Of a DNA stretch of 64,000 nt, positions 1 to 64,000 are shown one piece after another. Numbering within the stretch: position 1 is the first letter of the stretch; each line of letters begins with the position of its first letter. Position numbers and translations under genes: made by a program. The notes beneath the pieces were generated by a model. The model saw only the letters and a program-made list of their open reading frames with translations, was not told the DNA's origin and searched no databases. Source of the DNA: Spartinivicinus marinus (lineage in GTDB: Bacteria > Pseudomonadota > Gammaproteobacteria > Pseudomonadales > Zooshikellaceae); contig NZ_JAPJZK010000001.1 of NCBI RefSeq assembly GCF_026309355.1, positions 4,546,501 through 4,610,500 of the forward strand. Reading direction: 5' to 3'.

Positions 1-2
1 TT

Positions 3-602
3 GATATTGCTGACTTCAATAGCTTGTATCCTTATGATGATACAAAAGCACCTGATTTTTCTGCAGTCAATCTAGATAATATTGACTACGATCAGTTTCC
101 TGCATTAAAAACAATAACATGTTATCGAGTAAAGCTTAACGCAGGGGATATGTTATTTGTTCCAGGGTATTGGTGGCATGCAGTCAAAGCCCTTGGACGT
201 TCCATTGCATTATCATGGGTACGGTTGGATCGACGGGGGCAGTTCATGGCATTTGCAAAGCTTGCTCGTAATAATGTGTTTCCTATGGATAAAAGTCGTT
301 TGGAAAATATATTGGATAACCCAACTGAAACGATTGTTAACACAAGGGCTGAACTAGGTACTGACTCTATTTTAGAACATAATTTGTTTGAGACCTATCT
401 TAGACTAAGCTTTTTGTACTTTCATGCTAGCCAACATAACGAAGATGTCACTCCAATAGAACGAGAATTTAAGCGCTTACGCCAAACTGTATTTAATACT
501 TTACGTGAAAATAAAAATAACTATAGTTATCCTGTTTTGTTTTTAATGCAAAACTTTTTCCGTATAAATCTTGGTTTATTCAATTTAAATGAAGCTAACT
601 AA
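3..602 (+). CDS. JmjC/cupin_8-like hydroxylase, 5' truncated by window edge
   Basis: The frame is open from base 3, so the gene begins outside the window; the first in-window TTG at 24 is not the start. The visible part begins DIADFNSLYPYD, matching DITDFNYLYPKD of the next gene. It carries the distal metal-ligand motif of cupin_8/JmjC-like 2-oxoglutarate oxygenases (GDMLFVPGYWWHAV, histidine at about 176-181). The proximal HxD pair would lie upstream. The family hydroxylates protein or peptide side chains; the substrate here is unknown. Its stop lies 14 bases inside the next gene, so the two are translationally coupled. Confident in family, not in function. Confidence 0.8.
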   Translation, partial: DIADFNSLYPYDDTKAPDFSAVNLDNIDYDQFPALKTITCYRVKLNAGDMLFVPGYWWHAVKALGRSIALSWVRLDRRGQFMAFAKLARNNVFPMDKSRLENILDNPTETIVNTRAELGTDSILEHNLFETYLRLSFLYFHASQHNEDVTPIEREFKRLRQTVFNTLRENKNNYSYPVLFLMQNFFRINLGLFNLNEAN

Positions 603-1557
603 AATACCTATTGCAGTAGATGAAGTAAATGATATTTTGCCTGCAGAATTTAAAAGCTGTTATGTAGATAGACATCGACCATTGATTATTCGTGGAGGTG
701 TGAAACACTGGTCAGCCATGCAATGGAGCAGTGATGAATATTTGCTGAAAATAGCAGGTGATCAGAGAGTAAAAGTAGATGTTTTTCCTTTGTCTGAACA
801 GGGGGAAATATTATTAGAATCTGGTAATGAGGCAGTAATGTCAATTAAAGACTTTACTATAAAATTTTTTCAAGAAACCCACGGTTACTATATTTTAGAT
901 CAAAATCTACCTCCACCGCTTTACCAAGACCTAAATGAGCACTGTGTTTCCTCAGTATTTCCTGTTGAAAGGCGACGGACATTTTGGTGGGGAAAAAGTG
1001 GTCAAAGATCCTTCCTGCACTATGACGATAATGAAAACTTGATGTGTCAGTTTGATGGAGAAAAAGAGTTTTTATTATTCGATATTACAGATTTCAACTA
1101 TTTATACCCAAAAGATACAATAGATTATCGCTCTTTAGTGAACTTGGAACAGTACGAGCTAAGCCAATTTCCGTATTTGGCAAAAGCTACTCCTTATGTA
1201 GCGCGTATTAGAGCAGGAGACATACTCTATGTGCCTTGTTATTGGTGGCATCAAGTGAAGTCTTATGGCCGTAATATCGCTGTTTCTTACATTATTAATG
1301 AGTCTATGGAGCAGAGGGTACGAGTAACAGGTAGGTTAATTGAAGCAGGGATATTGCCAGTATCAGATTCAATTCGAGATGACCTTCTGAATATTATTGC
1401 ACTGGATGAAACCCCTTCCCGACGAAATGCATTACTAAAGAAATATCATAGAGAATACCAGCAGCAACAAGGTAAATCCTACTATCCTCATAGTCTTTTC
1501 CATCGCTTAATTGAAGAAAATTTATTTGATATCCTTTATGGGCATGCTACTTACTGA
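589..1557 (+). CDS. JmjC/cupin_8-like Fe(II)/2-oxoglutarate oxygenase
   Basis: 322 residues. The iron triad is visible: HYD (H144, D146) and H221 within GDILYVPCYWWHQV. The N-terminal segment with RPLIIRGG and a nearby W is typical of cupin_8/FIH-like proteins that hydroxylate proteins or peptides. ATG at 589 overlaps the preceding gene by 14 bases, implying coupled translation. It is a paralogue of the genes on both sides, so this is a tandem family expansion. No signal peptide, so probably cytoplasmic. A tailoring role for a ribosomal peptide or protein substrate outside the window is inference; no substrate gene is visible here. Confidence 0.85.
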   Translation: MKLTKIPIAVDEVNDILPAEFKSCYVDRHRPLIIRGGVKHWSAMQWSSDEYLLKIAGDQRVKVDVFPLSEQGEILLESGNEAVMSIKDFTIKFFQETHGYYILDQNLPPPLYQDLNEHCVSSVFPVERRRTFWWGKSGQRSFLHYDDNENLMCQFDGEKEFLLFDITDFNYLYPKDTIDYRSLVNLEQYELSQFPYLAKATPYVARIRAGDILYVPCYWWHQVKSYGRNIAVSYIINESMEQRVRVTGRLIEAGILPVSDSIRDDLLNIIALDETPSRRNALLKKYHREYQQQQGKSYYPHSLFHRLIEENLFDILYGHATY

Positions 1558-1580
1558 GCTCACAATAGGGAGTTATATTT

Positions 1581-2528
1581 GTGCTAAGAGTCAGTGAATT
1601 AAATATTAAGGGAAGTAAGCTGAAACCTATCGATAGTATTAAAAATATTTCAGTGAGTGCATTTAATCGAGATTATGTCGCTCAAAATCGCCCATTATTA
1701 ATAAAAGGAGGTATTGCTTATTGGGATGCGCTGTCATTGTGGGATAATGAATACTTAAATAGAAATGCTGGTCATAATGTAGTAGATGTAGAGACATCCC
1801 GCGATCAATTTGAAGGAAATTTATTTGATGATGCAGAAAAAGTATGGATGCCCTTTTCCCGCTTTCTTGAGCGTTTAACATTATCAGAAGGGGAGACGGA
1901 CTATTTTGTAGGGAGCTGGTTATTTCCTACGCTTGTTGCTGATGCACCAGATATTCCTACCTTTAAAGCATTCAGCATGCCTATAAAGCGTGGGATGATT
2001 ATGTCCCGGGGTGGCAATAGAATAGCGTTGCATTATGACTGGTATCAAAATATGTTGTGCCAGGTGGCAGGATATAAACGCTTGGTGTTAATTGATGTTA
2101 CCGATACTCCATTTCTCTATCCGCTCAATAGTCCTGTTAATTACTCACCTGTTAATATACAAAATGTTGATTGGAGTGCTTATCCAGAATTTTGTCATGC
2201 AACCCTTTTTCACGCTGATATAGAGCCTGGTGATGTGTTGTATATTCCTACGCTTTGGTGGCATGCAGTTGAAAGTGTTGATCGCAATATAATGATTTCC
2301 CAATCGTTTTATGATACTGATAGTGATTTGCTATTTATTCTGAAAAAAATGTTAGCACTTGGGCGTTTAAATCTTACAAAAAAACAGATGAACGATCTAT
2401 GTACTGTGCTTGAAAGTGGCCTCAATGAAAAAGAAACAATACGTGCTGTTCGTCGTCAGGTCAATAGTCAGTCTTTAGATGACGTAAAAAGACTGTTTGC
2501 TCATCGTCAGTTGATGTTTAAAAAATAA
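1581..2528 (+). CDS. JmjC/cupin_8-like Fe(II)/2-oxoglutarate oxygenase
   Basis: 315 residues, starting at GTG 1581 behind an AGGGAG-like site at 1567-1572. The iron triad is intact: HYD (H151, D153) and H228 in GDVLYIPTLWWHAV. It shares the RPLLIKGG N-terminal motif and the F/LYP region with its neighbours. It sits 23 bases after the previous stop and 11 before the next gene, consistent with one transcript. Cytoplasmic; substrate unknown. It is clearly a paralogue of the 589-1557 product, but diverged enough to suggest a different target or position preference (inference). Confidence 0.85.
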   Translation: MLRVSELNIKGSKLKPIDSIKNISVSAFNRDYVAQNRPLLIKGGIAYWDALSLWDNEYLNRNAGHNVVDVETSRDQFEGNLFDDAEKVWMPFSRFLERLTLSEGETDYFVGSWLFPTLVADAPDIPTFKAFSMPIKRGMIMSRGGNRIALHYDWYQNMLCQVAGYKRLVLIDVTDTPFLYPLNSPVNYSPVNIQNVDWSAYPEFCHATLFHADIEPGDVLYIPTLWWHAVESVDRNIMISQSFYDTDSDLLFILKKMLALGRLNLTKKQMNDLCTVLESGLNEKETIRAVRRQVNSQSLDDVKRLFAHRQLMFKK

Positions 2529-2539
2529 AAATTGTATGT

Positions 2540-4303
2540 TTGAAGTATATTGATAAAATGAAAAATTATAAAAGTAATATAGAAACTATCGTTAGTAGCA
2601 AAGGTTTAGATATTCTCAATTGTCTGTATGGTGGACATGAAATCTGTCATATTGATATGCCGGTGAAAGCAGATATTGTTACTCAACAATATCTTTTTCC
2701 TCGCCGACCTGTCATTGTGAGGGGAATAACGACGCAATGGCCTGCGCTAGAAAAATGGAGTGTTGAATGGTTTGAAAAATACTTTGGAAATATTTTTACA
2801 AATGTATTTTCTAATGGCAATGAGGGAGAAGCTAGGCAAATGCGGCTTAAACATTTATTTAGCCGGATGACTAGTGGTGAAACTTTATATTCCAGTCTTT
2901 ATGTAAGGGAAATGTTGCCTTTAATTAGTCAAGATTATCCTATAGAAAACAGTTTCTTGGGCGATCCACAATTCAACTGGTTGCTTGATTTGCCAAAAAC
3001 GATCCATGGTGAGATGAATGTAATATTCATTGGTAACAAAGGCACAGGCATTAAAAACCATCAAGACAGTATGGGAACCCATCTGTGGTCGACGCAAGTA
3101 TGTGGGCGTAAACGTTGGTTGATCAGCCCTCCTGAAATGACGCCTTATTTGGCTGAAGGGAAAGCAAATTGGTTAGAAAGAGAACAGTCTATAGAAAAAT
3201 ATCCTGAGTTTGCTGAAGCTGCCTGTTTAGATTTTGTGCTAGAAGCAGGAGAAATTTTATTTTTACCTGTGGGTTGGTGGCATCAAACAACACTTTTGGA
3301 AGATTCTATTTCCATTACGCAAGATATTGTTAATGAGTCTAATATTGATCATTTTGAGTATGAGCTAGAGCGCAGCTATGGAGTAGATCCAAAAATTGCA
3401 AGCTTTCATAAAGCGAGTATAAACTTTCGATCTAAGTGGCAGCAGCAATCACCTAAGCGGATTACCACACCGATTGAACGTGTGAGTGGATATATTTGCT
3501 TTGACCAACTGCTGGAAAATTATCTTATCCCTCATAAGCCTGTCGTATTACAGGGATATATTGATGAGTGGCCAGCGTTGTCAAAATGGAATGTGGAATA
3601 CTTTAAGAAGCATTATGGCAGTGTATTTATTCAATTTTTTCAAAGCCGTGATGATCAAAACAAGCATATACGATTAAAAAAATTTTTTGAAACACCATTT
3701 GATGCACCTCATTATGCTATGTGGTGCTTAGATGACTTTATGAGTTTACTTAGGGAAGATTTTAAACCCTTGTCACTGTTAGATAATAACGAAAAAGACT
3801 GGACATTTGATTTACCTGAAAAAGAGCGTAATGCACTTACATGGATATTTATGGGACTAAAAGGTTCTGGTATTGCGAATCATAGTGATCGTTTGGGGCA
3901 GCATGTTTGTTCAGCACAAATTTTTGGTCGTAAACGTTGGTTGCTACACCCACCTGAGGATAGCCCGTGGTTGCATTACGATGATAACAGCATTGATTTG
4001 GTTAATCCAGATTATGTAAATTACCCTCTTTACAGAAACGCTTCACCAGTAATTGATTTTGTGTTGGAGCCAGGTGAAGTACTTATTTTGCCTGATGGCT
4101 GGTGGCATCAAACTGTAGTGTTAGAGGACTCTATTTCCTTAAGTCATGATTTTTTTAATGCTTCAAATATTGACTCATTTATGAAACGTTTGCGTGAAAG
4201 GAAAGGAGATAACTATGTAAAATCAGTAGCAATGCAACCAATACTAAATAAATGGAAAGCTTATAAAAATAAGTCTATGTTCAAGGAAGAAGGATCAGAT
4301 TGA
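2540..4303 (+). CDS. tandem double-domain JmjC/cupin_8-like oxygenase
   Basis: 587 residues from TTG 2540; an in-frame ATG at 2558 (six residues shorter) is an equally good start, as neither has a strong Shine-Dalgarno. The protein is two homologous cupin_8 units: residues ~45-290 with HQD (H174, D176) and H248, and ~310-580 with HSD (H448, D450) and H523. Both halves keep the full HxD...H triad and GRKRWL plus GWWHQT motifs, so both may be catalytic. Each half is about the length of the single-domain neighbours, indicating duplication and fusion. It is last in the cluster; about 460 bases without a clear gene follow. Confidence 0.85.
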   Translation: MKYIDKMKNYKSNIETIVSSKGLDILNCLYGGHEICHIDMPVKADIVTQQYLFPRRPVIVRGITTQWPALEKWSVEWFEKYFGNIFTNVFSNGNEGEARQMRLKHLFSRMTSGETLYSSLYVREMLPLISQDYPIENSFLGDPQFNWLLDLPKTIHGEMNVIFIGNKGTGIKNHQDSMGTHLWSTQVCGRKRWLISPPEMTPYLAEGKANWLEREQSIEKYPEFAEAACLDFVLEAGEILFLPVGWWHQTTLLEDSISITQDIVNESNIDHFEYELERSYGVDPKIASFHKASINFRSKWQQQSPKRITTPIERVSGYICFDQLLENYLIPHKPVVLQGYIDEWPALSKWNVEYFKKHYGSVFIQFFQSRDDQNKHIRLKKFFETPFDAPHYAMWCLDDFMSLLREDFKPLSLLDNNEKDWTFDLPEKERNALTWIFMGLKGSGIANHSDRLGQHVCSAQIFGRKRWLLHPPEDSPWLHYDDNSIDLVNPDYVNYPLYRNASPVIDFVLEPGEVLILPDGWWHQTVVLEDSISLSHDFFNASNIDSFMKRLRERKGDNYVKSVAMQPILNKWKAYKNKSMFKEEGSD

Positions 4304-4797
4304 GCTTGATTGTCTGGATAACGAAGAATCATATTATTCAAATCTTTGAACCCAAATGCGAACAAGGCTGCACAGGGGTACTAAGCTGATAGCCTGGTCT
4401 CAACCGGAATTGAATCATTTGTTAGCCACATGATAAATGGACTTTTATTTTGTTTATTTACTCTATCATGAACCAGTGCTAATACAGTTTGCATATTTAT
4501 AGTTCCCTCTGTTCTGAGATTACGTTATACAAGTAATTTTTATCAATGCCTTCTTAGCATTTACCTTCGGTTACTTTGGCTTGACCACTATAAGTACTTG
4601 ACTTAATTACTACAGTAACCTGAATAGGTCAAAAAATCCTTTAATTGTACTGTCGTGCAGAAATTGCTTACTTTTATTGGATGTTTTGAGTTTCTTATTG
4701 ATAATAAGTTGGTTATAGGTATGATAGACGACTGTTTGAAAAAAGGGTTAGTAGGTAAAGTCAGTACTTGATTAAGCGGAAGGACTTGAAAAGTCAA
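4304..4797. other. intergenic stretch with a repeat relic
   Basis: No credible gene is seen here. Bases about 4530-4578 (TTTTTATCAATGCCTTCTT... TTCGG) resemble 40002-40040 in the repeat copy at 39984, so this is likely a decayed part of the same repeat family. No clear terminator for the hydroxylase operon was found. Confidence 0.45.
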
Positions 4798-5409
4798 ATG
4801 AAAAAAGCTCCAATACAGCTTGCAGATCGTCCTGAAAACCCTGATTTATATTGGGATTTATCAGCACTACATAATAAGAAAAAAGCAATTAGTTTTTTTA
4901 AGCATGTTTCTACAGCCTTTTGTGTTTATAGCCCTTCCGTTGCAAAGTTATATAGCAATTTTGAAGTGATACTGTCGAATATGGATCGAAGTGGCCTGAT
5001 CGTATTACCTAACCCTTATGCGTTTCATGATACATTTAACCGAGTCAGTGAAGTTTCCATTAAACAAACAGGTATTTCGTTATTTCCTGGTGAGGCGATT
5101 AATAGGGGAGGGTTTATCGTCAGCATTCCTGTAGGCAAGCAACGTAGAAATCATCATTTAGAGCTAGAAGTTGCAGTGGGGTTTCTCGATAGGCTATATA
5201 AAAAGCGCTATGGCACGCCATTTCTGCCGGTACTGGTAAATGGTGACTTAAAAGAATTTAAGTCACAAACGCCTTATTTACATTTACATCGATTTGACCC
5301 AACATCACTCACGGAATTTAGCGAGTTTGAACGCAATGATATCTGCAGTACGATTAGAGATCGATTTTCAGATATTATGGTTAACAGTGCTTATACTCCT
5401 CGCAAATGA
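4798..5409 (+). CDS. hypothetical protein, C-terminus encoded by a repeat
   Basis: About 203 residues from ATG 4798; upstream in-frame TTGs at 4768 and 4786 are alternatives. GGAAGGA at 4778-4784 lies 13 bases before the ATG, too close to TTG 4786 and rather far from 4798, so the start is unsure. No recognised domain, signal peptide or membrane helix. The centre has alternating hydrophobic segments and a basic patch (GKQRRNHH), suggesting a soluble alpha/beta protein. The last five codons and stop lie in the TATACTC end of a dispersed repeat starting at 5392, so the native C-terminus may have been replaced. Function unknown. Confidence 0.6.
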   Translation: MKKAPIQLADRPENPDLYWDLSALHNKKKAISFFKHVSTAFCVYSPSVAKLYSNFEVILSNMDRSGLIVLPNPYAFHDTFNRVSEVSIKQTGISLFPGEAINRGGFIVSIPVGKQRRNHHLELEVAVGFLDRLYKKRYGTPFLPVLVNGDLKEFKSQTPYLHLHRFDPTSLTEFSEFERNDICSTIRDRFSDIMVNSAYTPRK

Positions 5410-5670
5410 TTTTTAGGCTTTGTTACCGTCGCTAAGCACCAAGGATGGTGTGAATGCAGTTTTTATGCATGGTGGTATGGATACCACTCATTAGAGCAAT
5501 GCAGGAGCAATTGTCGAGGAGCAATAAACTGTCTTCACCCCAGTCATTTAGTTTATCTAAACTTCTGGGGCTTCATCTCTCGGTAGCCTCGCCTAAATAA
5601 CCCTTCGCTGTGGGTATATACCACTTTATGTTTACACCTAAAAATGATTCATGCCTAAAAATGATTCATG
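5392..5670 (+). repeat. MITE-like dispersed repeat, copy 1
   Basis: It starts TATACTCCTCGC then AATGATTTTTAGG, and includes CACCAAGGATGGTGTGAATG, TTTATCTAAACTTCTGG, TAAATAACCCTTCGCTGTG and GGTATATACCA. It ends with two head-to-tail 17-bp copies of CCTAAAAATGATTCATG (5637-5653, 5654-5670). These are the inverted form of the CATGAATCATTTTTAGG seen at 38684. The same blocks recur at 15978-16136 (inverted), 18387-18629 and 39984-40142. No coding capacity. This fills the gap between the flanking genes. Confidence 0.65.
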
Positions 5671-5715
5671 CTAGAGGTGTCCTTTTATACACCACTTGTC
5701 TTATCATGGCTTTAG

Positions 5716-7239
5716 CTATTTTATTGCTTCATTATGGTAGGAAAATAGTTTTTCTATCAAAGCAGGGTCATCAAAATAACGCTCACCAATAAACGCAGTG
5801 GCATGATGTCCCCATTGGCGCATTGTACCTGCAGAGGGTACCCCTGATGGCCAAAACAGCCATCGCTCTGGTCGTTCAGTGCCTTTGATAAACCCTGTGT
5901 TGTCAAATAGGTTTTTTCGTTGTTGAGGGCCAATCATTAAGCTACGTAAATTGTCGTATGGTTTGAGCTGGTATGTATGCATCGCTGATACAGGGAAGTG
6001 ACCTACCCCAAGCACCCAGTGATCAATACTATTAACTGCGACAACAGCGGGCTGTAACGTAGCTGGCGACAGTTTGTGTTTAATTTCAGGAATGGTATTA
6101 GCTGGATTTTGAATAATCAAAGGTGGCTCTAGTTGGCCAGAGGTTGGTTTAGCAACTAATCGATCTGATACTGGCATGAATGTGTGATAACAGCCGCAGG
6201 AATGGATAGTGTCGTATAATAGAGGTGTTCCATCTGTATCAAGTGTTACCCGCCAAATTACTCCATCAATGTTACCTGCTAAAATATCAAACCAGTGATT
6301 TGCTGGGCGCTCAGAAAACCAAATAAAATAATTGAGTTGCAGTAAATGCCGTCCTTGTAAAGTGGCGTAAGATGGACGCCAGTAAACAGTAGCTTTTGCT
6401 GGGCTGATATACCACTGGTTATTTTGCCATACTGGAGTTCCTGGTAAGTCAAAGCGACCTTGCTGTTGAATGGCCCAATGGGGAGCTAAAGATTGAGCAA
6501 CTTGCTCCAGCTGTATAGTAGGTAGTTGTGGCAACGTTAAAGGATGCTGTTTGCTTGCTTTTGTGAGCCATTGCTTCAACTGTTTGGGTAGGATCGTTTG
6601 ATGAGTCTTTTTGTTACGTTGATTGGGTAAAGCACCAGTGAAGCTTGTTGCTGGACTATAAACTTGCATTGTCCCAGTTAATGGCTGGTTAAACTGTTGA
6701 TGTACATCTTCATGCCACTTTTTTATTCCTGGTACCAAAAAATATTGAGTAATGGGATATATTCCTGCTACTTGAGCCCATTGTTGATACTCATTGGGTG
6801 GTGCCATTTGCTTTAATTGAGTGAAAAGGTGCTGATTATTCAGAAGCTGCTGGGTTTGTTTAGCAAGGCAGCTATTTGCATATTGATGCCAAGGGTGGTT
6901 GGTTTGCCCTGTTAAATTAGCAATTTCTACTTGCCATTTGTCTTGATTAACCGTGGTCAGTTCATTAAGCCAGGCCTGCTGCTGAGTAGGTGTCTTTATG
7001 TGGGGTGCAAGGCTTAATAGAAAGCGGTTGATGCCTAAATATGTTGTGCCTGGAACTGGGTGCAACTGTGCATCCTGAACATTAGCTTGAATAACTTGCT
7101 GATGAAGAAGGGCTAAGCCTGCCTCACAAGTTAAGCCAGCCAACTGAATATCAGCCAATGGTTTCACTGGCTGAGGCTTAATAGCTGCACAGCTAGTGAG
7201 AATTAATAAGGTAACCAGAAAAAAAACACGACACCACAT
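5716..7239 (-). CDS. predicted lipoprotein of unknown function
   Basis: 507 residues. The N-terminus MWCRVFFLVTLLILTSC ends in an LTSC lipobox, so it is probably a lipidated envelope protein with Cys16 or so as the first mature residue. The mature part is rich in Gln, Trp and Pro. It has a Cys-rich CGCYH motif near the middle and a GHHATAFIGERYFDD segment close to the C-terminus. I do not recognise the family and see no catalytic signature. It is the last gene of a minus-strand group, about 70 bases downstream of the decayed aldolase gene. A single intact gene by length and codon pattern. Confidence 0.7.
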   Translation of the reverse strand: MWCRVFFLVTLLILTSCAAIKPQPVKPLADIQLAGLTCEAGLALLHQQVIQANVQDAQLHPVPGTTYLGINRFLLSLAPHIKTPTQQQAWLNELTTVNQDKWQVEIANLTGQTNHPWHQYANSCLAKQTQQLLNNQHLFTQLKQMAPPNEYQQWAQVAGIYPITQYFLVPGIKKWHEDVHQQFNQPLTGTMQVYSPATSFTGALPNQRNKKTHQTILPKQLKQWLTKASKQHPLTLPQLPTIQLEQVAQSLAPHWAIQQQGRFDLPGTPVWQNNQWYISPAKATVYWRPSYATLQGRHLLQLNYFIWFSERPANHWFDILAGNIDGVIWRVTLDTDGTPLLYDTIHSCGCYHTFMPVSDRLVAKPTSGQLEPPLIIQNPANTIPEIKHKLSPATLQPAVVAVNSIDHWVLGVGHFPVSAMHTYQLKPYDNLRSLMIGPQQRKNLFDNTGFIKGTERPERWLFWPSGVPSAGTMRQWGHHATAFIGERYFDDPALIEKLFSYHNEAIK

Positions 7240-7310
7240 TACAGGGCACCTCTAATATTGCATTGTTAGGGCACTATACCTGAAAGATTAACGGGCGTTT
7301 GTTATTTCCA

Positions 7311-7858
7311 TCAACCGTTATCAGCCAATAACCAATAATGGATTAATGGCCAACCTGCTTTTTCTGCCGTCTCACCAAAGCTGATTAACCCATCTTCATG
7401 GCCTAGCATGCTAATAATGCCCTGGGTTTGTACCTGTTTATCCTTAATTATGCTGGCAATTGCTGTTGCCATTGCAGGGGTGCCATAAGCCAAACTAGCA
7501 GGTAAGCAAGGTATAGCAAGCTGTTGGCTGAGCTGCCAAATAGTTGGGCAATGAACATGAAAGACAAAATTGATGTGAGGTAGGGTTTGGTAGATGACAG
7601 CATGACTTAGTGCTTCAGAAGAAGGGGCAGCTAACCCTTCTGCTGTCAGCTGATTTTGCGTAGGACAGGCGTTAGTCACCAAAGCATAATCCGCAGAGCG
7701 GAGATGAGCTAAAGCCCCAGTTTGGGTACCAGTAATCAGAAAGCAGTTTGGATTATGAGCTGGAGTGAAAGCTGTTAAACGCTGACTGAGGTTGCCAAAG
7801 CCGTAACCTTGATACCGGCCTGGTATTTGATAACCCCTTCGGCAGTCTGGTCGCTCAT
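7311..7858 (-). pseudogene. class II aldolase/adducin family, deletion plus frameshift
   Basis: A well-placed ATG at 7858, behind AAGAAGGA, starts MSDQTAEGVIKYQ and then runs into a stop in its own frame. A second frame resumes at GRYQGYGFGNLSQRL and continues through GTQTGALAHL to the stop at 7311, with the zinc motif VFHVHC and a later GHEDG histidine. GVIKYQ and GRYQGYGFGN are normally separated in this family by a helix-rich stretch of roughly 30 residues, from memory of homologues. About 90 bases therefore seem to be deleted with a frame change near 7820. A remnant protein starting at the internal GTG (7682) would lack the N-terminal third. Sequencing error alone would not explain the missing segment. 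Confidence 0.6.
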
Positions 7859-7955
7859 CCTATATCCTTCTTGCAAAATAATAAGCAATATTGCCAGACT
7901 GCGCTCAACTCGTCATTTACATAACGAGTAGATAATGCTTTATTCCATCCAAAGT

Positions 7956-8453
7956 TTAATGATAATAAAAACGGCCATACGGTTCTAACTGGGTAATCTG
8001 GTCATGCATTAGGCCTTCCATTAACAGAGCAAAATCTTCTTTGTGTAAATGAATCAATACCTCATGGTCGCCACCTTCTAAATAAACATCGTCCAATGCC
8101 AGTAGCTTGTCATCTACAATGGTGTCCATGTGATAAGCCTGACCAACAGGGGGAATAGCACCTAGCTCACAGTCACGAAAACTGGCTTGTAATTCGCTTT
8201 CTTTGGCTAGATGAAAGGCATGTTCAAGCATTTCATTAATTATCTTTACTTGTAGTTTTGACTTGGCAGGAACGACAGCCATAACATAATGCTGAAGCTG
8301 ATTTTTCAGAATAACGGGTTTAGCAATTTGCATAGGTGAAACATGAGCAAGTAAAGCGGTTTGGTAAGATGTTGCAGACGAAGGATGCCACTTCATCTCA
8401 TAGCGAATATGACGAGAGGCAAAGTACTGTCTTAAGGTTTCTGACATAGCCAT
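7956..8453 (-). CDS. YbaK/EbsC-type aminoacyl-tRNA deacylase
   Basis: 165 residues with the YbaK/ProX-type editing fold pattern: N-terminal FASRHIRYEMKWHP, a lysine in AKPVILK, then VVPAKSKLQ and GAIPPVG. Family members hydrolyse mischarged aminoacyl-tRNAs such as Ala- or Cys-tRNA(Pro) in the cytoplasm. ATG 8453 follows AGGGAG at proper spacing; a second ATG two codons in is possible. A C-terminal extension after ALDDVYLEGGDHEVLIHLHKEDF is typical of the longer subgroup. It is divergent from nothing obvious; the next plus-strand gene is about 460 bases away. Exact tRNA specificity cannot be read from the sequence. Confidence 0.8.
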   Translation of the reverse strand: MAMSETLRQYFASRHIRYEMKWHPSSATSYQTALLAHVSPMQIAKPVILKNQLQHYVMAVVPAKSKLQVKIINEMLEHAFHLAKESELQASFRDCELGAIPPVGQAYHMDTIVDDKLLALDDVYLEGGDHEVLIHLHKEDFALLMEGLMHDQITQLEPYGRFYYH

Positions 8454-8917
8454 GGCTTAACTCCCTGATTAAGGAACAAACCGCATTGGTAATCTCTTTC
8501 ATTATTATAGCTTAGCGGCTTGCTGTAGCTTGCTTGAAGTTTATTGCTGTGATGAAAAAAAAATCAATAATAAAAAAGCTTCAATAATGTAAGCGATCGA
8601 GCCTACCTCAATAAGCCTTAACTTTCTTAGGGTTGGCTTATAAGAAAAGCTTCCATAACCCGTTGTTAATATTGCCTGATGAATGTGGTTATGCAACGAA
8701 GATTGCAGCCGAAAAATAAAACCAATAAAAGCGAAACAAGCTATACTGTTGTACAGAACTATGTGTGTAGAGCTATGTGTGCAGAACGATGCCTGTCAAC
8801 AGGCGGTTCAGCTTCATTGGGCTACCAGTAAAATGACTGTGGTTTTGATGGACGCTTCAGTCTATGAGGTAAAAAGCTTTAGGCTAAGTGGTAATTGGCA
8901 GTAAAAAGGCAACTCAA
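8454..8917. other. intergenic region without a supported gene
   Basis: A 73-codon reading frame at 8683-8904 has no Shine-Dalgarno and no recognisable domain and is not called. AAGCC...GGCTT at about 8612-8640 could form a weak hairpin. The promoter of the channel gene presumably lies here. Confidence 0.35.
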
Positions 8918-9904
8918 ATGGCTCATGCCATATCAGATAATACCCCTTTAAATGATGCTGAAAGCACATCAACTAATGCCCTTGATATAGAGAAAGAGCT
9001 GGGTTATTGGCTTGATAATAGCAAACCAAAAACCGAGCCCAACGTTAAGGAGCGCCTGGAATGTTTTGCTAAAACAGGCCATAGTATGGCGGGGTTTCAA
9101 CTGCAATCAGCTAATTTAGTTGATGTTGATCTGGTGAACAGAGGATCTAAAACAGGCCATAACCTTTCAGATGCAGATTTTTACCGGGCCAATCTTACCC
9201 ATGCGCATATGTTTAAAATTAATTTACGTGGTGCATCGTTAATGAAGGCTAAATTGGTTAGCGCAAACTTGCATTGTGCTGATTTAGAAAATTGCAACTT
9301 GCTAGGGGCTGATTTTACCAATGCTAAGTTAGAAAATATTAATTGGGGTGATCACATACTGCAAGAGAACAAGGCAGTTCAAGCAGAGAAAGCTGGAGAT
9401 AAAGATAAAGCGCATATGCTCTATCAAGAAGCAGAAGAAGTATATCGTAATGTACGTAAAGCTTGTGAAAATCAGGGGCTTTTTGAGAGTGCGGGCAAAT
9501 TTTTTTACCGTGAAATGACCATGCGTAGAAGGCAGCTGCCAGTTTTTTCTCCCCACCGCGTACTTTCTAAAACCGTTGATTTATTTTGTGGCTATGGTGA
9601 AAAACCATTAAGAGTGGTGGGTTTTTCTTTAACGCTGATAGCGTTATGTGCCTGTCTATATTTTTTGTTTGGCATTGAAGAGGACGGAGGCGTCACCGGG
9701 TTAAACACCAGTTTAGGTCTATGGGAAAACTTACGACAGTTTGGTGGTTGCCTTTACTTTAGTGTGGTGACGTTTACTACCTTGGGCTATGGCGATATCA
9801 CGCCATTGGGGATGGCAAGACCCATTGCAGCTATTGAAGCATTCAGTGGTAGTTTTACCATGGCGCTTTTTGTGGTTGTTTTTGTGAAAAAAATGACCAG
9901 ATAG
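8918..9904 (+). CDS. pentapeptide-repeat protein fused to a two-helix K+ channel pore
   Basis: About 328 residues from ATG 8918, which has AAAAAGG eight bases upstream; GTG 8888 is a weaker alternative. Residues ~65-145 contain pentapeptide repeats of the A(D/N)Lxx type (LSDADFYRANL, ASLMKAKL, ADLENCNLLGADF). A charged helical linker follows, then TM1 (VVGFSLTLIALCACLYFLF), a pore loop with the selectivity filter TTLGYGDI, and TM2 near the C-terminus. TLGYGD is the classical potassium filter, so this is an inner-membrane cation channel with a cytoplasmic beta-helix domain, which could be a sensor or scaffold. Monocistronic by context. Confidence 0.85.
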   Translation: MAHAISDNTPLNDAESTSTNALDIEKELGYWLDNSKPKTEPNVKERLECFAKTGHSMAGFQLQSANLVDVDLVNRGSKTGHNLSDADFYRANLTHAHMFKINLRGASLMKAKLVSANLHCADLENCNLLGADFTNAKLENINWGDHILQENKAVQAEKAGDKDKAHMLYQEAEEVYRNVRKACENQGLFESAGKFFYREMTMRRRQLPVFSPHRVLSKTVDLFCGYGEKPLRVVGFSLTLIALCACLYFLFGIEEDGGVTGLNTSLGLWENLRQFGGCLYFSVVTFTTLGYGDITPLGMARPIAAIEAFSGSFTMALFVVVFVKKMTR

Positions 9905-10014
9905 CCTTACTTACCCTTATGAACTATCGAGCTGCTGCAGCATTTGGTAATTTTTGTTGTCAATAATACTGACATCGGTATTATTTAGGCGTTTCTATAT
10001 ATCCCGGATAGGTA

Positions 10015-10129
10015 AGAGTCAGGTAGTGAGCTCAAGAATTGTTCGCTTGTAACCCTTTTTGCTATTTGATTTCTTGTTGGTTGTTAGCTTTAGTTGCTTG
10101 CAAGTGTTTCTTGAATGTAACCTGACTCT
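10015..10129. repeat. 115-bp segment bounded by a perfect 10-bp inverted repeat
   Basis: AGAGTCAGGT at 10015-10024 is matched by ACCTGACTCT at 10120-10129. The segment between has TTCGCTTGTAACCCTTT, which resembles CTCGCTTAGTAACCCTTT near 61196. It may be a small non-autonomous element; no flanking target duplication was identified. It lies in the gap 9905-10235, which holds no gene. A weak hairpin (AATAATAC/GTATTATT, 9962-9985) could end the channel transcript. Confidence 0.35.
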
Positions 10130-10235
10130 ATTTGGATTAGGGCACCCCTAAAAGGTACCCTTAAGCTGTTCTATGCTGGTCAATAGTTATACGACAGTTT
10201 TTTAAAACCAATTGCAGGATAAAAGTTGCAGGATC

Positions 10236-11177
10236 ATGATAAAAATAGACAACCTGAGTAAGGCCTTTGGCAGCTTTAAAGCGGTTGATGGCATCTCATT
10301 TAATGTAGCCGCAGGTGAAGTGTTGGGCTTTCTTGGCCCCAATGGTGCGGGCAAATCGACCACTATGAAAATGATATGTGGTTTTTTAACACCCACTGCT
10401 GGCAGTGTGTCAGTTTGTGGACATGATGTGGTAAAAGAGCCTTTAAAAGCTAAAGAGCTGATTGGCTACCTACCTGAAGGCGCGCCTGCATATGCGGACA
10501 TGACTCCATTACAGTACTTAAATTTTATTGCTGAGGTAAGAGGGTATAAAGGGGGAGTAAAGGCCGCTCGCGTGCAAGCTGTCGTAGAACAACTGGCACT
10601 GAAGTCTGTGGTGAATCGACGTATAGAAGAATTATCGAAAGGCTTCAAACGTCGGGTAGGCATTGCTCAAGCCATTTTACACGACCCCAAGGTGTTAATT
10701 CTAGATGAACCAACAGACGGTTTGGACCCTAATCAAAAGCATCAGGTGCGTAACCTAATAAAAAACCTGTCTAAAGACAAAATCGTTATTATTTCTACTC
10801 ATATCCTTGAAGAAGTCAGTGCGGTATGTAATCGCGCTATTATTATTTCCCAAGGGAAATTAGTGGCTGATGAAAAGCCAGCAGAGCTAGAAGCGCGCTC
10901 TCGCTATCATCATGCTGTGACTTTACAATTACAACAAGGTGAAGATGTATTGAATGCTCTCAAACAGCTGGATCTAGTGGAAGATGTAGAAGTCAGCCCA
11001 GAAAGTGATCGCTGTTTTATCTTAATCCCTAAATCGGGTGAAGATGTATTCCCTGCGGTTAATAATCTGATTAAAGAAAAAGGCTGGGTGGTTGAACAAC
11101 TCTTTGTCGAGCGTGGCCGACTAGATGATGTATTTAGAAATGTGACCACTAGCAAACAGGCAGAGGAGGTTGCCTGA
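10236..11177 (+). CDS. ABC transporter ATP-binding protein, GldA-like
   Basis: About 313 residues. ATG 10236 gives the usual MIKIDNLSKAFG start; TTG 10212 adds eight residues. Motifs seen: Walker A GPNGAGKST, signature LSKGFKRRVGIAQA, Walker B KVLILDEPTDGLDP and the H-loop ISTHIL. The C-terminal ~80 residues form the extra domain found in ABC-2 exporter ATPases. It powers the membrane protein encoded next, whose ATG overlaps this stop by one base. Homologues of gldA/F/G-type operons are widespread in non-gliding proteobacteria, so gliding is not implied. The substrate is unknown. Confidence 0.9.
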   Translation: MIKIDNLSKAFGSFKAVDGISFNVAAGEVLGFLGPNGAGKSTTMKMICGFLTPTAGSVSVCGHDVVKEPLKAKELIGYLPEGAPAYADMTPLQYLNFIAEVRGYKGGVKAARVQAVVEQLALKSVVNRRIEELSKGFKRRVGIAQAILHDPKVLILDEPTDGLDPNQKHQVRNLIKNLSKDKIVIISTHILEEVSAVCNRAIIISQGKLVADEKPAELEARSRYHHAVTLQLQQGEDVLNALKQLDLVEDVEVSPESDRCFILIPKSGEDVFPAVNNLIKEKGWVVEQLFVERGRLDDVFRNVTTSKQAEEVA

Positions 11178-11908
11178 TGGGTAAAATAAATATTATTTTA
11201 AAACGCGAGCTGAGTAGTTACTTTGCTACGCCATTGGCTTATGTGTTTATTGTTATCTTTTTAATGTTGACCAGTGTATTTACCTTTTATTTGGGTAACT
11301 TCTTTGAGCGTCGTCAGGCCGACTTATTACCTTTTTTTGACTTTCATCCCTGGTTGTATTTATTTTTAATTCCTGCAATAGCCATGCGGTTATGGGCAGA
11401 AGAGCGTAAGTCAGGAACACTGGAGTTACTACTAACATTACCTATTAATTTACGTGATGCTGTTATAGGGAAGTTCCTGGCTGCTTGGCTATTTACTGGC
11501 ATAGCGTTACTATTCACTTTTCCTGTTTGGATGACAGTGAATTATTTGGGTAACCCTGACAATGGTATTATCGTTGCCAGTTATTTAGGTAGCTGGTTAA
11601 TGGCAGGTTCTTTTTTAGCGATTGGTTCATGTATGTCGGCGGTTACCAATAATCAGGTAATTGCTTTCATTTTAACTGTTGTTGTATGTTTTCTGTTTGT
11701 GGTTGCAGGTTCTCCTATGGTGCTGGACTTTGCTCATAAACTTCCTCAGACAATAGTGGATACTATAGCTTCATTTAGCTTTCTAACTCACTTTAATGCA
11801 ATTAAAAAAGGCGTGTTAGATATTCGTGATCTAGTTTTCTTTTTTGTTATGATTGCTGCCTGGTTAATCGCAACAGCAGTCGTTATTGATATGAAGAAAG
11901 CTAATTAA
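11177..11908 (+). CDS. ABC-2 type permease, GldF-like
   Basis: 243 residues, with about six hydrophobic segments and the ABC2_membrane_3 signature region AMRLWAEERKSGTLELLLTLP between TM2 and TM3. It is the inner-membrane half of the exporter energised by the preceding ATPase. ATG 11177 overlaps that gene's TGA, a typical coupled junction. The next gene starts 11 bases downstream behind an AAAGAGG site. Length and topology match GldF-type permeases. Confidence 0.88.
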   Translation: MGKINIILKRELSSYFATPLAYVFIVIFLMLTSVFTFYLGNFFERRQADLLPFFDFHPWLYLFLIPAIAMRLWAEERKSGTLELLLTLPINLRDAVIGKFLAAWLFTGIALLFTFPVWMTVNYLGNPDNGIIVASYLGSWLMAGSFLAIGSCMSAVTNNQVIAFILTVVVCFLFVVAGSPMVLDFAHKLPQTIVDTIASFSFLTHFNAIKKGVLDIRDLVFFFVMIAAWLIATAVVIDMKKAN

Positions 11909-11919
11909 AGAGGTGGCAA

Positions 11920-14049
11920 ATGACTAAGCGATTATTCTCTAGTGCTGGCCTCATTGTGTTGGCTGCCGTTGTTTTAATCGGGGTAATGCTGGTAAACAGT
12001 TTATTTAAAAACTTACGGGTAGATTTAACCGAAGATAATTTATATACCTTATCGGATGGTACCCGTAATATGCTGACTAATCTGCAAGAGCCAGTGACTC
12101 TGACATTTTATTTTACCAATAAAGCCAGTGAGGATTTACCTTTTTGGCGCACTTATGCTAAGCGAGTAAGAGAATTACTGGAAGAGTATGAAGAGTTGGC
12201 CAATGGTAAACTAACATTGAATGTGATTGACCCAGAGCCGTTTTCAGAAGAGGAAGATCAGGCATCTGAGGCTGGCTTGCAAGCGGTTCCGGTGAATTTA
12301 GGAGGAACTGAATTATATTTTGGGTTAGTAGCTAAAGGTCAGGCTAAAGAAAGTGCTGAAGAAAGCATTACTTTTTTTCAGCCAGATAGAGAAAACTTTT
12401 TAGAATATGACATTAGCAAAGTTATTTTTGCTGCCAGCCAAACGAAAAAGCCTAAAGTAGCACTTGTTGCTGGGTTACAGGTTGATGGTGGTTACAATAT
12501 GGCTACTCGTCAACCCACTGACCCATGGATGGCGGTGAGCCAACTCGATCAATTATTTGAAGTTGAGCGGTTGGAAGATGATACCGTTGAGATCAGTGAT
12601 GATTTTGATTTGCTAGTGGTGATTCATCCTAAAGAATTAAGTGATGATATGCAGTTCGCTATTGATCAGTACGTGCTGCGGGGAGGCAATACGTTAATTT
12701 TTGTTGATCCATTAGCTGGCCAGGATACGGGCGGTGGCATGATGATGGCAATGGGGCCAAAAAGCTCTAACCTTGAAAAATTATTTAAGGCTTGGGGTGT
12801 CACAATGGACTCAAAAAAAGTGGTAGCTGATAGTGGTTATGCTTTATCCATTAGTCAGGGTTCAGGTAAGCGTCCTGTTCGTCATTTAGGTATTTTAGGT
12901 CTGAAGCAACAGGCATTTAATACAGAAGAAGTCGTCATGGTAGAGCTGGAGCAAATTAATATGGCAACAGCGGGAGCTATTAAAGCCATTGAGGGCGCTT
13001 CCACCAAAATGATGCCGCTGATACAGTCAAGTACTGAAGCCATGCTAATGGATGCCAGTAAACTTGCCATGATGTCAGACCCTAAAAAATTATACGACGA
13101 CTTTAAGCCTACTGGTGAACGTTACGCATTGGCTGCTCGTATTCAAGGGCCTGCTAAAACTGCTTTTCCTGATGGTCGCCCAGAGAAAAAAGCTGAACCA
13201 GCCGATGAAAAATCAGCACCAGCAGCCACTACTGAAAGTCCACTAGATAATAGTGAGTCAGCAGATACTGAAGCAGTCATGGAAGAAACAGGTGAAGAAG
13301 ATACTGTTGAGCAAACACCACCACCGGTAGGTTCTGAACAGGTTAAACCAGAAAGTACTGAAGCTGCTGAGGTGATAGATGAAGAAAATACAACAACAGT
13401 AGAGAATGCTGCTGCAAGTTCAGTGACTGCTGAAGCGTCTGAACAAGAAGAACCGAAAAAGCCGTTGCTTGCTCCTGTGAGTGAGTCAAAGCAGGATATA
13501 AATGTTGTTGTTGTAGCAGATACGGACATGCTGGCAGACATGCTTTGGGTGAGTGTGAGGACATTTTTCGGACAACGAATAGCGCAGCCTTTTGCTAATA
13601 ATGGAGCATTTTTTATCAATGCTGTTGACAATATGGTGGGTAATGCTGACCTAATCAGTATTCGTAGCCGTGGTCAGTTTTCACGACCTTTTACTGTTGT
13701 TGATGAAATTGAAAGGAAAGCAGAAGATAAGTTCCGTGTTAAAGAGCAAGAGCTGTTGCAAAAGCTAAATGAAACAGAATCAAAACTAGCTGAGTTACAA
13801 CAGCAAAAACAAGGGGATGATAAATTATCCCTAAGCCCAGAGCAGCAGAAAGAAATTGAACAGTTCCAGAAAGATAAACTGGCCATTCGCAAGGAATTAC
13901 GTGATGTTCAGCATAAGCTGGGGCAAGATATTGAAGCTTTAGGTGAAAATATTAAGTTACTTAATATTTTTCTATTACCTTTATTGTTAACAATATTATT
14001 AGTTATCTCACGAACGGTTGTTAATAAACGACAATATGCAATGGCTTGA
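11920..14049 (+). CDS. GldG-like ABC transporter accessory protein
   Basis: 709 residues. An N-terminal TM (LIVLAAVVLIGVMLVNSLF) is followed by the DLTEDNLYTLS motif characteristic of Gldg/DUF4350-type extracytoplasmic domains, which resemble a Rossmann-like IFT52 fold. Residues ~425-520 are a low-complexity, Glu/Ala/Thr-rich acidic insertion. Residues ~600-680 are a predicted coiled coil (EQELLQKLNETESKLAEL), and a C-terminal TM follows (LLNIFLLPLLLTILLVI). It is the third gene of the exporter operon and is followed at once by a strong terminator. The protein probably acts in the periplasm as a substrate-engaging or gating subunit. Confidence 0.85.
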   Translation: MTKRLFSSAGLIVLAAVVLIGVMLVNSLFKNLRVDLTEDNLYTLSDGTRNMLTNLQEPVTLTFYFTNKASEDLPFWRTYAKRVRELLEEYEELANGKLTLNVIDPEPFSEEEDQASEAGLQAVPVNLGGTELYFGLVAKGQAKESAEESITFFQPDRENFLEYDISKVIFAASQTKKPKVALVAGLQVDGGYNMATRQPTDPWMAVSQLDQLFEVERLEDDTVEISDDFDLLVVIHPKELSDDMQFAIDQYVLRGGNTLIFVDPLAGQDTGGGMMMAMGPKSSNLEKLFKAWGVTMDSKKVVADSGYALSISQGSGKRPVRHLGILGLKQQAFNTEEVVMVELEQINMATAGAIKAIEGASTKMMPLIQSSTEAMLMDASKLAMMSDPKKLYDDFKPTGERYALAARIQGPAKTAFPDGRPEKKAEPADEKSAPAATTESPLDNSESADTEAVMEETGEEDTVEQTPPPVGSEQVKPESTEAAEVIDEENTTTVENAAASSVTAEASEQEEPKKPLLAPVSESKQDINVVVVADTDMLADMLWVSVRTFFGQRIAQPFANNGAFFINAVDNMVGNADLISIRSRGQFSRPFTVVDEIERKAEDKFRVKEQELLQKLNETESKLAELQQQKQGDDKLSLSPEQQKEIEQFQKDKLAIRKELRDVQHKLGQDIEALGENIKLLNIFLLPLLLTILLVISRTVVNKRQYAMA

Positions 14050-14068
14050 TGATTGCTGCTAGTACATA

Positions 14069-14096
14069 AAAAAACCCGGCTCTGCCGGGTTTTTTG
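14069..14096 (+). terminator. intrinsic terminator after the Gld-like operon
   Basis: CCCGGC-TCT-GCCGGG (14075-14089) is flanked by an A-run and a T-run, so it can also work for the convergent gene ending at 14118. Unusually clean and GC-rich for this window. Confidence 0.9.
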
Positions 14097-14117
14097 TGAA
14101 TGGTTTACTTGGGTGGA

Positions 14118-14900
14118 TTATAAATCCCTCATTATTTTATCGTAACTACCATTTGCTCTTAATTTTGCAAGCCCAGAATTAAAATTATGGAGTAATACAC
14201 GTGCTCTTTGGGGATCAATTTTCTTGGAAATGACCACGCAGATAGGAGTATTTTGTAAAGGCTTTTGGTGAAAAGTGACTCTAGCTGCTTTGGGTTCGCC
14301 TATTTTATATTTTAATAAATATATGCCTACCAATTTTTCTAATGGGATTAAATCAGCCCTACCAGCTAATAACATGTTTAACTTCTGTTCGTCACTATTC
14401 GAGTAGATGACATTAATTAACTCTTCTTTTGCTGCTTGATCAAAATCCTCTCCATAAGTATATTGTTTGGTAGCAATAGTGCGTAAATATTTTATATCTT
14501 CTAAAGTAGACCAGTTAAATTTAAATGATTTAAGGTGAAAAAAAACTTTTGTTGCGAAAATAACGGGGTCACTAAATAAAAAGTCTTTTTTTCTTTCTGG
14601 GGTAGGGGCCCAGGCTAGGGATCCATCAAGCTGACCGTTTGCAGCTAAAAAATAGCTTCTCTTCCATGGGTAGTACTTAATTTTCACACTATAGCCCATG
14701 ATTTCAAACGATTTGACTGCTACTTGAGTGAAAACCCCTTCCCCTTTTATATCTATAGATGTATAGGGAGGCCATTCACCTGATGATAACGTGACGGTTT
14801 TTTGATTAGGTTGTTGGGTCGAACTTTGCTCTGCAATGCATACAAAAGGTAAATGAAAAGCTAGTATGAGCAGAGCAAGATGTTCACTTATTTTAGGCAT
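14118..14900 (-). CDS. orphan family 3 periplasmic solute-binding protein
   Basis: 260 residues with a cleavable signal peptide (~1-23, ending CIAEQ). The mature part has the SBP_bac_3 layout: SSGEWPPYTS near the start, then YYPWKRSYFLA, DGSLAW, SDPVIF and a C-terminal SGLAKLRANGSYDKIM. The YPWKR...DGS...ERK...FSDPV pattern is shared almost word for word with the protein at 16138. No permease or ATPase lies nearby, so it may act as a sensor protein or feed a remote transporter. The ligand, probably an amino-acid-like compound, is not readable. Confidence 0.85.
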   Translation of the reverse strand: MPKISEHLALLILAFHLPFVCIAEQSSTQQPNQKTVTLSSGEWPPYTSIDIKGEGVFTQVAVKSFEIMGYSVKIKYYPWKRSYFLAANGQLDGSLAWAPTPERKKDFLFSDPVIFATKVFFHLKSFKFNWSTLEDIKYLRTIATKQYTYGEDFDQAAKEELINVIYSNSDEQKLNMLLAGRADLIPLEKLVGIYLLKYKIGEPKAARVTFHQKPLQNTPICVVISKKIDPQRARVLLHNFNSGLAKLRANGSYDKIMRDL

Positions 14901-14923
14901 GTATCACTAATTATTATCTAACT

Positions 14924-15715
14924 TTAGTAAATCCCTTTAAACAAGTCATCTAAATATTGGTCATATGTTTTGGTTTCTTTCAGCTTTTTTAATCCTTCAT
15001 TAAATTTCATAAGCAAATCTTCAGCATTTTTTCTTTTTTTAGAAATAATTAAATGGCCAGTAGTTGATCTCAAGGCCTTAGAGTGTATGGCTAAGGTTTC
15101 TTTTGCAACCGGTAACTCTGTTGATATAAGGCGCCATCCTGTAATCTCATCCATTGGAAAAATATCAACTTTGCCGGCTGCCAACTTTTTAAAATTGTTG
15201 ATATCAGTCGCTATAATGCTTGCTTTTAATGTTTTATTTTCAACTAAGTCCCAGAGTGCTTGGGTATAAGTATAGCCTCTAGTCAAACCAAATTTTAAGT
15301 CCTTTAAATCACTCAGACTATTCCAATTGGGTATAGTTGTTTTCTTCAAATGAAATAACACTTCTCTGTGCTCAGACAAGGTGTCACTAAATAAGTATTC
15401 CTGCTCGCGTTCTTTATTGGCAAATGAAAAAGATACACCATCAAATTTATCATGTCCTTCAATTAAAGCCCGTTTCCAAGGGCGGTATTTAAACTCAACG
15501 TTGAAACCATTGACTTCAAATGCAGCTTTGATAACACGGTTAACAAAGCCATTATGCTTGGCTTTTGAGCTTGTAAAAGGCTCATACTCTGTTGTGGCAA
15601 TGGTTATTTTTTCTGCGCTGAGTACATGGGTTGGCATTAATAATGCCGATAGTAATAATGCCGATAGTGTTAAAAGTGCAGTAAGCGTGGTTAATTTAAC
15701 GAATAAAATTTTCAT
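14924..15715 (-). CDS. orphan family 3 periplasmic solute-binding protein
   Basis: 263 residues from ATG 15715, chosen because GGAAG lies six bases upstream; an in-frame GTG at 15727 would add four residues. A long Leu-rich signal peptide ends near VLSAEK. The SBP_bac_3 pattern is present (TTEYEPFTSS, YRPWKRALIEG, FSDTLSEHREVLFHLKK). It is 23 bases upstream of the sister gene ending at 14118 in the same direction, so the two are probably cotranscribed. Paralogous to the gene at 16138, which is divergent from it across a repeat copy. Confidence 0.85.
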   Translation of the reverse strand: MKILFVKLTTLTALLTLSALLLSALLMPTHVLSAEKITIATTEYEPFTSSKAKHNGFVNRVIKAAFEVNGFNVEFKYRPWKRALIEGHDKFDGVSFSFANKEREQEYLFSDTLSEHREVLFHLKKTTIPNWNSLSDLKDLKFGLTRGYTYTQALWDLVENKTLKASIIATDINNFKKLAAGKVDIFPMDEITGWRLISTELPVAKETLAIHSKALRSTTGHLIISKKRKNAEDLLMKFNEGLKKLKETKTYDQYLDDLFKGIY

Positions 15716-15885
15716 TGTTACTTCCACTATAAAAACGAATGACCTATTAATGCTCTAATAACTCAGGTTAGTTCTATAGAGCATTGATTGCTAGTCAAAT
15801 GTACAAACTCTACCCTTTGTTCTTATTGAAGCATTACTAAAGTAATAAATGCTCTAAATTAACTACTGACATATAATAAATTGAT

Positions 15886-15903
15886 CTATACTAAGGTATA
15901 GTA
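15886..15903. promoter_or_regulatory. palindrome CTATACTAAGGTATAG
   Basis: A near-perfect dyad in the 422-base gap between divergent solute-binding protein genes. Similar TATACTAAAGTATAA palindromes occur at 17983-17999 and 41415-41433. A regulator site is possible, but so is chance in AT-rich DNA. Confidence 0.35.
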
Positions 15904-15977
15904 AACAAGTGAATAATCATCATTACTTTATCCAGTATAATAATCGATCATTAATCATTTTTAGGTTTAAAAAATAA

Positions 15978-16136
15978 AGTGGTATATATTCATAGTGAAG
16001 GATTATTTATACCCCTAGGGCACAAGGGCGAGCTCACTGAGCGATGAAGCTCCAGGAGTTTAGATAAACTACATTCACATCATTCTTGGTGCTTTAGCAA
16101 TGGTAGCTAATCTAAAAATCATTCAGGAAGAGTATA
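15978..16136 (-). repeat. MITE-like dispersed repeat, copy 2 (inverted)
   Basis: Read on the minus strand it starts TATACTCTTCCTGAATGATT and includes CACCAAGAATGATGTGAATG, TTTATCTAAACTCCTGGAGC and CTATGAATATATACCACTTT. These are the same blocks, in the same order, as copy 1. On the plus strand its end gives AGGAAGAGTATA directly before the ATG of the next gene. Confidence 0.65.
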
Positions 16137-16137
16137 A

Positions 16138-16941
16138 ATGAGTAGTTATGATGCAGTATTACATATTGTGCTGACACTGAAATTTAATGGTGAAAACTAT
16201 ATAAGACTCATTGGTCTAATTTTTGTATTTTTAATTTCAGTAAAAAGCCATGCTGAAGAAACAGTTACTTTATCGAATGGCGAGTGGCCACCATTTATGG
16301 GTGAAAATATTAAGCACTACGGTATTGCTTCTTATATAGTAAAAGAAGCATTCGCGATTGAGAGTATTGAAGTGAAGTATGAGTTTTATCCATGGAAGAG
16401 AGGTTATACTTTAGCCAAAGATGGAGAAGTTGATGGCTCTGTAGTTTGGTCATGGTCAAAAGAGCGTGAGAAAAGCTTTTATTATAGTGACCCTGTATTA
16501 TATACATCTGAAGTTTTCTTTCATCTTAAGTCATTTGAATTATCCTGGAAAAAAATGGAAGACTTAATAGGTATTAATATTGGAGCAACCATTGGGTACT
16601 ACTATGGAGAAGAGTTTAAAAAAGCAGAGGAGTCAAAAACAATCAAAGTATTCCGTGTTAAAACAGATATTCAAAATATCAATAAGTTACTCGCGAGAAG
16701 AGTGGATGTGATTGCTCTTGAAAAGCATGTTGGGATATGGTTGTTGTCTAAGCATTTTGCAAAACTTAAGAGAAGAATTACTTTTCATCAAAAACCTATA
16801 AATAAAAGAACTCATCACTTGATTTTGTCTAGAGTAATTGACAGAAATTCAAAATTAATGAAAATGTTTAATAGTGGTTTGAATAAATTAAAAGAAATGG
16901 GAGGGTACCATAATATCATGAATGGAGGTGACATGAATTAA
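16138..16941 (+). CDS. orphan family 3 periplasmic solute-binding protein, RBS from a repeat
   Basis: 267 residues. The signal peptide is preceded by about 20 extra residues (hydrophobic core LIGLIFVFLISVKS, then HAEE). The SBP_bac_3 core is very close to the 14118-14900 product: SNGEWPPF, YPWKRGYTLA, DGSVVW, SDPVLYTSEVFFHLKSFE. AGGAAG at 16125-16130 gives good spacing to ATG 16138, and this ribosome-binding sequence belongs to the end of a dispersed repeat. The long N-terminus may therefore be a recent start created by repeat insertion. No transporter partners adjacent. Confidence 0.85.
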   Translation: MSSYDAVLHIVLTLKFNGENYIRLIGLIFVFLISVKSHAEETVTLSNGEWPPFMGENIKHYGIASYIVKEAFAIESIEVKYEFYPWKRGYTLAKDGEVDGSVVWSWSKEREKSFYYSDPVLYTSEVFFHLKSFELSWKKMEDLIGINIGATIGYYYGEEFKKAEESKTIKVFRVKTDIQNINKLLARRVDVIALEKHVGIWLLSKHFAKLKRRITFHQKPINKRTHHLILSRVIDRNSKLMKMFNSGLNKLKEMGGYHNIMNGGDMN

Positions 16942-17060
16942 TTGAAATCCAGGAAGGCATTTATAAAAAATATTCGCAATGGATATACTAAATGCCTGTT
17001 TGACTGTGATTGTTAAATGTCCTATTTTTGTAATGATGTCTTATGAGATGCTAAGTAAGA

Positions 17061-17288
17061 ATGAGTGATCTGCTGGTTTTTTTAGGAATTTTGTTGATAG
17101 TTTTGACTATATGGGAAATTAGAAGCGATACTACTGATCCTTCTATGCTTTTTGATTATATTAATCCGTTGGATTATTTTGATATCACCCGCGATAAACA
17201 TCCCATCATGTTTTGGAGTATCATTAGCTTTCAGCTTGTTATAGGCTTCAGTTTGATTGTTTATGGTTTAGCAGCAGGTTGGTCATAA
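17061..17288 (+). CDS. small two-helix membrane protein
   Basis: 75 residues with two likely TM helices (LLVFLGILLIVLTIW and MFWSIISFQLVIGFSLIVY) separated by a Asp/Pro-rich loop (DYINPLDYFDITRDKHP). ATG 17061 is preceded by a weak AAG-rich region. No family recognised. It precedes another small membrane-anchored gene by about 50 bases, suggesting a pair. Confidence 0.55.
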   Translation: MSDLLVFLGILLIVLTIWEIRSDTTDPSMLFDYINPLDYFDITRDKHPIMFWSIISFQLVIGFSLIVYGLAAGWS

Positions 17289-17340
17289 CAAAATATAAAT
17301 ACTCATATACTAATTATTGCAATGCTGGGAGTGGTGTACC

Positions 17341-17910
17341 ATGAAATTATCAATTGTAGTGTTATTAGTCGTTATACTGGCAGTATTTTTTTTTATATCG
17401 AGAAGCTCTGACGAGTTCGATATTAAAATTGATTCTAATAATGAGTATGTAATAGAAAATAGCGATTTTAATTTTCGTTACCAACTCGCTGATAGCTATT
17501 TAAGCATGGAGGGGGTAGGAATATTTTTACAATATATTGAAAACCCTGTTGAGTATGGAGGAACATTGATTAGGCTAATGTATCTTGACAATTCAGCTGC
17601 ACAAATTCATGCAGATAAATATGGAGTGACTGGTGGATGTCCAGCTCCTTTCCTTAATAAATATGGAAAAGAAAAGTGGATATATGCCTCTAGCATACCA
17701 TTGAAAGATCAAATTTTAGAATTGGATTTGCCAAACTATAATCATCCACAAACTTGGCAAAAAATATCAATTCGAGGGAAATGTATTCAAAGTCAAATAA
17801 GTGGCAAAGATAAAGGTGATGGAGCTCCTTTAATGCTACCCGACTCTCATTTTAATAACTGCCGTTCTTTATTGGTAGATAATTTGGTTGTATACCCTTT
17901 TTATAATTAA
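17341..17910 (+). CDS. membrane-anchored hypothetical protein
   Basis: 189 residues from ATG 17341, which has GGGAGTGG at good spacing; the frame extends to a TTG at 17317. The N-terminal signal anchor (LSIVVLLVVILAVFFFI) is followed by a ~165-residue extracytoplasmic domain with four Cys residues (GGCPAP, RGKCIQ, NNCRS and one more distal), which may form disulphides. I do not recognise the fold. Probably periplasmic or surface facing. Cotranscription with the 75-residue protein upstream is likely. Confidence 0.6.
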   Translation: MKLSIVVLLVVILAVFFFISRSSDEFDIKIDSNNEYVIENSDFNFRYQLADSYLSMEGVGIFLQYIENPVEYGGTLIRLMYLDNSAAQIHADKYGVTGGCPAPFLNKYGKEKWIYASSIPLKDQILELDLPNYNHPQTWQKISIRGKCIQSQISGKDKGDGAPLMLPDSHFNNCRSLLVDNLVVYPFYN

Positions 17911-18006
17911 ATAATTATTTGTTAAGCTGAATATAAGACTGAAGTATTAGAGTTTTAACTATCAATAAGTGTTAGGGAAATCATACTAAAGTATAAAGCT
18001 GAGTAG

Positions 18007-18411
18007 TATGTTTCTAGTAGATTTAGGAAATGTTCTGCTTTACTTTCTGCTAGCACGTTCACTTTAGCGGCTGTTAACAAACCAGGTTATGTATCCCGTG
18101 ATTGTTCAGGTGCTTTTGCCAAAGAATCGATTACAGTGACCTGGTTTGGTAGTGAAGTAACCAGTGCAATATCTTATCATAAATTGCCTAATAATGAGTG
18201 GTTAACTTATACATCAGGTAGTTTAAAAAAGACCTGGCGTGCCTATGCTGGTTTTGTAGCTGATCCTGGAAATTATAACTCCTATAATGGGGTGAAAGGC
18301 GTTCAAGGTTTGCATAAATGGAAATACGCAGCAGTAATGTGGTTACTAACTGTAATCTACTTACCTGGGGTGTTTCAAACTGGTAGTATACTCTTCGCGA
18401 GTAATTTTTAG
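18007..18411 (+). pseudogene. truncated secreted-protein remnant
   Basis: A frame open from 18007 has no usable start: AGG at 18025 sits where an ATG would give a good signal peptide (KCSALLSASTFTLAAV). The frame continues NKPGYVSRDCSGAF and VTWFGSEVTS, then VKGVQGLHKWKYAAVMW. It enters the 5' end of a dispersed repeat at 18387, where the last residues (ILFASNF) and stop are encoded. Loss of start plus truncation by the repeat suggests a dead gene. The parent family was not recognised. A shorter protein from GTG 18133/18136 is possible but unlikely. Confidence 0.45.
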
Positions 18412-18629
18412 GGTTTGTTGTCGTCGCTGACCACCATGGATGGTGGGAATGCAGTTTCAGCAGGAGCATTTAACAGCCTTCACCCTAATCATTTATAAAA
18501 ACATAAACTCATAGGGGCAAGTCTGATATAGCAAGACTTGCGGTAGCTATCTTAATTTACATAAAAGTGCTACTGGAACTCATCACTCGACGGCCGCCCC
18601 TAAAAACCACTCGCTTTGACTATATACTC
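18387..18629 (+). repeat. MITE-like dispersed repeat, copy 3 (diverged)
   Basis: It begins TATACTCTTCGCGAG then TAATTTTTAGGGTTTGTTG, with CACCATGGATGGTGGGAATG matching copy 1. The middle differs (CAAGTCTGATATAGCAAGACTTG, a short hairpin) and it ends near CTATATACTCTTTATTATAG. It fills most of the gap before the next gene. Confidence 0.55.
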
Positions 18630-18718
18630 TTTATTATAGGTATAAAGTTGATGGATGCAGCCGATTGGCTGTATCCACTGCAGTTGTTGAGTAAAAAGTA
18701 TGAATAAAATAAATGAAT

Positions 18719-19594
18719 ATGAATAAGCTGCTATTTATCCCCATCGTATTAGTGATTTTTGCTGTTATTCAGCTGGTATTTGTTGATGAAAAACCACTGA
18801 ACCAGCCTATAGCTTTAGAAAATACTGCAGTTGAAATTGTGGCGAAGCAGAGTAAAGAGAATGATTCTCAGGCTGCTGTACAAGTTAAACCAAACAACCT
18901 CGTTGTTGACAAACCTACAATAATCCTTCCTGAGGGTGCGAAAATAGTGCAAGATCCAATGGCAGACTTTGTGTCAGAGCTTGGGTATCAGTCATCTGCA
19001 ATTGAAAAGTTTACTCAATTTACAGGCAAAGACGTAATACTGTTAGAAGAGTTGCCAGCTGAAGAAAAGCGTAGTGTAAAGCAAGATATTGAAGAGATAG
19101 CACTGAATGGTTTTGCTAACGTGAGTAGTCGAAGTGCTGAACTGTTTTATGATGCAGAAAGCTATATTGCTACTGATGAAGTACCTGCGGAGCGGCTAAG
19201 TTTTCAATATGTAGATGTTAGCAATGAAATAGAAGCACTTGGATATGACTACATTGGTGTTATTTCACCCCATGAAGATGTTTATACTCAAGCGGCTTGG
19301 AACTCATTGATTCAAGTTTATAAAAAAGCAGATCATTTAATCAGTGTGGATCAAGGTAACCTGGGGCAGGGGGGGACAGCTTTTATCACAGAGGGTTATG
19401 ATAATGTTTACCTGAACAAAGAGTACCCAGCCTCTTATCTAAAGAATCAATCGGAAGATGGCTTGGCATACTACAGTTTGTACTTTTCTTCAGGTAAATC
19501 TGTATATGAGTTGAAGTCATCAACTGCTAATAAAGAGGAGCTGGTAGCGCTAGCAGAGGAGATTCTTAGAAAAGATACAGATAAAAAGGAGTAG
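18719..19594 (+). CDS. membrane-anchored hypothetical protein
   Basis: 291 residues from ATG 18719 (another in-frame ATG at 18713). One N-terminal helix (LLFIPIVLVIFAVIQLVFV) acts as a signal anchor. Residues ~30-80 are a low-complexity linker, and ~85-285 form an acidic soluble domain with the motif DQGNLGQGGTAFITEGYDN. No recognised family or catalytic motif. Probably periplasmic. The gene stands alone, 70 bases before an unrelated cytoplasmic protein gene. Confidence 0.6.
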   Translation: MNKLLFIPIVLVIFAVIQLVFVDEKPLNQPIALENTAVEIVAKQSKENDSQAAVQVKPNNLVVDKPTIILPEGAKIVQDPMADFVSELGYQSSAIEKFTQFTGKDVILLEELPAEEKRSVKQDIEEIALNGFANVSSRSAELFYDAESYIATDEVPAERLSFQYVDVSNEIEALGYDYIGVISPHEDVYTQAAWNSLIQVYKKADHLISVDQGNLGQGGTAFITEGYDNVYLNKEYPASYLKNQSEDGLAYYSLYFSSGKSVYELKSSTANKEELVALAEEILRKDTDKKE

Positions 19595-19664
19595 GGTATC
19601 TATGTAGCTCTCTTGACACTCATTGCTATAATGAAACTCTACTTAATAAATTTCGGTATTACTG

Positions 19665-20168
19665 ATGTTAGAAAAAACCTTTCTGGATGAGCTGTCAAAA
19701 TTAAAAGGAAAAGAATGTTGGGGAATAGTCGGTGGTGCAGGAACTGGATCTATAATTAGCTTAAATATTGGGGAAAAGTACTTAAGGAATAACCCACTAA
19801 AGAACACCTTTTTATCTGATCTTGTTAGAAGGTATGAATCAGAGTATGGCTTCATGCTTCACTGTCCTTGGCGTATAGACCATGATAATTATGTACTGTG
19901 CGGAAGCTACCATTCAAATGAGTTAGATGGTCCTTATCAGGAAGTTTTTAGTCAAGTAATAGGTAATAAAATTACCAATATTATTTGCGAGCCTCCGGCT
20001 TTTGATCTTAAGTTGTGCTTTGAAAACTTAGTTTCAATCAATATATATTGTACTAATACTGGCATAGATTATGACGAATGTTATTCCTTTAAATCACCTA
20101 TTGGTTGGTTTGAAGTGGGGTATAATGGTAGGTTATCATTTGAGGAGTTTGATAAATTGCCCCACTAA
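19665..20168 (+). CDS. hypothetical protein, immunity-like
   Basis: 167 residues, cytoplasmic, starting at ATG 19665. Composition and size (acidic, Trp/Tyr-rich, short strands; GWFEVGYNGRLSFEEFDKLPH at the end) recall orphan immunity proteins of polymorphic toxins. I cannot assign a family. It lies at the edge of a patch of similar small genes up to 24224, which supports the idea only indirectly. No partner toxin nearby. Confidence 0.5.
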   Translation: MLEKTFLDELSKLKGKECWGIVGGAGTGSIISLNIGEKYLRNNPLKNTFLSDLVRRYESEYGFMLHCPWRIDHDNYVLCGSYHSNELDGPYQEVFSQVIGNKITNIICEPPAFDLKLCFENLVSINIYCTNTGIDYDECYSFKSPIGWFEVGYNGRLSFEEFDKLPH

Positions 20169-20186
20169 AAATGGGGCGTGTTCCTT

Positions 20187-21434
20187 TTACTTTTCTGCAA
20201 GACGACTGTTGTCTAGTTTGCTATCGTTTGACCTCAAATAAGCGACATACTGTATTCCACAATAGCTCACAAATAGTAGGGCTAATGTGATGATAACTAG
20301 ACCTATGATTTGAAAGGTTTGGGCAAAATCCACGGCTTTAACCAATGGCTCGGTGAGTAGTGGTGATAAAAATTGGCCGATAAAAAAGCAGCTACTAATG
20401 CCGCCGATGATTTTTCCTTTAGAGTGAGGTGGTATTGATGACATTAGCCAAACCATTAAATTAGGACGTATTAGTCCTAGGCCAATACCACTTAAAATTA
20501 ATCCATAGTAAGCGCCTGCATAGCTTTCCATGATACTTAATAGTAGAAAACCTCCGCCAAATAATAGTAACCCCAGTCCATGTAGCTGTGCAAACGAGAG
20601 ATAGCGTTTGACTTTTTGATAGCCCATTGAAACGGTTGACATCGTGAGTAACATGGTTGCAATGGCGATACCGGTTTGTGTGTTTGATACAGGCTCAATT
20701 GCTGCAAGGTAAAATGGAAAATGGGTAGGAACCATGTATAACACAAGTACTTCAGCCACAGCGAGAAAGAAACACAATATAATAAACCCTTTTGCTACAG
20801 AAGTGGTGTTATCTTGAGAAGGTAGGGATGAAGAGTTTGATGGATTTGTGTTTCCTGTGGTATTGGGCTCATACAAATAAATGATAATGGCGGGTAATAT
20901 ACAAAATGCAGTTAAATAGATTAAAAAAGGCGTAGTCCAATTGACATCGGCTAAAAACCCCCCTAGCAATAAAAATAACACACCTCCATAACCACCGAAT
21001 GCAGCTTGTAAACCCATAAACTTATTCAGCTGTGTTGCTGCAAAATAGTCGCTGGCTAGGGTTGTGCAGCTAGTCATGATGCCTGCAACGGCAATACCTA
21101 ATAAAGCACGCCCTGCTAATATTGCATATAGTGAGTCGGTGAAGATGTAGCTAGATGTGCCTGCTAACCCGTACAAAGCAACAGATAAGATAATGACTGG
21201 TTTTTTCTTCCAATGATCTAATAGCCATCCCACTAAAGGTGCAAAAATAGCAATAAAAATAGCCGGAATGGTTAGCACCAGTTTGACTAAAAACTCGGCA
21301 TTTTCCATGTGTTGAAAATGCATTTGCATGTCTGGCAGTGCAGGCGCAATGGTTGCGCCAGACATTACAGTCATGGTACAGGTTAGTAATAAAGTAATAT
21401 TTCTTAAGCGATTGTTGTTAGTGGAAGAAGACAT
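20187..21434 (-). CDS. MFS transporter
   Basis: 415 residues with 12 predicted TM helices and the MFS features APLVGWLLDHWKKKPV between TM2 and TM3 (motif A region) and GLQAAFGGYGGVLFLLLGG in TM5. A drug/proton antiporter-like (DHA1) member is likely. It is a secondary transporter in the inner membrane; the substrate is unknown. The last bases are convergent with the gene ending at 20168. Monocistronic. ATG 21434 starts a short polar N-terminus before TM1, as usual for the family. Confidence 0.88.
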   Translation of the reverse strand: MSSSTNNNRLRNITLLLTCTMTVMSGATIAPALPDMQMHFQHMENAEFLVKLVLTIPAIFIAIFAPLVGWLLDHWKKKPVIILSVALYGLAGTSSYIFTDSLYAILAGRALLGIAVAGIMTSCTTLASDYFAATQLNKFMGLQAAFGGYGGVLFLLLGGFLADVNWTTPFLIYLTAFCILPAIIIYLYEPNTTGNTNPSNSSSLPSQDNTTSVAKGFIILCFFLAVAEVLVLYMVPTHFPFYLAAIEPVSNTQTGIAIATMLLTMSTVSMGYQKVKRYLSFAQLHGLGLLLFGGGFLLLSIMESYAGAYYGLILSGIGLGLIRPNLMVWLMSSIPPHSKGKIIGGISSCFFIGQFLSPLLTEPLVKAVDFAQTFQIIGLVIITLALLFVSYCGIQYVAYLRSNDSKLDNSRLAEK

Positions 21435-21660
21435 ACATTATTCCATAATGGAGCATTCGTTTTGATTATATGAACACATGATTCAATTAGTGGGTTATAT
21501 GCCTGTTCAGTTGTATAGGCTGTATGAATAGCTAACAGTTGAAGTGTTAATAAACCCTGTTCATAAATTATCCAAAAAATATGTAGCAGCTAATAAATGA
21601 TAATGGTTCTTAATTGCGTTTTGTGAGTCTACAGGAGTTGTGGAATGTGCACAAGCTGTC

Positions 21661-21707
21661 AGTGGTCCATGCGTAAAGTTGTTACCTTATATCGCGCATG
21701 GGCCACT
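21661..21707. other. 13-bp stem-loop, possible structured RNA
   Basis: AGTGGTCCATGCG (21661-21673) pairs with CGCATGGGCCACT (21695-21707), with one U-G wobble and a 21-base loop. It sits in a 342-base gap with no convincing gene; a 76-codon frame over it looks spurious. It is GC-richer than its surroundings and has no T-run, so it is not a normal terminator. Confidence 0.4.
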
Positions 21708-21776
21708 AGATAAGACACCGTGGTCTTGGCATATGGGGGTGAAATTATATTTGAGTTCCTACAAGTTAGTTATATA

Positions 21777-22091
21777 TTATCTGATTATTTGTAGTTTGTT
21801 AGCTATAAATGTACTTACATATTCAAGCCAGTCACTTAATGTGATGTTGTTAACTGAAGGTTGGAAGTAGCAACTGAAAGACAATAAATCTGCTTCATTA
21901 AACTCACCAGCTTCTGCCAGCCTAGTTAAGCTTTTTAGCTCACTAAGTGCTAGTTTTCTATCTTCTATATTACCACAAGAGCAATACTCCTCTATTGCTT
22001 CATCTAGTGATGTATATTCATCCAACCAATCTTGATGAAAGTATGCAGATAAAAACGACCTAACATAAGGGAAATCAGTAGCATTTATCAT
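21777..22091 (-). CDS. CdiI-like contact-dependent inhibition immunity protein
   Basis: 104 residues. The N-terminal FPYVRSFLSAYFHQDWLDEY motif is characteristic of the CdiI_2-type immunity family (contact-dependent growth inhibition immunity protein), small acidic cytoplasmic proteins that bind and block a CdiA C-terminal toxin. No cdiA or cdiB is present in the window, so this is an orphan immunity gene. It may protect against sibling or neighbour toxins. ATG 22091 has only a weak Shine-Dalgarno. Confidence 0.65.
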   Translation of the reverse strand: MINATDFPYVRSFLSAYFHQDWLDEYTSLDEAIEEYCSCGNIEDRKLALSELKSLTRLAEAGEFNEADLLSFSCYFQPSVNNITLSDWLEYVSTFIANKLQIIR

Positions 22092-22170
22092 AACGTTGGA
22101 AACCCTGTTTGTTTTCTATAACCTTCTGTAAATCAAAGGGTTTGTTGTAATTACTGTTTGTCTGAAACCC

Positions 22171-22194
22171 ACCTCAAGTATTTTTACTTGAGGT
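22171..22194 (-). terminator. hairpin downstream of the zinc-ribbon remnant
   Basis: ACCTCAAGTA-TTTT-TACTTGAGGT forms a perfect 10-bp stem. On the minus strand it follows the stop at 22203 and is trailed by GGGTTT, a short U-tract. Confidence 0.55.
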
Positions 22195-22202
22195 GTAAAA
22201 TA

Positions 22203-22421
22203 TTATCTGGGATTCCAGCTCATTCTGTATTTGCAGTAATCACAACCACATATTGTTTCTAGTATACCTACATCCCTATCTTCGATGACTTGCACATTGC
22301 CATTACATTTTGGGCATAAAACAGTTGAATCTCCTGAAACCCGATACTCTTCGATAGCTGCAAATATTTATTCAAGTTGAGGGTGCTTTTCAAGCATAGC
22401 CTTGGGTATTTTCTCAGCCAT
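22203..22421 (-). pseudogene. small zinc-ribbon protein with in-frame TAA
   Basis: AGGAGG lies eight bases before ATG 22421. The frame reads MAEKIPKAMLEKHPQLE, then TAA (22370-22368). It then continues without break for 54 codons: IFAAIEEYRVSG, CPKCNGN, and CGCDYCKYRMSWNPR before a TAA at 22203. Two CxxC pairs make a zinc ribbon. The continuous downstream frame shows this was one 72-residue gene recently inactivated by a nonsense mutation; stop readthrough is a less likely alternative. It sits among immunity-like genes. Confidence 0.65.
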
Positions 22422-22470
22422 GTTAATAGCCTCCTCTTTCTTTAATTATTCTGATATCTCGCATCATTTC

Positions 22471-22644
22471 TTAAGCTTGGATTTCAGCATTTTTTCGAAC
22501 ATCTATCAAAGCTTGTTCTCTAGAAGCGCGGATCGAATTCTTGTCTGAAGCAACATCATTAACTGCTGTTGTATTATTAAATACTACTTCCATACTTCGT
22601 GATGCGCTAGTTTGGCCTACATCGGTTGCACTTTCAGCCCCCTA
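22471..22644 (-). pseudogene. short remnant reading frame
   Basis: A frame open from about 22644 reads AESATDVGQTSASRSMEVVF and then NNTTAVNDVASDKN up to TAA at 22471. It has no start other than an internal ATG at 22593, while an ATG in another frame upstream gives MQLQKIGLGG and a stop. This suggests a frameshifted small gene. No family can be assigned; low confidence. Confidence 0.3.
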
Positions 22645-22686
22645 ATCCGATTTTTTGTAATTGCATCGATTAGATCAAGAATTTAA

Positions 22687-23187
22687 TTACTTCATCTCCG
22701 CCCACTCTGAAATGGCAACGTTAGGCAATTCAGGGAATTCCCTTCTTTCCCATGACCAAGTCTCATCTTTGCTCAAGCACCTTGCAGTCTCTGAAAGAGT
22801 AAGCAAACAACCTTCTCCATTTTCGATAATACAAGTAGCTGCCATTTCACTCAACACTGCAGCAATTGACTTAATAAAATTCCGTGCATCATCTGCATCC
22901 CTGTAATAAAGAGTTATACATGAGTGACAGTTTAATAATAGGTCTTTATACCCATCGCTCGGGTTTTCCCATTCACTAAGTTCTTCAATTATCCCTCTAG
23001 CATTATCTGTGTACTCCATTTCTAGAATGGATTTTCCTTCACCTCTACGAGCCAATAACTCATAATTTACTTCTATATCATTTGGAATATTTATCATTTT
23101 TAATGCAAGGCCTTCAACAAGAGGTTGTATAACCTGATCCTTGTTTAAGCCTTTCGGTAGAAAAAATGTTAATTCTTTTGCTGACAT
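22687..23187 (-). CDS. hypothetical protein, immunity-like
   Basis: 166 residues from ATG 23187 (MSAKELTFFLPKGLNK); the frame extends further to 23238, but the extra part has no better start signal. Soluble, mildly acidic, ending ISEWAEMK. It has the look of an immunity or SUKH-adjacent protein but no motif I recognise. It lies on the same strand as the other small genes between 21777 and 24224. Function unknown. Confidence 0.55.
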   Translation of the reverse strand: MSAKELTFFLPKGLNKDQVIQPLVEGLALKMINIPNDIEVNYELLARRGEGKSILEMEYTDNARGIIEELSEWENPSDGYKDLLLNCHSCITLYYRDADDARNFIKSIAAVLSEMAATCIIENGEGCLLTLSETARCLSKDETWSWERREFPELPNVAISEWAEMK

Positions 23188-23322
23188 AAGTACTCTATAA
23201 TTAATGATTCGTGACAGGTATACACCACTGGTTGGCACTTTAATTTTCCTGCTAATTTATTAGAAATAATTTTAGTATAACCTAGTTTATTATTCTAATA
23301 AAGCAGCGAAACCATATAAAGG

Positions 23323-23658
23323 TTAATCTATTTCAATTAATTCCTCTTCACCTCTAATAATTTTTCCTGACTGAAAAAACAACTTACCATTTTTGATCTT
23401 ATAGAACTCAAACTCGTTATCTCCATCATCGTTGACTATCTCACTTACTAATTCGCCACTTGCATTTTGAACGATTGTGGCTAGTTTATAGAAATATTTA
23501 ATAACGTTAAGTGATGTGTCTCGGCCAGAATAGTTAAACTCTAAGAACTTATGGTCAAAGTCAACCTCAAAATTATATTCATCAGTTAAAGAGGATATCT
23601 CAGAAAGTTGTGATTCACTTAAGTTATCGAATGTTAAGTAGGATGAATATTCTTTCAT
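23323..23658 (-). CDS. small acidic hypothetical protein
   Basis: 111 residues, very acidic (VNDDGDNEFEFYK, GEEELIEID), no signal or membrane helix. It starts only four bases after the stop of a 40-residue lipoprotein-like frame, so the two may be coupled. Size and acidity fit an immunity protein, but no family was recognised. Confidence 0.55.
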   Translation of the reverse strand: MKEYSSYLTFDNLSESQLSEISSLTDEYNFEVDFDHKFLEFNYSGRDTSLNVIKYFYKLATIVQNASGELVSEIVNDDGDNEFEFYKIKNGKLFFQSGKIIRGEEELIEID

Positions 23659-23662
23659 GTCT

Positions 23663-23785
23663 TTAATCTATCAAATTTATTTGAAATGTAACATTTTGCC
23701 GTTTGGCAAAATCCAGTATGTATTGACTAGGTCCATCGCAAGCAGTTAAAGCTAAACATATGATAAGTAGAGTAATGAGTTGCAC
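23663..23785 (-). CDS. 40-residue lipoprotein-like peptide
   Basis: GTG 23785 starts a hydrophobic signal (QLITLLIICLALTAC) with an LTAC lipobox, then DGPSQYILDFAKRQNVTFQ and a stop four bases before the next gene. It is either a tiny lipoprotein or the severed head of a larger one. No clear Shine-Dalgarno, so moderate to low confidence. Confidence 0.4.
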   Translation of the reverse strand: MQLITLLIICLALTACDGPSQYILDFAKRQNVTFQINLID

Positions 23786-23802
23786 TGTTTTACTGCTCTT
23801 GA

Positions 23803-24224
23803 TTATCTGGGATGAGGACTTTTGCTATGATGGTATATTGATATAAATAGCAAAATAAAGCCTAAGAATATTGGATACCAGCCAAAGCCAAGAAATGCAA
23901 AGTTACCTTGGTTAATGAAGTTTATGAAATCACCGGATTTGGTACTGCTAATATATACACTGATAGTGTAAAAAACCAAGCTAGCAAAAAAGCAAATTGT
24001 AATAGTATTATTGACGTGCCAGTTTTTTTCCATCTCCGTTTAGCCATTAGGATGGCTATAGCTGTGATAAATGCTATGATAAAAAAAACACCTGCCATTT
24101 CATAAAAGGTTCTGTAGTGATGCACACCATAAGCAGAGAAGTTGTCTGAAATGAGAGGGCAAAAATAACCAGCGGTAATAATAGTAAAAGCAAGTAGATC
24201 AATGTGTTTCGTTAAATCAAGCAT
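23803..24224 (-). pseudogene. small multi-helix membrane protein, apparently frameshifted
   Basis: ATG 24224 starts a frame with two TM helices (LLAFTIITAGYFCPLI, VFFIIAFITAIAILMAKRR) and a third, ending early at 23922. A second frame overlaps it and continues with SSTKSGDFINFINQ and a fourth helix (GWYPIFLGFILLFISIYHH) to 23803. The two frames encode similar text across FTLSVYI/YTISVYI near a TATATA run at about 23950, where a slip would join them into a ~140-residue, four-helix protein. This fits a frameshifted gene; a sequencing error or two separate overlapping genes are alternatives. Confidence 0.45.
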
Positions 24225-24275
24225 CTGGATCAGTTGAGCTGCCTAGCCTGAATATTGCTTTAGATCGAAAAAACA

Positions 24276-25157
24276 TCAAGGCTCCACTGGGTCTTCAGGG
24301 TGAATAATGGGGTCTTTATAACTGGTATCAATCGTATAGCCTTTGGTTTTCAGTTCGGCTTCTATTTCATAACGTAGCCGCTTTGACTGCTTCATGTCTT
24401 CAACCCAAAGTTCACGCCATTTTTTTCTATCCTCACCCATAAACTGATTTTCAGCATGTTCTTCTTTGCCGTATACTTCATAGTTTATTAAATAGGCGCC
24501 CGGTTTATCAGGATCCATTCGTTTTCTATCACGTCTAAAGCCAATATTTAAAAATAACCCGTCAACATATAATGTCCAGGTGTGGTCAGTGTCTAATGTC
24601 ATCCATTCTTCTAAGGTAGGGATATATGAGGGGTCAGGCCCATAGATGACTTCTTCACCTTCGGCGATAAATCGATAAGAGTCTTTGCCTTTTAGTCTTG
24701 GGTCACCATAGTGAATATATTGCTGCCACCCTAATGCTAACAGCTTCTGGACTCTGTTCATAAATAAGGTTTTGGCCTTATCATGATGAATGGGTTCAAA
24801 ATAGTTAGCAAAACCACTATTAATATCAAATGAGGAGATTCCTCTTTCAAGATAATCAACATTTTCTGTTCCCAAAAAGCTTAAAGCAAATGGGATATCA
24901 AAGCTGTACTGATCATGCTCAATTTGTATTGTTGGGCGCTGTCCACTTTTAAAATGCTTTTCATAGAAGTTTAATCCTGCAGGCTGCTTATCAATGTTTT
25001 TTTTATCTAGATGTAATCGCTTTATAAAGTGTTGTGAATGCTCGCTGACTTTTAGTGTTATTGAAGAATTGGGCATTTCCGATCCTTTATTATCTTGATT
25101 GGTTTTGTTGCAAGCGATTAGAACTAAACAAAATATAATTAAAACTATTAGTCGCAT
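24276..25157 (-). CDS. predicted lipoprotein, putative immunity partner
   Basis: 293 residues with a lipobox at LIAC (residue ~16) followed by a polar Asn/Lys-rich stretch, so it is a membrane-attached lipoprotein. It has a C-terminal charged region (TYSIDTSYKDPI-like) and a Pro-rich end (PIIHPEDPVEP). It starts one base after the stop of the preceding gene, so the three-gene operon is tightly coupled. Lipoprotein partners encoded directly behind an effector are common for periplasm-acting toxins, which suggests immunity; that is inference. Family not recognised. Confidence 0.6.
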   Translation of the reverse strand: MRLIVLIIFCLVLIACNKTNQDNKGSEMPNSSITLKVSEHSQHFIKRLHLDKKNIDKQPAGLNFYEKHFKSGQRPTIQIEHDQYSFDIPFALSFLGTENVDYLERGISSFDINSGFANYFEPIHHDKAKTLFMNRVQKLLALGWQQYIHYGDPRLKGKDSYRFIAEGEEVIYGPDPSYIPTLEEWMTLDTDHTWTLYVDGLFLNIGFRRDRKRMDPDKPGAYLINYEVYGKEEHAENQFMGEDRKKWRELWVEDMKQSKRLRYEIEAELKTKGYTIDTSYKDPIIHPEDPVEP

Positions 25158-25158
25158 T

Positions 25159-26154
25159 TTAATAAACTATATCTGCATCCGGCTCGTTAACCCAGTTAGC
25201 TATAGTCTGGAGTTCTTGTATCATATGTGTATTTTGTTGTAGCATCAATTTATGAAATTTTTTCGCTGCATTTCCAATCCAATGCATACGGCTATCAAAA
25301 TCTTCAACAATTAAGTCATTTGGAGCAACAGATTTTAGTTCTGGGGCATCAGTTTCACAGGTATGAGCAAAAACGAGCTGATATGTTGGTGCTGCCCAGC
25401 GGAACCAGTCTCGCTCTCGCCGGGCCCATTTGCTGAAATCAGGGTTGTTATAAATAAGGGGTTGTAATACGGTACCTTGTTCATGTTCAGCAATAGCTAA
25501 CAGGCTACCCAGTTGAAGGTTAGGAACTTTATTTTTATTTTTAATTTTTTCTATTGACTTAATTAGCTTAAACCCTTTAACAATATCGCTGGAAGGTTGA
25601 AAGTTATTAATTTTATCAATGGCTTCTTCAGCCCAGGGTAAATCATAGGTCATGGCTTTGACTGCCTGCTCCAATTGATTGGCATTGCGTTTTCTTTCGC
25701 ACTGCATGCCTTTGTGAAAATGTTCTGGGTAGTTATTATAAAGCCAGTGTGAAGCCGCTATATCCATAAATAGCCAGAGATTTCCTTTGCCTAGGCTATT
25801 ACCAATACTTTTGATAAAAATGGCATAGGCTCCCTTTACTTGAATGGTATCCAAGAAACAAAATACAGTTTTACTGGCAAAAGCGCCAAGTGCCATCCAA
25901 TAATAGCGGCCCAACTTAGCTGGGTCGCCACCTTCTTCTGTTTCTAAGTAAAAGCGGGCATAGGTAGCGGCGATACGTTTTGCTCTGGCGGTATATAAGT
26001 TAATAAGGTCATATTCATTTTTACCTGCCTTATCAGATAAACGTAAAATGCAAAACAGTTGAGCAAGTGACCATAAAAAATCACAGTTACAAACGACATC
26101 TACGGTTTTATCAGGAGTATCATTAACGGCTTTTATGGGTTCATTCAGCGACAT
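25159..26154 (-). CDS. DUF2515-like protein, putative secreted effector
   Basis: 331 residues, no signal peptide. The part AIAEHEQGTVLQPLIYNNPDF together with the later FDSRMHWIGNAAKKFHKLM is what I associate with DUF2515-type proteins of proteobacteria; the assignment is from memory and uncertain. Mostly helical by composition, with an early CNCDF cysteine pair and WARRERDWFRW in the middle. It starts three bases after the preceding stop. Position between a possible delivery or adaptor gene and a lipoprotein gene suggests an effector, but no enzymatic motif is visible. Confidence 0.55.
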   Translation of the reverse strand: MSLNEPIKAVNDTPDKTVDVVCNCDFLWSLAQLFCILRLSDKAGKNEYDLINLYTARAKRIAATYARFYLETEEGGDPAKLGRYYWMALGAFASKTVFCFLDTIQVKGAYAIFIKSIGNSLGKGNLWLFMDIAASHWLYNNYPEHFHKGMQCERKRNANQLEQAVKAMTYDLPWAEEAIDKINNFQPSSDIVKGFKLIKSIEKIKNKNKVPNLQLGSLLAIAEHEQGTVLQPLIYNNPDFSKWARRERDWFRWAAPTYQLVFAHTCETDAPELKSVAPNDLIVEDFDSRMHWIGNAAKKFHKLMLQQNTHMIQELQTIANWVNEPDADIVY

Positions 26155-26157
26155 AAA

Positions 26158-26841
26158 TCACCATTTGAGAAAACTTTTATCAATATTAACTTTTGGCCAG
26201 GCGGTGTAGAGATCAACCTCCTCTCCAGCAGTGGTTGATACTGTTGATGTTTTTCCATTGGTGTTGGTGTGCCCATCTGCAATATGCTGATTAACGACAG
26301 GTGTTCCTGCCACAGTTGTCTTGTAGGGAATGTTTTTGAGTGGCTGACCTGTTTCGGTTATATAAGCGTAAGTGAGGGTGTAATTCCTATTTTGTAATTG
26401 ACTGGCACCAACCACAGCCCCTGCCGCTAACCCTGGTGCAATGACTTTTTGGGCTGCATCTTTGAGTGATTTAGACGTGGGTTGTTCTGGTGCTGGCTGC
26501 TCCTTTTTATCTTGACCACTAATGGGTTGTAAATGACTGACTGGTGGAATAACGGATTTAGCGGGTTGCACGAAGGGGTACAATGGCATTTCATTACGTG
26601 CACTGACGGTTATTTGCCACTGATCAACGGCTTCAATAAAGGCTTGTTCCAGGTGACTATGGGTTTTTAATAAGTATTCAAGCTGATTTTCTATGCCGTT
26701 GTCTTGATCCAGGCAGCTTCGGTAAAAAGATTTGATTTCTGCACGGTTGAGAAACATTTTGGGGGTAAGCTCAGGGCTTGAAGCAAAAGTACCCTCATGA
26801 ATTTCATATACGGTGTCTCTGATTTTAACGCGAATAAACAT
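26158..26841 (-). CDS. putative effector adaptor with transthyretin-like C-terminal domain
   Basis: 227 residues from ATG 26841 (GTG 26850 adds three). The N-terminal ~90 residues are a small domain (FIRVKIRDTVYEIHEG). A Pro/Gln-rich linker and an Ala/Gly-rich hydrophobic hairpin-like segment (APGLAAGAVVGAS) follow. The last ~70 residues (YTLTYAYITETGQPLKNIPY, GHTNTNGKTSTV) look like the transthyretin-like linker domains found at the ends of VgrG/PAAR-associated proteins. First gene of the operon. A role in effector delivery is inferred; no type VI secretion genes are in the window. Confidence 0.5.
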   Translation of the reverse strand: MFIRVKIRDTVYEIHEGTFASSPELTPKMFLNRAEIKSFYRSCLDQDNGIENQLEYLLKTHSHLEQAFIEAVDQWQITVSARNEMPLYPFVQPAKSVIPPVSHLQPISGQDKKEQPAPEQPTSKSLKDAAQKVIAPGLAAGAVVGASQLQNRNYTLTYAYITETGQPLKNIPYKTTVAGTPVVNQHIADGHTNTNGKTSTVSTTAGEEVDLYTAWPKVNIDKSFLKW

Positions 26842-27025
26842 ACAACTCACAAGCGTTACAACTTAACTCTTGTTAATAGCATAGTATATCCCTTTCACTA
26901 ATCACCTTTAGGTTTTGTTAACACCGCTCGTAGGTCTCATCTAATATAACTCGACTGGTTATAAGCGGTGCTTTCTATTGCCCCTTGATCATTGATCTGC
27001 AAATTGCCTATACTTTACCCCATCT

Positions 27026-27131
27026 TGTCGGAGTGCCAGTAGAGGTGGATGTTTTCATCTTTCTGGCTGAGACTGCAGTTGCGGGATCCGTGGAACCTGA
27101 TCTGGTTAGTACCAGCGAAGGGAAACAAGAG
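27026..27131 (+). ncRNA. TPP riboswitch (Thi box)
   Basis: The conserved blocks are present in order: GTCGGAGTGCC (27026 on), CTGGCTGAGACTG (27063-27075), GAACCTGATCTGGTTAGTAC (27093-27112) and CCAGCGAAGGGAAACAAG (27113-27130). It senses thiamin pyrophosphate and should repress thiC expression. About 150 bases of expression platform separate it from the thiC start. Confidence 0.93.
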
Positions 27132-27276
27132 TAACCTTGAAGTGTCGTATTACAACAGTTTCTGTTTGGTGACGCATTCAAGCAGCCCCTTTCGTTACTC
27201 TCCATCTGTCTACTCACGACAAGCAATCACAAACTTTATCAGACCACTAGGGTCACCTTAAGAAAACAGGGTGTGA

Positions 27277-29214
<1,938 letters not shown>

Positions 29215-29216
29215 TC

Positions 29217-29423
29217 ATGGGGTTAAGCATTACCGTTAATGATAACCCTCATCAGTTAGACGGCCCTTGTACGGTTGTAGAGTTATTAATATTCCTTGAC
29301 CAGCCAGCCAAAGGGGTTGCCGTGGCAATTAATGACAACATTGTTAGCCGTAGTCAGTGGCAGCAACATCAGTTGAAGGCAAATGATCAAGTGATGTTAT
29401 TTAAAGCAATCGCTGGTGGATAA
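29217..29423 (+). CDS. thiS: sulfur carrier protein ThiS
   Basis: 68 residues with a beta-grasp pattern and the C-terminal GG (KAIAGG) that is adenylated and thiocarboxylated before sulfur transfer to ThiG. It starts two bases after thiC. Activation needs ThiF or a MoeB-type enzyme, not encoded in this operon. The sequence VAVAINDNIVSRSQW is typical of the family. Confidence 0.92.
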   Translation: MGLSITVNDNPHQLDGPCTVVELLIFLDQPAKGVAVAINDNIVSRSQWQQHQLKANDQVMLFKAIAGG

Positions 29424-29426
29424 ATC

Positions 29427-30197
29427 ATGTTAACCATTGCAGATAAAACATTTCGGTCTCGGTTATTTACCGGGACTGGCAAATTTAATGATAAAACCAC
29501 CATGGTCGCGGCATTACAGGCTTCAGGTTCTGAATTAGTGACCATGGCTTTAAAACGGGTGGATTTAGATAACCAAACTGATGATATTTTACAGCCATTA
29601 ATGGCGAATGGTATGAATTTATTACCTAATACATCAGGAGCACGCACAGCAAAAGAAGCGGTATTTGCTGCGAAATTAGCAAGGGAAGCGTTGGAAACCA
29701 ACTGGGTAAAATTGGAGATTCACCCAGACCCGCGTTATTTATTGCCAGACCCAATTGAAACCTTAAAAGCAACCGAAATACTAGCAAAAGAAGGTTTTGT
29801 GGTGTTGCCGTATATTCATGCTGACCCAGTATTATGTAAACGCTTGGAAGAAGTGGGCACGGCTGCGGTGATGCCATTGGGATCGCCGATAGGCTCTAAT
29901 AAAGGGTTAAAAACCCAGGAATTCCTGGAGATTATTATTGAGCAGTCAAAAGTGCCGGTTATTGTGGATGCCGGTTTAGGCGCACCCAGTCATGCAGCTG
30001 CGGCTATGGAAATGGGAGCAGATGCCGTATTAGTGAATACGGCGATGGCTGTGGCTGCTGATCCAGTCGTCATGAGTCGTGCTTTTGCTTTAGCAGTGGA
30101 AGCAGGGCGAATGGCGTTTGAATCAGGGTTGGCTAGCCAGCAATCACAAGCCGTTGCTTCAAGCCCATTAACGGCATTTTTAGAGGATGCCGTATGA
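29427..30197 (+). CDS. thiG: thiazole synthase ThiG
   Basis: 256 residues. ThiG builds the thiazole phosphate ring from deoxyxylulose phosphate, dehydroglycine and ThiS-thiocarboxylate. The Schiff-base lysine is K95 in [10 protein letters not shown], and the phosphate-binding [20 protein letters not shown] region is intact. The stop overlaps the thiH start by four bases. Forms a complex with ThiH in organisms that use ThiH. Confidence 0.95.
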
Positions 30198-31312
30198 GTT
30201 TTAACGAACGGTTGCAACAAATAAACTGGGATGACAGCCGACTCGCTATCATGAGTAAAACCACGGTTGATGTCGAACGGGCACTATCCCGCCAGCGATT
30301 ATCACTTGATGATTTTCAAGCGCTTATTTCGCCAGCGGCTGAACCGTTTTTGGAACAACTAGCACAACGGAGTATGCAGTTAACCCGCCAGCGGTTTGGC
30401 AATACAATGCAAATGTATATACCGCTGTATTTATCTAATTTGTGTGCAAATATATGCAGCTATTGTGGTTTTTCCATTCATAATAAAATCCGTCGTACCA
30501 CATTAAATAGTGAACAGCTGAATGCTGAAATTGTTGCCATTAAGCGCATGGGGTTTGATCATGTACTCATCGTGACGGGGGAGTCTGAACACCGGGTGGG
30601 TATGGCTTATTTTCGCCAAGTGCTGCCCCAGTTAAAGCAAGCATTTTCCCATATTTCTATGGAAGTGCAGCCATTAGAGCAACATGAATATGAAGAGCTG
30701 ATCGAGTTGGGGGTGGATGCGGTCTTGGTTTACCAGGAAACCTATAACCCTATCACCTATGCAAAACACCATTTAAAAGGAAAAAAGCAAGATTTTCATT
30801 ATCGTATCCATACCACCGATCGGTTAGGGGCAGCAGGTATTCATAAAATAGGCATTGGTGCCTTAATTGGTTTAGAGGATTGGCGTACTGACTGTTATCA
30901 TGTGGCTGTTCATTTAGACTATTTACAACGCACTTATTGGCAAACTAAATATTCGATTTCATTCCCTCGGCTGCGTCCTTGTGCTGGCGAATTTCAACCC
31001 AAGTCAATCATGACCGATCGCCAATTAGTCCAATTAATTTGTGCTTATCGGCTATTTAACCCCGATGTCGAATTATCACTCTCAACTCGAGAATCAGCCC
31101 ATTTTCGAAATAATGTATTACCTTTAGGGATAACCAGTTTAAGTGCAGGTTCCAGCACCCAGCCTGGCGGTTACGCAGAAGAAAGTCAGCAGGCATTGGA
31201 ACAGTTTGAAATATCTGATGAAAGAAGCCCAGCCGTCATGGCTGAAATTATTAAGCAAAAGGGTTTTGAAGTGGTTTGGAAAGATTGGGATAGAAGTTTG
31301 AGTGGTTTATAG
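30194..31312 (+). CDS. thiH: 2-iminoacetate synthase ThiH
   Basis: 372 residues. Radical SAM tyrosine lyase, giving dehydroglycine (2-iminoacetate) and p-cresol for ThiG. The cluster-binding cysteines C84, C88 and C91 lie in CANICSYCG (CxxxCxxC). The start overlaps thiG by four bases. ThiH rather than ThiO implies the tyrosine-dependent, oxygen-sensitive route. No thiE, thiD or thiF is adjacent, so the operon is the CSGH subset. An imperfect hairpin at 31311-31336 overlaps the stop codon but has no U-tract. Confidence 0.95.
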
Positions 31313-31757
31313 AGCCCTTTGCATACAAAGGACTCTATAAACTTCGCTTTGGTCATATAAATAGTTAGTCGCTACTTTTGGAAAAAAATAGTGTACTTAT
31401 CTCTTTTAATAAGGGGATAGCCTCTCCTAAGGTTTGAATATTGATATTGCCATATTGGTCGACACTAACACCACGTTGTTTTGCGTAACCTATGATAAAG
31501 TGAAGCATGCTTTTTTGCAGACTATTCAAAGGTGAGTGGAAATAATTTTTTATCTCTAACTTAGGCTCATAGTTTGGTATTGGCTCTGGAATATCTGGCC
31601 AAGCGTCTTTTCTTTTTGTTGAACTGAAAACTTGTTCAAATGAGTTTGCATGTTTATCCCTATTGGTAAGTCCCTCCAGGTTCCACTTATTACACATTGT
31701 TTTGATAAAAGAGGTATGGTCAAACTGATTATTGATAATAGTATTTTTATGAATATA

Positions 31758-32754
31758 ACGCGATGCTCGACTTTTAATAACTTGAAATGACAAACCCTAA
31801 CCCCATCCTAAGTTTGCGAAAACAGGGATATCAAGGAAAGGGAATGTCACTGGAAGAGTTTATCATAACTACTTATTGTTGGGTCGATGATGTTTTAACT
31901 GATTTATTAAAACAACGGCGATTACGTCAGCGAGGAATTAAGCCCTCACTGTCGGATGCAGAAGTCATTACCATGGAGTTAATTGGTGAATTTCAAGGCC
32001 TTGATGCTGATACCGCTATCTGGAAATACTTCAAAGAGCATTGGAAAGCGTATTTTCCAGGCATAGGCTCAAGAAGCCAGTTTGCTAAACAAGCTGCTAA
32101 TTTATGGGCGATAAAACAACAATTACAAAAGCAAGTAACAGCTGAGCTGGGTACTATTAATGATCCTATACATGTTGTCGATGGTTTTCCTTTGCCTGTT
32201 AGCCACTTTAAACGTGCAAGAAATTGCCGCCGCTTTAAAGAAGAGGCTGAGTATGGCTATTGTGCATCCAAGGGGGAAACCTATTATGGCTTTGAAGGGC
32301 ACCTCATTATTGACTTTCATGGAGCCATAGCAGGATTTACATTAACCCCAGCAAGTGATGGCGAAAGGGAAGCTGTATGGGAGTTAACAGAAGGTATGCC
32401 GTCAGGCATGTTGTTAGGGGATAAAGGTTATTTGGGGGCTGAATTTAAAGCTGAATTGTTAGAGTTAAAATCGCTTCAGCTAGAAACCCCGGTTAGAGAT
32501 AACATGATTGATCCTTTACCCAAGTCCTGGAGGAGCCAGCTTAATCGGTTACGACGACGAGTTGAGACAACCATTGGTCAGCTAGTAGAAAGGTTTAATA
32601 TTCAGCGGACCAAAGGCAGAACCCTGTGGAGTTTGACTAATCGAATGACCCGCAAGCTGTTATCGCACAGCTTATGTGTATTATTTAATAGGAACCAAGG
32701 CAATGCTCCACTACAGTTATCTAAATTAATAGGCTGAAAAGTCGAGCATTGCGT
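31758..32754 (+). mobile_element. IS982-family insertion sequence, intact, 997 bp
   Basis: Terminal inverted repeats ACGCGATGCTCGACTTTT (31758-31775) and the complement of AAAAGTCGAGCATTGCGT (32737-32754) match at 17 of 18 positions. It is flanked by the direct duplication GAATATA (31751-31757 and 32755-32761). It carries one full transposase gene. The near-perfect ends and duplication indicate recent insertion. Confidence 0.92.
31787..32737 (+). CDS. IS982-family transposase
   Basis: 316 residues with an intact DDE set: D in VVDGFPLP, D in LGDKGYLG and E in RRRVETTIGQL. It also has the IS982-typical LSDAEVITMELIGEF N-terminal motif. It lies wholly within the inverted repeats and shows no frameshift or stop, so the element is potentially active. 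It probably uses a cut-and-paste type DDE mechanism and gives a 6-9 bp duplication, as seen here. Confidence 0.93.
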   Translation: MTNPNPILSLRKQGYQGKGMSLEEFIITTYCWVDDVLTDLLKQRRLRQRGIKPSLSDAEVITMELIGEFQGLDADTAIWKYFKEHWKAYFPGIGSRSQFAKQAANLWAIKQQLQKQVTAELGTINDPIHVVDGFPLPVSHFKRARNCRRFKEEAEYGYCASKGETYYGFEGHLIIDFHGAIAGFTLTPASDGEREAVWELTEGMPSGMLLGDKGYLGAEFKAELLELKSLQLETPVRDNMIDPLPKSWRSQLNRLRRRVETTIGQLVERFNIQRTKGRTLWSLTNRMTRKLLSHSLCVLFNRNQGNAPLQLSKLIG

Positions 32755-34123
32755 GAATATAGGATGAAATCATCACCATAGGTACTCGAACCCCCAGTCG
32801 CTTAAAATCAAAACCTAACTGTCCGTCACATTCATCAGGCGCTACCGTGTTGGGTGGTGGGACATGATCAAAGCAACCTCCATGTTCATCATGAGTAATT
32901 ACGAGCAATACTTTATCTTTGTAAGCACTGTTTTTAACTGCTGTGTAAACTTGCCAAATAAGTTCTTCCCCTAACAGTACCGTACCTAAATGGGTTCTTT
33001 CATCTGATCCAAAACTATGAGGTACTTTAGCTGCTGATGGATGTTGGTCATTATGTTGCCCAAAATAGTTGGGTTCTAGAAAAGAGTATTGAGGCAAACA
33101 CCCATTACCTAAATCTTGATAAAATTTTTCAATAGGGTTTAATTTTTTAGCTTTTTTACAGTAAAAACCATGGATGAAATAAGTTAAGCTAAAAGTAAAC
33201 TTGGTATTGCCACTTTCGCTTAATGGTAGTTGGTGGGCATAAACACGCCAAGAAATTTTGTTATCATCTAACCGGTCAAACAAAGTGGGTTTTGTCCATA
33301 CCTGTCTGCTCCATTCTTCAAAAGAGGTATAGTGTTTAGTTTTTGATATTGTATTCGAGAACTGAGTGGAGGTGACAGTTGTTGTAGTGGTCGTTGTAGA
33401 ATAAGCCGTTGTGATGGTGGAGGTTGTTGTATTAGTTGTTGTTTGAGGGTGGTTGGTAGTTGCTGGTATTGTATCTTGATGTTGGTTTTTAGCTGATATG
33501 ACTGTTGGATTTAGTACCAGCCCGCCAGAGCTAGCAGCATGCCAAAAAGCTCTATTACACCAAGTTTGGCTAGGCACAGAGCTATGCCAGTGATCAAAAA
33601 CTGAAAATTCTTTAGCAAGTGTTGCCAATACATTAACTTGTTTAGGCGTAAAACACTGCATAATAACTTTATAGTCATTATAGGTAGGTAATGGTTGATA
33701 CTCACACTGTACTTGTAGGGTATTGATATAATCATTAACAAACCCTTTCATTGACGGAGTTGAATGGCTAGAAGGTAAGTTGAAAGGCGGTTGCATTACC
33801 TCTTCTGTTACACCAATATTCTCTTCATTAATATGATTGTACAATTGGGTATTAACATGTTGATATACTTCACCTGGGTCAGGAAATGGTTGGTGGTAGG
33901 CAACGGAGTCATTTATTTCGGTATAAAAGTCAACAGACTGATAACAGCCATTAGCTGCTCTTGATGGAATAGGATTTGAAAAATGAATGTCTTGTAAGCC
34001 AGAAAACTGCTTATCCCGAGGTACGCCTTCTTGATACAACAAACCCAATAAATTATCAAATGACCTGTTTTCTAGCATTAAAACCACAACATGGTCAAAA
34101 CAATCTAGTGGATAGCGGTCCAT

Positions 34124-34590
34124 ATGTTATCTCCTTTCTTATGCTTTTTAAAAATCCTAAATAGTTACTTAGTAGACGAAGGGGTATTTCACCTATTCTG
34201 TCAGAATAGTGACTAATCTAGCCTTTATAGGGAATACTAAATATGCTCCAAGCAATGTTGAAGCTTATTAGCAGTAGTTTGAACTTAATGCAATAACCAA
34301 CTAACTTTAGAGTGCCTAAGTTGCGGTTGGTTTGAAGAAATTTTAAAAAATATGATCTGGAAAATAAAATCGTAAAAAAAGTGTAATTATCAGTTAATAT
34401 TTATAGCAAGGAGGCGTTAGAAAATCAAAGCTCTGATAATGAACCATTTATTTGTGTAAATGCGCAAATAGCCATCGCGAATACAGGTAAGTAGCCGAGA
34501 TGTCATTGTTGTCACTATAAAAATTTAGCCAATATGTAAGTATTGACTAATAAAAATATAAATAGTATAAATAAAAAAGGATAGCCTGGT
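34124..34590. other. divergent promoter region between phosphoesterase and MNIO operon
   Basis: 467 bases with no gene. It contains a palindrome at 34194-34208, AT-rich tracts at 34535-34580 and an AAGGATAG ribosome-binding site before 34591. Promoters for both directions presumably lie here. Confidence 0.5.
34194..34208. promoter_or_regulatory. palindrome TATTCTGTCAGAATA
   Basis: A perfect 7-bp dyad around a single T, 70 bases upstream of the phosphoesterase start and in the shared region with the MNIO operon. The form suits a dimeric repressor; its identity is unknown. Confidence 0.4.
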
Positions 34591-36861
34591 ATGGACGCAG
34601 AAAAAAATAAAAACGCAACTGCACTTAAAAAGCGTGATCCTAAATATGTCAATACGGATATTTCAGCTGTAAAAGCACTAGTTCAAGCTGCTGTTAATGT
34701 AGAACTTTTTACAATTCCCCTTTATATGACAACCCTTTACTCAATTAAAGGGATGCATGAAATTAATTCTAATAATGAGCTTTATTTAGGCTATCGATGG
34801 CCAGGTTCTGCACCGGTAGCAAAGCCAATTACTGAGAATGAAAAAGCATTTAATACTATCTATAGTGTCTTTATCGATGAGATGCTGCATTTACAATTAG
34901 CCGCAAATATAGCCAGCAGCGTGGGTGTTGCACCCACATTTACCAGTAAAGAATTGCAGAATGAAAACGCTGGTTGGATTTGCTATGGTGACGATAAAAC
35001 AACTATTCCTCATATTTTAGATTTGCGTGATACTAAGCATTATAGCCATGTAAAAGTGAGGCTGGGAGCAGTGGATGAGAATCAGTTAGATCTGTTTTTG
35101 GCAATAGAAGAGCCTTCAGATGTTGCTGAAGAAGAGCTGGGTACAGATAAACACTTTAAAAATTGCCAGATTAAATACGAATTGTGCCGTGATAAGTATT
35201 TTCCTTCAGTCCCCTTTAAAGGCTGGCAAGAAGATTATAATGAGAGTAACCTACCATTGTTTGGCTCCATTGGTTATATGTATAAGTGTTTAACTCAATA
35301 CCTTGAGATTAGGTACAGCGATAATACAACCCTTTGGGAGGCCCTTTATCAGCCAGTTTCTATGCAACGTGACCAGTTTAATGCGGTGGATAGTGGACAC
35401 CCATATGAGGAATACCCTAAATTTGATGCAACTGTTAAGAATAAAACTAAGGACAGTGCAAAGCATACAGCAGAAGTGGCTAAGAAAAAAGTCTTTACCA
35501 TGATTAATGCGATTACTGATCAAGGTGAAGGTAGTACAGTTGCACCTTCCTTAGACTTTCTTACCACTACAGCAAAAAATATAGTTGAACGGCTTATTCG
35601 CAAAGCGCAGACAAATGGTCATTTGAAAGAAAAACTGGAAGAAATATTGGCTTTTATTAATAATGAGCCTAACGCCAAACACCCCAAAGCAGAAGGTGAA
35701 GATACCAATCTGTTAGATATAAAAAATATTCGCGCTTTAGTTTTTAGTCATTTAGAAAAAGAACAGAATAAGTCAGATCGAGACTTAATGTTAGCCTTAA
35801 AAACTATACCCTTAGAAGATCACTTATTGAAAATTCAGCACTTAAGAAGTGTTAAAGTTAGGTATCGCCCTGATAAGCTGGCATTAGAAAAAGATTATCC
35901 AAACTATTCAGCTAAAGGTCAGTTAGAGTACAATCATAGTAATATTGCCGCAGCACGTGCTGATAATGGTATGAATGACCATTATGAACGATTTATCGAG
36001 GTTAAAAGTAAACTTGGTCAAATTGTGACTTGGGAAAAGTGGCATACTGATCCAGAGCACCACTGGACAGCAGATGATTTAAAAACTGAATATTATGGTT
36101 GTAATAAATATCAAGAGGTTCTACCTGATCCAAATGATATTGCTTGTGCATTAAATAACCTCAAGTTAGAAGGTCGGGAATCAAATTACCAGTTGTTCAG
36201 TCAAACAGCGGCAGGTTCTATCTACGGTATTACAAGTGTATTAAATCAATATTGGCAAAACCCAAATACGGAGTTTCCTTCACCCTCAATGTTTGGTTCA
36301 GGCGATCGAGTCTCTATTTGTTGGGCTATATTTGGCAAAGCCCCTGATTTGTCACTGGGTATTGAAAAGGTTAAATCAGGTCAAATGTATCATGCGTGCC
36401 AAGGACTTAGTTATACTGGAGAGGAAACCCAAAGCTGTGCTTCTAAAGCTGTTTATCATAGCTGTAAGGGCTCTAATCAATGTAAAGGACAAGGTGGTTG
36501 TGGTTTTGTCCATAGTGTGAGTGGTGGTGGAAATTGCTCAAACAGTGGAAATACAAGCGCTGACTCGGGGCTTTATACTGCACCTGGCAATAATTTTTGT
36601 GGGGGCTTTGGTGGTTGTGCGGTGCCGATGTCTGCTGCACAGCTTTATCCTTGTAGTGGTGAAATGCAGGTATATAAATTTACTGGGTCTGATTGTACGT
36701 CTGATCCAGTGGATGGTCATATTGAGTTTAAAGAAGGTGACTCTGTTTACCAAATTGCCTGGAAGGCATATTGTAAGTCACTTGAAGCCAGTGGAAAATC
36801 ATCACCAAGCTCGCCACCAGCTGTTAGTGATTTACGCTTAGCATTTCCTCCTTCCACATGA
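34591..36861 (+). CDS. ferritin-like (VioB-type) protein with cysteine-rich C-terminal tail
   Basis: 756 residues. Residues ~22-290 match the ferritin-like domain of VioB/RebD-type proteins, with likely di-iron ligands E38, E97 and H100 (DEMLHLQ). The middle (~290-590) is uncharacterised. Residues 603-728 hold eleven cysteines (603, 616, 625, 631, 637, 649, 670, 676, 688, 702, 728) in a Gly/Ser-rich context. Among them are the C-x5-C-x5-C run CKGSNQCKGQGGC and CGGFGGC. CKGxxxCKGxGxC patterns are typical of the substrates of MNIO enzymes, and an MNIO gene follows with an ATGA overlap. I infer that the tail is the modification target. No signal peptide. AAGGA lies ten bases before ATG. Confidence 0.8.
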   Translation: MDAEKNKNATALKKRDPKYVNTDISAVKALVQAAVNVELFTIPLYMTTLYSIKGMHEINSNNELYLGYRWPGSAPVAKPITENEKAFNTIYSVFIDEMLHLQLAANIASSVGVAPTFTSKELQNENAGWICYGDDKTTIPHILDLRDTKHYSHVKVRLGAVDENQLDLFLAIEEPSDVAEEELGTDKHFKNCQIKYELCRDKYFPSVPFKGWQEDYNESNLPLFGSIGYMYKCLTQYLEIRYSDNTTLWEALYQPVSMQRDQFNAVDSGHPYEEYPKFDATVKNKTKDSAKHTAEVAKKKVFTMINAITDQGEGSTVAPSLDFLTTTAKNIVERLIRKAQTNGHLKEKLEEILAFINNEPNAKHPKAEGEDTNLLDIKNIRALVFSHLEKEQNKSDRDLMLALKTIPLEDHLLKIQHLRSVKVRYRPDKLALEKDYPNYSAKGQLEYNHSNIAAARADNGMNDHYERFIEVKSKLGQIVTWEKWHTDPEHHWTADDLKTEYYGCNKYQEVLPDPNDIACALNNLKLEGRESNYQLFSQTAAGSIYGITSVLNQYWQNPNTEFPSPSMFGSGDRVSICWAIFGKAPDLSLGIEKVKSGQMYHACQGLSYTGEETQSCASKAVYHSCKGSNQCKGQGGCGFVHSVSGGGNCSNSGNTSADSGLYTAPGNNFCGGFGGCAVPMSAAQLYPCSGEMQVYKFTGSDCTSDPVDGHIEFKEGDSVYQIAWKAYCKSLEASGKSSPSSPPAVSDLRLAFPPST

Positions 36862-37805
36862 TAAGTAAACAACAATCCTGCAAAAGGCGCCTGGGTCTGA
36901 CTCATTTAGGCTTAGGCGTCGGGCTTAGAAATCAGCACTTTCCCCATCTAATGCAAAATGAACCGCAGGTTGATTGGTTTGAAATTATCAGTGAAAACTT
37001 TATCGATAATTATGGCTATGATCGGTATGTGTTAAATTCGCTTAGAGAGAAAGTACCGATTGTTATGCATGGGGTTTCGCTATCAATTGGTAGTAGTGAT
37101 CCTTTAGATAGGGACTATCTGAATAAGTTAAAGCAACTGGCTGATGAGATACAAGTCCAATGGGTTTCTGATCATTTATGCTGGACAGGTATTGCCGGTA
37201 TCAATACCCACGACCTGTTGCCTATACCGTTAACTGAAGAGTCATTGCTGTATGTAGCAGAGCGTGTTAGGCAAGTACAAGACTTTCTTGAACGCCCCCT
37301 TATTCTGGAAAACCCAAGTACTTATGTACAGTTTACACAGTCTACATTAACAGAGTGGGAGTTTCTTAGTGAGCTAACGGCATTGACGGCCTGTGGCTTA
37401 CTGTTAGATGTCAACAATGTTTTTGTGTCTGCCTATAATCATAGGTTTGATCCATGGGTTTATATTGAAAATTTACCCCATGAGAACATTGTTCAAGTGC
37501 ATTTAGCAGGCCCAACAAAGAATGGTGATTGTTTAATCGATACCCATGATCAACCTGTCCCTACAGAGGTTTGGCTTCTTTATCAGCGTGTGCATCATCT
37601 GACAGGAGGCGTTTCTACCTTATTAGAGTGGGATGCTAATATACCCGATTACCCTCAATTAACAGAGGAAGTATTTAAAGCGAAACAAGTGATTAATGGG
37701 CAAATACCCAATACAGCTGTTTTTGAATCAACACAGCAGATGATTTCAAACCCAATTAACTTTCAGTTAGGTAGCTCAGGTGAGTCAGTTAAAATTAATC
37801 AGTGA
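36858..37805 (+). CDS. DUF692 multinuclear non-heme iron oxidase (MNIO)
   Basis: 315 residues, TIM-barrel-like DUF692 family (MbnB, TglH, ChrH, BufB relatives). Likely metal ligands are visible: H71 (MHG), H106 (SDH), H118-D119 (THDLLP), E151 (LENP), D184/N187 (DVNNVF), H215 (VHLAG), D228/H230 and E257 (LLEWD). These enzymes use two or three irons and O2 to oxidise cysteine residues of peptides, giving oxazolone/thioamide, thiooxazole or related groups. Start overlaps the ferritin-like gene by ATGA and the DUF2063 gene overlaps its end by 26 bases. Cytoplasmic. Confidence 0.92.
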   Translation: MISKQQSCKRRLGLTHLGLGVGLRNQHFPHLMQNEPQVDWFEIISENFIDNYGYDRYVLNSLREKVPIVMHGVSLSIGSSDPLDRDYLNKLKQLADEIQVQWVSDHLCWTGIAGINTHDLLPIPLTEESLLYVAERVRQVQDFLERPLILENPSTYVQFTQSTLTEWEFLSELTALTACGLLLDVNNVFVSAYNHRFDPWVYIENLPHENIVQVHLAGPTKNGDCLIDTHDQPVPTEVWLLYQRVHHLTGGVSTLLEWDANIPDYPQLTEEVFKAKQVINGQIPNTAVFESTQQMISNPINFQLGSSGESVKINQ

Positions 37806-38688
37806 ATCTTGTAATCAGCAAGGGGGATGGGACGGTGGAAGTTCAGTCAAGATCTGCCTCAGCAGACACCAGCAATGGTTTCAAGCAGTAACAACCCATA
37901 AAAGTGGGCTTTACTATGGATTACAAGCTGCGGAACAAGAGTATGACTTAACTGCTGAGCAAATGATTGTGGAAGGTCATATAGGCAGCAAGCCTCGTTT
38001 AGCTATTTATGCAAATGGCTATGTAGCCAGGCTGCTAGAGTGCTTACGAGCTGATTACTCTGCATTATGCACAATGCTAGGCCAACCACTGTTTGACACG
38101 TTTGCTCGTGCTTATATTATGGAAACACCTTCCAGTTCTTTTACATTGTTTGAGTTAGGTAAAGGCTTTTCTGATTTTTTAGCACGTACACGACCCCATG
38201 GAGATGATATTTCCCCTGAGCTTGAAAAACAGTTATTACTACCGATTGAGCTGGCTAAACTGGAACGACAGCGTGTGGAGCTGATACGGTGTGTTGGCCA
38301 TGAAAATGACACAAACATTTACGTTGATCTTGATATATTGCCTGTTATTGATAACTCATCTGTAGCTTTATCTAAGACAGCGCGATTGGGGTGTTATTCA
38401 TTTCCACTGGCTGAATATTTACAAAAACTAGACTCTAATCAGTCAGCTAATTTACCTGAGCCAAAAGCAGAGCATCTTATTCTTTACCGGAACAATTATC
38501 GAGTTAAAGTAGAGTCAATCACAAACTGGCAATATGAGTTTTTATTAGCTTGTAAGAATACAACATCAATTAATCAAGCTATTAAAGTGACAGCTAACAG
38601 ATGTGGTATAACCTATCAGTCATTATTAACTGATATTTACCTATGGTTACCACAAGCTTTGCTACAGGGGATATTATACTTATCATGA
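37780..38688 (+). CDS. DUF2063 partner protein of the MNIO enzyme
   Basis: 302 residues from GTG 37780, overlapping the DUF692 gene by 26 bases. The DUF2063 (putative DNA-binding domain) pattern is present: RLAIYANGYVARLLECLRAD, SALCTMLG and FARAYIMETPSSSFTLFELG. In RiPP systems (MbnC, BufC, TglI relatives) such proteins recruit the leader or substrate for the MNIO enzyme. The N-terminal ~25 residues are unusual and polar, with one Cys. The C-terminus (GILYLS) and stop fall in the 5' end of a dispersed repeat (TATACTTATCATGAATCATT), so a few native residues may be lost. Confidence 0.87.
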   Translation: MSQLKLISESCNQQGGWDGGSSVKICLSRHQQWFQAVTTHKSGLYYGLQAAEQEYDLTAEQMIVEGHIGSKPRLAIYANGYVARLLECLRADYSALCTMLGQPLFDTFARAYIMETPSSSFTLFELGKGFSDFLARTRPHGDDISPELEKQLLLPIELAKLERQRVELIRCVGHENDTNIYVDLDILPVIDNSSVALSKTARLGCYSFPLAEYLQKLDSNQSANLPEPKAEHLILYRNNYRVKVESITNWQYEFLLACKNTTSINQAIKVTANRCGITYQSLLTDIYLWLPQALLQGILYLS

Positions 38689-38760
38689 ATCATTTTTAGG
38701 GACCACTATAAAGTGTTATAGCGCGGTGTTTTCACAGTCAAGAGTATACTCATCTTTATT
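38676..38760 (+). repeat. fragment of the dispersed repeat
   Basis: TATACTTATCATGAATCATT TTTAGGG at 38676-38702 is followed by a short AT-rich stretch containing GAGTATACTC (38741-38750). Only the ends of the family are recognisable; the middle is lost. Confidence 0.45.
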
Positions 38761-38779
38761 AAGCGATTTTTTGTAGCTA

Positions 38780-39748
38780 TCAACCACTGCCGATGAATGT
38801 CACATCCTTTAGCTGAGAAGGATTAACTTCTAGTCCTATTTTTTTTAGCGTATTTGCATTAATAATGAACTTGACTTGTTGAGGAGTGACAACTTTCATA
38901 TTTGCAATCTTCTCACCTTGCTGGTGTTTGTGGATAATATCAGCCGCTTGTTGTCCTAACTTTTCGTAGCTGGCAACAGTACCTAACAAAGCACCGTCTA
39001 GTACAAACGCCTCCTCAGATGCGATAGATTTCAATTTATGGGCTATGAGCGATTGCGCTATCAGTTTTCGCTTTGATAATAGAAAACTATCACTGGATAA
39101 ATAAACAGTATTGATGCCTGTGTTGACAATTTTTGTCATAATTATATTAAAATCATTAATAGAGGCTTCTTTATCAGGTTTGATTCTAAATCGTTTAACT
39201 TCAAAACCCAGTTCTGATTGTAAGCTAAAGAGTTTGTTTGAAATATGTTGAGAATTTAGTTCTCTAGGATTAAATAGAAAACCAACTTTAGTGAAAGCTA
39301 GAAGCTTTTTAGCATTATATAACTGCTTATACAGTGAGACACTACTAGTAGTGCCTGTTATGTTTCCACCCACTGGTTCTGCTAATGACTTGACAAGCCC
39401 AGCTTTAACGGGGTCAGAGACAACCATAAATAGCTGTGGGACCGTAGAAACTTGTCTTTGCTTTACCAAGCTAGATACTGTTGTACCAAAAGTATAAATG
39501 TAATCATAGTATTTTAGGTTTGGTTTTATTTCGGATTGGACAAACCAAACTAAATCATCTCTGTTTTGCTTCGCATCAAAAACAGTATACCAAACGTCGT
39601 ATCCATAGTTATTTAGTTGCTGCTTAAAACCAATTTCTGCTGGTGTATCTCCACGCCATAAAACCATTAAAATATTGACACGATTAGTATCAGCAACACT
39701 TAGAAAGCTAAGTATTGCAAATAGTGAAGCGATAAGCTTTTTTGGCAT
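38780..39748 (-). CDS. ABC_sub_bind-type solute-binding protein (TrpX-like)
   Basis: 322 residues with a signal peptide (~1-20, SLFAILSFLSVADT). The fold pattern is that of ABC_sub_bind (PF04392) periplasmic proteins related to YtrF/TrpX components: YIYTFGTTVSSLVKQ, GNITGTTSSV, NTVYLSSDS and a C-terminal VNPSQLKDVTFIG. No permease or ATPase gene accompanies it. It is convergent with the MNIO operon. The ligand is unknown. Confidence 0.82.
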   Translation of the reverse strand: MPKKLIASLFAILSFLSVADTNRVNILMVLWRGDTPAEIGFKQQLNNYGYDVWYTVFDAKQNRDDLVWFVQSEIKPNLKYYDYIYTFGTTVSSLVKQRQVSTVPQLFMVVSDPVKAGLVKSLAEPVGGNITGTTSSVSLYKQLYNAKKLLAFTKVGFLFNPRELNSQHISNKLFSLQSELGFEVKRFRIKPDKEASINDFNIIMTKIVNTGINTVYLSSDSFLLSKRKLIAQSLIAHKLKSIASEEAFVLDGALLGTVASYEKLGQQAADIIHKHQQGEKIANMKVVTPQQVKFIINANTLKKIGLEVNPSQLKDVTFIGSG

Positions 39749-40313
39749 TGATATATACCTGCTAGCTTGTTAATTCTGTAAGTATAGCTAAGAGGCTATT
39801 TTTTCAAGCTATTACTGTTTCACTAGTCGTGTATATTCTAAATAAGGTAGCAACTTCTTCTGTGGCTGTATTTCCTTTGCTCAATATACTTAAAATATCT
39901 GTAAAAATAAATACTACTTTGTTTTGTCTGTGGACTATTAGTACTCCATAGATAATGTTGGGGGCTGTTTTCAATAGCAAATTTATACTCACTCAAGGAT
40001 GATTTTTATAAATGCCGTCTTGGTATTTACATTCGGCTAGTTAAGGCTGTTTCAATCTTATCCAGTCAAATTAGTTTGGCATTATTATCAGTTTGGTGAT
40101 TTCGTCTAAATAACCCTTCGCTGTGAGTATATACCATTTTATTTTGAAGCTTAAAGCGACTCAAATGATGGGTAATCCTTCTATATGGGATATATTTGTG
40201 GCTGTAAACAAAGAGCATTGCAAGTAATTCTGGTTTTATAATTGATTTATAATTTTATCTGGTAATAGCTTATAGTTAATGAATGTTAAGGCTTTTGGCT
40301 AGTTTGGGTAAAT
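39749..40313. other. intergenic region holding repeat copy 4
   Basis: A 62-codon minus-strand frame at 39804-39992 has no family match or good start and is not called. Most of the rest is a copy of the dispersed repeat, then promoter sequence for the next gene. Confidence 0.45.
39984..40142 (+). repeat. MITE-like dispersed repeat, copy 4
   Basis: It begins TATACTCACTCAAGG then ATGATTTTTA, and ends TAAATAACCCTTCGCTGTGA followed by GTATATACCATTTTAT, as in copy 1. The inner part AAATGCCGTCTTGGTATTTA resembles 4538-4560 instead of copy 1, so there are at least two interior types. Confidence 0.6.
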
Positions 40314-41072
40314 ATGAAGTCAATAATGAGCTGCTTTTTTTGTTTTCTAATATGGATGCAAGTTTCTATTGCTAATGAGCATATTAAGATTATAACTGAG
40401 TATTTTCCTCCTTATAGTATTTATATTGATGGGCAGCTAGAAGGAATAAGCACAGAGATTGTTAAGACCGTACTAAACGACTTGAAGTTGAATGGATTGA
40501 GAATCAGTGTTTACCCATGGGTAAGGGCGTATAACATTGCATTAACTGAAAAAAACACGTTAATATTCCCGTTAGGGAGAAACAAAAGGCGAGAAAAGCT
40601 ATTTAAATGGGTAGGAGTTATTTCTCCTGCTCAATTTTATTTATTCTCCTTACATAATAGAGATGATATTTTAATTAGCTCTTTAAATGAAGCAAAACAG
40701 TATACGTTGGGTACTGTAATGAATGATGTTAGAGAGCAATATTTGATTGATAAAGGCTTTAAAATAGGTAGTGAGATTTCTACTTCACTCAATCATGATC
40801 AGAATTTATTCAAACTACTTAAGGGACGCATTGACTTATGGCCGATGAATGAGCTAGCAGCATATTATTTAGTAAAAAAAAGAAAGCTCCTGCCAAAGTA
40901 TACTATAAAAAAAGTGTTTCACTTAGCTGATTTGTCTACAGAAGGGTATTATATGGCTTTTAATAAAGATACAGATAATAATACTGTTTCTAAGTTTAAG
41001 GAAAGTCTTAATAAAATTAAGCGAGAAGGCATTTATAAAAACATTATTAACTCGTATTTGATAGATGAATAG
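40314..41072 (+). CDS. orphan family 3 periplasmic solute-binding protein
   Basis: 252 residues with a signal peptide ending near SIANEH. The SBP_bac_3-like pattern is diverged: TEYFPPYSIY, VYPWVRAYNIALTEKN, GRNKRREKLFKW and a C-terminal KFKESLNKIKREGIYKNI. It has no transporter neighbours. It belongs to a group of six family 3 orphan binding proteins in this window, but is a distinct subtype from those near 15 kb. Confidence 0.82.
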   Translation: MKSIMSCFFCFLIWMQVSIANEHIKIITEYFPPYSIYIDGQLEGISTEIVKTVLNDLKLNGLRISVYPWVRAYNIALTEKNTLIFPLGRNKRREKLFKWVGVISPAQFYLFSLHNRDDILISSLNEAKQYTLGTVMNDVREQYLIDKGFKIGSEISTSLNHDQNLFKLLKGRIDLWPMNELAAYYLVKKRKLLPKYTIKKVFHLADLSTEGYYMAFNKDTDNNTVSKFKESLNKIKREGIYKNIINSYLIDE

Positions 41073-41185
41073 TTTTAAATTGCGAATAGTAAATATTGTT
41101 GTTGGTTGAAGTGAGTTGAGTGGGCTCCTATCAATTTGTGAAATATTTGTTACTTTGCTAAAAAAGAGAGTTTACATTTGGCTTT

Positions 41186-41284
41186 ATGAAAAATAGTAGA
41201 TGGTGCTTGCTATTATTTATTTTTATAACTATTAATTGTACCCTTACAGCTAATGATTTTAAGCTGGATGATGCTATAAATTAG
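41186..41284 (+). CDS. 32-residue secreted peptide or truncated protein
   Basis: ATG 41186 starts MKNSRWCLLLFIFITINCT followed by LTANDFKLDDAIN and TAG. It is a convincing signal peptide with only about ten mature residues. It may be the severed head of another solute-binding gene or a true small secreted peptide. AGAGAG lies upstream at 41165-41170, which is too far for strong support. Confidence 0.35.
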   Translation: MKNSRWCLLLFIFITINCTLTANDFKLDDAIN

Positions 41285-41414
41285 TGCAGTTGATTAAGGT
41301 TGTGAGAAATTATTGTTGTCTTTTTGTTTTTTTATAATTCATGTGTTTTATTTTTTTGGTTTCATATTCCTATAGATTATCTACGATGTTGCTTTTCCTG
41401 CCTGATTATTCAGT

Positions 41415-41433
41415 ATTATACTAAAGTATAAAG
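41415..41433. promoter_or_regulatory. palindrome TATACTAAAGTATA
   Basis: Perfect 6-bp arms around AA, about 215 bases before the M4 protease. The same sequence with TAAAG following is at 17983-17999. The rest of the 41073-41647 gap shows no gene apart from the small peptide at 41186; a 61-codon minus-strand frame there looks spurious. Confidence 0.35.
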
Positions 41434-41644
41434 AATTCACTATAAAGCAAAGCCTAACTGATCTGCTTGCTTACCGTTGGGGCTTAATTTGAGTGCTTTG
41501 GTTCGGTTTGTACTTATTTTTTTTTGCATTGCGGGTTGGTCTTGTGCATCTTTAAAGTTACTGACGATTTTGCGGCCGCTCTTAAAACTCCTCCCAGCAC
41601 TCTGCTGGTTTGGGAATGGAATCATAGTATCTAAACAGGGATAG

Positions 41645-43489
<1,845 letters not shown>

Positions 43490-43534
43490 AATATACCTTT
43501 CAAGACGTATAAAAATAATAAAGATGGAAAATCT

Positions 43535-43568
43535 GGCATCTGAATGAATTAAACTCAGATGCCTTTTT
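43535..43568 (+). terminator. intrinsic terminator after the M4 protease
   Basis: GGCATCTGA...TCAGATGCC followed by TTTTT. The reverse strand has a less clear U-tract, but the site lies exactly between convergent genes. Confidence 0.85.
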
Positions 43569-43571
43569 CGT

Positions 43572-44588
43572 TTATTTCACAATCTGATATGGGTTTAACC
43601 CTTCAGGTTCTCGATCGACAAGAGCAAGCGGAGTATAAGCTGGCGTTGTGTTTATCTTTTCTTGCACGGTTTGATGCACTCTATCTGAAGTACTTGCCAC
43701 TCGACGTTTTTTTCTACCAAATAATAAATGGTAAGAGTCATGGTGAGGTTGGCTAATATCATGGTTCAAAGGTGTGAGGGGCTCTTTAAACTGTAACTGA
43801 TGCTGTTTGGCTTTACTGATCATCCAGGCAAGGCTGACATTAGAGTGATGTCTTTTTACATAGCCTCCCCCAATATCTGCATGCACCCCGGCAAACCATA
43901 CCTGTTCAACTGTTTGATTAGGGGACTGACTGGTATCTTCCCAAAGGGTTGGCTCAAAGGTTGAGCGCTGTTCATCTATAGCCAGGGCATGGTAAGCCGC
44001 TTTTACCTCAGGATTTAAACGAGTGTCGTGAAATTGTACCAGCTTGTCTGAAATTTTTTTTAACAACCCTATTGGTATTCCAAGCGAACCGACGGTATCC
44101 CATACACCTATCATTTCAATGGGGCATGAAATGTGTCTGGCTTTATAAGCATTTCTCTCGGGCTTTTCTGCTTCTTTATAAACTTCCCAAGCTTCTTCAA
44201 TCGTATGCTCTGATAGTGTTACTGTAGGAATCAAGCCACAGCTGTAAATAAGGCCTGCCAATGATCTAGCAGTAAAAGCACCACGGCTGAAGCCTATTAG
44301 TGCGACTCTATCGCCTTTTTGAAAGCTATGACATAAATGGTAGTAACCTTCAAGAATATTTTTGGTTAAACCAAACCCAGAAATACCCCCACGGATGCGA
44401 TCGTACCAATGGCAGCCAACGCCTTCATCATAGAAAGCAAGTTGTTGGTCAGAGGTGGTTTTTGGTTGCGACTTATTAATGAGTTGTTTGTAAAAGAGTC
44501 GTACATTCGTTTCCTGACTGGTTTCATCGTCAGGGTCATCTGGTCGATTCCAGGTGCCATCAAAACAAAGTACGATATTTTTGCTCAT
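43572..44588 (-). CDS. DUF2235 alpha/beta-hydrolase (Tle1-like phospholipase family)
   Basis: 338 residues. It begins MSKNIVLCFDGTWNRPDD, the hallmark of DUF2235, followed by the nucleophile elbow GFSRGAFTAR (GxSxG) near residue ~100 and VWDTVGSLGIP. DGTWN...GFSRGA is shared with Tle1-type type VI secretion phospholipases and with housekeeping DUF2235 proteins. No secretion or immunity gene is adjacent, so an effector role is not proven. It starts at ATG 44588 behind GGAAAAGGAAAAC. Confidence 0.87.
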   Translation of the reverse strand: MSKNIVLCFDGTWNRPDDPDDETSQETNVRLFYKQLINKSQPKTTSDQQLAFYDEGVGCHWYDRIRGGISGFGLTKNILEGYYHLCHSFQKGDRVALIGFSRGAFTARSLAGLIYSCGLIPTVTLSEHTIEEAWEVYKEAEKPERNAYKARHISCPIEMIGVWDTVGSLGIPIGLLKKISDKLVQFHDTRLNPEVKAAYHALAIDEQRSTFEPTLWEDTSQSPNQTVEQVWFAGVHADIGGGYVKRHHSNVSLAWMISKAKQHQLQFKEPLTPLNHDISQPHHDSYHLLFGRKKRRVASTSDRVHQTVQEKINTTPAYTPLALVDREPEGLNPYQIVK

Positions 44589-44825
44589 AGGTTTTCCTTT
44601 TCCTTAATGTTTTGATATGTCATTAGAGTATTTAGGTAAAGAGCTGTTTTAATCAAGGAAGTGACGAGTTCAGCTTGAATACTGAAATTCACTTACCTCT
44701 GATGAAATACTTTAAGCTAAGTCACTTTAACAAACTCTTAAGATTTCTGCTAACTTTAGATGACAAGTTATTTACTTCTAAATGAAATCCATAAGACAAT
44801 TTATAACTAATAGTAAAGTCCTACT

Positions 44826-47800
44826 ATGTTAATTAATAAATACACTAAACAATGGTTTTTTATTGCTAGCCTGTTATTACTTGTTATTCAACCAAAAGTA
44901 CTCGCAGCACCAGATTTAACTGGGTTAGTTGCTATTGTTGAGTTGCTTCCAGAAGGCAGCTGGGTCAAAGTGAATCTTAATCAGTTTAGTGATGTTTGGA
45001 CGCCCCCCGAGCTTCGCCCACTTTATGATGGAATTATACCAATAACACCGCAAACTATTATTGGTGCTTGGAGTTCCTTTGCTTGGGATAGTAATCGAGG
45101 TGATTTAATTATTTATGGTGGTGGTCATGCTAACTATCCAGGTAATGATGTATATCGTTGGAGAGGTACTACAAGACAGTGGGAACGGGCATCATTACCC
45201 AGTGAAATTACCCGAAGTGTGCTTAATCACTGGATAGCCATTGATGGGGTGGATGCGGCCCCTATAGCTGCTCATACTTATGATAATCAACTGTTTTTGC
45301 CTATAGCGGATCGCTTTCTCACATTTGGTGGGGCTGCCTATAACAATGGTGATGCGTACTTAAGAGAAATCGATCCATTTACTGTAATTCGTACCGGGCC
45401 TTATTTATTTGATCCCAATAAAGCGGATGGAAATAAAGTTGGAGGAACGACAGGTTCTCATGTGCAACGGGAACAACCAACGTTAGAAATTATTGGTGGA
45501 GAAATGTGGGAAAATCGGGATATTTACCAGAATATTCCCGGCAATCCACCTTTACCATACAGTTTTGTTAATGGAACATCAGCTTATACTCAGGAAAATG
45601 GCAAAGAAGTTGTATATATTAATGCTCGCCCTGGCCCTGGGACAGGAGCTAATCTGTATAAATATATAATTAATGATGTGAATAATCCGAGCTTGGATCA
45701 AGTATCACTCGTGGGTATTTATTGGAGTGGCATTGGTGGTCAGGGGGCTGGTTTGTATGATCCTGTTTTAAATATTTATATTCGATCAGGGGTTAGTACT
45801 TTTACTTTTTGGGATTTAGCTAAGGCAGGAAGTGACAATCGTAATCAGCCGGTTAATTTTACTGATTTAAGCGGTCAGTTTGCAGTGAATGATAATTTTG
45901 GTATGGACTACGATGCTAATCGTCATCGTTACTTATTGTGGGAAGGTTATAGTGATGTATGGGCGCTTTATCCGCCTGCTTCGGTATCATCTGATGGCTG
46001 GCAAATAATAAAAATGCCTGTATCTCAAACCCAAGGCCCCAGTATAGGACCGGGCGTAGGGGTATTAGGAAAGTGGAAATATATTACACAGTTAGATGTA
46101 TTTATGGGATTGCAAGGTAATATTGAAGGGAATGTTTGGTTGTATAAGCCCGTTGGATGGGAGCACCCACAGCTTGGAAAAAGAGCTATTAAACCTACCA
46201 TCAGCCCAATTAGTGGAGATTACTCTGGGCTTATTAATGTCACCATGCAAACTCAACAACAGCTGGGTATTATTTATTATACACTTGATGGCTCGGAGCC
46301 TACTGCTCAATCATTAGTTTATACAGGCCCTTTTGCCGTTAACCAACCGGTTGTGATTAAAGCAATGACTATTGCAGCAGGGCTGCGCAATAGTCGAGTG
46401 ACAACCGTTAACTATGGTATTGAGAGTCCTTCTGGCGAAACTAATCAGCTTCCAGTGATTAACCAAGTTGTTATTGATGCCAACCCAATTACTGATGAGC
46501 AAAGTACGACGATAACAGTGTTTGCTACTGATAGTGATGGACCTGAACCACTCACTTATCAGTGGCAACAAGTGGCGGGTAATGGTCAAATTAGTTCAGT
46601 ATCAGCGAACTCAATTAATTATACGCCAACAGATGTCACTAGTAGTGAGCAACATCAGTTACTGCTTGAGGTCTCTGATGGTACCGATGTAGTCAGCCAA
46701 ATTGTAGAAATTACTGTCACTGATGCAAATGCACCACCACTACTTTATTTTAATGACTTTACCCAACTGGATTTATCTGATTGGCAAGTGACTGACCAGG
46801 GAGATCAGCAAGCGCCCAGTATATGGCAAATACAACAAGGGCAGCTTAGGCAGTTAAGTAATATTTGGTCATTACCCAATGATGATGGCTCAATGCCTGA
46901 CAAACTAGGGACTTTTATACGCTATCAGCCCGGTTTTGATTGGCAAAATGTTGTTATTGATGTTGATATTCAATCACAAGATGACGATGCCATTGGCATT
47001 ATGTTTCGTCAGGATAGTGCAGGAAATTATTATCGGTTTTCTTGGGATCAATCACGAGGGTATCGTCGATTGGTGAAATATTATAATGGCAATTTCATTG
47101 TGTTGGCTGAAGATCAGGAGCCTTATATCTCTGGCCAAAGTTACCATTTAACTGTTCGAGCTGATGGTAATCAATTAGCGGTTTCGGTGAATCAGCAGCA
47201 GATATTGACTATCACAGATATGCTTAATCCCATTTTGCAGGGCACCTTAGCATTGTATAGCTGGGGAAATGAAGGGAGTATTTTTGATAACTTACAAGTC
47301 ACTGAGTTGGCCGCAGGGTCACCTAAGTTACCTATTATTAATCAGTTACAAGTGAGTGAAAGTCAAATCAATGATCAACAACAAGCACAATTAACTGTAG
47401 AGGTTTCTGATCCTGATACCCCTACTGAGCAACTGACTATTCAGTGGCAAATAATAACAGGGGGAGGACAGTTATCTAATGATAGTGAATTGCAAACCCT
47501 ATATACACCAAATGATGTGAGTGAAACTGAACAGCATGTTTTACAGGTGACGGTATCTGATGGGGTTAATCAAGTTAGCCAAACTGCAGAAATAATCATA
47601 ACTGACGCAAATGCTCCACCGTTACTTTATTTTAATGACTTTACCCAACTGGGTTTATCTGATTGGCAAGTGACTGACCAGGGAGATCAGCAAGCGCCCA
47701 GTATATGGCAAGTACAACAAGGACAGCTTAGGCAGTTAAGTAATATTTGGTCATTACCCAATGATGATGGCTCAATACCTGACAAACTAGGGACTTTTAT

Positions 47801-49937
47801 ACGCTATCAGCACGGTTTTGACTGGCAAAATGTTGTTATTGATGTTGATATTCAATCACAAGATGATGATGCCATTGGCATTATGTTTCGTCAGGATAGT
47901 GCAGGAAATTATTATCGGTTTTCTTGGGATCAATCACGAGGGTATCGTCGATTGGTGAAATATTATAATGGCAATTTCATTGTGTTGGCTGAAGATCAGG
48001 AGCCTTATATCACTGGCCAAAGTTACCATTTAACTGTTCGAGCTGATGGTAATCAATTAGTGGTTTCGGTGAATCAGCAGCAGATATTGACTATCACAGA
48101 TACGCTTAATCCCATTTTACAGGGCACCTTAGCATTGTACAGTTGGGGAAATGAAGGGAGTATTTTTGATAACTTGCAAGTCACTGAGTTGGCCGCAGGG
48201 TCACCTAAGTTACCTATTATTAACCAGTTACAAGTGAGTGAAAGTCAAATCAATGATCAACAACAAGCGCAATTAACTGTAGAGGTTTCTGATCCTGATA
48301 CCCCTACTGAGCAACTGACTATTCAGTGGCAAATAATAACAGGGGGAGGACAATTATCTAATAGCAATGGCCTACAAACCCTATATACACCAAATGATGT
48401 GAGTGAAACTGAACAGCATGTTTTACAGGTGACGGTGTCTGATGGGGTTAATGCGGTTAGCCAGCAACAGACAATAACAGTAACTGATAGTGGAAGTCAG
48501 ACTTCAACACCTTTATTAGAAGAGTCATTTACTGATTTTGATTTTGCCAATTGGCAAGTAATAACAGAAGGTACTATTGAATCACCAGCTCAATGGGAAA
48601 TTCAACAAAACAAATTAATTCAGTACAGCAATGTTCACTCTACACCGATAGAGCCAACTGATCCTGTCAAATTAGGCACTTATATCCAGTATTTACCCGG
48701 TAATGATTGGGTAGACTATCAAGTGGAAATGAAGTTGAGGTCGACCGATGATGACCAAATAGGCGTTATGTTTCGAGTGGTTGATAGTCAGCACTATTAC
48801 CGGTTTGGCTGGAATAGTTCAGGGAATAAGCGACAACTGGTGAAACGTGAGGGGAGTAATTTTATCGTATTAGCGGAAGATAATATAGGTTATCAGCCTT
48901 GGGCGACCTATTCATTGAAAGTGATAGCAAAAGGTAGTCAAATATCAGTGTTTATTAACGGTCAGCTTATTTTTGAGGTAAATGATGATAGTTATTTACA
49001 AGGTACTATTGCTCTATATAGTTGGGCAAACATAGGTAGTGAGTTCAGTGAGTTGCTGGTGACTGATTTAAGTACTGACTTGAAACCGCCTCACATAAGT
49101 ACTGAACAGGGGTTACCTGCAATTATTAATGAAAACAGCCAGGTAGGTTTATCGGTGGTTGTAGATAATGATTCAGCACCCACTACTCAGTATAACTGGC
49201 AATTGACTGGAATAGGCCAGTTAAGTGCTACAACGACTGCTGCAGTTAATTATCAAGCAGCAGAAGTAGATAAAGCACAACCAGTAAAAGTTGTAGCCAC
49301 ACTAACAAATAATAACTTGAATACTCAACAAATATACTATGGAACTGTTACTGACAGTGAATTTCCTGATCGGGTTATGGATGAAGATTTCAGTGAGTTT
49401 AATGAAGCATTTTGGCAAGTTGTGACTGATGGTAATATTGCAGCACCTGCCCACTGGCATATTTCACAAGGCATGTTAGTTGAAGATGCGAATGTTTTCG
49501 GTCAACCAACAGATGTGACTGATATTACCAAAAAAGGTACTTTTCTGGTTTATCAACCTGGGAAGCAATGGGTAAACTACCAGTTAAGCTGTTTGATACG
49601 CAGTGATGATGATGATGCGGTAGGGGTAGGGTTTCGTTATCAAGACCATCAACATTACTATCGTTTTTCGTGGGATAAGCAGCGACAGTATCGACGTTTA
49701 GTGAAACGGGTAGGCGACAGTTATACCTTACTGGCTGAAGATAATGTGGTTTATCAGCAAGGTAAAACCTATCAATTGAAAATCATTGTTAATGGAAGCA
49801 ATATACAAATTATCATTGATGATGAGACAATATTTAATGTAGAGGATAGTCATTTAACCCAAGGCACAATTGCTCCTTATAGTTGGGGAAGTAATGGTAG
49901 TCGATTTGATAATTTCTTGATTGACTTGCTCCCATAA
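44826..49937 (+). CDS. giant secreted multidomain protein with four LamG-like modules
   Basis: 1703 residues. Signal peptide ~1-28 (ends VLAAPD). Residues ~60-450 are a beta-propeller/Kelch-like region (IYGGGHANYPGNDVYRWRG). Residues ~460-535 are a chitobiase C-terminal-like domain (IIYYTLDGSEPTAQS). Then PKD/Ig-like units alternate with four ~190-residue concanavalin-like domains (FNDFTQLDLSDWQV, FYRFSWDQSRGYRRLVK-like). Units at 632-925 and 926-1219 are nearly identical and come from an 882-bp duplication. Likely exported, possibly binding polysaccharide. No C-terminal anchor is visible. About 65 bases to the next gene. Confidence 0.82.
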   Translation: MLINKYTKQWFFIASLLLLVIQPKVLAAPDLTGLVAIVELLPEGSWVKVNLNQFSDVWTPPELRPLYDGIIPITPQTIIGAWSSFAWDSNRGDLIIYGGGHANYPGNDVYRWRGTTRQWERASLPSEITRSVLNHWIAIDGVDAAPIAAHTYDNQLFLPIADRFLTFGGAAYNNGDAYLREIDPFTVIRTGPYLFDPNKADGNKVGGTTGSHVQREQPTLEIIGGEMWENRDIYQNIPGNPPLPYSFVNGTSAYTQENGKEVVYINARPGPGTGANLYKYIINDVNNPSLDQVSLVGIYWSGIGGQGAGLYDPVLNIYIRSGVSTFTFWDLAKAGSDNRNQPVNFTDLSGQFAVNDNFGMDYDANRHRYLLWEGYSDVWALYPPASVSSDGWQIIKMPVSQTQGPSIGPGVGVLGKWKYITQLDVFMGLQGNIEGNVWLYKPVGWEHPQLGKRAIKPTISPISGDYSGLINVTMQTQQQLGIIYYTLDGSEPTAQSLVYTGPFAVNQPVVIKAMTIAAGLRNSRVTTVNYGIESPSGETNQLPVINQVVIDANPITDEQSTTITVFATDSDGPEPLTYQWQQVAGNGQISSVSANSINYTPTDVTSSEQHQLLLEVSDGTDVVSQIVEITVTDANAPPLLYFNDFTQLDLSDWQVTDQGDQQAPSIWQIQQGQLRQLSNIWSLPNDDGSMPDKLGTFIRYQPGFDWQNVVIDVDIQSQDDDAIGIMFRQDSAGNYYRFSWDQSRGYRRLVKYYNGNFIVLAEDQEPYISGQSYHLTVRADGNQLAVSVNQQQILTITDMLNPILQGTLALYSWGNEGSIFDNLQVTELAAGSPKLPIINQLQVSESQINDQQQAQLTVEVSDPDTPTEQLTIQWQIITGGGQLSNDSELQTLYTPNDVSETEQHVLQVTVSDGVNQVSQTAEIIITDANAPPLLYFNDFTQLGLSDWQVTDQGDQQAPSIWQVQQGQLRQLSNIWSLPNDDGSIPDKLGTFIRYQHGFDWQNVVIDVDIQSQDDDAIGIMFRQDSAGNYYRFSWDQSRGYRRLVKYYNGNFIVLAEDQEPYITGQSYHLTVRADGNQLVVSVNQQQILTITDTLNPILQGTLALYSWGNEGSIFDNLQVTELAAGSPKLPIINQLQVSESQINDQQQAQLTVEVSDPDTPTEQLTIQWQIITGGGQLSNSNGLQTLYTPNDVSETEQHVLQVTVSDGVNAVSQQQTITVTDSGSQTSTPLLEESFTDFDFANWQVITEGTIESPAQWEIQQNKLIQYSNVHSTPIEPTDPVKLGTYIQYLPGNDWVDYQVEMKLRSTDDDQIGVMFRVVDSQHYYRFGWNSSGNKRQLVKREGSNFIVLAEDNIGYQPWATYSLKVIAKGSQISVFINGQLIFEVNDDSYLQGTIALYSWANIGSEFSELLVTDLSTDLKPPHISTEQGLPAIINENSQVGLSVVVDNDSAPTTQYNWQLTGIGQLSATTTAAVNYQAAEVDKAQPVKVVATLTNNNLNTQQIYYGTVTDSEFPDRVMDEDFSEFNEAFWQVVTDGNIAAPAHWHISQGMLVEDANVFGQPTDVTDITKKGTFLVYQPGKQWVNYQLSCLIRSDDDDAVGVGFRYQDHQHYYRFSWDKQRQYRRLVKRVGDSYTLLAEDNVVYQQGKTYQLKIIVNGSNIQIIIDDETIFNVEDSHLTQGTIAPYSWGSNGSRFDNFLIDLLP
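46719..48482 (+). repeat. 882-bp tandem duplication inside the giant gene
   Basis: Bases 46719-47600 and 47601-48482 align without gap over 882 bp (294 codons), with only scattered substitutions, e.g. GATTTATCTG/GGTTTATCTG and CTGGCC(A)AAG variants. The frame is preserved. Each unit is one LamG-like domain plus one Ig-like linker. Confidence 0.92.
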
Positions 49938-50004
49938 ATAAGAGTTATATTGTTTAACATGACAAGGCTAAAAGTCAACAGAACATGTCTAAGGAGAGAG
50001 TGTA

Positions 50005-50793
50005 TTGCTACTTTTGATAAGACAACTCTTTATAAAACGCTTGTTTATAACGGTGTTCTTTATTGCAATTAGTAATCAGCTGATAGCCAGGCAGTTAATT
50101 ATTGGCGGCATTCCAGAAATACCCATTCGCTATATAGATGATGATGGAAAGTTAGTTGGTATTGATGTAGATATCATTGATAGAGTATTTAAACAATTAA
50201 ATCTTGATTATAAAGTGGTAATTATTAGTTCATCATCGCGCTTGGAACAACTATGGAAAACCGGTAAAACCTTAGATATGGTATTTACTTATTCCTATAA
50301 AAAATGGCGAACAAAATATTTGATATATCCAAAAGAGTCTCATATTACCACACAATATCATTTTTTTATTTTGCGCAAAAATATGGGAAAAATTAAGTAT
50401 GATACATTTTCAGACTTAAAAGGATTGAAGATGGGAATGACGGAAGGTTTTTCTTATACGCCAGAATTCTTGCAAGCAGCTGAGTCAGGTGTTTTTTATG
50501 TGGACAAAGTACCTATTAACGACTTACATATGAAAAAATTGTTGTTGGGTAGAATTGACATAGTTCCTTTACCTACAATGGTGACTCTATATGAGGCTAA
50601 GGTTGGTAACTACCGTGATAAAATTAGTTATTTGCCTAAGCCAGTTAAAGACAAACCTTATTATAATACTTTTGTTAAAGCATCAACCTTTCCGATTATA
50701 GAAGAGCTTATTCCCAAATATGACCGTATACTAAAACAAATGAAAGAAAACGGAGAAGTTAAGGCGATCTTTGCTAAGTATGGAGTGGATTAA
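50005..50793 (+). CDS. orphan family 3 periplasmic solute-binding protein
   Basis: 262 residues starting at TTG 50005, supported by AAGGAGAG eight bases upstream. N-terminal membrane signal (LFITVFFIAISNQLIAR). The core pattern is that of amino-acid binding proteins (GGIPEIPIRYIDDDGKLVGIDVDII, GFSYTPEFLQAA). Orphan, with no transporter genes. It is placed just downstream of the giant gene. Confidence 0.83.
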   Translation: MLLLIRQLFIKRLFITVFFIAISNQLIARQLIIGGIPEIPIRYIDDDGKLVGIDVDIIDRVFKQLNLDYKVVIISSSSRLEQLWKTGKTLDMVFTYSYKKWRTKYLIYPKESHITTQYHFFILRKNMGKIKYDTFSDLKGLKMGMTEGFSYTPEFLQAAESGVFYVDKVPINDLHMKKLLLGRIDIVPLPTMVTLYEAKVGNYRDKISYLPKPVKDKPYYNTFVKASTFPIIEELIPKYDRILKQMKENGEVKAIFAKYGVD

Positions 50794-50944
50794 CTTTGAT
50801 CATGCTTGGATTCAACTGATAAGTGGAACTCAACAATATCTTGGATGAGAGGGGCTATCAACTTTAATCAAAATCCTGGTATCGGATATTAATGATCAAG
50901 TTGAAATCTATACTAACTGGAAGCTGCATTTTATATGCAATAAA

Positions 50945-50970
50945 AAATGGCCTCTAAAAATAGGCCATTT
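50945..50970 (-). terminator. terminator for the DUF805 gene
   Basis: AAATGGCCT...AGGCCATTT with an A/T-rich loop. On the minus strand it is followed by a run of T (TTTTTTA). The remaining 50794-51010 bases hold nothing else recognisable. Confidence 0.8.
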
Positions 50971-51010
50971 AAGTAACTTGGGCTCAATTAATAAGTAAAA
51001 TCTGTTTTTA

Positions 51011-51553
51011 TTAGTTTAATATTGAGCCAACTATTCCACCAACAAAGGCAAGTAAAAACAGTCCAATAAATATCCCTGCAATTAATTGGTGCCATGTTGG
51101 GCAGGGGATTGGCGCATTACACCATTGATTTGTATCATCCTCGCCTTTCGCAAATAACATATAAAGATAGAAAAATAAGTTAAGGATAGGTACAAAGATG
51201 AGCAACGTTAACCAGCCTGTTTTACCCAGATCATGACAACGTCGAATACAGGTTGTCATAAAATACGCTAATCCACCTATTGTGAATAAGCCGTAAAGGA
51301 TAACCATAAGTATAAGGTTAGCACCCATTGCACTTTCACTATTACTTGTGGCTATAAAAACACCTGCCATCATGAATATTGGAATAGCAACGATACTAGA
51401 TAAGAGTGAAAACCCTAAATTGTATATAAAAAACCTAAGACGATTAATTCTTCCCTTTACGCCAAAAAATGTTGGTGTGCTTCTTTCGTTACTTGATTCT
51501 TTTAGTGTATTTGTTTGGGGCGATAAGTATGAGTTTTGTACAGCTACAGTCAT
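51011..51553 (-). CDS. DUF805 membrane protein
   Basis: 180 residues with a ~30-residue cytoplasmic N-terminus and four TM helices. DUF805 hallmarks are present: GRINRLRFFIYN at the start and RRCHDLGKTGWLTLL between TM2 and TM3. Function of the family is poorly known, inner-membrane. A C-terminal CNAPIPCPTW region extends past the core. Stands alone with its own terminator. Confidence 0.85.
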   Translation of the reverse strand: MTVAVQNSYLSPQTNTLKESSNERSTPTFFGVKGRINRLRFFIYNLGFSLLSSIVAIPIFMMAGVFIATSNSESAMGANLILMVILYGLFTIGGLAYFMTTCIRRCHDLGKTGWLTLLIFVPILNLFFYLYMLFAKGEDDTNQWCNAPIPCPTWHQLIAGIFIGLFLLAFVGGIVGSILN

Positions 51554-51663
51554 AGTAACTCTTTTATAACAATAAATAAGAGTGGTTAAAAATTGAATAT
51601 ATTGTATGGGTGAAAAACATTAATTGAAACACTTGTTTATAAATTTTTTTTTCATGTAGGGAT

Positions 51664-51864
51664 ATGAAAGCTCGATGGTATACCCAGTACGTAGATTTTT
51701 TCTAACTATCGGCAGATGAAAGTAAGTAACGAAAAGAAACAGCATCCCGCTCTGCTATGCCAATGCTGGTATTATATATTAATCGAGCAAGCAAGAATCT
51801 TGATGATGAGCAGAAACAAATTTTAGAAAAGACAAAGGACGAGTTACGTAGGCTATATGTTTAG
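51664..51864 (+). pseudogene. DUF3175-like remnant with two in-frame stops
   Basis: The frame from ATG 51664 reads MKARWYTQYVDFF, TAA, LSADESK, TAA, RKETASRSAMPMLVLYINRA, then SKNLDDEQKQILEKTKDEL and TAG 51864. SAMxMLxxYINRAGKNL followed by ILExxKDEL is what I know of DUF3175 proteins. The middle is shortened compared with them. Two stops in one frame indicate decay. Confidence 0.5.
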
Positions 51865-51964
51865 TAAGAAAACAGTACCTGTAAAGGATATTGAGTAAAT
51901 TAACCGGTCATTGAATAAATTTATAGAAACTGAGGATTATAAACAGTTATATCTTATGGAATAA

Positions 51965-52057
51965 ATTACTGCTTTATTACTGGTTTTATCTATGGGCTGC
52001 GTTAACACTCTCGTAAATACTGCAGTTAAAGATGGTAGAGTAGAATACATAAAATAA
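51965..52057 (+). other. possible small lipoprotein remnant
   Basis: A frame reads ITALLLVLSMGC (lipobox MGC) VNTLVNTAVKDGRVEYIK and TAA. It lacks a standard start codon (ATT after a TAA), so it is either a remnant or a tiny lipoprotein with a non-canonical start. Low confidence. Confidence 0.3.
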
Positions 52058-52130
52058 AGAAAATTCGAGTATGGTGAAAATGACTATTTCATGATTAATT
52101 GCATTTTGCTAAAGTCTAGATTAGTAAAAT

Positions 52131-52160
52131 GTAATTAGCAATAAAAATATTGCTAATTAC
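52131..52160. other. perfect 13-bp hairpin
   Basis: GTAATTAGCAATA-AAAA-TATTGCTAATTAC. It lies 100 bases after the lectin stop (minus strand) and may terminate that transcript, although it lacks a strong U-run. The rest of 51554-52259 contains only the DUF3175 and lipoprotein remnants. Confidence 0.5.
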
Positions 52161-52259
52161 TAACTGATTAAAACAAAACAAAATAGAATGGCTAGCAATA
52201 ATAATATTGTCGACTAGTCTTTTAGAGTAGTAGCCATCCCTTTATTTATAATGAAAACT

Positions 52260-52655
52260 CTAATAGTCAGTGTTTACTATTTCATTGGTTCCACACATTG
52301 ACATTGAGCCTGGTACTGTAGTTATCCAATTACCGGTCCAACCGCCATAGTATTGAGTTGCAGAAGGGCACTTCTGTGCAGCGTCAGCGTTATCCCAAAT
52401 AGGACCTACATTAATATTATAAGGATTACTACCAGTAAAGCCATTTACTGCTCCACACACAGACATGACGCCACTTTCTATTGTTCTCCACTGGCCATTC
52501 CAACCGCCATAGTGTTTTGTTGCTTCTGGACATTTCTGTTCTGCGTCAGCTTGATTGTAGATAGGTCCAGCTTTTATAGAAAGTGCTGAAGCAGCGCCAA
52601 CATTTAGCAAAAAAGTAGAAGTAAGAACAGGAACGATCAATTTTTTTAAACGCAT
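52260..52655 (-). CDS. secreted MVL-type mannan-binding lectin with two repeats
   Basis: 131 residues from ATG 52655 (AAGG eight bases upstream); the frame extends to 52697, but the later start gives a clean signal peptide (RLKKLIVPVLTSTFLLNVGA). Two ~50-residue repeats: GPIYNQADAEQKCPE...YGGWNGQWRTIESGVMSVCG and GPIWDNADAAQKCPS...YGGWTGNWITTVPGSMSMCG. The AGPxxNxxxAQxxxP...GxWxTxxxxxMSV pattern is that of Microcystis viridis lectin-like domains, which bind high-mannose glycans. One Cys pair per repeat, absent from the cyanobacterial type, may be a disulphide. Exported. Confidence 0.87.
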   Translation of the reverse strand: MRLKKLIVPVLTSTFLLNVGAASALSIKAGPIYNQADAEQKCPEATKHYGGWNGQWRTIESGVMSVCGAVNGFTGSNPYNINVGPIWDNADAAQKCPSATQYYGGWTGNWITTVPGSMSMCGTNEIVNTDY

Positions 52656-52938
52656 AATTAATACCTTGAAAATAATATTTTTGTATTTGTGTTCCAACTA
52701 ACTATTTGAGGATATCTTTTTGAGTTGCTCAATCAGTTGTCGGTAACACATATAAAAATGAAAGTACAACTAAGCTCAATAATTAAGCTCAGATAGGGAT
52801 AGGCAGCAAATATGCCAATTATAAGAAGTAGATAAAAATTGTTGTTAAAGTGTCTATTTGCTTACTCTTTGTGGTTTATAAATTAACAACTAATTTGGTG
52901 TTTAAGTGCTTAAAGTAAATAAAATGTAAAGAACTTAC

Positions 52939-52987
52939 TATAAGCAACCTATAAGCTTGTAAAAACGTTTATAAGCATGTTATAAGC
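52939..52987 (+). promoter_or_regulatory. four TATAAGC direct repeats upstream of the hybrid kinase
   Basis: TATAAGC at 52939, 52950, 52970 and 52981; spacings 11, 20 and 11 bases, i.e. two pairs, each one helical turn apart. This lies 60 to 110 bases before the kinase ATG. Direct repeats at 11-bp steps are typical for OmpR/PhoB-type regulators. The rest of 52656-53045 shows no gene. Confidence 0.5.
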
Positions 52988-53045
52988 AAATTGCCTATTA
53001 AAATACGAGAAAGTAAATACTTGCTTTGGTGGTTTTTATTTGGTT

Positions 53046-56000
53046 ATGCATAGTGAAATACTGAGCAGTAGCAAGAGTGGTCTACCTATTAAAATAACGG
53101 AGTCACTTGCTAGCGAGTTACTTAAAGTCGTTTTTTCCTTTTATTTGTTCATTACCTTAGCAGTTACTTCTGTTCATATGGTAAGTGAGTGGCTGCATGC
53201 AAAGTCTGGTGTTTCACAAGAATTGTTTGCTATTGCCAAGACATTTCAACCGATACTTGCTAAAGCGTTGTGGGATGTCAATCAAGAACAGGTAAGTAGT
53301 GTTTTGTCTGGTTTAGTTGCCTACCCATCCGTTGAAGGAGTCATACTCAAAGGAGAGAATGGCAATATCATTGGTCATGCTGGACAAGTGCCTAGTTCAA
53401 CTTTATCCAGCTTAGTCCTTTCCAAAGCCAGTGAAGGTCTAAAGAATGATGGGCAGTATATCGACGAAAGTGTCTATAAATTCACGGTTAACTTTATGCA
53501 CGAAGGGCAGCCAATCAATATAGGCGAAGTAGTCTTGTTTTCAAGTATGAATGTTATTTTGAATGAAGTTAAGGTGGGTTTTTTCTTTATCGTTGTTAAT
53601 GCTGTTTTAAAAACAATTGTGCTATGGCTACTATTTTTCTGGGTTTTTAATCAAAGAATTCGTAAACCTTTGGCTGAATTGACCCATGCTATAAAAGGTA
53701 TCAGATTAAACTTATTAATTAGCCAAAAAATTTCTATTAACACTAAAGTACGTAACGAAATAAGTCTGTTAGCTGAAGCATTTAACCAAATGCTTACAAG
53801 TTTATATCGTTCAAAAACAACTATTGACGAAAAAAATAAACAGCTGAGTGAGAGTTCAGCACGTTTCCAAGCTATACTCGATAATGCACCTGCAATTATC
53901 ACTATAATAAATAAGCAGAATCAGTATGTAATGGTAAATAAAGAGTATGAAAGAGTTTTTGGTTCATTTGCTTCTGAGCAGACAGGTGCACAAGTAAATC
54001 AAAATAATATTAATGAACAGGGTAGTATAGCTTTTTCTACAAATGATGATCAAGTTTTTGAAAAGCAACGACCCATAGAAGTGGAAGAAACTATAAGGCT
54101 TGCTGATGGTGATCACACTTATTTATTGGTTAAGTTTCCTCTTTATGACTCAACGACTCAAATTAAAGATGTTGGCACAATTGCAACAGACATAACAAAA
54201 CTTAAAAAGGCGGAGCAAGTAATAGCGGATTATAATACTGAACTGGAAAAAACTGTTAATATTCGTACTCAAGAGCTAGAGATTGCACAACAGAAAGCCA
54301 GTGAAGCAAATGAAGCAAAAAGCCAATTTCTTGCTAATATCAGCCATGAAATTCGTACTCCACTGAATGCTATTACGGGATTAGCTTATTTAGCTTTGAA
54401 AACTCGTCTATCGCCAAAACAAAAAGATTATTTGAATAAAATTCAATCAGCTTCTCAAGTTTTACTGGGGATTATCAATAACACGTTGGATATGTCAAAG
54501 ATAGAGGCTGGTAAGTTAGCTATTGAGAGTGCAAATTTTAGTTTAAGAAATATTGTAAAAAATATTGAGCAAATGTTTACTGAACAGATGCAAGAAAAGG
54601 GCTTGCTTTTTATAGTGACTTTGAATCCGGATATACCTGATTATTTGATAGGCGATGCATTAAGGCTACAACAAGTATTTATTAACTTGGTCAACAATGC
54701 GATGAAATTTACTGATTCAGGCACAGTGAGTGTAAAAATATCAGAGGGTGGTGATTGTGTTAATGTCACACAACAAAGTATTACTAGTAAGCAAGTAAAT
54801 ATAGCAGTATCAGAAAGCAACCCTGTATTTATACGTTTTTGTGTAAAGGATACAGGCATTGGTATTGAAGAATCTAAAATAGACTCATTGTTTGAAAGTT
54901 TTACTCAAGCAGAAGCTGCTACAACCAGGCGTTATGGTGGTACAGGTCTAGGGCTTGCTATCAGTCGCCAATTAGTAGAGCTAATGGGAGGTGTCATTAA
55001 CGTAAAATCGCAATTAGGGTGTGGCAGTGAGTTTATTGTAGAAATACCTTTTAATTTAGGTTATGTGCCCTCTCAACCAGTAATTGAGCCAAACAATCCA
55101 TTTGCTTGTAGGGGATGTAGGATCTTAGTGGTAGAAGATAATCGAGTTAATCAGCAGGTAATTAGTGAGTTATTAAACCAAGTCGAAATTGATGTAAGTG
55201 TTGCAAATAATGGTAGTGAAGCAGTTGCTATGCTTAGTTGTGAGTATTATCAGTTGGTTTTAATGGATATCCAAATGCCGGGTATGTCTGGCTATCAGAC
55301 AGCAAGAAAAATACGTGAGTTACCAGAGTTAAAAGATGTACCCATAATAGCGCTGACCTCGAATGCTTTGGATAGTGAGAGAGAAAAAGCAACTCAGGCC
55401 GGGATGAACGATTTTTTAACGAAACCGATTGATCCCCTAGTATTCTATAATTGTTTATCTCATTGGCTGAAGGGTTGCAGTACTAACTCCGTTGTTAGAT
55501 TAAACAGAAAAACAGCTACACAATATAATCCAATACCAGATGATTTGCCTGGAATAAATACACAAGTAGGAATTTACCGAATTAAAGGAAATCAGTTATT
55601 TTATAATAAAATATTGAATGTGTTTTACACCGATCATTACACTGATGGTGTGCAAATTAAACAACTAATTGAGCAAAAGAATTTTATCTCTGCTCAAAAA
55701 AAATTACATGCACTTAAAGGAGCGGCTGCTAATATTGGTGCAGATAAACTTGTTTTCGTTGCAACAAAATTAGAAAAATGTTGTGAGCAGCTTAATTGTA
55801 AAGAGCAAGATATTTCAGATTTTATAGAAGAACATGATAAATTGATTGTAGGTTTATACAACTGGGCAGGATTGGAGTCTGTGCCTAAAAATAATGGCTT
55901 GACAGACACTACTATTGATCGAAAGATAAGTGTAGATGTTACTACCTATAAGAAAATAACAGTTTTGCGTGATAGTTTGTCTCAACATGCTTTTTGTGCA

Positions 56001-56162
56001 AACCAGCAGGCAGTAGAGATAAAAAGTGAAATGCCTACGACTTGTGCTGATGTTTTTGAAAAGCTTATACTCGCTATTACAGCTTTTGACTTTGATCAAG
56101 CGCTGAATATTATTGATAACATGATAAAAAAATTAGAAGTTACTACAGATTATGCAGAATAA
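53046..56162 (+). CDS. hybrid histidine kinase (HAMP-PAS-HisKA-HATPase-REC-HPt)
   Basis: 1038 residues from ATG 53046 (TTG 53040 is an alternative). Two TM helices flank a ~120-residue periplasmic domain. HAMP follows, then PAS (ARFQAILDNAPAIITI), HisKA with H434 in ANISHEIRTPLNAI, and HATPase with the N, G1 and G2 boxes (FINLVNNAMKF, DTGIGI, GGTGLGLAI). REC has the acceptor D741 in LVLMDIQMPG, and HPt has H888 in KLHALKGAAANIG. A BarA/EvgS-like phosphorelay architecture. It overlaps the next gene by 11 bases, so that regulator is the obvious partner. The ligand is unknown. Confidence 0.93.
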   Translation: MHSEILSSSKSGLPIKITESLASELLKVVFSFYLFITLAVTSVHMVSEWLHAKSGVSQELFAIAKTFQPILAKALWDVNQEQVSSVLSGLVAYPSVEGVILKGENGNIIGHAGQVPSSTLSSLVLSKASEGLKNDGQYIDESVYKFTVNFMHEGQPINIGEVVLFSSMNVILNEVKVGFFFIVVNAVLKTIVLWLLFFWVFNQRIRKPLAELTHAIKGIRLNLLISQKISINTKVRNEISLLAEAFNQMLTSLYRSKTTIDEKNKQLSESSARFQAILDNAPAIITIINKQNQYVMVNKEYERVFGSFASEQTGAQVNQNNINEQGSIAFSTNDDQVFEKQRPIEVEETIRLADGDHTYLLVKFPLYDSTTQIKDVGTIATDITKLKKAEQVIADYNTELEKTVNIRTQELEIAQQKASEANEAKSQFLANISHEIRTPLNAITGLAYLALKTRLSPKQKDYLNKIQSASQVLLGIINNTLDMSKIEAGKLAIESANFSLRNIVKNIEQMFTEQMQEKGLLFIVTLNPDIPDYLIGDALRLQQVFINLVNNAMKFTDSGTVSVKISEGGDCVNVTQQSITSKQVNIAVSESNPVFIRFCVKDTGIGIEESKIDSLFESFTQAEAATTRRYGGTGLGLAISRQLVELMGGVINVKSQLGCGSEFIVEIPFNLGYVPSQPVIEPNNPFACRGCRILVVEDNRVNQQVISELLNQVEIDVSVANNGSEAVAMLSCEYYQLVLMDIQMPGMSGYQTARKIRELPELKDVPIIALTSNALDSEREKATQAGMNDFLTKPIDPLVFYNCLSHWLKGCSTNSVVRLNRKTATQYNPIPDDLPGINTQVGIYRIKGNQLFYNKILNVFYTDHYTDGVQIKQLIEQKNFISAQKKLHALKGAAANIGADKLVFVATKLEKCCEQLNCKEQDISDFIEEHDKLIVGLYNWAGLESVPKNNGLTDTTIDRKISVDVTTYKKITVLRDSLSQHAFCANQQAVEIKSEMPTTCADVFEKLILAITAFDFDQALNIIDNMIKKLEVTTDYAE

Positions 56163-57735
56163 TAATGGAAAAATACTAATAGTAGATGATGAGCGAGCAA
56201 ATATTCTTATATTAGGAGAAATTTTATCATCCCACTATGATGTTAGTATTGCTATCAGTGGTGAGCAAGTATTGAAGTTGTTATTCAGTGAGTTCCCAGT
56301 TAGACATTACCCTGACTTGATTTTACTCGATATTCTGATGCCTGGTATTGATGGTTTTGATACCTGCCAGAAATTAAAATCTAATCCACATACGAGGGAT
56401 ATACCCATTATTTTTATTAGTATGTTGAACTCAACAACGCATAAACTTGATGCTTTTACAAATGGAGCGGTGGACTATATCACTAAACCATTTGAAGCAG
56501 AAGAAGTATTAGCCAGGGTGAGAACACACATAACAGTTAGGCATCAAATAACTGAATTAGCACAAAAAAATAGAGAGTTAAGTTTGCTCAATAACCAATT
56601 ATTGGAAGAGAAAAATCAGCGTAGAAAGGCAGAAGCTGCTTTTAACCAAGCTAGCCACGCCCTATCTGCATTGTCAAAGCTGGAGGCTGAAAAGTGGGGC
56701 ATTGCGACATTTGTTGGTAAAAGTAAAGCAGTAATGGGCTTATTAACTGAAATACGTCGTTTGCATCATGTAAGTAAAACCAATGTATTAATATTAGGTG
56801 AAAGTGGTACAGGAAAAGAATTGGTTGCACGGGCGGTTCACTTTGGTAGCAGTAGGTCTAGTGGTCCTTTTATTGCGGTGAATTGTTCGGCAATTCCTGA
56901 AGAATTGGCTGATGCAACCTTTTTTGGCTCTATTAAGGGTGCTTATACAGGCTCCCAAGGCGATCGCAAAGGTTATTTTGAAGCTGCAAATGGCGGTACT
57001 TTATTTTTAGATGAAATGGGAGAAATGCCGCTACGTTTACAAGCTAAGTTGCTTCGTGTTTTGGAAGAAGGAAAAATTATACCGGTTGGTGATGTAAAAG
57101 AACGTGATATTGATGTTCGTATCATTGCTGCTACTCACGTAGACTTGCAGCAAGCGATTGCTGATAAAGTTTTCAGGCAGGATTTATATTTTCGTTTATC
57201 TGGCTATTGCCTACAAACACCACCTTTACGTGAACGACAAGAGGATATTGAACTATTGGCTAACCATTTTCTTGCTCAACTGGTGGATGAAATGGCTTTT
57301 ACTCCAGTTTCAATAAGCTATGAGGCAATTAAGGCTTTGGAGCAATATGCTTTCCCTGGTAATGTTCGTGAACTTAGGAATTTTATTGAATATGCTTTGA
57401 TTCGTAGTGGAGGCAATACAATAATGCCATATCATCTACCTTTAAATAATAAACCTATAGCTAACTTACATTTTGATAGCTCACGATGTTCAAACAAGTA
57501 TGATTTAAAACTCAGTAATACAAAGAATAGTTCACTGCCTATTTATAGTAATCAAAATGCAGAAGCTGTCATTTTAGACTATTTAGCAGCTAATAAATGC
57601 ATTAATAATAACCAGTGTCAAAAGCTTTTAAATATAACCCATCAGCGGGCATCTTACTTACTAAAGAAGCTACACAGAAGTGGACAATTGATGAGAGTGG
57701 GGGAGCGTCGTTGGGCTTATTATACGTTAGTCTGA
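56152..57735 (+). CDS. response regulator with sigma54-type AAA+ domain and winged C-terminus
   Basis: 527 residues. REC ~5-125, acceptor D60 in LILLDILMPG; coiled coil ~130-180; AAA+ ~190-420 with Walker A GESGTGKE, Walker B GGTLFLDEMGEM and arginine-finger region FRQDLYFRLS. The sigma54-contact loop reads GAYTGS instead of GAFTGA. The C-terminal ~60 residues (AEAVILDYLAANKCI, NITHQRASYLLKKLHRSGQL) look like a winged helix rather than the usual Fis-type HTH. Overlaps the kinase gene by 11 bases, so a cognate pair. Targets are not known. Confidence 0.9.
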   Translation: MQNNNGKILIVDDERANILILGEILSSHYDVSIAISGEQVLKLLFSEFPVRHYPDLILLDILMPGIDGFDTCQKLKSNPHTRDIPIIFISMLNSTTHKLDAFTNGAVDYITKPFEAEEVLARVRTHITVRHQITELAQKNRELSLLNNQLLEEKNQRRKAEAAFNQASHALSALSKLEAEKWGIATFVGKSKAVMGLLTEIRRLHHVSKTNVLILGESGTGKELVARAVHFGSSRSSGPFIAVNCSAIPEELADATFFGSIKGAYTGSQGDRKGYFEAANGGTLFLDEMGEMPLRLQAKLLRVLEEGKIIPVGDVKERDIDVRIIAATHVDLQQAIADKVFRQDLYFRLSGYCLQTPPLRERQEDIELLANHFLAQLVDEMAFTPVSISYEAIKALEQYAFPGNVRELRNFIEYALIRSGGNTIMPYHLPLNNKPIANLHFDSSRCSNKYDLKLSNTKNSSLPIYSNQNAEAVILDYLAANKCINNNQCQKLLNITHQRASYLLKKLHRSGQLMRVGERRWAYYTLV

Positions 57736-57748
57736 TGTTGCTTATATA

Positions 57749-58591
57749 TTACTGCCACCAGCTGGTATCAATAGATGACGCAGCTGGTGATAACTCAGAA
57801 TTCTGAAGGTGAAATATTTTTCTGCCTTGAATGTTTGCTCTTTTTATATAAGTGGAATGGTAGGTTAAGAATAGCTGTTTAAATGTACCATCATTTTTAG
57901 CTGCTATTAGACCACGTTGAATGCGGTTTGCTAATGACTTATTGTCCTTTTGTACATAAAAGTATATAGGGTAAGGGTAAAAAAATGCTAAACTGGTTTC
58001 AATGGTAATGTCAGAGTAATTTGTTTCTCTTAAATTTTGCCAGATTTCATCAATACCTCTAGGGAAGTAGTCAAATCGTTTTGCATTGAGCATTCCCATT
58101 AAATGGTGGCTTGCCACTGCTTCTTGTACTTTGATGCCATTTTGTTTTAGGGTAGTAATATCAGCCCAGTGTGCTCCAAAGCCAGCAGTAAAGTTCTTTT
58201 TAAGTTGGTTCAATGTTTTAATTTTAGCAAAAATATTTATATTGTTTCTATGGATAAGAAATAGGCGATAACCTTTTAAGCCTCGGAAGATAGGTTCTTC
58301 AATTGCCGTAAAGCGTTTATTTCTTTCATGGCTGAATCCAAAATGAAGAATGTCATAATAGCCCTGTTCTAGCATTTTTAACCGTCTTCCTAATGTCGAA
58401 CCATTTGACACCCCTTTTAATTGATAGGGACCATAAGTTGTACGAGTTTTTTCTAGAGCTAAATTCAGGAGCTTGAGTACATACTCATCAGCTTTCTGAA
58501 TATGTTTGACTGTTAATTGAGTTGGATTAACGTGAGCAGTTGTTATTGAAGAAGCAAAAACTATGATTAATGCTGAAATTAATCTGACCAT
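57749..58591 (-). CDS. orphan family 3-like periplasmic solute-binding protein
   Basis: 280 residues with a short signal peptide (LISALIIVFASSITTAH). The mature region is a diverged SBP_bac_3 shape: RRLKMLEQGYYDILHFGFSH, GAHWADITTLKQNG, FDYFPRGIDEIW, and a C-terminal GLIAAKNDGTFKQLF. No HPWKR-type motif. It is convergent with the regulator gene ending at 57735. Orphan. It could be a sensor ligand-binding protein for the kinase beside it, but that is only positional inference. Confidence 0.75.
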   Translation of the reverse strand: MVRLISALIIVFASSITTAHVNPTQLTVKHIQKADEYVLKLLNLALEKTRTTYGPYQLKGVSNGSTLGRRLKMLEQGYYDILHFGFSHERNKRFTAIEEPIFRGLKGYRLFLIHRNNINIFAKIKTLNQLKKNFTAGFGAHWADITTLKQNGIKVQEAVASHHLMGMLNAKRFDYFPRGIDEIWQNLRETNYSDITIETSLAFFYPYPIYFYVQKDNKSLANRIQRGLIAAKNDGTFKQLFLTYHSTYIKRANIQGRKIFHLQNSELSPAASSIDTSWWQ

Positions 58592-58748
58592 TGTTCAACC
58601 ATAATTGGAGTTAAACTCTTTAATGATCAAGACTATAGCATAACCTTTTATCTAAGTTGATTATTTTTATAGTTAATCAAAACTTGTGCAGGGTTGGATT
58701 TTGAACGCAATCTTTTACTTTTTTGGCGTGCTGAGAGGCTTGAAAGTT

Positions 58749-58780
58749 AAAACAGTAAAGCTTTTCAGCTTTACTGTTTT
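58749..58780 (-). terminator. terminator for the three-gene secreted-protein operon
   Basis: AAAACAGTAAAGCT-GAAA-AGCTTTACTGTTTT on the minus strand, a 14-bp stem with a GNRA-type GAAA loop and U-tract, just after the stop at 58793. It is close to symmetrical and may work in both directions. Confidence 0.88.
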
Positions 58781-58792
58781 TTAATATTGGAG

Positions 58793-59992
58793 CTAATATG
58801 ATAATGTTTGATTAATAATGTGAGCAATAACTTCTGTAGTCAAGCCTGTCCACTGCTGCTTTTCACTAGGGGTTAAAAAGCTTAAGTCTTTTTCACCACC
58901 ACTAATCTTATTAAAAAGGCTCTCATCTAATGGGCCAGTGGGGCCACTATTAAGCTCACTTTCACCGCTTTCTTCATCACCTTGAGCCGGATTACCATAG
59001 TGACCAGTAAAGTTTAACCAGGACTCTTTGCCCACATAATTTCTAGCGAGTGGGCTATCAGCTCCTGCTACTCTACCATGCCAATGAATTACCTGAATAT
59101 TATTGGCAGAGGGCTTCCATTGAGTACCTCGATTGGTAGGTTCCCGTAAGTTCATTCTGACATTAGTGCAAACATCAGGAATAGGGGGAGAGCACACATC
59201 ATGACAACCTACTACTGGAATACATACTTCTTTACAGGATGAATAGGTTTTCGGAAATGCTGCACACATGGCGACATCTACAGTCGTTGGCATGTCAGTG
59301 ATATTAGAGGTATGATAGCCTTGATTTTTATACAAAGCATGTGAACCTAAGGCGGAATACACTATTGGGCGTTGACCATCAAACTCCAGTTCGTTCCAGT
59401 TATGCTTTGGTCGATCCCCATGAGCACTTAAATAGGCGGCAACGGGTGTATTACCATTAAAACGAACAGTAACGGATTCCCAATCGCCTACATGATTCCC
59501 ATACGACTTGTTATAGTTTGCTACCGATGCCAGTGTGCAGGCTTTGCTGGATGATAAGTCTTTCCAACCATTGAATTTATAGTCCCCTTGTAAAAACTCA
59601 CAGCCTTTTTTCCCTTGATTGTAAGGATAAAACATTGCATATACTACGTCGGTAGTGTTATTGCCTCTTGGGTAAACAATGGCATAATAGGGAGGGGTAG
59701 TGTCTGATGCTCCTGGTTTTTGTCCATACAATACAGTTGCATTGGGTGGATTATGATAGTTGCCATCGAATGAATGGTTATAGTTATACCTTGCTCCATC
59801 AAAGCTGATTTGAGGACTATCAGTAAACCACTCTAACGATGATGGTTGATATTTTTCATCTGAGTGTAGATAAACGACAGGTGCATATTGTTTTATAATA
59901 TCCTCACTGAGGAATGTAGTATCGGCATAACTTGTGTTCGATATGGAACAAGTTAATGCGAATTGACTAATTATTAATATTAAGCGTTTCAT
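58793..59992 (-). CDS. secreted Vps62-like protein
   Basis: 399 residues from ATG 59992 (GGAA upstream; the frame extends four codons more). Signal peptide ~1-23, ending SYADT. The YAPVVYLHSDEKYQPSS start, then YAMFYPYNQGKKG, NHVGDWESVTVRF, AYLSAHGD and VYSALGSHALYKNQG are typical of Vps62 family proteins. Six cysteines in CKEVCIPVVGCHDVCSPPIP suggest a disulphide-rich loop. Exported; function of bacterial Vps62 proteins is unclear. Downstream of two small secreted-protein genes on the same strand and before a terminator. Confidence 0.82.
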   Translation of the reverse strand: MKRLILIISQFALTCSISNTSYADTTFLSEDIIKQYAPVVYLHSDEKYQPSSLEWFTDSPQISFDGARYNYNHSFDGNYHNPPNATVLYGQKPGASDTTPPYYAIVYPRGNNTTDVVYAMFYPYNQGKKGCEFLQGDYKFNGWKDLSSSKACTLASVANYNKSYGNHVGDWESVTVRFNGNTPVAAYLSAHGDRPKHNWNELEFDGQRPIVYSALGSHALYKNQGYHTSNITDMPTTVDVAMCAAFPKTYSSCKEVCIPVVGCHDVCSPPIPDVCTNVRMNLREPTNRGTQWKPSANNIQVIHWHGRVAGADSPLARNYVGKESWLNFTGHYGNPAQGDEESGESELNSGPTGPLDESLFNKISGGEKDLSFLTPSEKQQWTGLTTEVIAHIINQTLSY

Positions 59993-60044
59993 GGCGCATT
60001 CCACTAAGTACTATATTTATGAATAAAGTAGATTTTTGAAGTTA

Positions 60045-60392
60045 TTACATAAATGATATTGAACCAAACCGAGCACGCCCACCATTTTGGCAGTTTGATA
60101 AATCAAGATGAACAGATAGCTTTGAACTAGTTACTTTTGCTAATAACAGAGCGGCGTATAAATGTTTACCTTTAGGTGTAGATGCATTTAATTCTATAAA
60201 AGGCTGTTGGCAACTGGGTTGAGTTGTCGAGATGGACGGCAACAAAGTAACATTATACCAAGTTGCATCTTCATTACCTTCAATAATAACAGTATTAACT
60301 GTATATCCACTTCCACTGTTATCATCCCAACCTGCATTAGCGTGGGTACATACCATCAGGGATAATGAAGCGGCAATTAGTAGTTTTTTCAT
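60045..60392 (-). CDS. small secreted protein, paralogue of the next gene
   Basis: 115 residues with signal peptide MKKLLIAASLSLMVCTHANA. The mature part has the pattern TPKGKHLYAALLLAKVTSSK...NC, shared with the 60469 product (TPKGKSMLSLVLLAKATGQP...GC). Two Cys pairs are possible. The alternation suggests a small beta-fold, as in toxin B-subunit-like domains, but I cannot confirm that. Middle gene of a secreted operon. Confidence 0.7.
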   Translation of the reverse strand: MKKLLIAASLSLMVCTHANAGWDDNSGSGYTVNTVIIEGNEDATWYNVTLLPSISTTQPSCQQPFIELNASTPKGKHLYAALLLAKVTSSKLSVHLDLSNCQNGGRARFGSISFM

Positions 60393-60468
60393 CTGTTTTT
60401 CCTTGCTATCTCTTAATTCAAGTGCTGGTTATTGTTATTAGTTGTTCCTTATTACTAAGGAGAAGTTG

Positions 60469-60807
60469 TTAATACATACCAACCTCATTAACTACAGCTA
60501 AGTTACCTGGATTACATCCAGAGTTTTCATCTCCGGTTCCAGTAGTGGGTGTATACCATACAGAAATGGGTTGGCCTGTGGCTTTAGCCAGTAACACCAG
60601 GCTAAGCATACTTTTTCCTTTGGGCGTTGTAGCATCAAATTTCAATTTTGCTCCGAAGTAACTACAAGTGTTTTGGATTGATTCTCCAGATGAAATTGAG
60701 ACGGCGTCGTTTATTGTAATTCTATTAATGGTCACAGGATGGAAATAGTCGGCAGAAGCGATTGAAGACAAGCCTACTAGAGCTGCAGATAGTAATAATT
60801 TTTTCAT
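60469..60807 (-). CDS. small secreted protein, paralogue of 60045-60392
   Basis: 112 residues, signal peptide MKKLLLSAALVGLSSIASA, then VTINRITINDAVS and LKFDATTPKGKSMLSLVLLA, KATGQPISVWY. It is the first gene downstream (leftward) of the GGGATAA array, so it is the likely regulated promoter-proximal gene of this operon. Two cysteines (TCSYF, SGCNPG) may pair. Confidence 0.7.
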   Translation of the reverse strand: MKKLLLSAALVGLSSIASADYFHPVTINRITINDAVSISSGESIQNTCSYFGAKLKFDATTPKGKSMLSLVLLAKATGQPISVWYTPTTGTGDENSGCNPGNLAVVNEVGMY

Positions 60808-60920
60808 AACAGATACCTTTTAGTGGTTGAGTTTTATTCAGGACGTTTGTTGTTCAGTGAACCTATTTTTGGTTGACGAGATAAATATAACCACACCAAT
60901 TGCTTTGCAAAAAATGATTT

Positions 60921-61140
60921 GGGGTAAGGAGAATCGTTTTGGGATAACGAATGACGTTTTTGGGATAAAGCAAGTTTAAGTAGGGATAACATACAACTAA
61001 ACGAAGTATTTAAATGGGATAAACAAGAATTAGAAGCCCCCTTTACTTAATAACAGTTGATAAACAGGCTGTTATCCCAAACTATATTGTTGTTATCCCA
61101 GTATCTACCCTGTTTATCCCATAACAATTCGTGTTGTCCC
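60921..61140. promoter_or_regulatory. mirror-image arrays of GGGATAA boxes, 20-21 bp phased
   Basis: Forward boxes start at 60921 (GGGGTAA), 60941, 60962 and 60983 (GGGATAA); a fifth out-of-phase box is at 61016. Inverted boxes TTATCCC are at 61072, 61093 and 61114, plus TTGTCCC at 61134. Spacings are 20, 21, 21 and 21, 21, 20. The arrays lie in the divergent region between the secreted-protein genes 60807 (minus) and 61310 (plus). Two-turn spacing of short direct repeats is the hallmark of LytTR-type regulators, and a LytTR kinase gene is adjacent. Confidence 0.85.
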
Positions 61141-61309
61141 AAAGTGATAGTTTGGCTTGATTTGATTGGCTAGCATAGGTGGTGTTTCAAGAACACTCGC
61201 TTAGTAACCCTTTCACAAAAAGCTTTTTGTTAATTTGTTGGATAGGCTACTTGTACTCATGAGTAATAAAACTAACTCAATTAGGTTGAACAACAGTAAG
61301 GAAATTATC

Positions 61310-61600
61310 ATGAACAAAAAAATCGCTATGTTATTAGGTGCTTTAGCATTCACTTCAACTATTGCTAGCGCTAATACACTAACAAATATTAGTAATGACG
61401 CTAATGTGCAAGCACTGACTAGCGGTCAATTCTTAATTCATTTGAAGTATTCTAAGCCTAGCTCTGATTATAGTAAGTTCTACTATGAATTGAAAACCCA
61501 ACAAATGGATGGACCTATCTACAAATGCACTAGCATTAGTGTTGATTCTTCAAGCTATACAGTTTTAGAAGTCGGTGAATCAGTCAGTTGTTCTCAGTAA
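61310..61600 (+). CDS. small secreted protein
   Basis: 96 residues from ATG 61310, with AAGGA eight bases upstream; the longer frame from 61235 lacks a good start. Signal peptide MNKKIAMLLGALAFTSTIASA. The mature ~75 residues have two Cys (YKCTS, VSCSQ). No family recognised. It is the rightward gene under the GGGATAA arrays and stands just before the LytTR kinase, which is convergent with it. Confidence 0.72.
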   Translation: MNKKIAMLLGALAFTSTIASANTLTNISNDANVQALTSGQFLIHLKYSKPSSDYSKFYYELKTQQMDGPIYKCTSISVDSSSYTVLEVGESVSCSQ

Positions 61601-61634
61601 TTTAGTACATACCTGCTTTAGTGGGTATATAATC

Positions 61635-61652
61635 ACAGGGCGTAAGCCCTGT
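61635..61652. terminator. short GC-rich hairpin between convergent genes
   Basis: ACAGGGC-GTAA-GCCCTGT, 7-bp stem with a GNRA-type loop. Only a weak U-tract on either strand. Confidence 0.4.
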
Positions 61653-61656
61653 CGAT

Positions 61657-63999
61657 TTAAGTAGTTAATACAGCGCCAGTGAATTTTTCGGGGTAGTGCT
61701 TTTTAAGGTCAGGTAAGTACTTTTTAGCAACAGGTACTTCTAAATCATCTTCAAGATAAATAGTTAATTTGTTACTACTTGCTGACTTTACTTTGTCAGG
61801 GTTGATTGCATAAGAACGATGAACCTGAAACAGTTGATTTTTTTCAATATAAAAAAGCACTTGTTTGAATGGAATACGCAGTATTTCTTCGGCTACTCGT
61901 TGGCCATTATGTTTAACAAGAATGCAATAATTTTTCTCAACTCTGATATATAGAATATCGTTAAGGCACGGCACAATATGTTTGTGAATAATAGCATTAT
62001 CAGGACTTGAGCTGATGCGCCGAATTTGCTCTATACTTTTATGGGCTTGTAATACAATATTGCGAAGCCACTCTTCTGAAGAGGACTTAGGGAAAGTTGC
62101 CGCTAATGCATAAAAGCTAGAAACTTTGATATACATTGAAACTAAGTGGTTATTAATTTCATACAGCTCTATTTCTTTATCTAATGAAGGTGGATATTGA
62201 ATCAACTGGTCTGTAGCAGAGGGTGTATTGTTGGTTACATTTCCTTCAAAAAAGGTTGCGGCTGCTTCTACTAAAGGATCACTGACAAGAAGCTCATAAG
62301 TGGCCTGAACCATTTCTTCATGGGATTTAAACTGGCTGATGTTATTTGAGAACTGATGTAGTTGTTTCATTGGTTTGCGATGAATTAATAGCTCCAGTTG
62401 GACTTTAACCCGTGCTAGTAATTCATCTTTGAAAAAGGGCTTGGTCAGGTAGTCATTTCCACCTACATTAAAGCCATAGATTAAGTCTCTTAACTGGTTA
62501 CGAGCAGTCAGGAAGATAATAGGTAAATCATAACTGGTGTATTGTTCACGTAATACTTTACAAACTTCATAGCCATCCATTTGTGGCATCATAACATCTA
62601 ATAGGATAAGGTCTGGCTTATTTTTTTGAACACTGTCAAGGGCTTCTTTACCTGAATAGGCAGGGATAACTTGGCAATTGCTATTGGCTAAATGGTTTAA
62701 AATAATGTCTAAGTTAATGGGTTCATCATCAACGGCTAGAATGACAAAATCTTTTTCTTTACCTTGATTTAATTGAGGTGGCTCAAGTACCTGACTGAAC
62801 TCCACAGTAGGTTCTAGTGTTGGTTCCTGAAATTTGGGCGTTTCATGGCTAATGGGTAGTGTAAAAATAAAACTTGATCCTTTGGAGGGAACTGATTCTA
62901 CTCGAATATTTCCACCATGGAGTTCTACTAAGTGCTTTGTAATCGCTAGGCCTAAACCTGTGCCGCTGTAACTACGATTTGCACTTGACTCCGACTGTTC
63001 AAAGGCATCAAAAATACGTTGTTGGTCATTGGGGTTAATACCAATACCAGTATCAATCACACTGACTTCAATAATATTTTGTTGTGATTGAGCGATGATT
63101 TGAATTTCACCTCTATCAGTGAATTTAATGGCATTACCAATCAGGTTTTGCAGTATTTGTTGAAGCCGGTGTTGGTCTGCATGTGCGCATATTGAGTCTG
63201 GTACTAAATTAACCAAGTTGACTGGTTTGTCACCAATTAAGGAAGCTGATATTGAAATATCTAAATCAACGATTTGACGTAGATTTAACGGTTGGGCTTT
63301 TAGTTGAATTTGTTTTTGTTTAAGTTTGGCTGCATCGAGAATATCATTGACTAAGTTTGATAATCGTCGACCACTATTGATGATATTATGTAAAGTCTTT
63401 GTATAACGTTGTGGTATTTGACCAACTAACGACTCAGTGAGTCCAATAATGCCATTTAAGGGGGTTTTTAATTCATGGGTAGTGTTTGCTAATAGATTAT
63501 TTTTAAATTCATCAAGTTTTTTAAGCGCTATATTTTGCTGTTCAATTTCATGTATTTTATCGGCTACTGCCGTACGCATGATAGCAAAGCTATGAGCTAA
63601 TCGGCCGATTTCATCTTGACGCTGGATATCAACTGCTTGTTGTAAATTGCCAGCAGCAATTTTTTCTGCAGCGCCTGTTAGGGTAAGAATAGGTTTTGCA
63701 ATAGTGCTGGCAATGGTATAACCAATAAATATGATAGCAATGATTATTGCCAAGGCGATAAAGATAGCTAATAGTTGTAGCTGATTGATTGTTGCAAATG
63801 CTTCGTTGGTTGATACCTCTGCTATCAATGCCCAACGATAGCCAAAGACATCAATAGGTGTATAAGCACTCAGTACCTCATCCCCTAAATAGGAGGTTGT
63901 CACTAATATATTAGCTTCTCCTTTGAGTGCTGTTTGTACAGGCAATGTTGCTATTGGAGGGGGAGCAGGGTTATTGAGAGTTGATTTTATGGAATATTG
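61657..63999 (-). CDS. hybrid sensor kinase with REC and C-terminal LytTR DNA-binding domain, 5' truncated
   Basis: The frame runs open to the window end (63999), so the N-terminus is missing. Seen in order: end of a periplasmic Cache-like domain (GDEVLSAYTPIDVFGYRWALI), TM, HAMP, HisKA (NTTHELKTPLNGI), HATPase (GTGLGLAI), REC with LILLDVMMPQMDG and the K in LTKPF, and a linker. A LytTR domain follows at the C-terminus (ILYIRVEKNYCILVKH, LFQVHRSYAINPDKV, LEVPVAKKYLPDLKKHYP). Fusion of kinase, receiver and LytTR in one polypeptide means the membrane sensor itself may bind DNA. Its probable sites are the phased boxes at 60921-61140. Confidence 0.9.
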   Translation of the reverse strand, partial: QYSIKSTLNNPAPPPIATLPVQTALKGEANILVTTSYLGDEVLSAYTPIDVFGYRWALIAEVSTNEAFATINQLQLLAIFIALAIIIAIIFIGYTIASTIAKPILTLTGAAEKIAAGNLQQAVDIQRQDEIGRLAHSFAIMRTAVADKIHEIEQQNIALKKLDEFKNNLLANTTHELKTPLNGIIGLTESLVGQIPQRYTKTLHNIINSGRRLSNLVNDILDAAKLKQKQIQLKAQPLNLRQIVDLDISISASLIGDKPVNLVNLVPDSICAHADQHRLQQILQNLIGNAIKFTDRGEIQIIAQSQQNIIEVSVIDTGIGINPNDQQRIFDAFEQSESSANRSYSGTGLGLAITKHLVELHGGNIRVESVPSKGSSFIFTLPISHETPKFQEPTLEPTVEFSQVLEPPQLNQGKEKDFVILAVDDEPINLDIILNHLANSNCQVIPAYSGKEALDSVQKNKPDLILLDVMMPQMDGYEVCKVLREQYTSYDLPIIFLTARNQLRDLIYGFNVGGNDYLTKPFFKDELLARVKVQLELLIHRKPMKQLHQFSNNISQFKSHEEMVQATYELLVSDPLVEAAATFFEGNVTNNTPSATDQLIQYPPSLDKEIELYEINNHLVSMYIKVSSFYALAATFPKSSSEEWLRNIVLQAHKSIEQIRRISSSPDNAIIHKHIVPCLNDILYIRVEKNYCILVKHNGQRVAEEILRIPFKQVLFYIEKNQLFQVHRSYAINPDKVKSASSNKLTIYLEDDLEVPVAKKYLPDLKKHYPEKFTGAVLTT

Positions 64000-64000
64000 G

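What the first reader, a model, noticed from the sequence alone, without database searches (positions are those of the whole stretch)
34591..38688. Ferritin-like protein with an 11-Cys tail coupled to MNIO and DUF2063 genes
Seen: three overlapping genes (ATGA and 26-bp overlaps) encode a 756-residue ferritin-like protein with eleven cysteines in its last 155 residues, a DUF692 enzyme with the expected metal ligands, and a DUF2063 partner. Known: MNIO plus DUF2063 pairs modify short Cys-containing precursors (methanobactin, TglH, bufferins). Inference: here the substrate is probably the tail of a large di-iron-type protein, so a non-RiPP-sized protein would carry modified cysteines, perhaps to bind copper or iron next to a redox domain. 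I know of no characterised example with this combination.
Basis: partly seen in the sequence, partly recalled or inferred. Interest (0 to 1): 0.85.

Follow-up and report, generated by a model that had tools for sequence, protein, structure and literature searches.

The report
Ferritin-like protein with bufferin-like tail
A three-gene unit found in several bacterial phyla joins a large ferritin-like protein to a cysteine-rich tail that resembles copper-binding bufferin peptides, next to the kind of enzyme pair that oxidises such cysteines, which suggests that a whole protein rather than a small peptide receives the chemical modification.

Summary
Three overlapping genes encode a 756-aa PF12902 ferritin-like protein with 11 Cys in its last 155 residues, an MNIO enzyme over NCBIfam's bufferin-maturase cut-off, and a DUF2063 partner. 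The same gene order recurs in 79 of 80 fetched relatives from at least six phyla. Six tail cysteines are invariant in 85 of 85 proteins and two nearly so; three of the eleven are not conserved. The tail resembles the BufA2 bufferin profile, though NCBIfam's BufA2 model does not hit it. The linked MNIOs form one clade beside BufB2-type enzymes in the sampled trees. No bufferin-type small precursor was found near the unit. In three other genomes the linked MNIO is the only MNIO, with no DUF2282 or BufA2 precursor. Best reading: the tail is a bufferin-derived domain and the MNIO's own substrate, probably becoming a thiooxazole metal site on a di-metal-type protein. Modification, metal and reaction are untested. 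Bufferin fusions and protein-sized MNIO substrates were already predicted (PMC12452194); I found no ferritin-like case in the papers searched. New variant of a known kind.

The parts
34591..36861 (+). ferritin-like protein with Cys-rich tail, 756 aa; proposed MNIO substrate
   Evidence: ORF; PF12902 86.1 bits; N terminus not hydrophobic (-0.95)
34681..35547 (+). PF12902 ferritin-like domain match (residues 31-319); candidate di-metal ligands E38, E97, H100, E173, E313, and possibly H464 outside the match
   Evidence: E38, E97, H100, E173, E313 in 85/85, H464 in 84/85; ligand role and metal binding inferred
36388..36666 (+). Cys-rich tail domain (residues 600-692) with eight conserved Cys
36397..36498 (+). 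segment (residues 603-636) that aligns with the BufA2 bufferin profile; C603, C616, C625, C631 fall on BufA2 C1, C3, C4, C5
   Evidence: hhalign Prob 85.9, E 5.3e-6, 30 columns; permutation nulls
36847..36858 (+). C-terminal PPST, at the exact C terminus in 82 of 85 homologues; role unknown (recognition tag?)
36858..37805 (+). MNIO (DUF692/PF05114), bufferin-maturase type, 315 aa
   Evidence: PF05114 355.3 bits; NCBIfam BufB 352 bits, cut-off 310; clade
37780..38688 (+). DUF2063 partner protein (PME-type 1), 302 aa, GTG start
   Evidence: PF09836 68.5 bits; 41 of 41 partners scanned match PF09836

Best explanation
The three genes are a self-contained maturation unit. The MNIO and its DUF2063 partner oxidise cysteines in the BufA2-like tail of the ferritin-like protein itself, most likely to 5-thiooxazoles as in bufferins and captophorins, and so build a soft-metal (probably Cu(I)) site on a protein that also carries a di-metal-type ferritin-like centre. 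The protein shows no signal-peptide-like N terminus and probably works in the cytoplasm as a metalloenzyme or metal-handling protein. Shown here by sequence: the genes, the conserved order, the invariant Cys, the tail's likeness to BufA2, the separate MNIO clade, and that no other bufferin-type precursor was found near it. Inferred: modification, its chemistry, the metal, the location and the reaction.
For: Order fer-MNIO-DUF2063 in 79 of 80 loci; in the 80th (L117) the fetched stretch ends with fer. Six tail Cys invariant in 85/85. Tail against BufA2: Prob 85.9, reversed control 0.6; 0 of 200 full column permutations and 1 of 200 with Cys columns fixed reach the score. Linked MNIOs form one clade: 82 rows (81 distinct genes), none of 32 other MNIOs inside, FastTree support 0.757; with 30 of these rows and the same 32 others, SH-aLRT 95, inside a set (98) that adds the four Buf2-linked rows, one Buf1-linked and one untyped. 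Tail profile: 3 of 299 genomes, each time on this protein. In G686, G428 and G278 the linked MNIO is the only PF05114 match, and DUF2282 and BufA2 are absent. The 14 other PF12902 loci of the 398-genome sample show no MNIO in the stretches fetched; 11 were measured and 10 have at most 2 Cys in the last 150 residues. Identity matrices of fer domain and MNIO over 79 loci agree (r 0.82, 0 of 2000 permutations).
Against: No direct evidence of modification. The NCBIfam BufA2 model does not hit the window tail at E up to 10. BufA2 C2 and C6 have no counterpart in the alignment, which covers only 30 columns. The first clade support is moderate (0.757), and the 32 other MNIOs are a capped, best-scoring sample. 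The Asp said to contact substrate Lys in Cys-Lys-type MNIOs is Ala, Gly or Ser here, so target Cys may differ from BufA2. One PF12902 protein without a nearby MNIO (L018) has 6 Cys in its last 150 residues. EGKCG-type precursors were not sought genome-wide. The window's own genome does hold four other bufferin loci. Reported PME-type 1 partners go with signal-peptide precursors (PMC12452194, section 19), which this is not.
Confidence: 0.72

Rival explanations
1. The ferritin-like protein is an enzyme or metal chaperone that acts beside the MNIO pair; its tail cysteines are unmodified and bind a metal or form disulfides, and the MNIO works on bufferins encoded elsewhere in the genome.
For: The window's genome has four other MNIO loci with Buf1 or Buf2 precursors, and G001 and G002 also have several. 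The landscape paper treats adjamnio-II and -III proteins that precede MNIOs as more likely enzymes (PMC12452194, section 17).
Against: G686, G428 and G278 have the linked MNIO alone and neither DUF2282 nor BufA2. The tail resembles BufA2. The MNIO clade is separate, and each of the four bufferin loci of the window's genome has its own MNIO.
Confidence: 0.17
2. A variant of the best explanation: the tail is modified but serves as a cytoplasmic copper store or buffer, and the ferritin-like part is only a scaffold without catalysis.
For: Tail likeness to bufferins, which chelate excess copper (PMC12452194, abstract).
Against: E38, E97, H100, E173 and E313 are invariant in 85/85, and the first four are shared by 11 of 11 and E313 by 10 of 11 PF12902 proteins without a nearby MNIO, which suggests a kept metal centre.
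Confidence: 0.3
3. A variant of the best explanation: the MNIO installs a modification other than 5-thiooxazole.
For: Selectivity position 260 is Ala, Gly or Ser in 82 of 82 linked rows, unlike EGKCG-linked (Phe 8/8) and Buf2-linked (Asp 3/4) enzymes.
Against: All 40 linked MNIOs scanned match the BufB model at E <= 0.001, and the clade lies near Buf2-linked enzymes. PMC13097082 (abstract and passages) argues that MNIO plus PME-type 1 pairs broadly make 5-thiooxazole.
Confidence: 0.2

Closest known systems
BufA2 (Buf2) bufferins with their MNIO and DUF2063 partner
   Same: Gene order precursor-MNIO-DUF2063; tail aligns with part of the BufA2 core; MNIO clade adjoins Buf2-linked MNIOs
   Different: Precursor is 633-1025 aa as mechanically called ORFs, against 51-367 aa reported for Buf2 (PMC12452194, section 14); no signal-peptide-like N terminus; NCBIfam BufA2 model not met; PF12902 domain in front
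Bufferin fusion proteins of Antoine et al. 2025 (Buf1/Cytochrom_C/FGE-sulfatase, MerC/Buf1, MerC/Buf2)
   Same: A bufferin-type domain on a larger protein (PMC12452194, section 14 read)
   Different: Partner domain is PF12902; no signal-peptide-like N terminus; 'ferritin' occurs 0 times in that paper's main text, its supplements were not seen
Captophorins (fontiphorin, oxazolin, gonophorin)
   Same: MNIO plus PME-type 1 pair with Cys substrates (PMC13097082, abstract and sections 13-15)
   Different: No EGKCG repeats in the window; selectivity residue Ala/Gly/Ser, not Phe
PF12902 ferritin-like proteins, including 3hl1
   Same: Same Pfam domain; E38, E97, H100, E173 kept in 11 of 11 and E313 in 10 of 11 relatives; the 3hl1 alignment shows the E38, E97/H100 and E313 motifs
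   Different: 3hl1 is 317 aa against 756 aa here; 14 other PF12902 loci in the sample have no MNIO in the stretches fetched

Membership tests
MNIO, bufferin maturase (BufB, NF050167) | Score over the curated cut-off | tested here: met
   352 bits, cut-off 310; 40 of 40 scanned members match at E <= 0.001, cut-off not shown for each
MNIO, bufferin maturase (BufB, NF050167) | Metal-ligand and catalytic-base positions kept | tested here: met
   H71, H106, E151, D184, H215, D228, H230, E257, D259 in 81/81; ligand roles recalled, the catalytic Asp assigned from PMC13097082 by motif position
PME-type 1 partner (DUF2063) | PF09836 over cut-off | tested here: met
   68.5 bits, cut-off 27.2; 41 of 41 partners scanned match at E <= 0.001
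BufA2 bufferin (NF050166) | NCBIfam model over cut-off | tested here: not met
   window tail no hit at E up to 10; G278 tail E 0.0073, 16.5 bits, under the cut-off of 60; controls L001 87.5 and L002 144.1 bits
BufA2 bufferin (NF050166) | Sec signal peptide | tested here: not met
   window N terminus -0.95; 0 of 85 reach hydropathy 2.0 against 11 of 12 BufA2, top two 1.94 and 1.78 from long mechanical ORF starts; a crude measure, not a signal-peptide predictor
BufA2 bufferin (NF050166) | Profile kinship of the Cys core | tested here: met
   hhalign Prob 85.9, E 5.3e-6 over 30 columns; nulls 0/200 and 1/200; two of six BufA2 Cys have no counterpart
PF12902 ferritin-like | Pfam model over cut-off | tested here: met
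   86.1 bits, cut-off 22.3; 65 of 65 members scanned match at E <= 0.001
Di-metal ferritin-like centre | Glu/His ligands bind two metal ions | not testable with these tools
Captophorin (5-thiooxazole product) | 5-thiooxazole on Cys | not testable with these tools
   needs mass spectrometry and NMR

The most novel reading that the evidence does not exclude
A family of cytoplasmic metalloenzymes spread over several phyla carries an MNIO-made thiooxazole site, built from a captured bufferin domain, as a protein-derived cofactor that works together with a ferritin-like di-metal centre. MNIO chemistry would then serve enzyme maturation, beyond metallophore and natural-product synthesis.
Probability: 0.3. 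Interest if true: 0.9.

Novelty: new variant of a known kind. Interest (0 to 1): 0.74.

Why it matters
The MNIO products described in the papers I read are peptides or Cys-rich precursors, with larger fusions predicted. Here a conserved unit, seen in six named phyla, points to a large ferritin-like protein as the dedicated substrate, with three genomes in which no other MNIO, DUF2282 or BufA2 was detected. It is also an exception to the reported link between signal-peptide precursors and PME-type 1 partners. If the tail is modified, a thiooxazole would be part of a probable redox protein, and the three-gene unit makes this directly testable by co-expression.

Tried and rejected
A single-sequence search of genome contigs found nothing; an alignment query was needed. 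A separate small precursor was sought by Buf1, Buf2 and EGKCG patterns in six frames of 85 related loci (one match, in L066, in a 40-residue frame, judged spurious) and of the whole window (0 matches; the patterns do find the four bufferin loci of this genome). The EGKCG pattern had no positive control there, and unknown precursor types are not covered. The space between fer and MNIO has a median of 16 nt and exceeds 100 nt in 12 of 79 loci; one closed frame with two Cys (21 residues, L062) was seen in these gaps and not pursued. No fourth gene conserved beyond within-genus or common-family clusters was seen among ORFs of 100 aa or more in the 22 largest clusters printed. Other partners for the tail domain: 3 of 299 genomes hit, only this protein, but at most 17 candidates a genome were scored. 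Promoter-like sites 13 against 13.7 in shuffles, terminator-like 4 against 2.9: no signal. One search picked wrong ORFs for some PF12902 controls and was replaced; three partial PF12902 loci (L024-L026) were left out there. PF12902 genes near fungal lodA-like genes (PMC4417212, passages) were not followed. Which Cys are modified stays open: C637 is followed by Gly in 85/85 and C676 by Ala in 84/85, which fits the small-residue preference of FonB (PMC13097082, section 13), but C625 and C631 mostly keep a basic residue after Cys as in BufA2.
Full report
What is there. The window holds three overlapping + strand genes: a 756-aa protein (34591-36861), an MNIO/DUF692 enzyme (36858-37805) and a DUF2063 protein (37780-38688). 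Pfam gives PF12902 Ferritin-like (86.1 bits), PF05114 (355.3 bits) and PF09836 (68.5 bits). NCBIfam places the MNIO in the bufferin maturase family BufB (352 bits, cut-off 310). The first protein has eleven Cys in its last 155 residues.

How far it is conserved. An alignment of four relatives found 152 relatives in genome contigs, of which the tool kept the best 80. In 79 of these 80 an MNIO and a DUF2063 gene (in a few cases cut by the contig end) follow in the same order; in L117 the fetched stretch stops with the first gene. The space between the first stop codon and the MNIO match is -3 to 306 nt, median 16. The 80 comprise 55 Pseudomonadota, 17 Bacteroidota, 3 Actinomycetota, 2 Acidobacteriota, 1 Myxococcota, 1 Ignavibacteriota and 1 unassigned. 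The same order was seen in G001, G002, G428 and G278 and in G686 and G698. The window protein and that of G001 are 89% identical. The unit is uncommon: in an even draw of 398 genomes of the phylum, 17 have PF12902 and 3 of these, the window's own included, have the MNIO alongside. For the other 14 the search covered about 1.5 kb on each side, and stretches of 7.7 to 14.2 kb for six of them.

The tail. In 85 aligned proteins C603, C625, C631, C637, C670 and C676 are Cys in 85 of 85, C649 in 83 and C616 in 79; C688 in 1, C702 in 3 and C728 in 13. An extra Cys between 649 and 670 occurs in 57 of 85 and is absent from the window. The protein ends in PPST in 82 of 85; one of the other three (L117) is cut short. 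A profile of the 85 tails against 14 BufA2 domains gave Prob 85.9 and E 5.3e-6 over 30 columns, putting C603, C616, C625 and C631 on BufA2 C1, C3, C4 and C5; the reversed tail gave Prob 0.6. One further BufA2 sequence seen there (L123) was not added. Of 200 permutations of all columns none reached the score, and of 200 with the Cys columns held in place one did. The curated BufA2 model does not hit the window tail at all, and hits the distant G278 tail below cut-off (E 0.0073, 16.5 bits). So kinship is supported but membership of BufA2 is not met.

The enzyme. MNIOs linked to this protein form one clade: 82 rows (81 distinct genes; L031 and L158 are the same gene) with none of 32 other MNIOs inside, support 0.757. 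The 32 are the four other MNIOs of this genome and 28 of the best-scoring loci, which gives at most 30 loci. A second, quick tree of 62 rows (30 chosen linked rows, the same 32 others) gives SH-aLRT 95 for the clade, and 98 for the set that adds four Buf2-linked, one Buf1-linked and one untyped MNIO; the root is a midpoint, and the tool warns of one long row outside these sets (L005) and of odd composition in five rows. Precursor types were assigned by pattern on upstream ORFs. PMC13097082 (sections 13-15 read) reports a selectivity residue next to the catalytic Asp, Phe in Lys-Cys (EGKCG) and Asp in Cys-Lys enzymes. By motif position this is window residue 260: Phe in 8 of 8 EGKCG-linked, Asp in 3 of 4 Buf2-linked, mixed in 19 Buf1-linked (Ala in 4), and Ala 77, Gly 4, Ser 1 in the linked rows. 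Identity matrices over 79 loci agree between the MNIO and the first protein (r 0.82 for its front part, 0.67 for the tail; 0 of 2000 permutations each), as expected for genes inherited together.

No other substrate found. Patterns for Buf1, Buf2 and EGKCG precursors gave one match, judged spurious, in 85 related loci and none in the window. Of the 80 fetched loci, 7 have under 3 kb before and 8 under 3 kb after the first gene. In G686, G428 and G278 the linked MNIO is the only PF05114 match, and neither DUF2282 nor BufA2 was found; G698 has two MNIOs and neither precursor. G278 is 95%, G686 98% and G428 100% complete. The window's own genome has four further MNIO loci, two with Buf2-type and two with Buf1-type precursors, each with its own MNIO, and G001 and G002 also have further MNIOs and bufferin precursors, so in this genus another substrate cannot be excluded. 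The tail profile hit 3 of 299 genomes, each time on this protein, with at most 17 candidates scored in a genome. Of 11 PF12902 proteins without a nearby MNIO that were measured, ten have 0-2 Cys in their last 150 residues and L018 has 6; no MNIO was found near L018 in 13 kb.

The ferritin-like part. E38, E97, H100, E173 and E313 are invariant in 85 of 85 and H464 is kept in 84. The first four are kept in 11 of 11 other PF12902 proteins and E313 in 10 of 11; position 464 could not be aligned reliably there. The one solved relative found with the alignment at E up to 1 is 3hl1, whose alignment shows the E38, E97/H100 and E313 motifs. A di-metal site is inferred from these residues; no structure could be predicted.

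Export. The window's N terminus has a top 12-residue hydropathy of -0.95. None of 85 proteins reaches 2.0, against 11 of 12 BufA2 sequences (lowest 1.81); the two highest, G278 at 1.94 and L066 at 1.78, come from mechanically long ORF starts. This is a crude test. All 41 partners scanned, G278's included, match PF09836. PMC12452194 (section 19 read) reports that PME-type 1 partners go with signal-peptide precursors and PME-type 2 with signal-less ones, so this unit would be an exception.

Literature. Of PMC12452194 I read the abstract, sections 13, 14, 17, 18, 19 and passages; it predicts protein-sized substrates and reports bufferin fusions with MerC and with cytochrome c and FGE-sulfatase domains, and 'ferritin' does not occur in its main text. 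Its supplements could not be read, and its set of signal-less proteins preceding MNIO genes may well contain this family. Searches for any two of MNIO, DUF692 and ferritin-like, multinuclear non-heme iron with ferritin-like (one spelling only), MNIO with ferritin, captophorin and PF12902 listed no paper that, from its title and the start of its abstract, describes this combination. PMC13097082 was seen in abstract, sections 13-15 and passages, PMC12538549 in abstract and passages, PMC8224329 and PMC4417212 in passages. Subscription journals are mostly outside the library, so prior description cannot be excluded.

Conclusion. Gene order, invariant Cys, tail kinship, the separate enzyme clade and the lack of another bufferin-type substrate in three genomes make the tail the most likely substrate. 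That it becomes a 5-thiooxazole copper site on a di-metal protein is a reasoned inference, to be settled by mass spectrometry and metal analysis.

Noticed in passing
own genome: L001, L002, L004, L005: Four further MNIO loci in the window's genome, two with BufA2-type precursors (one with a doubled Cys domain) and two with DUF2282 precursors.
   Followed up: partly
window 31787-34123: A DDE transposase ORF (PF13612, 70.4 bits) overlaps by 12 bp the end of an opposite-strand PF04185 phosphoesterase ORF with a Thr-rich stretch, whose Pfam match stops at 331 of 356. In G001 neither shows among ORFs of 120 aa or more between the counterpart of the radical-SAM gene (window 30194-31312) and this unit.
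   Followed up: partly
L031 7058-11033: G278 carries a distant version: a PF12902 domain with a higher score (142.8 bits) and a tail that keeps, by eye, a BufA2-like second Cys, followed by MNIO and DUF2063. Among 78 genomes of its order only G250 gave another match, a partial one in a 413-aa frame.
   Followed up: partly
window 36847-36858: The last four residues PPST are at the exact C terminus in 82 of 85 homologues, which could be a recognition or folding signal.
   Followed up: no
L018: A PF12902 protein without a nearby MNIO that has 14 Cys, 6 of them in its last 150 residues.
   Followed up: no
L065, L091, L097: Actinomycetota copies; in the quick tree the two sampled MNIOs (L065, L097) group with Pseudomonadota rows, which suggests transfer between phyla.
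   Followed up: no
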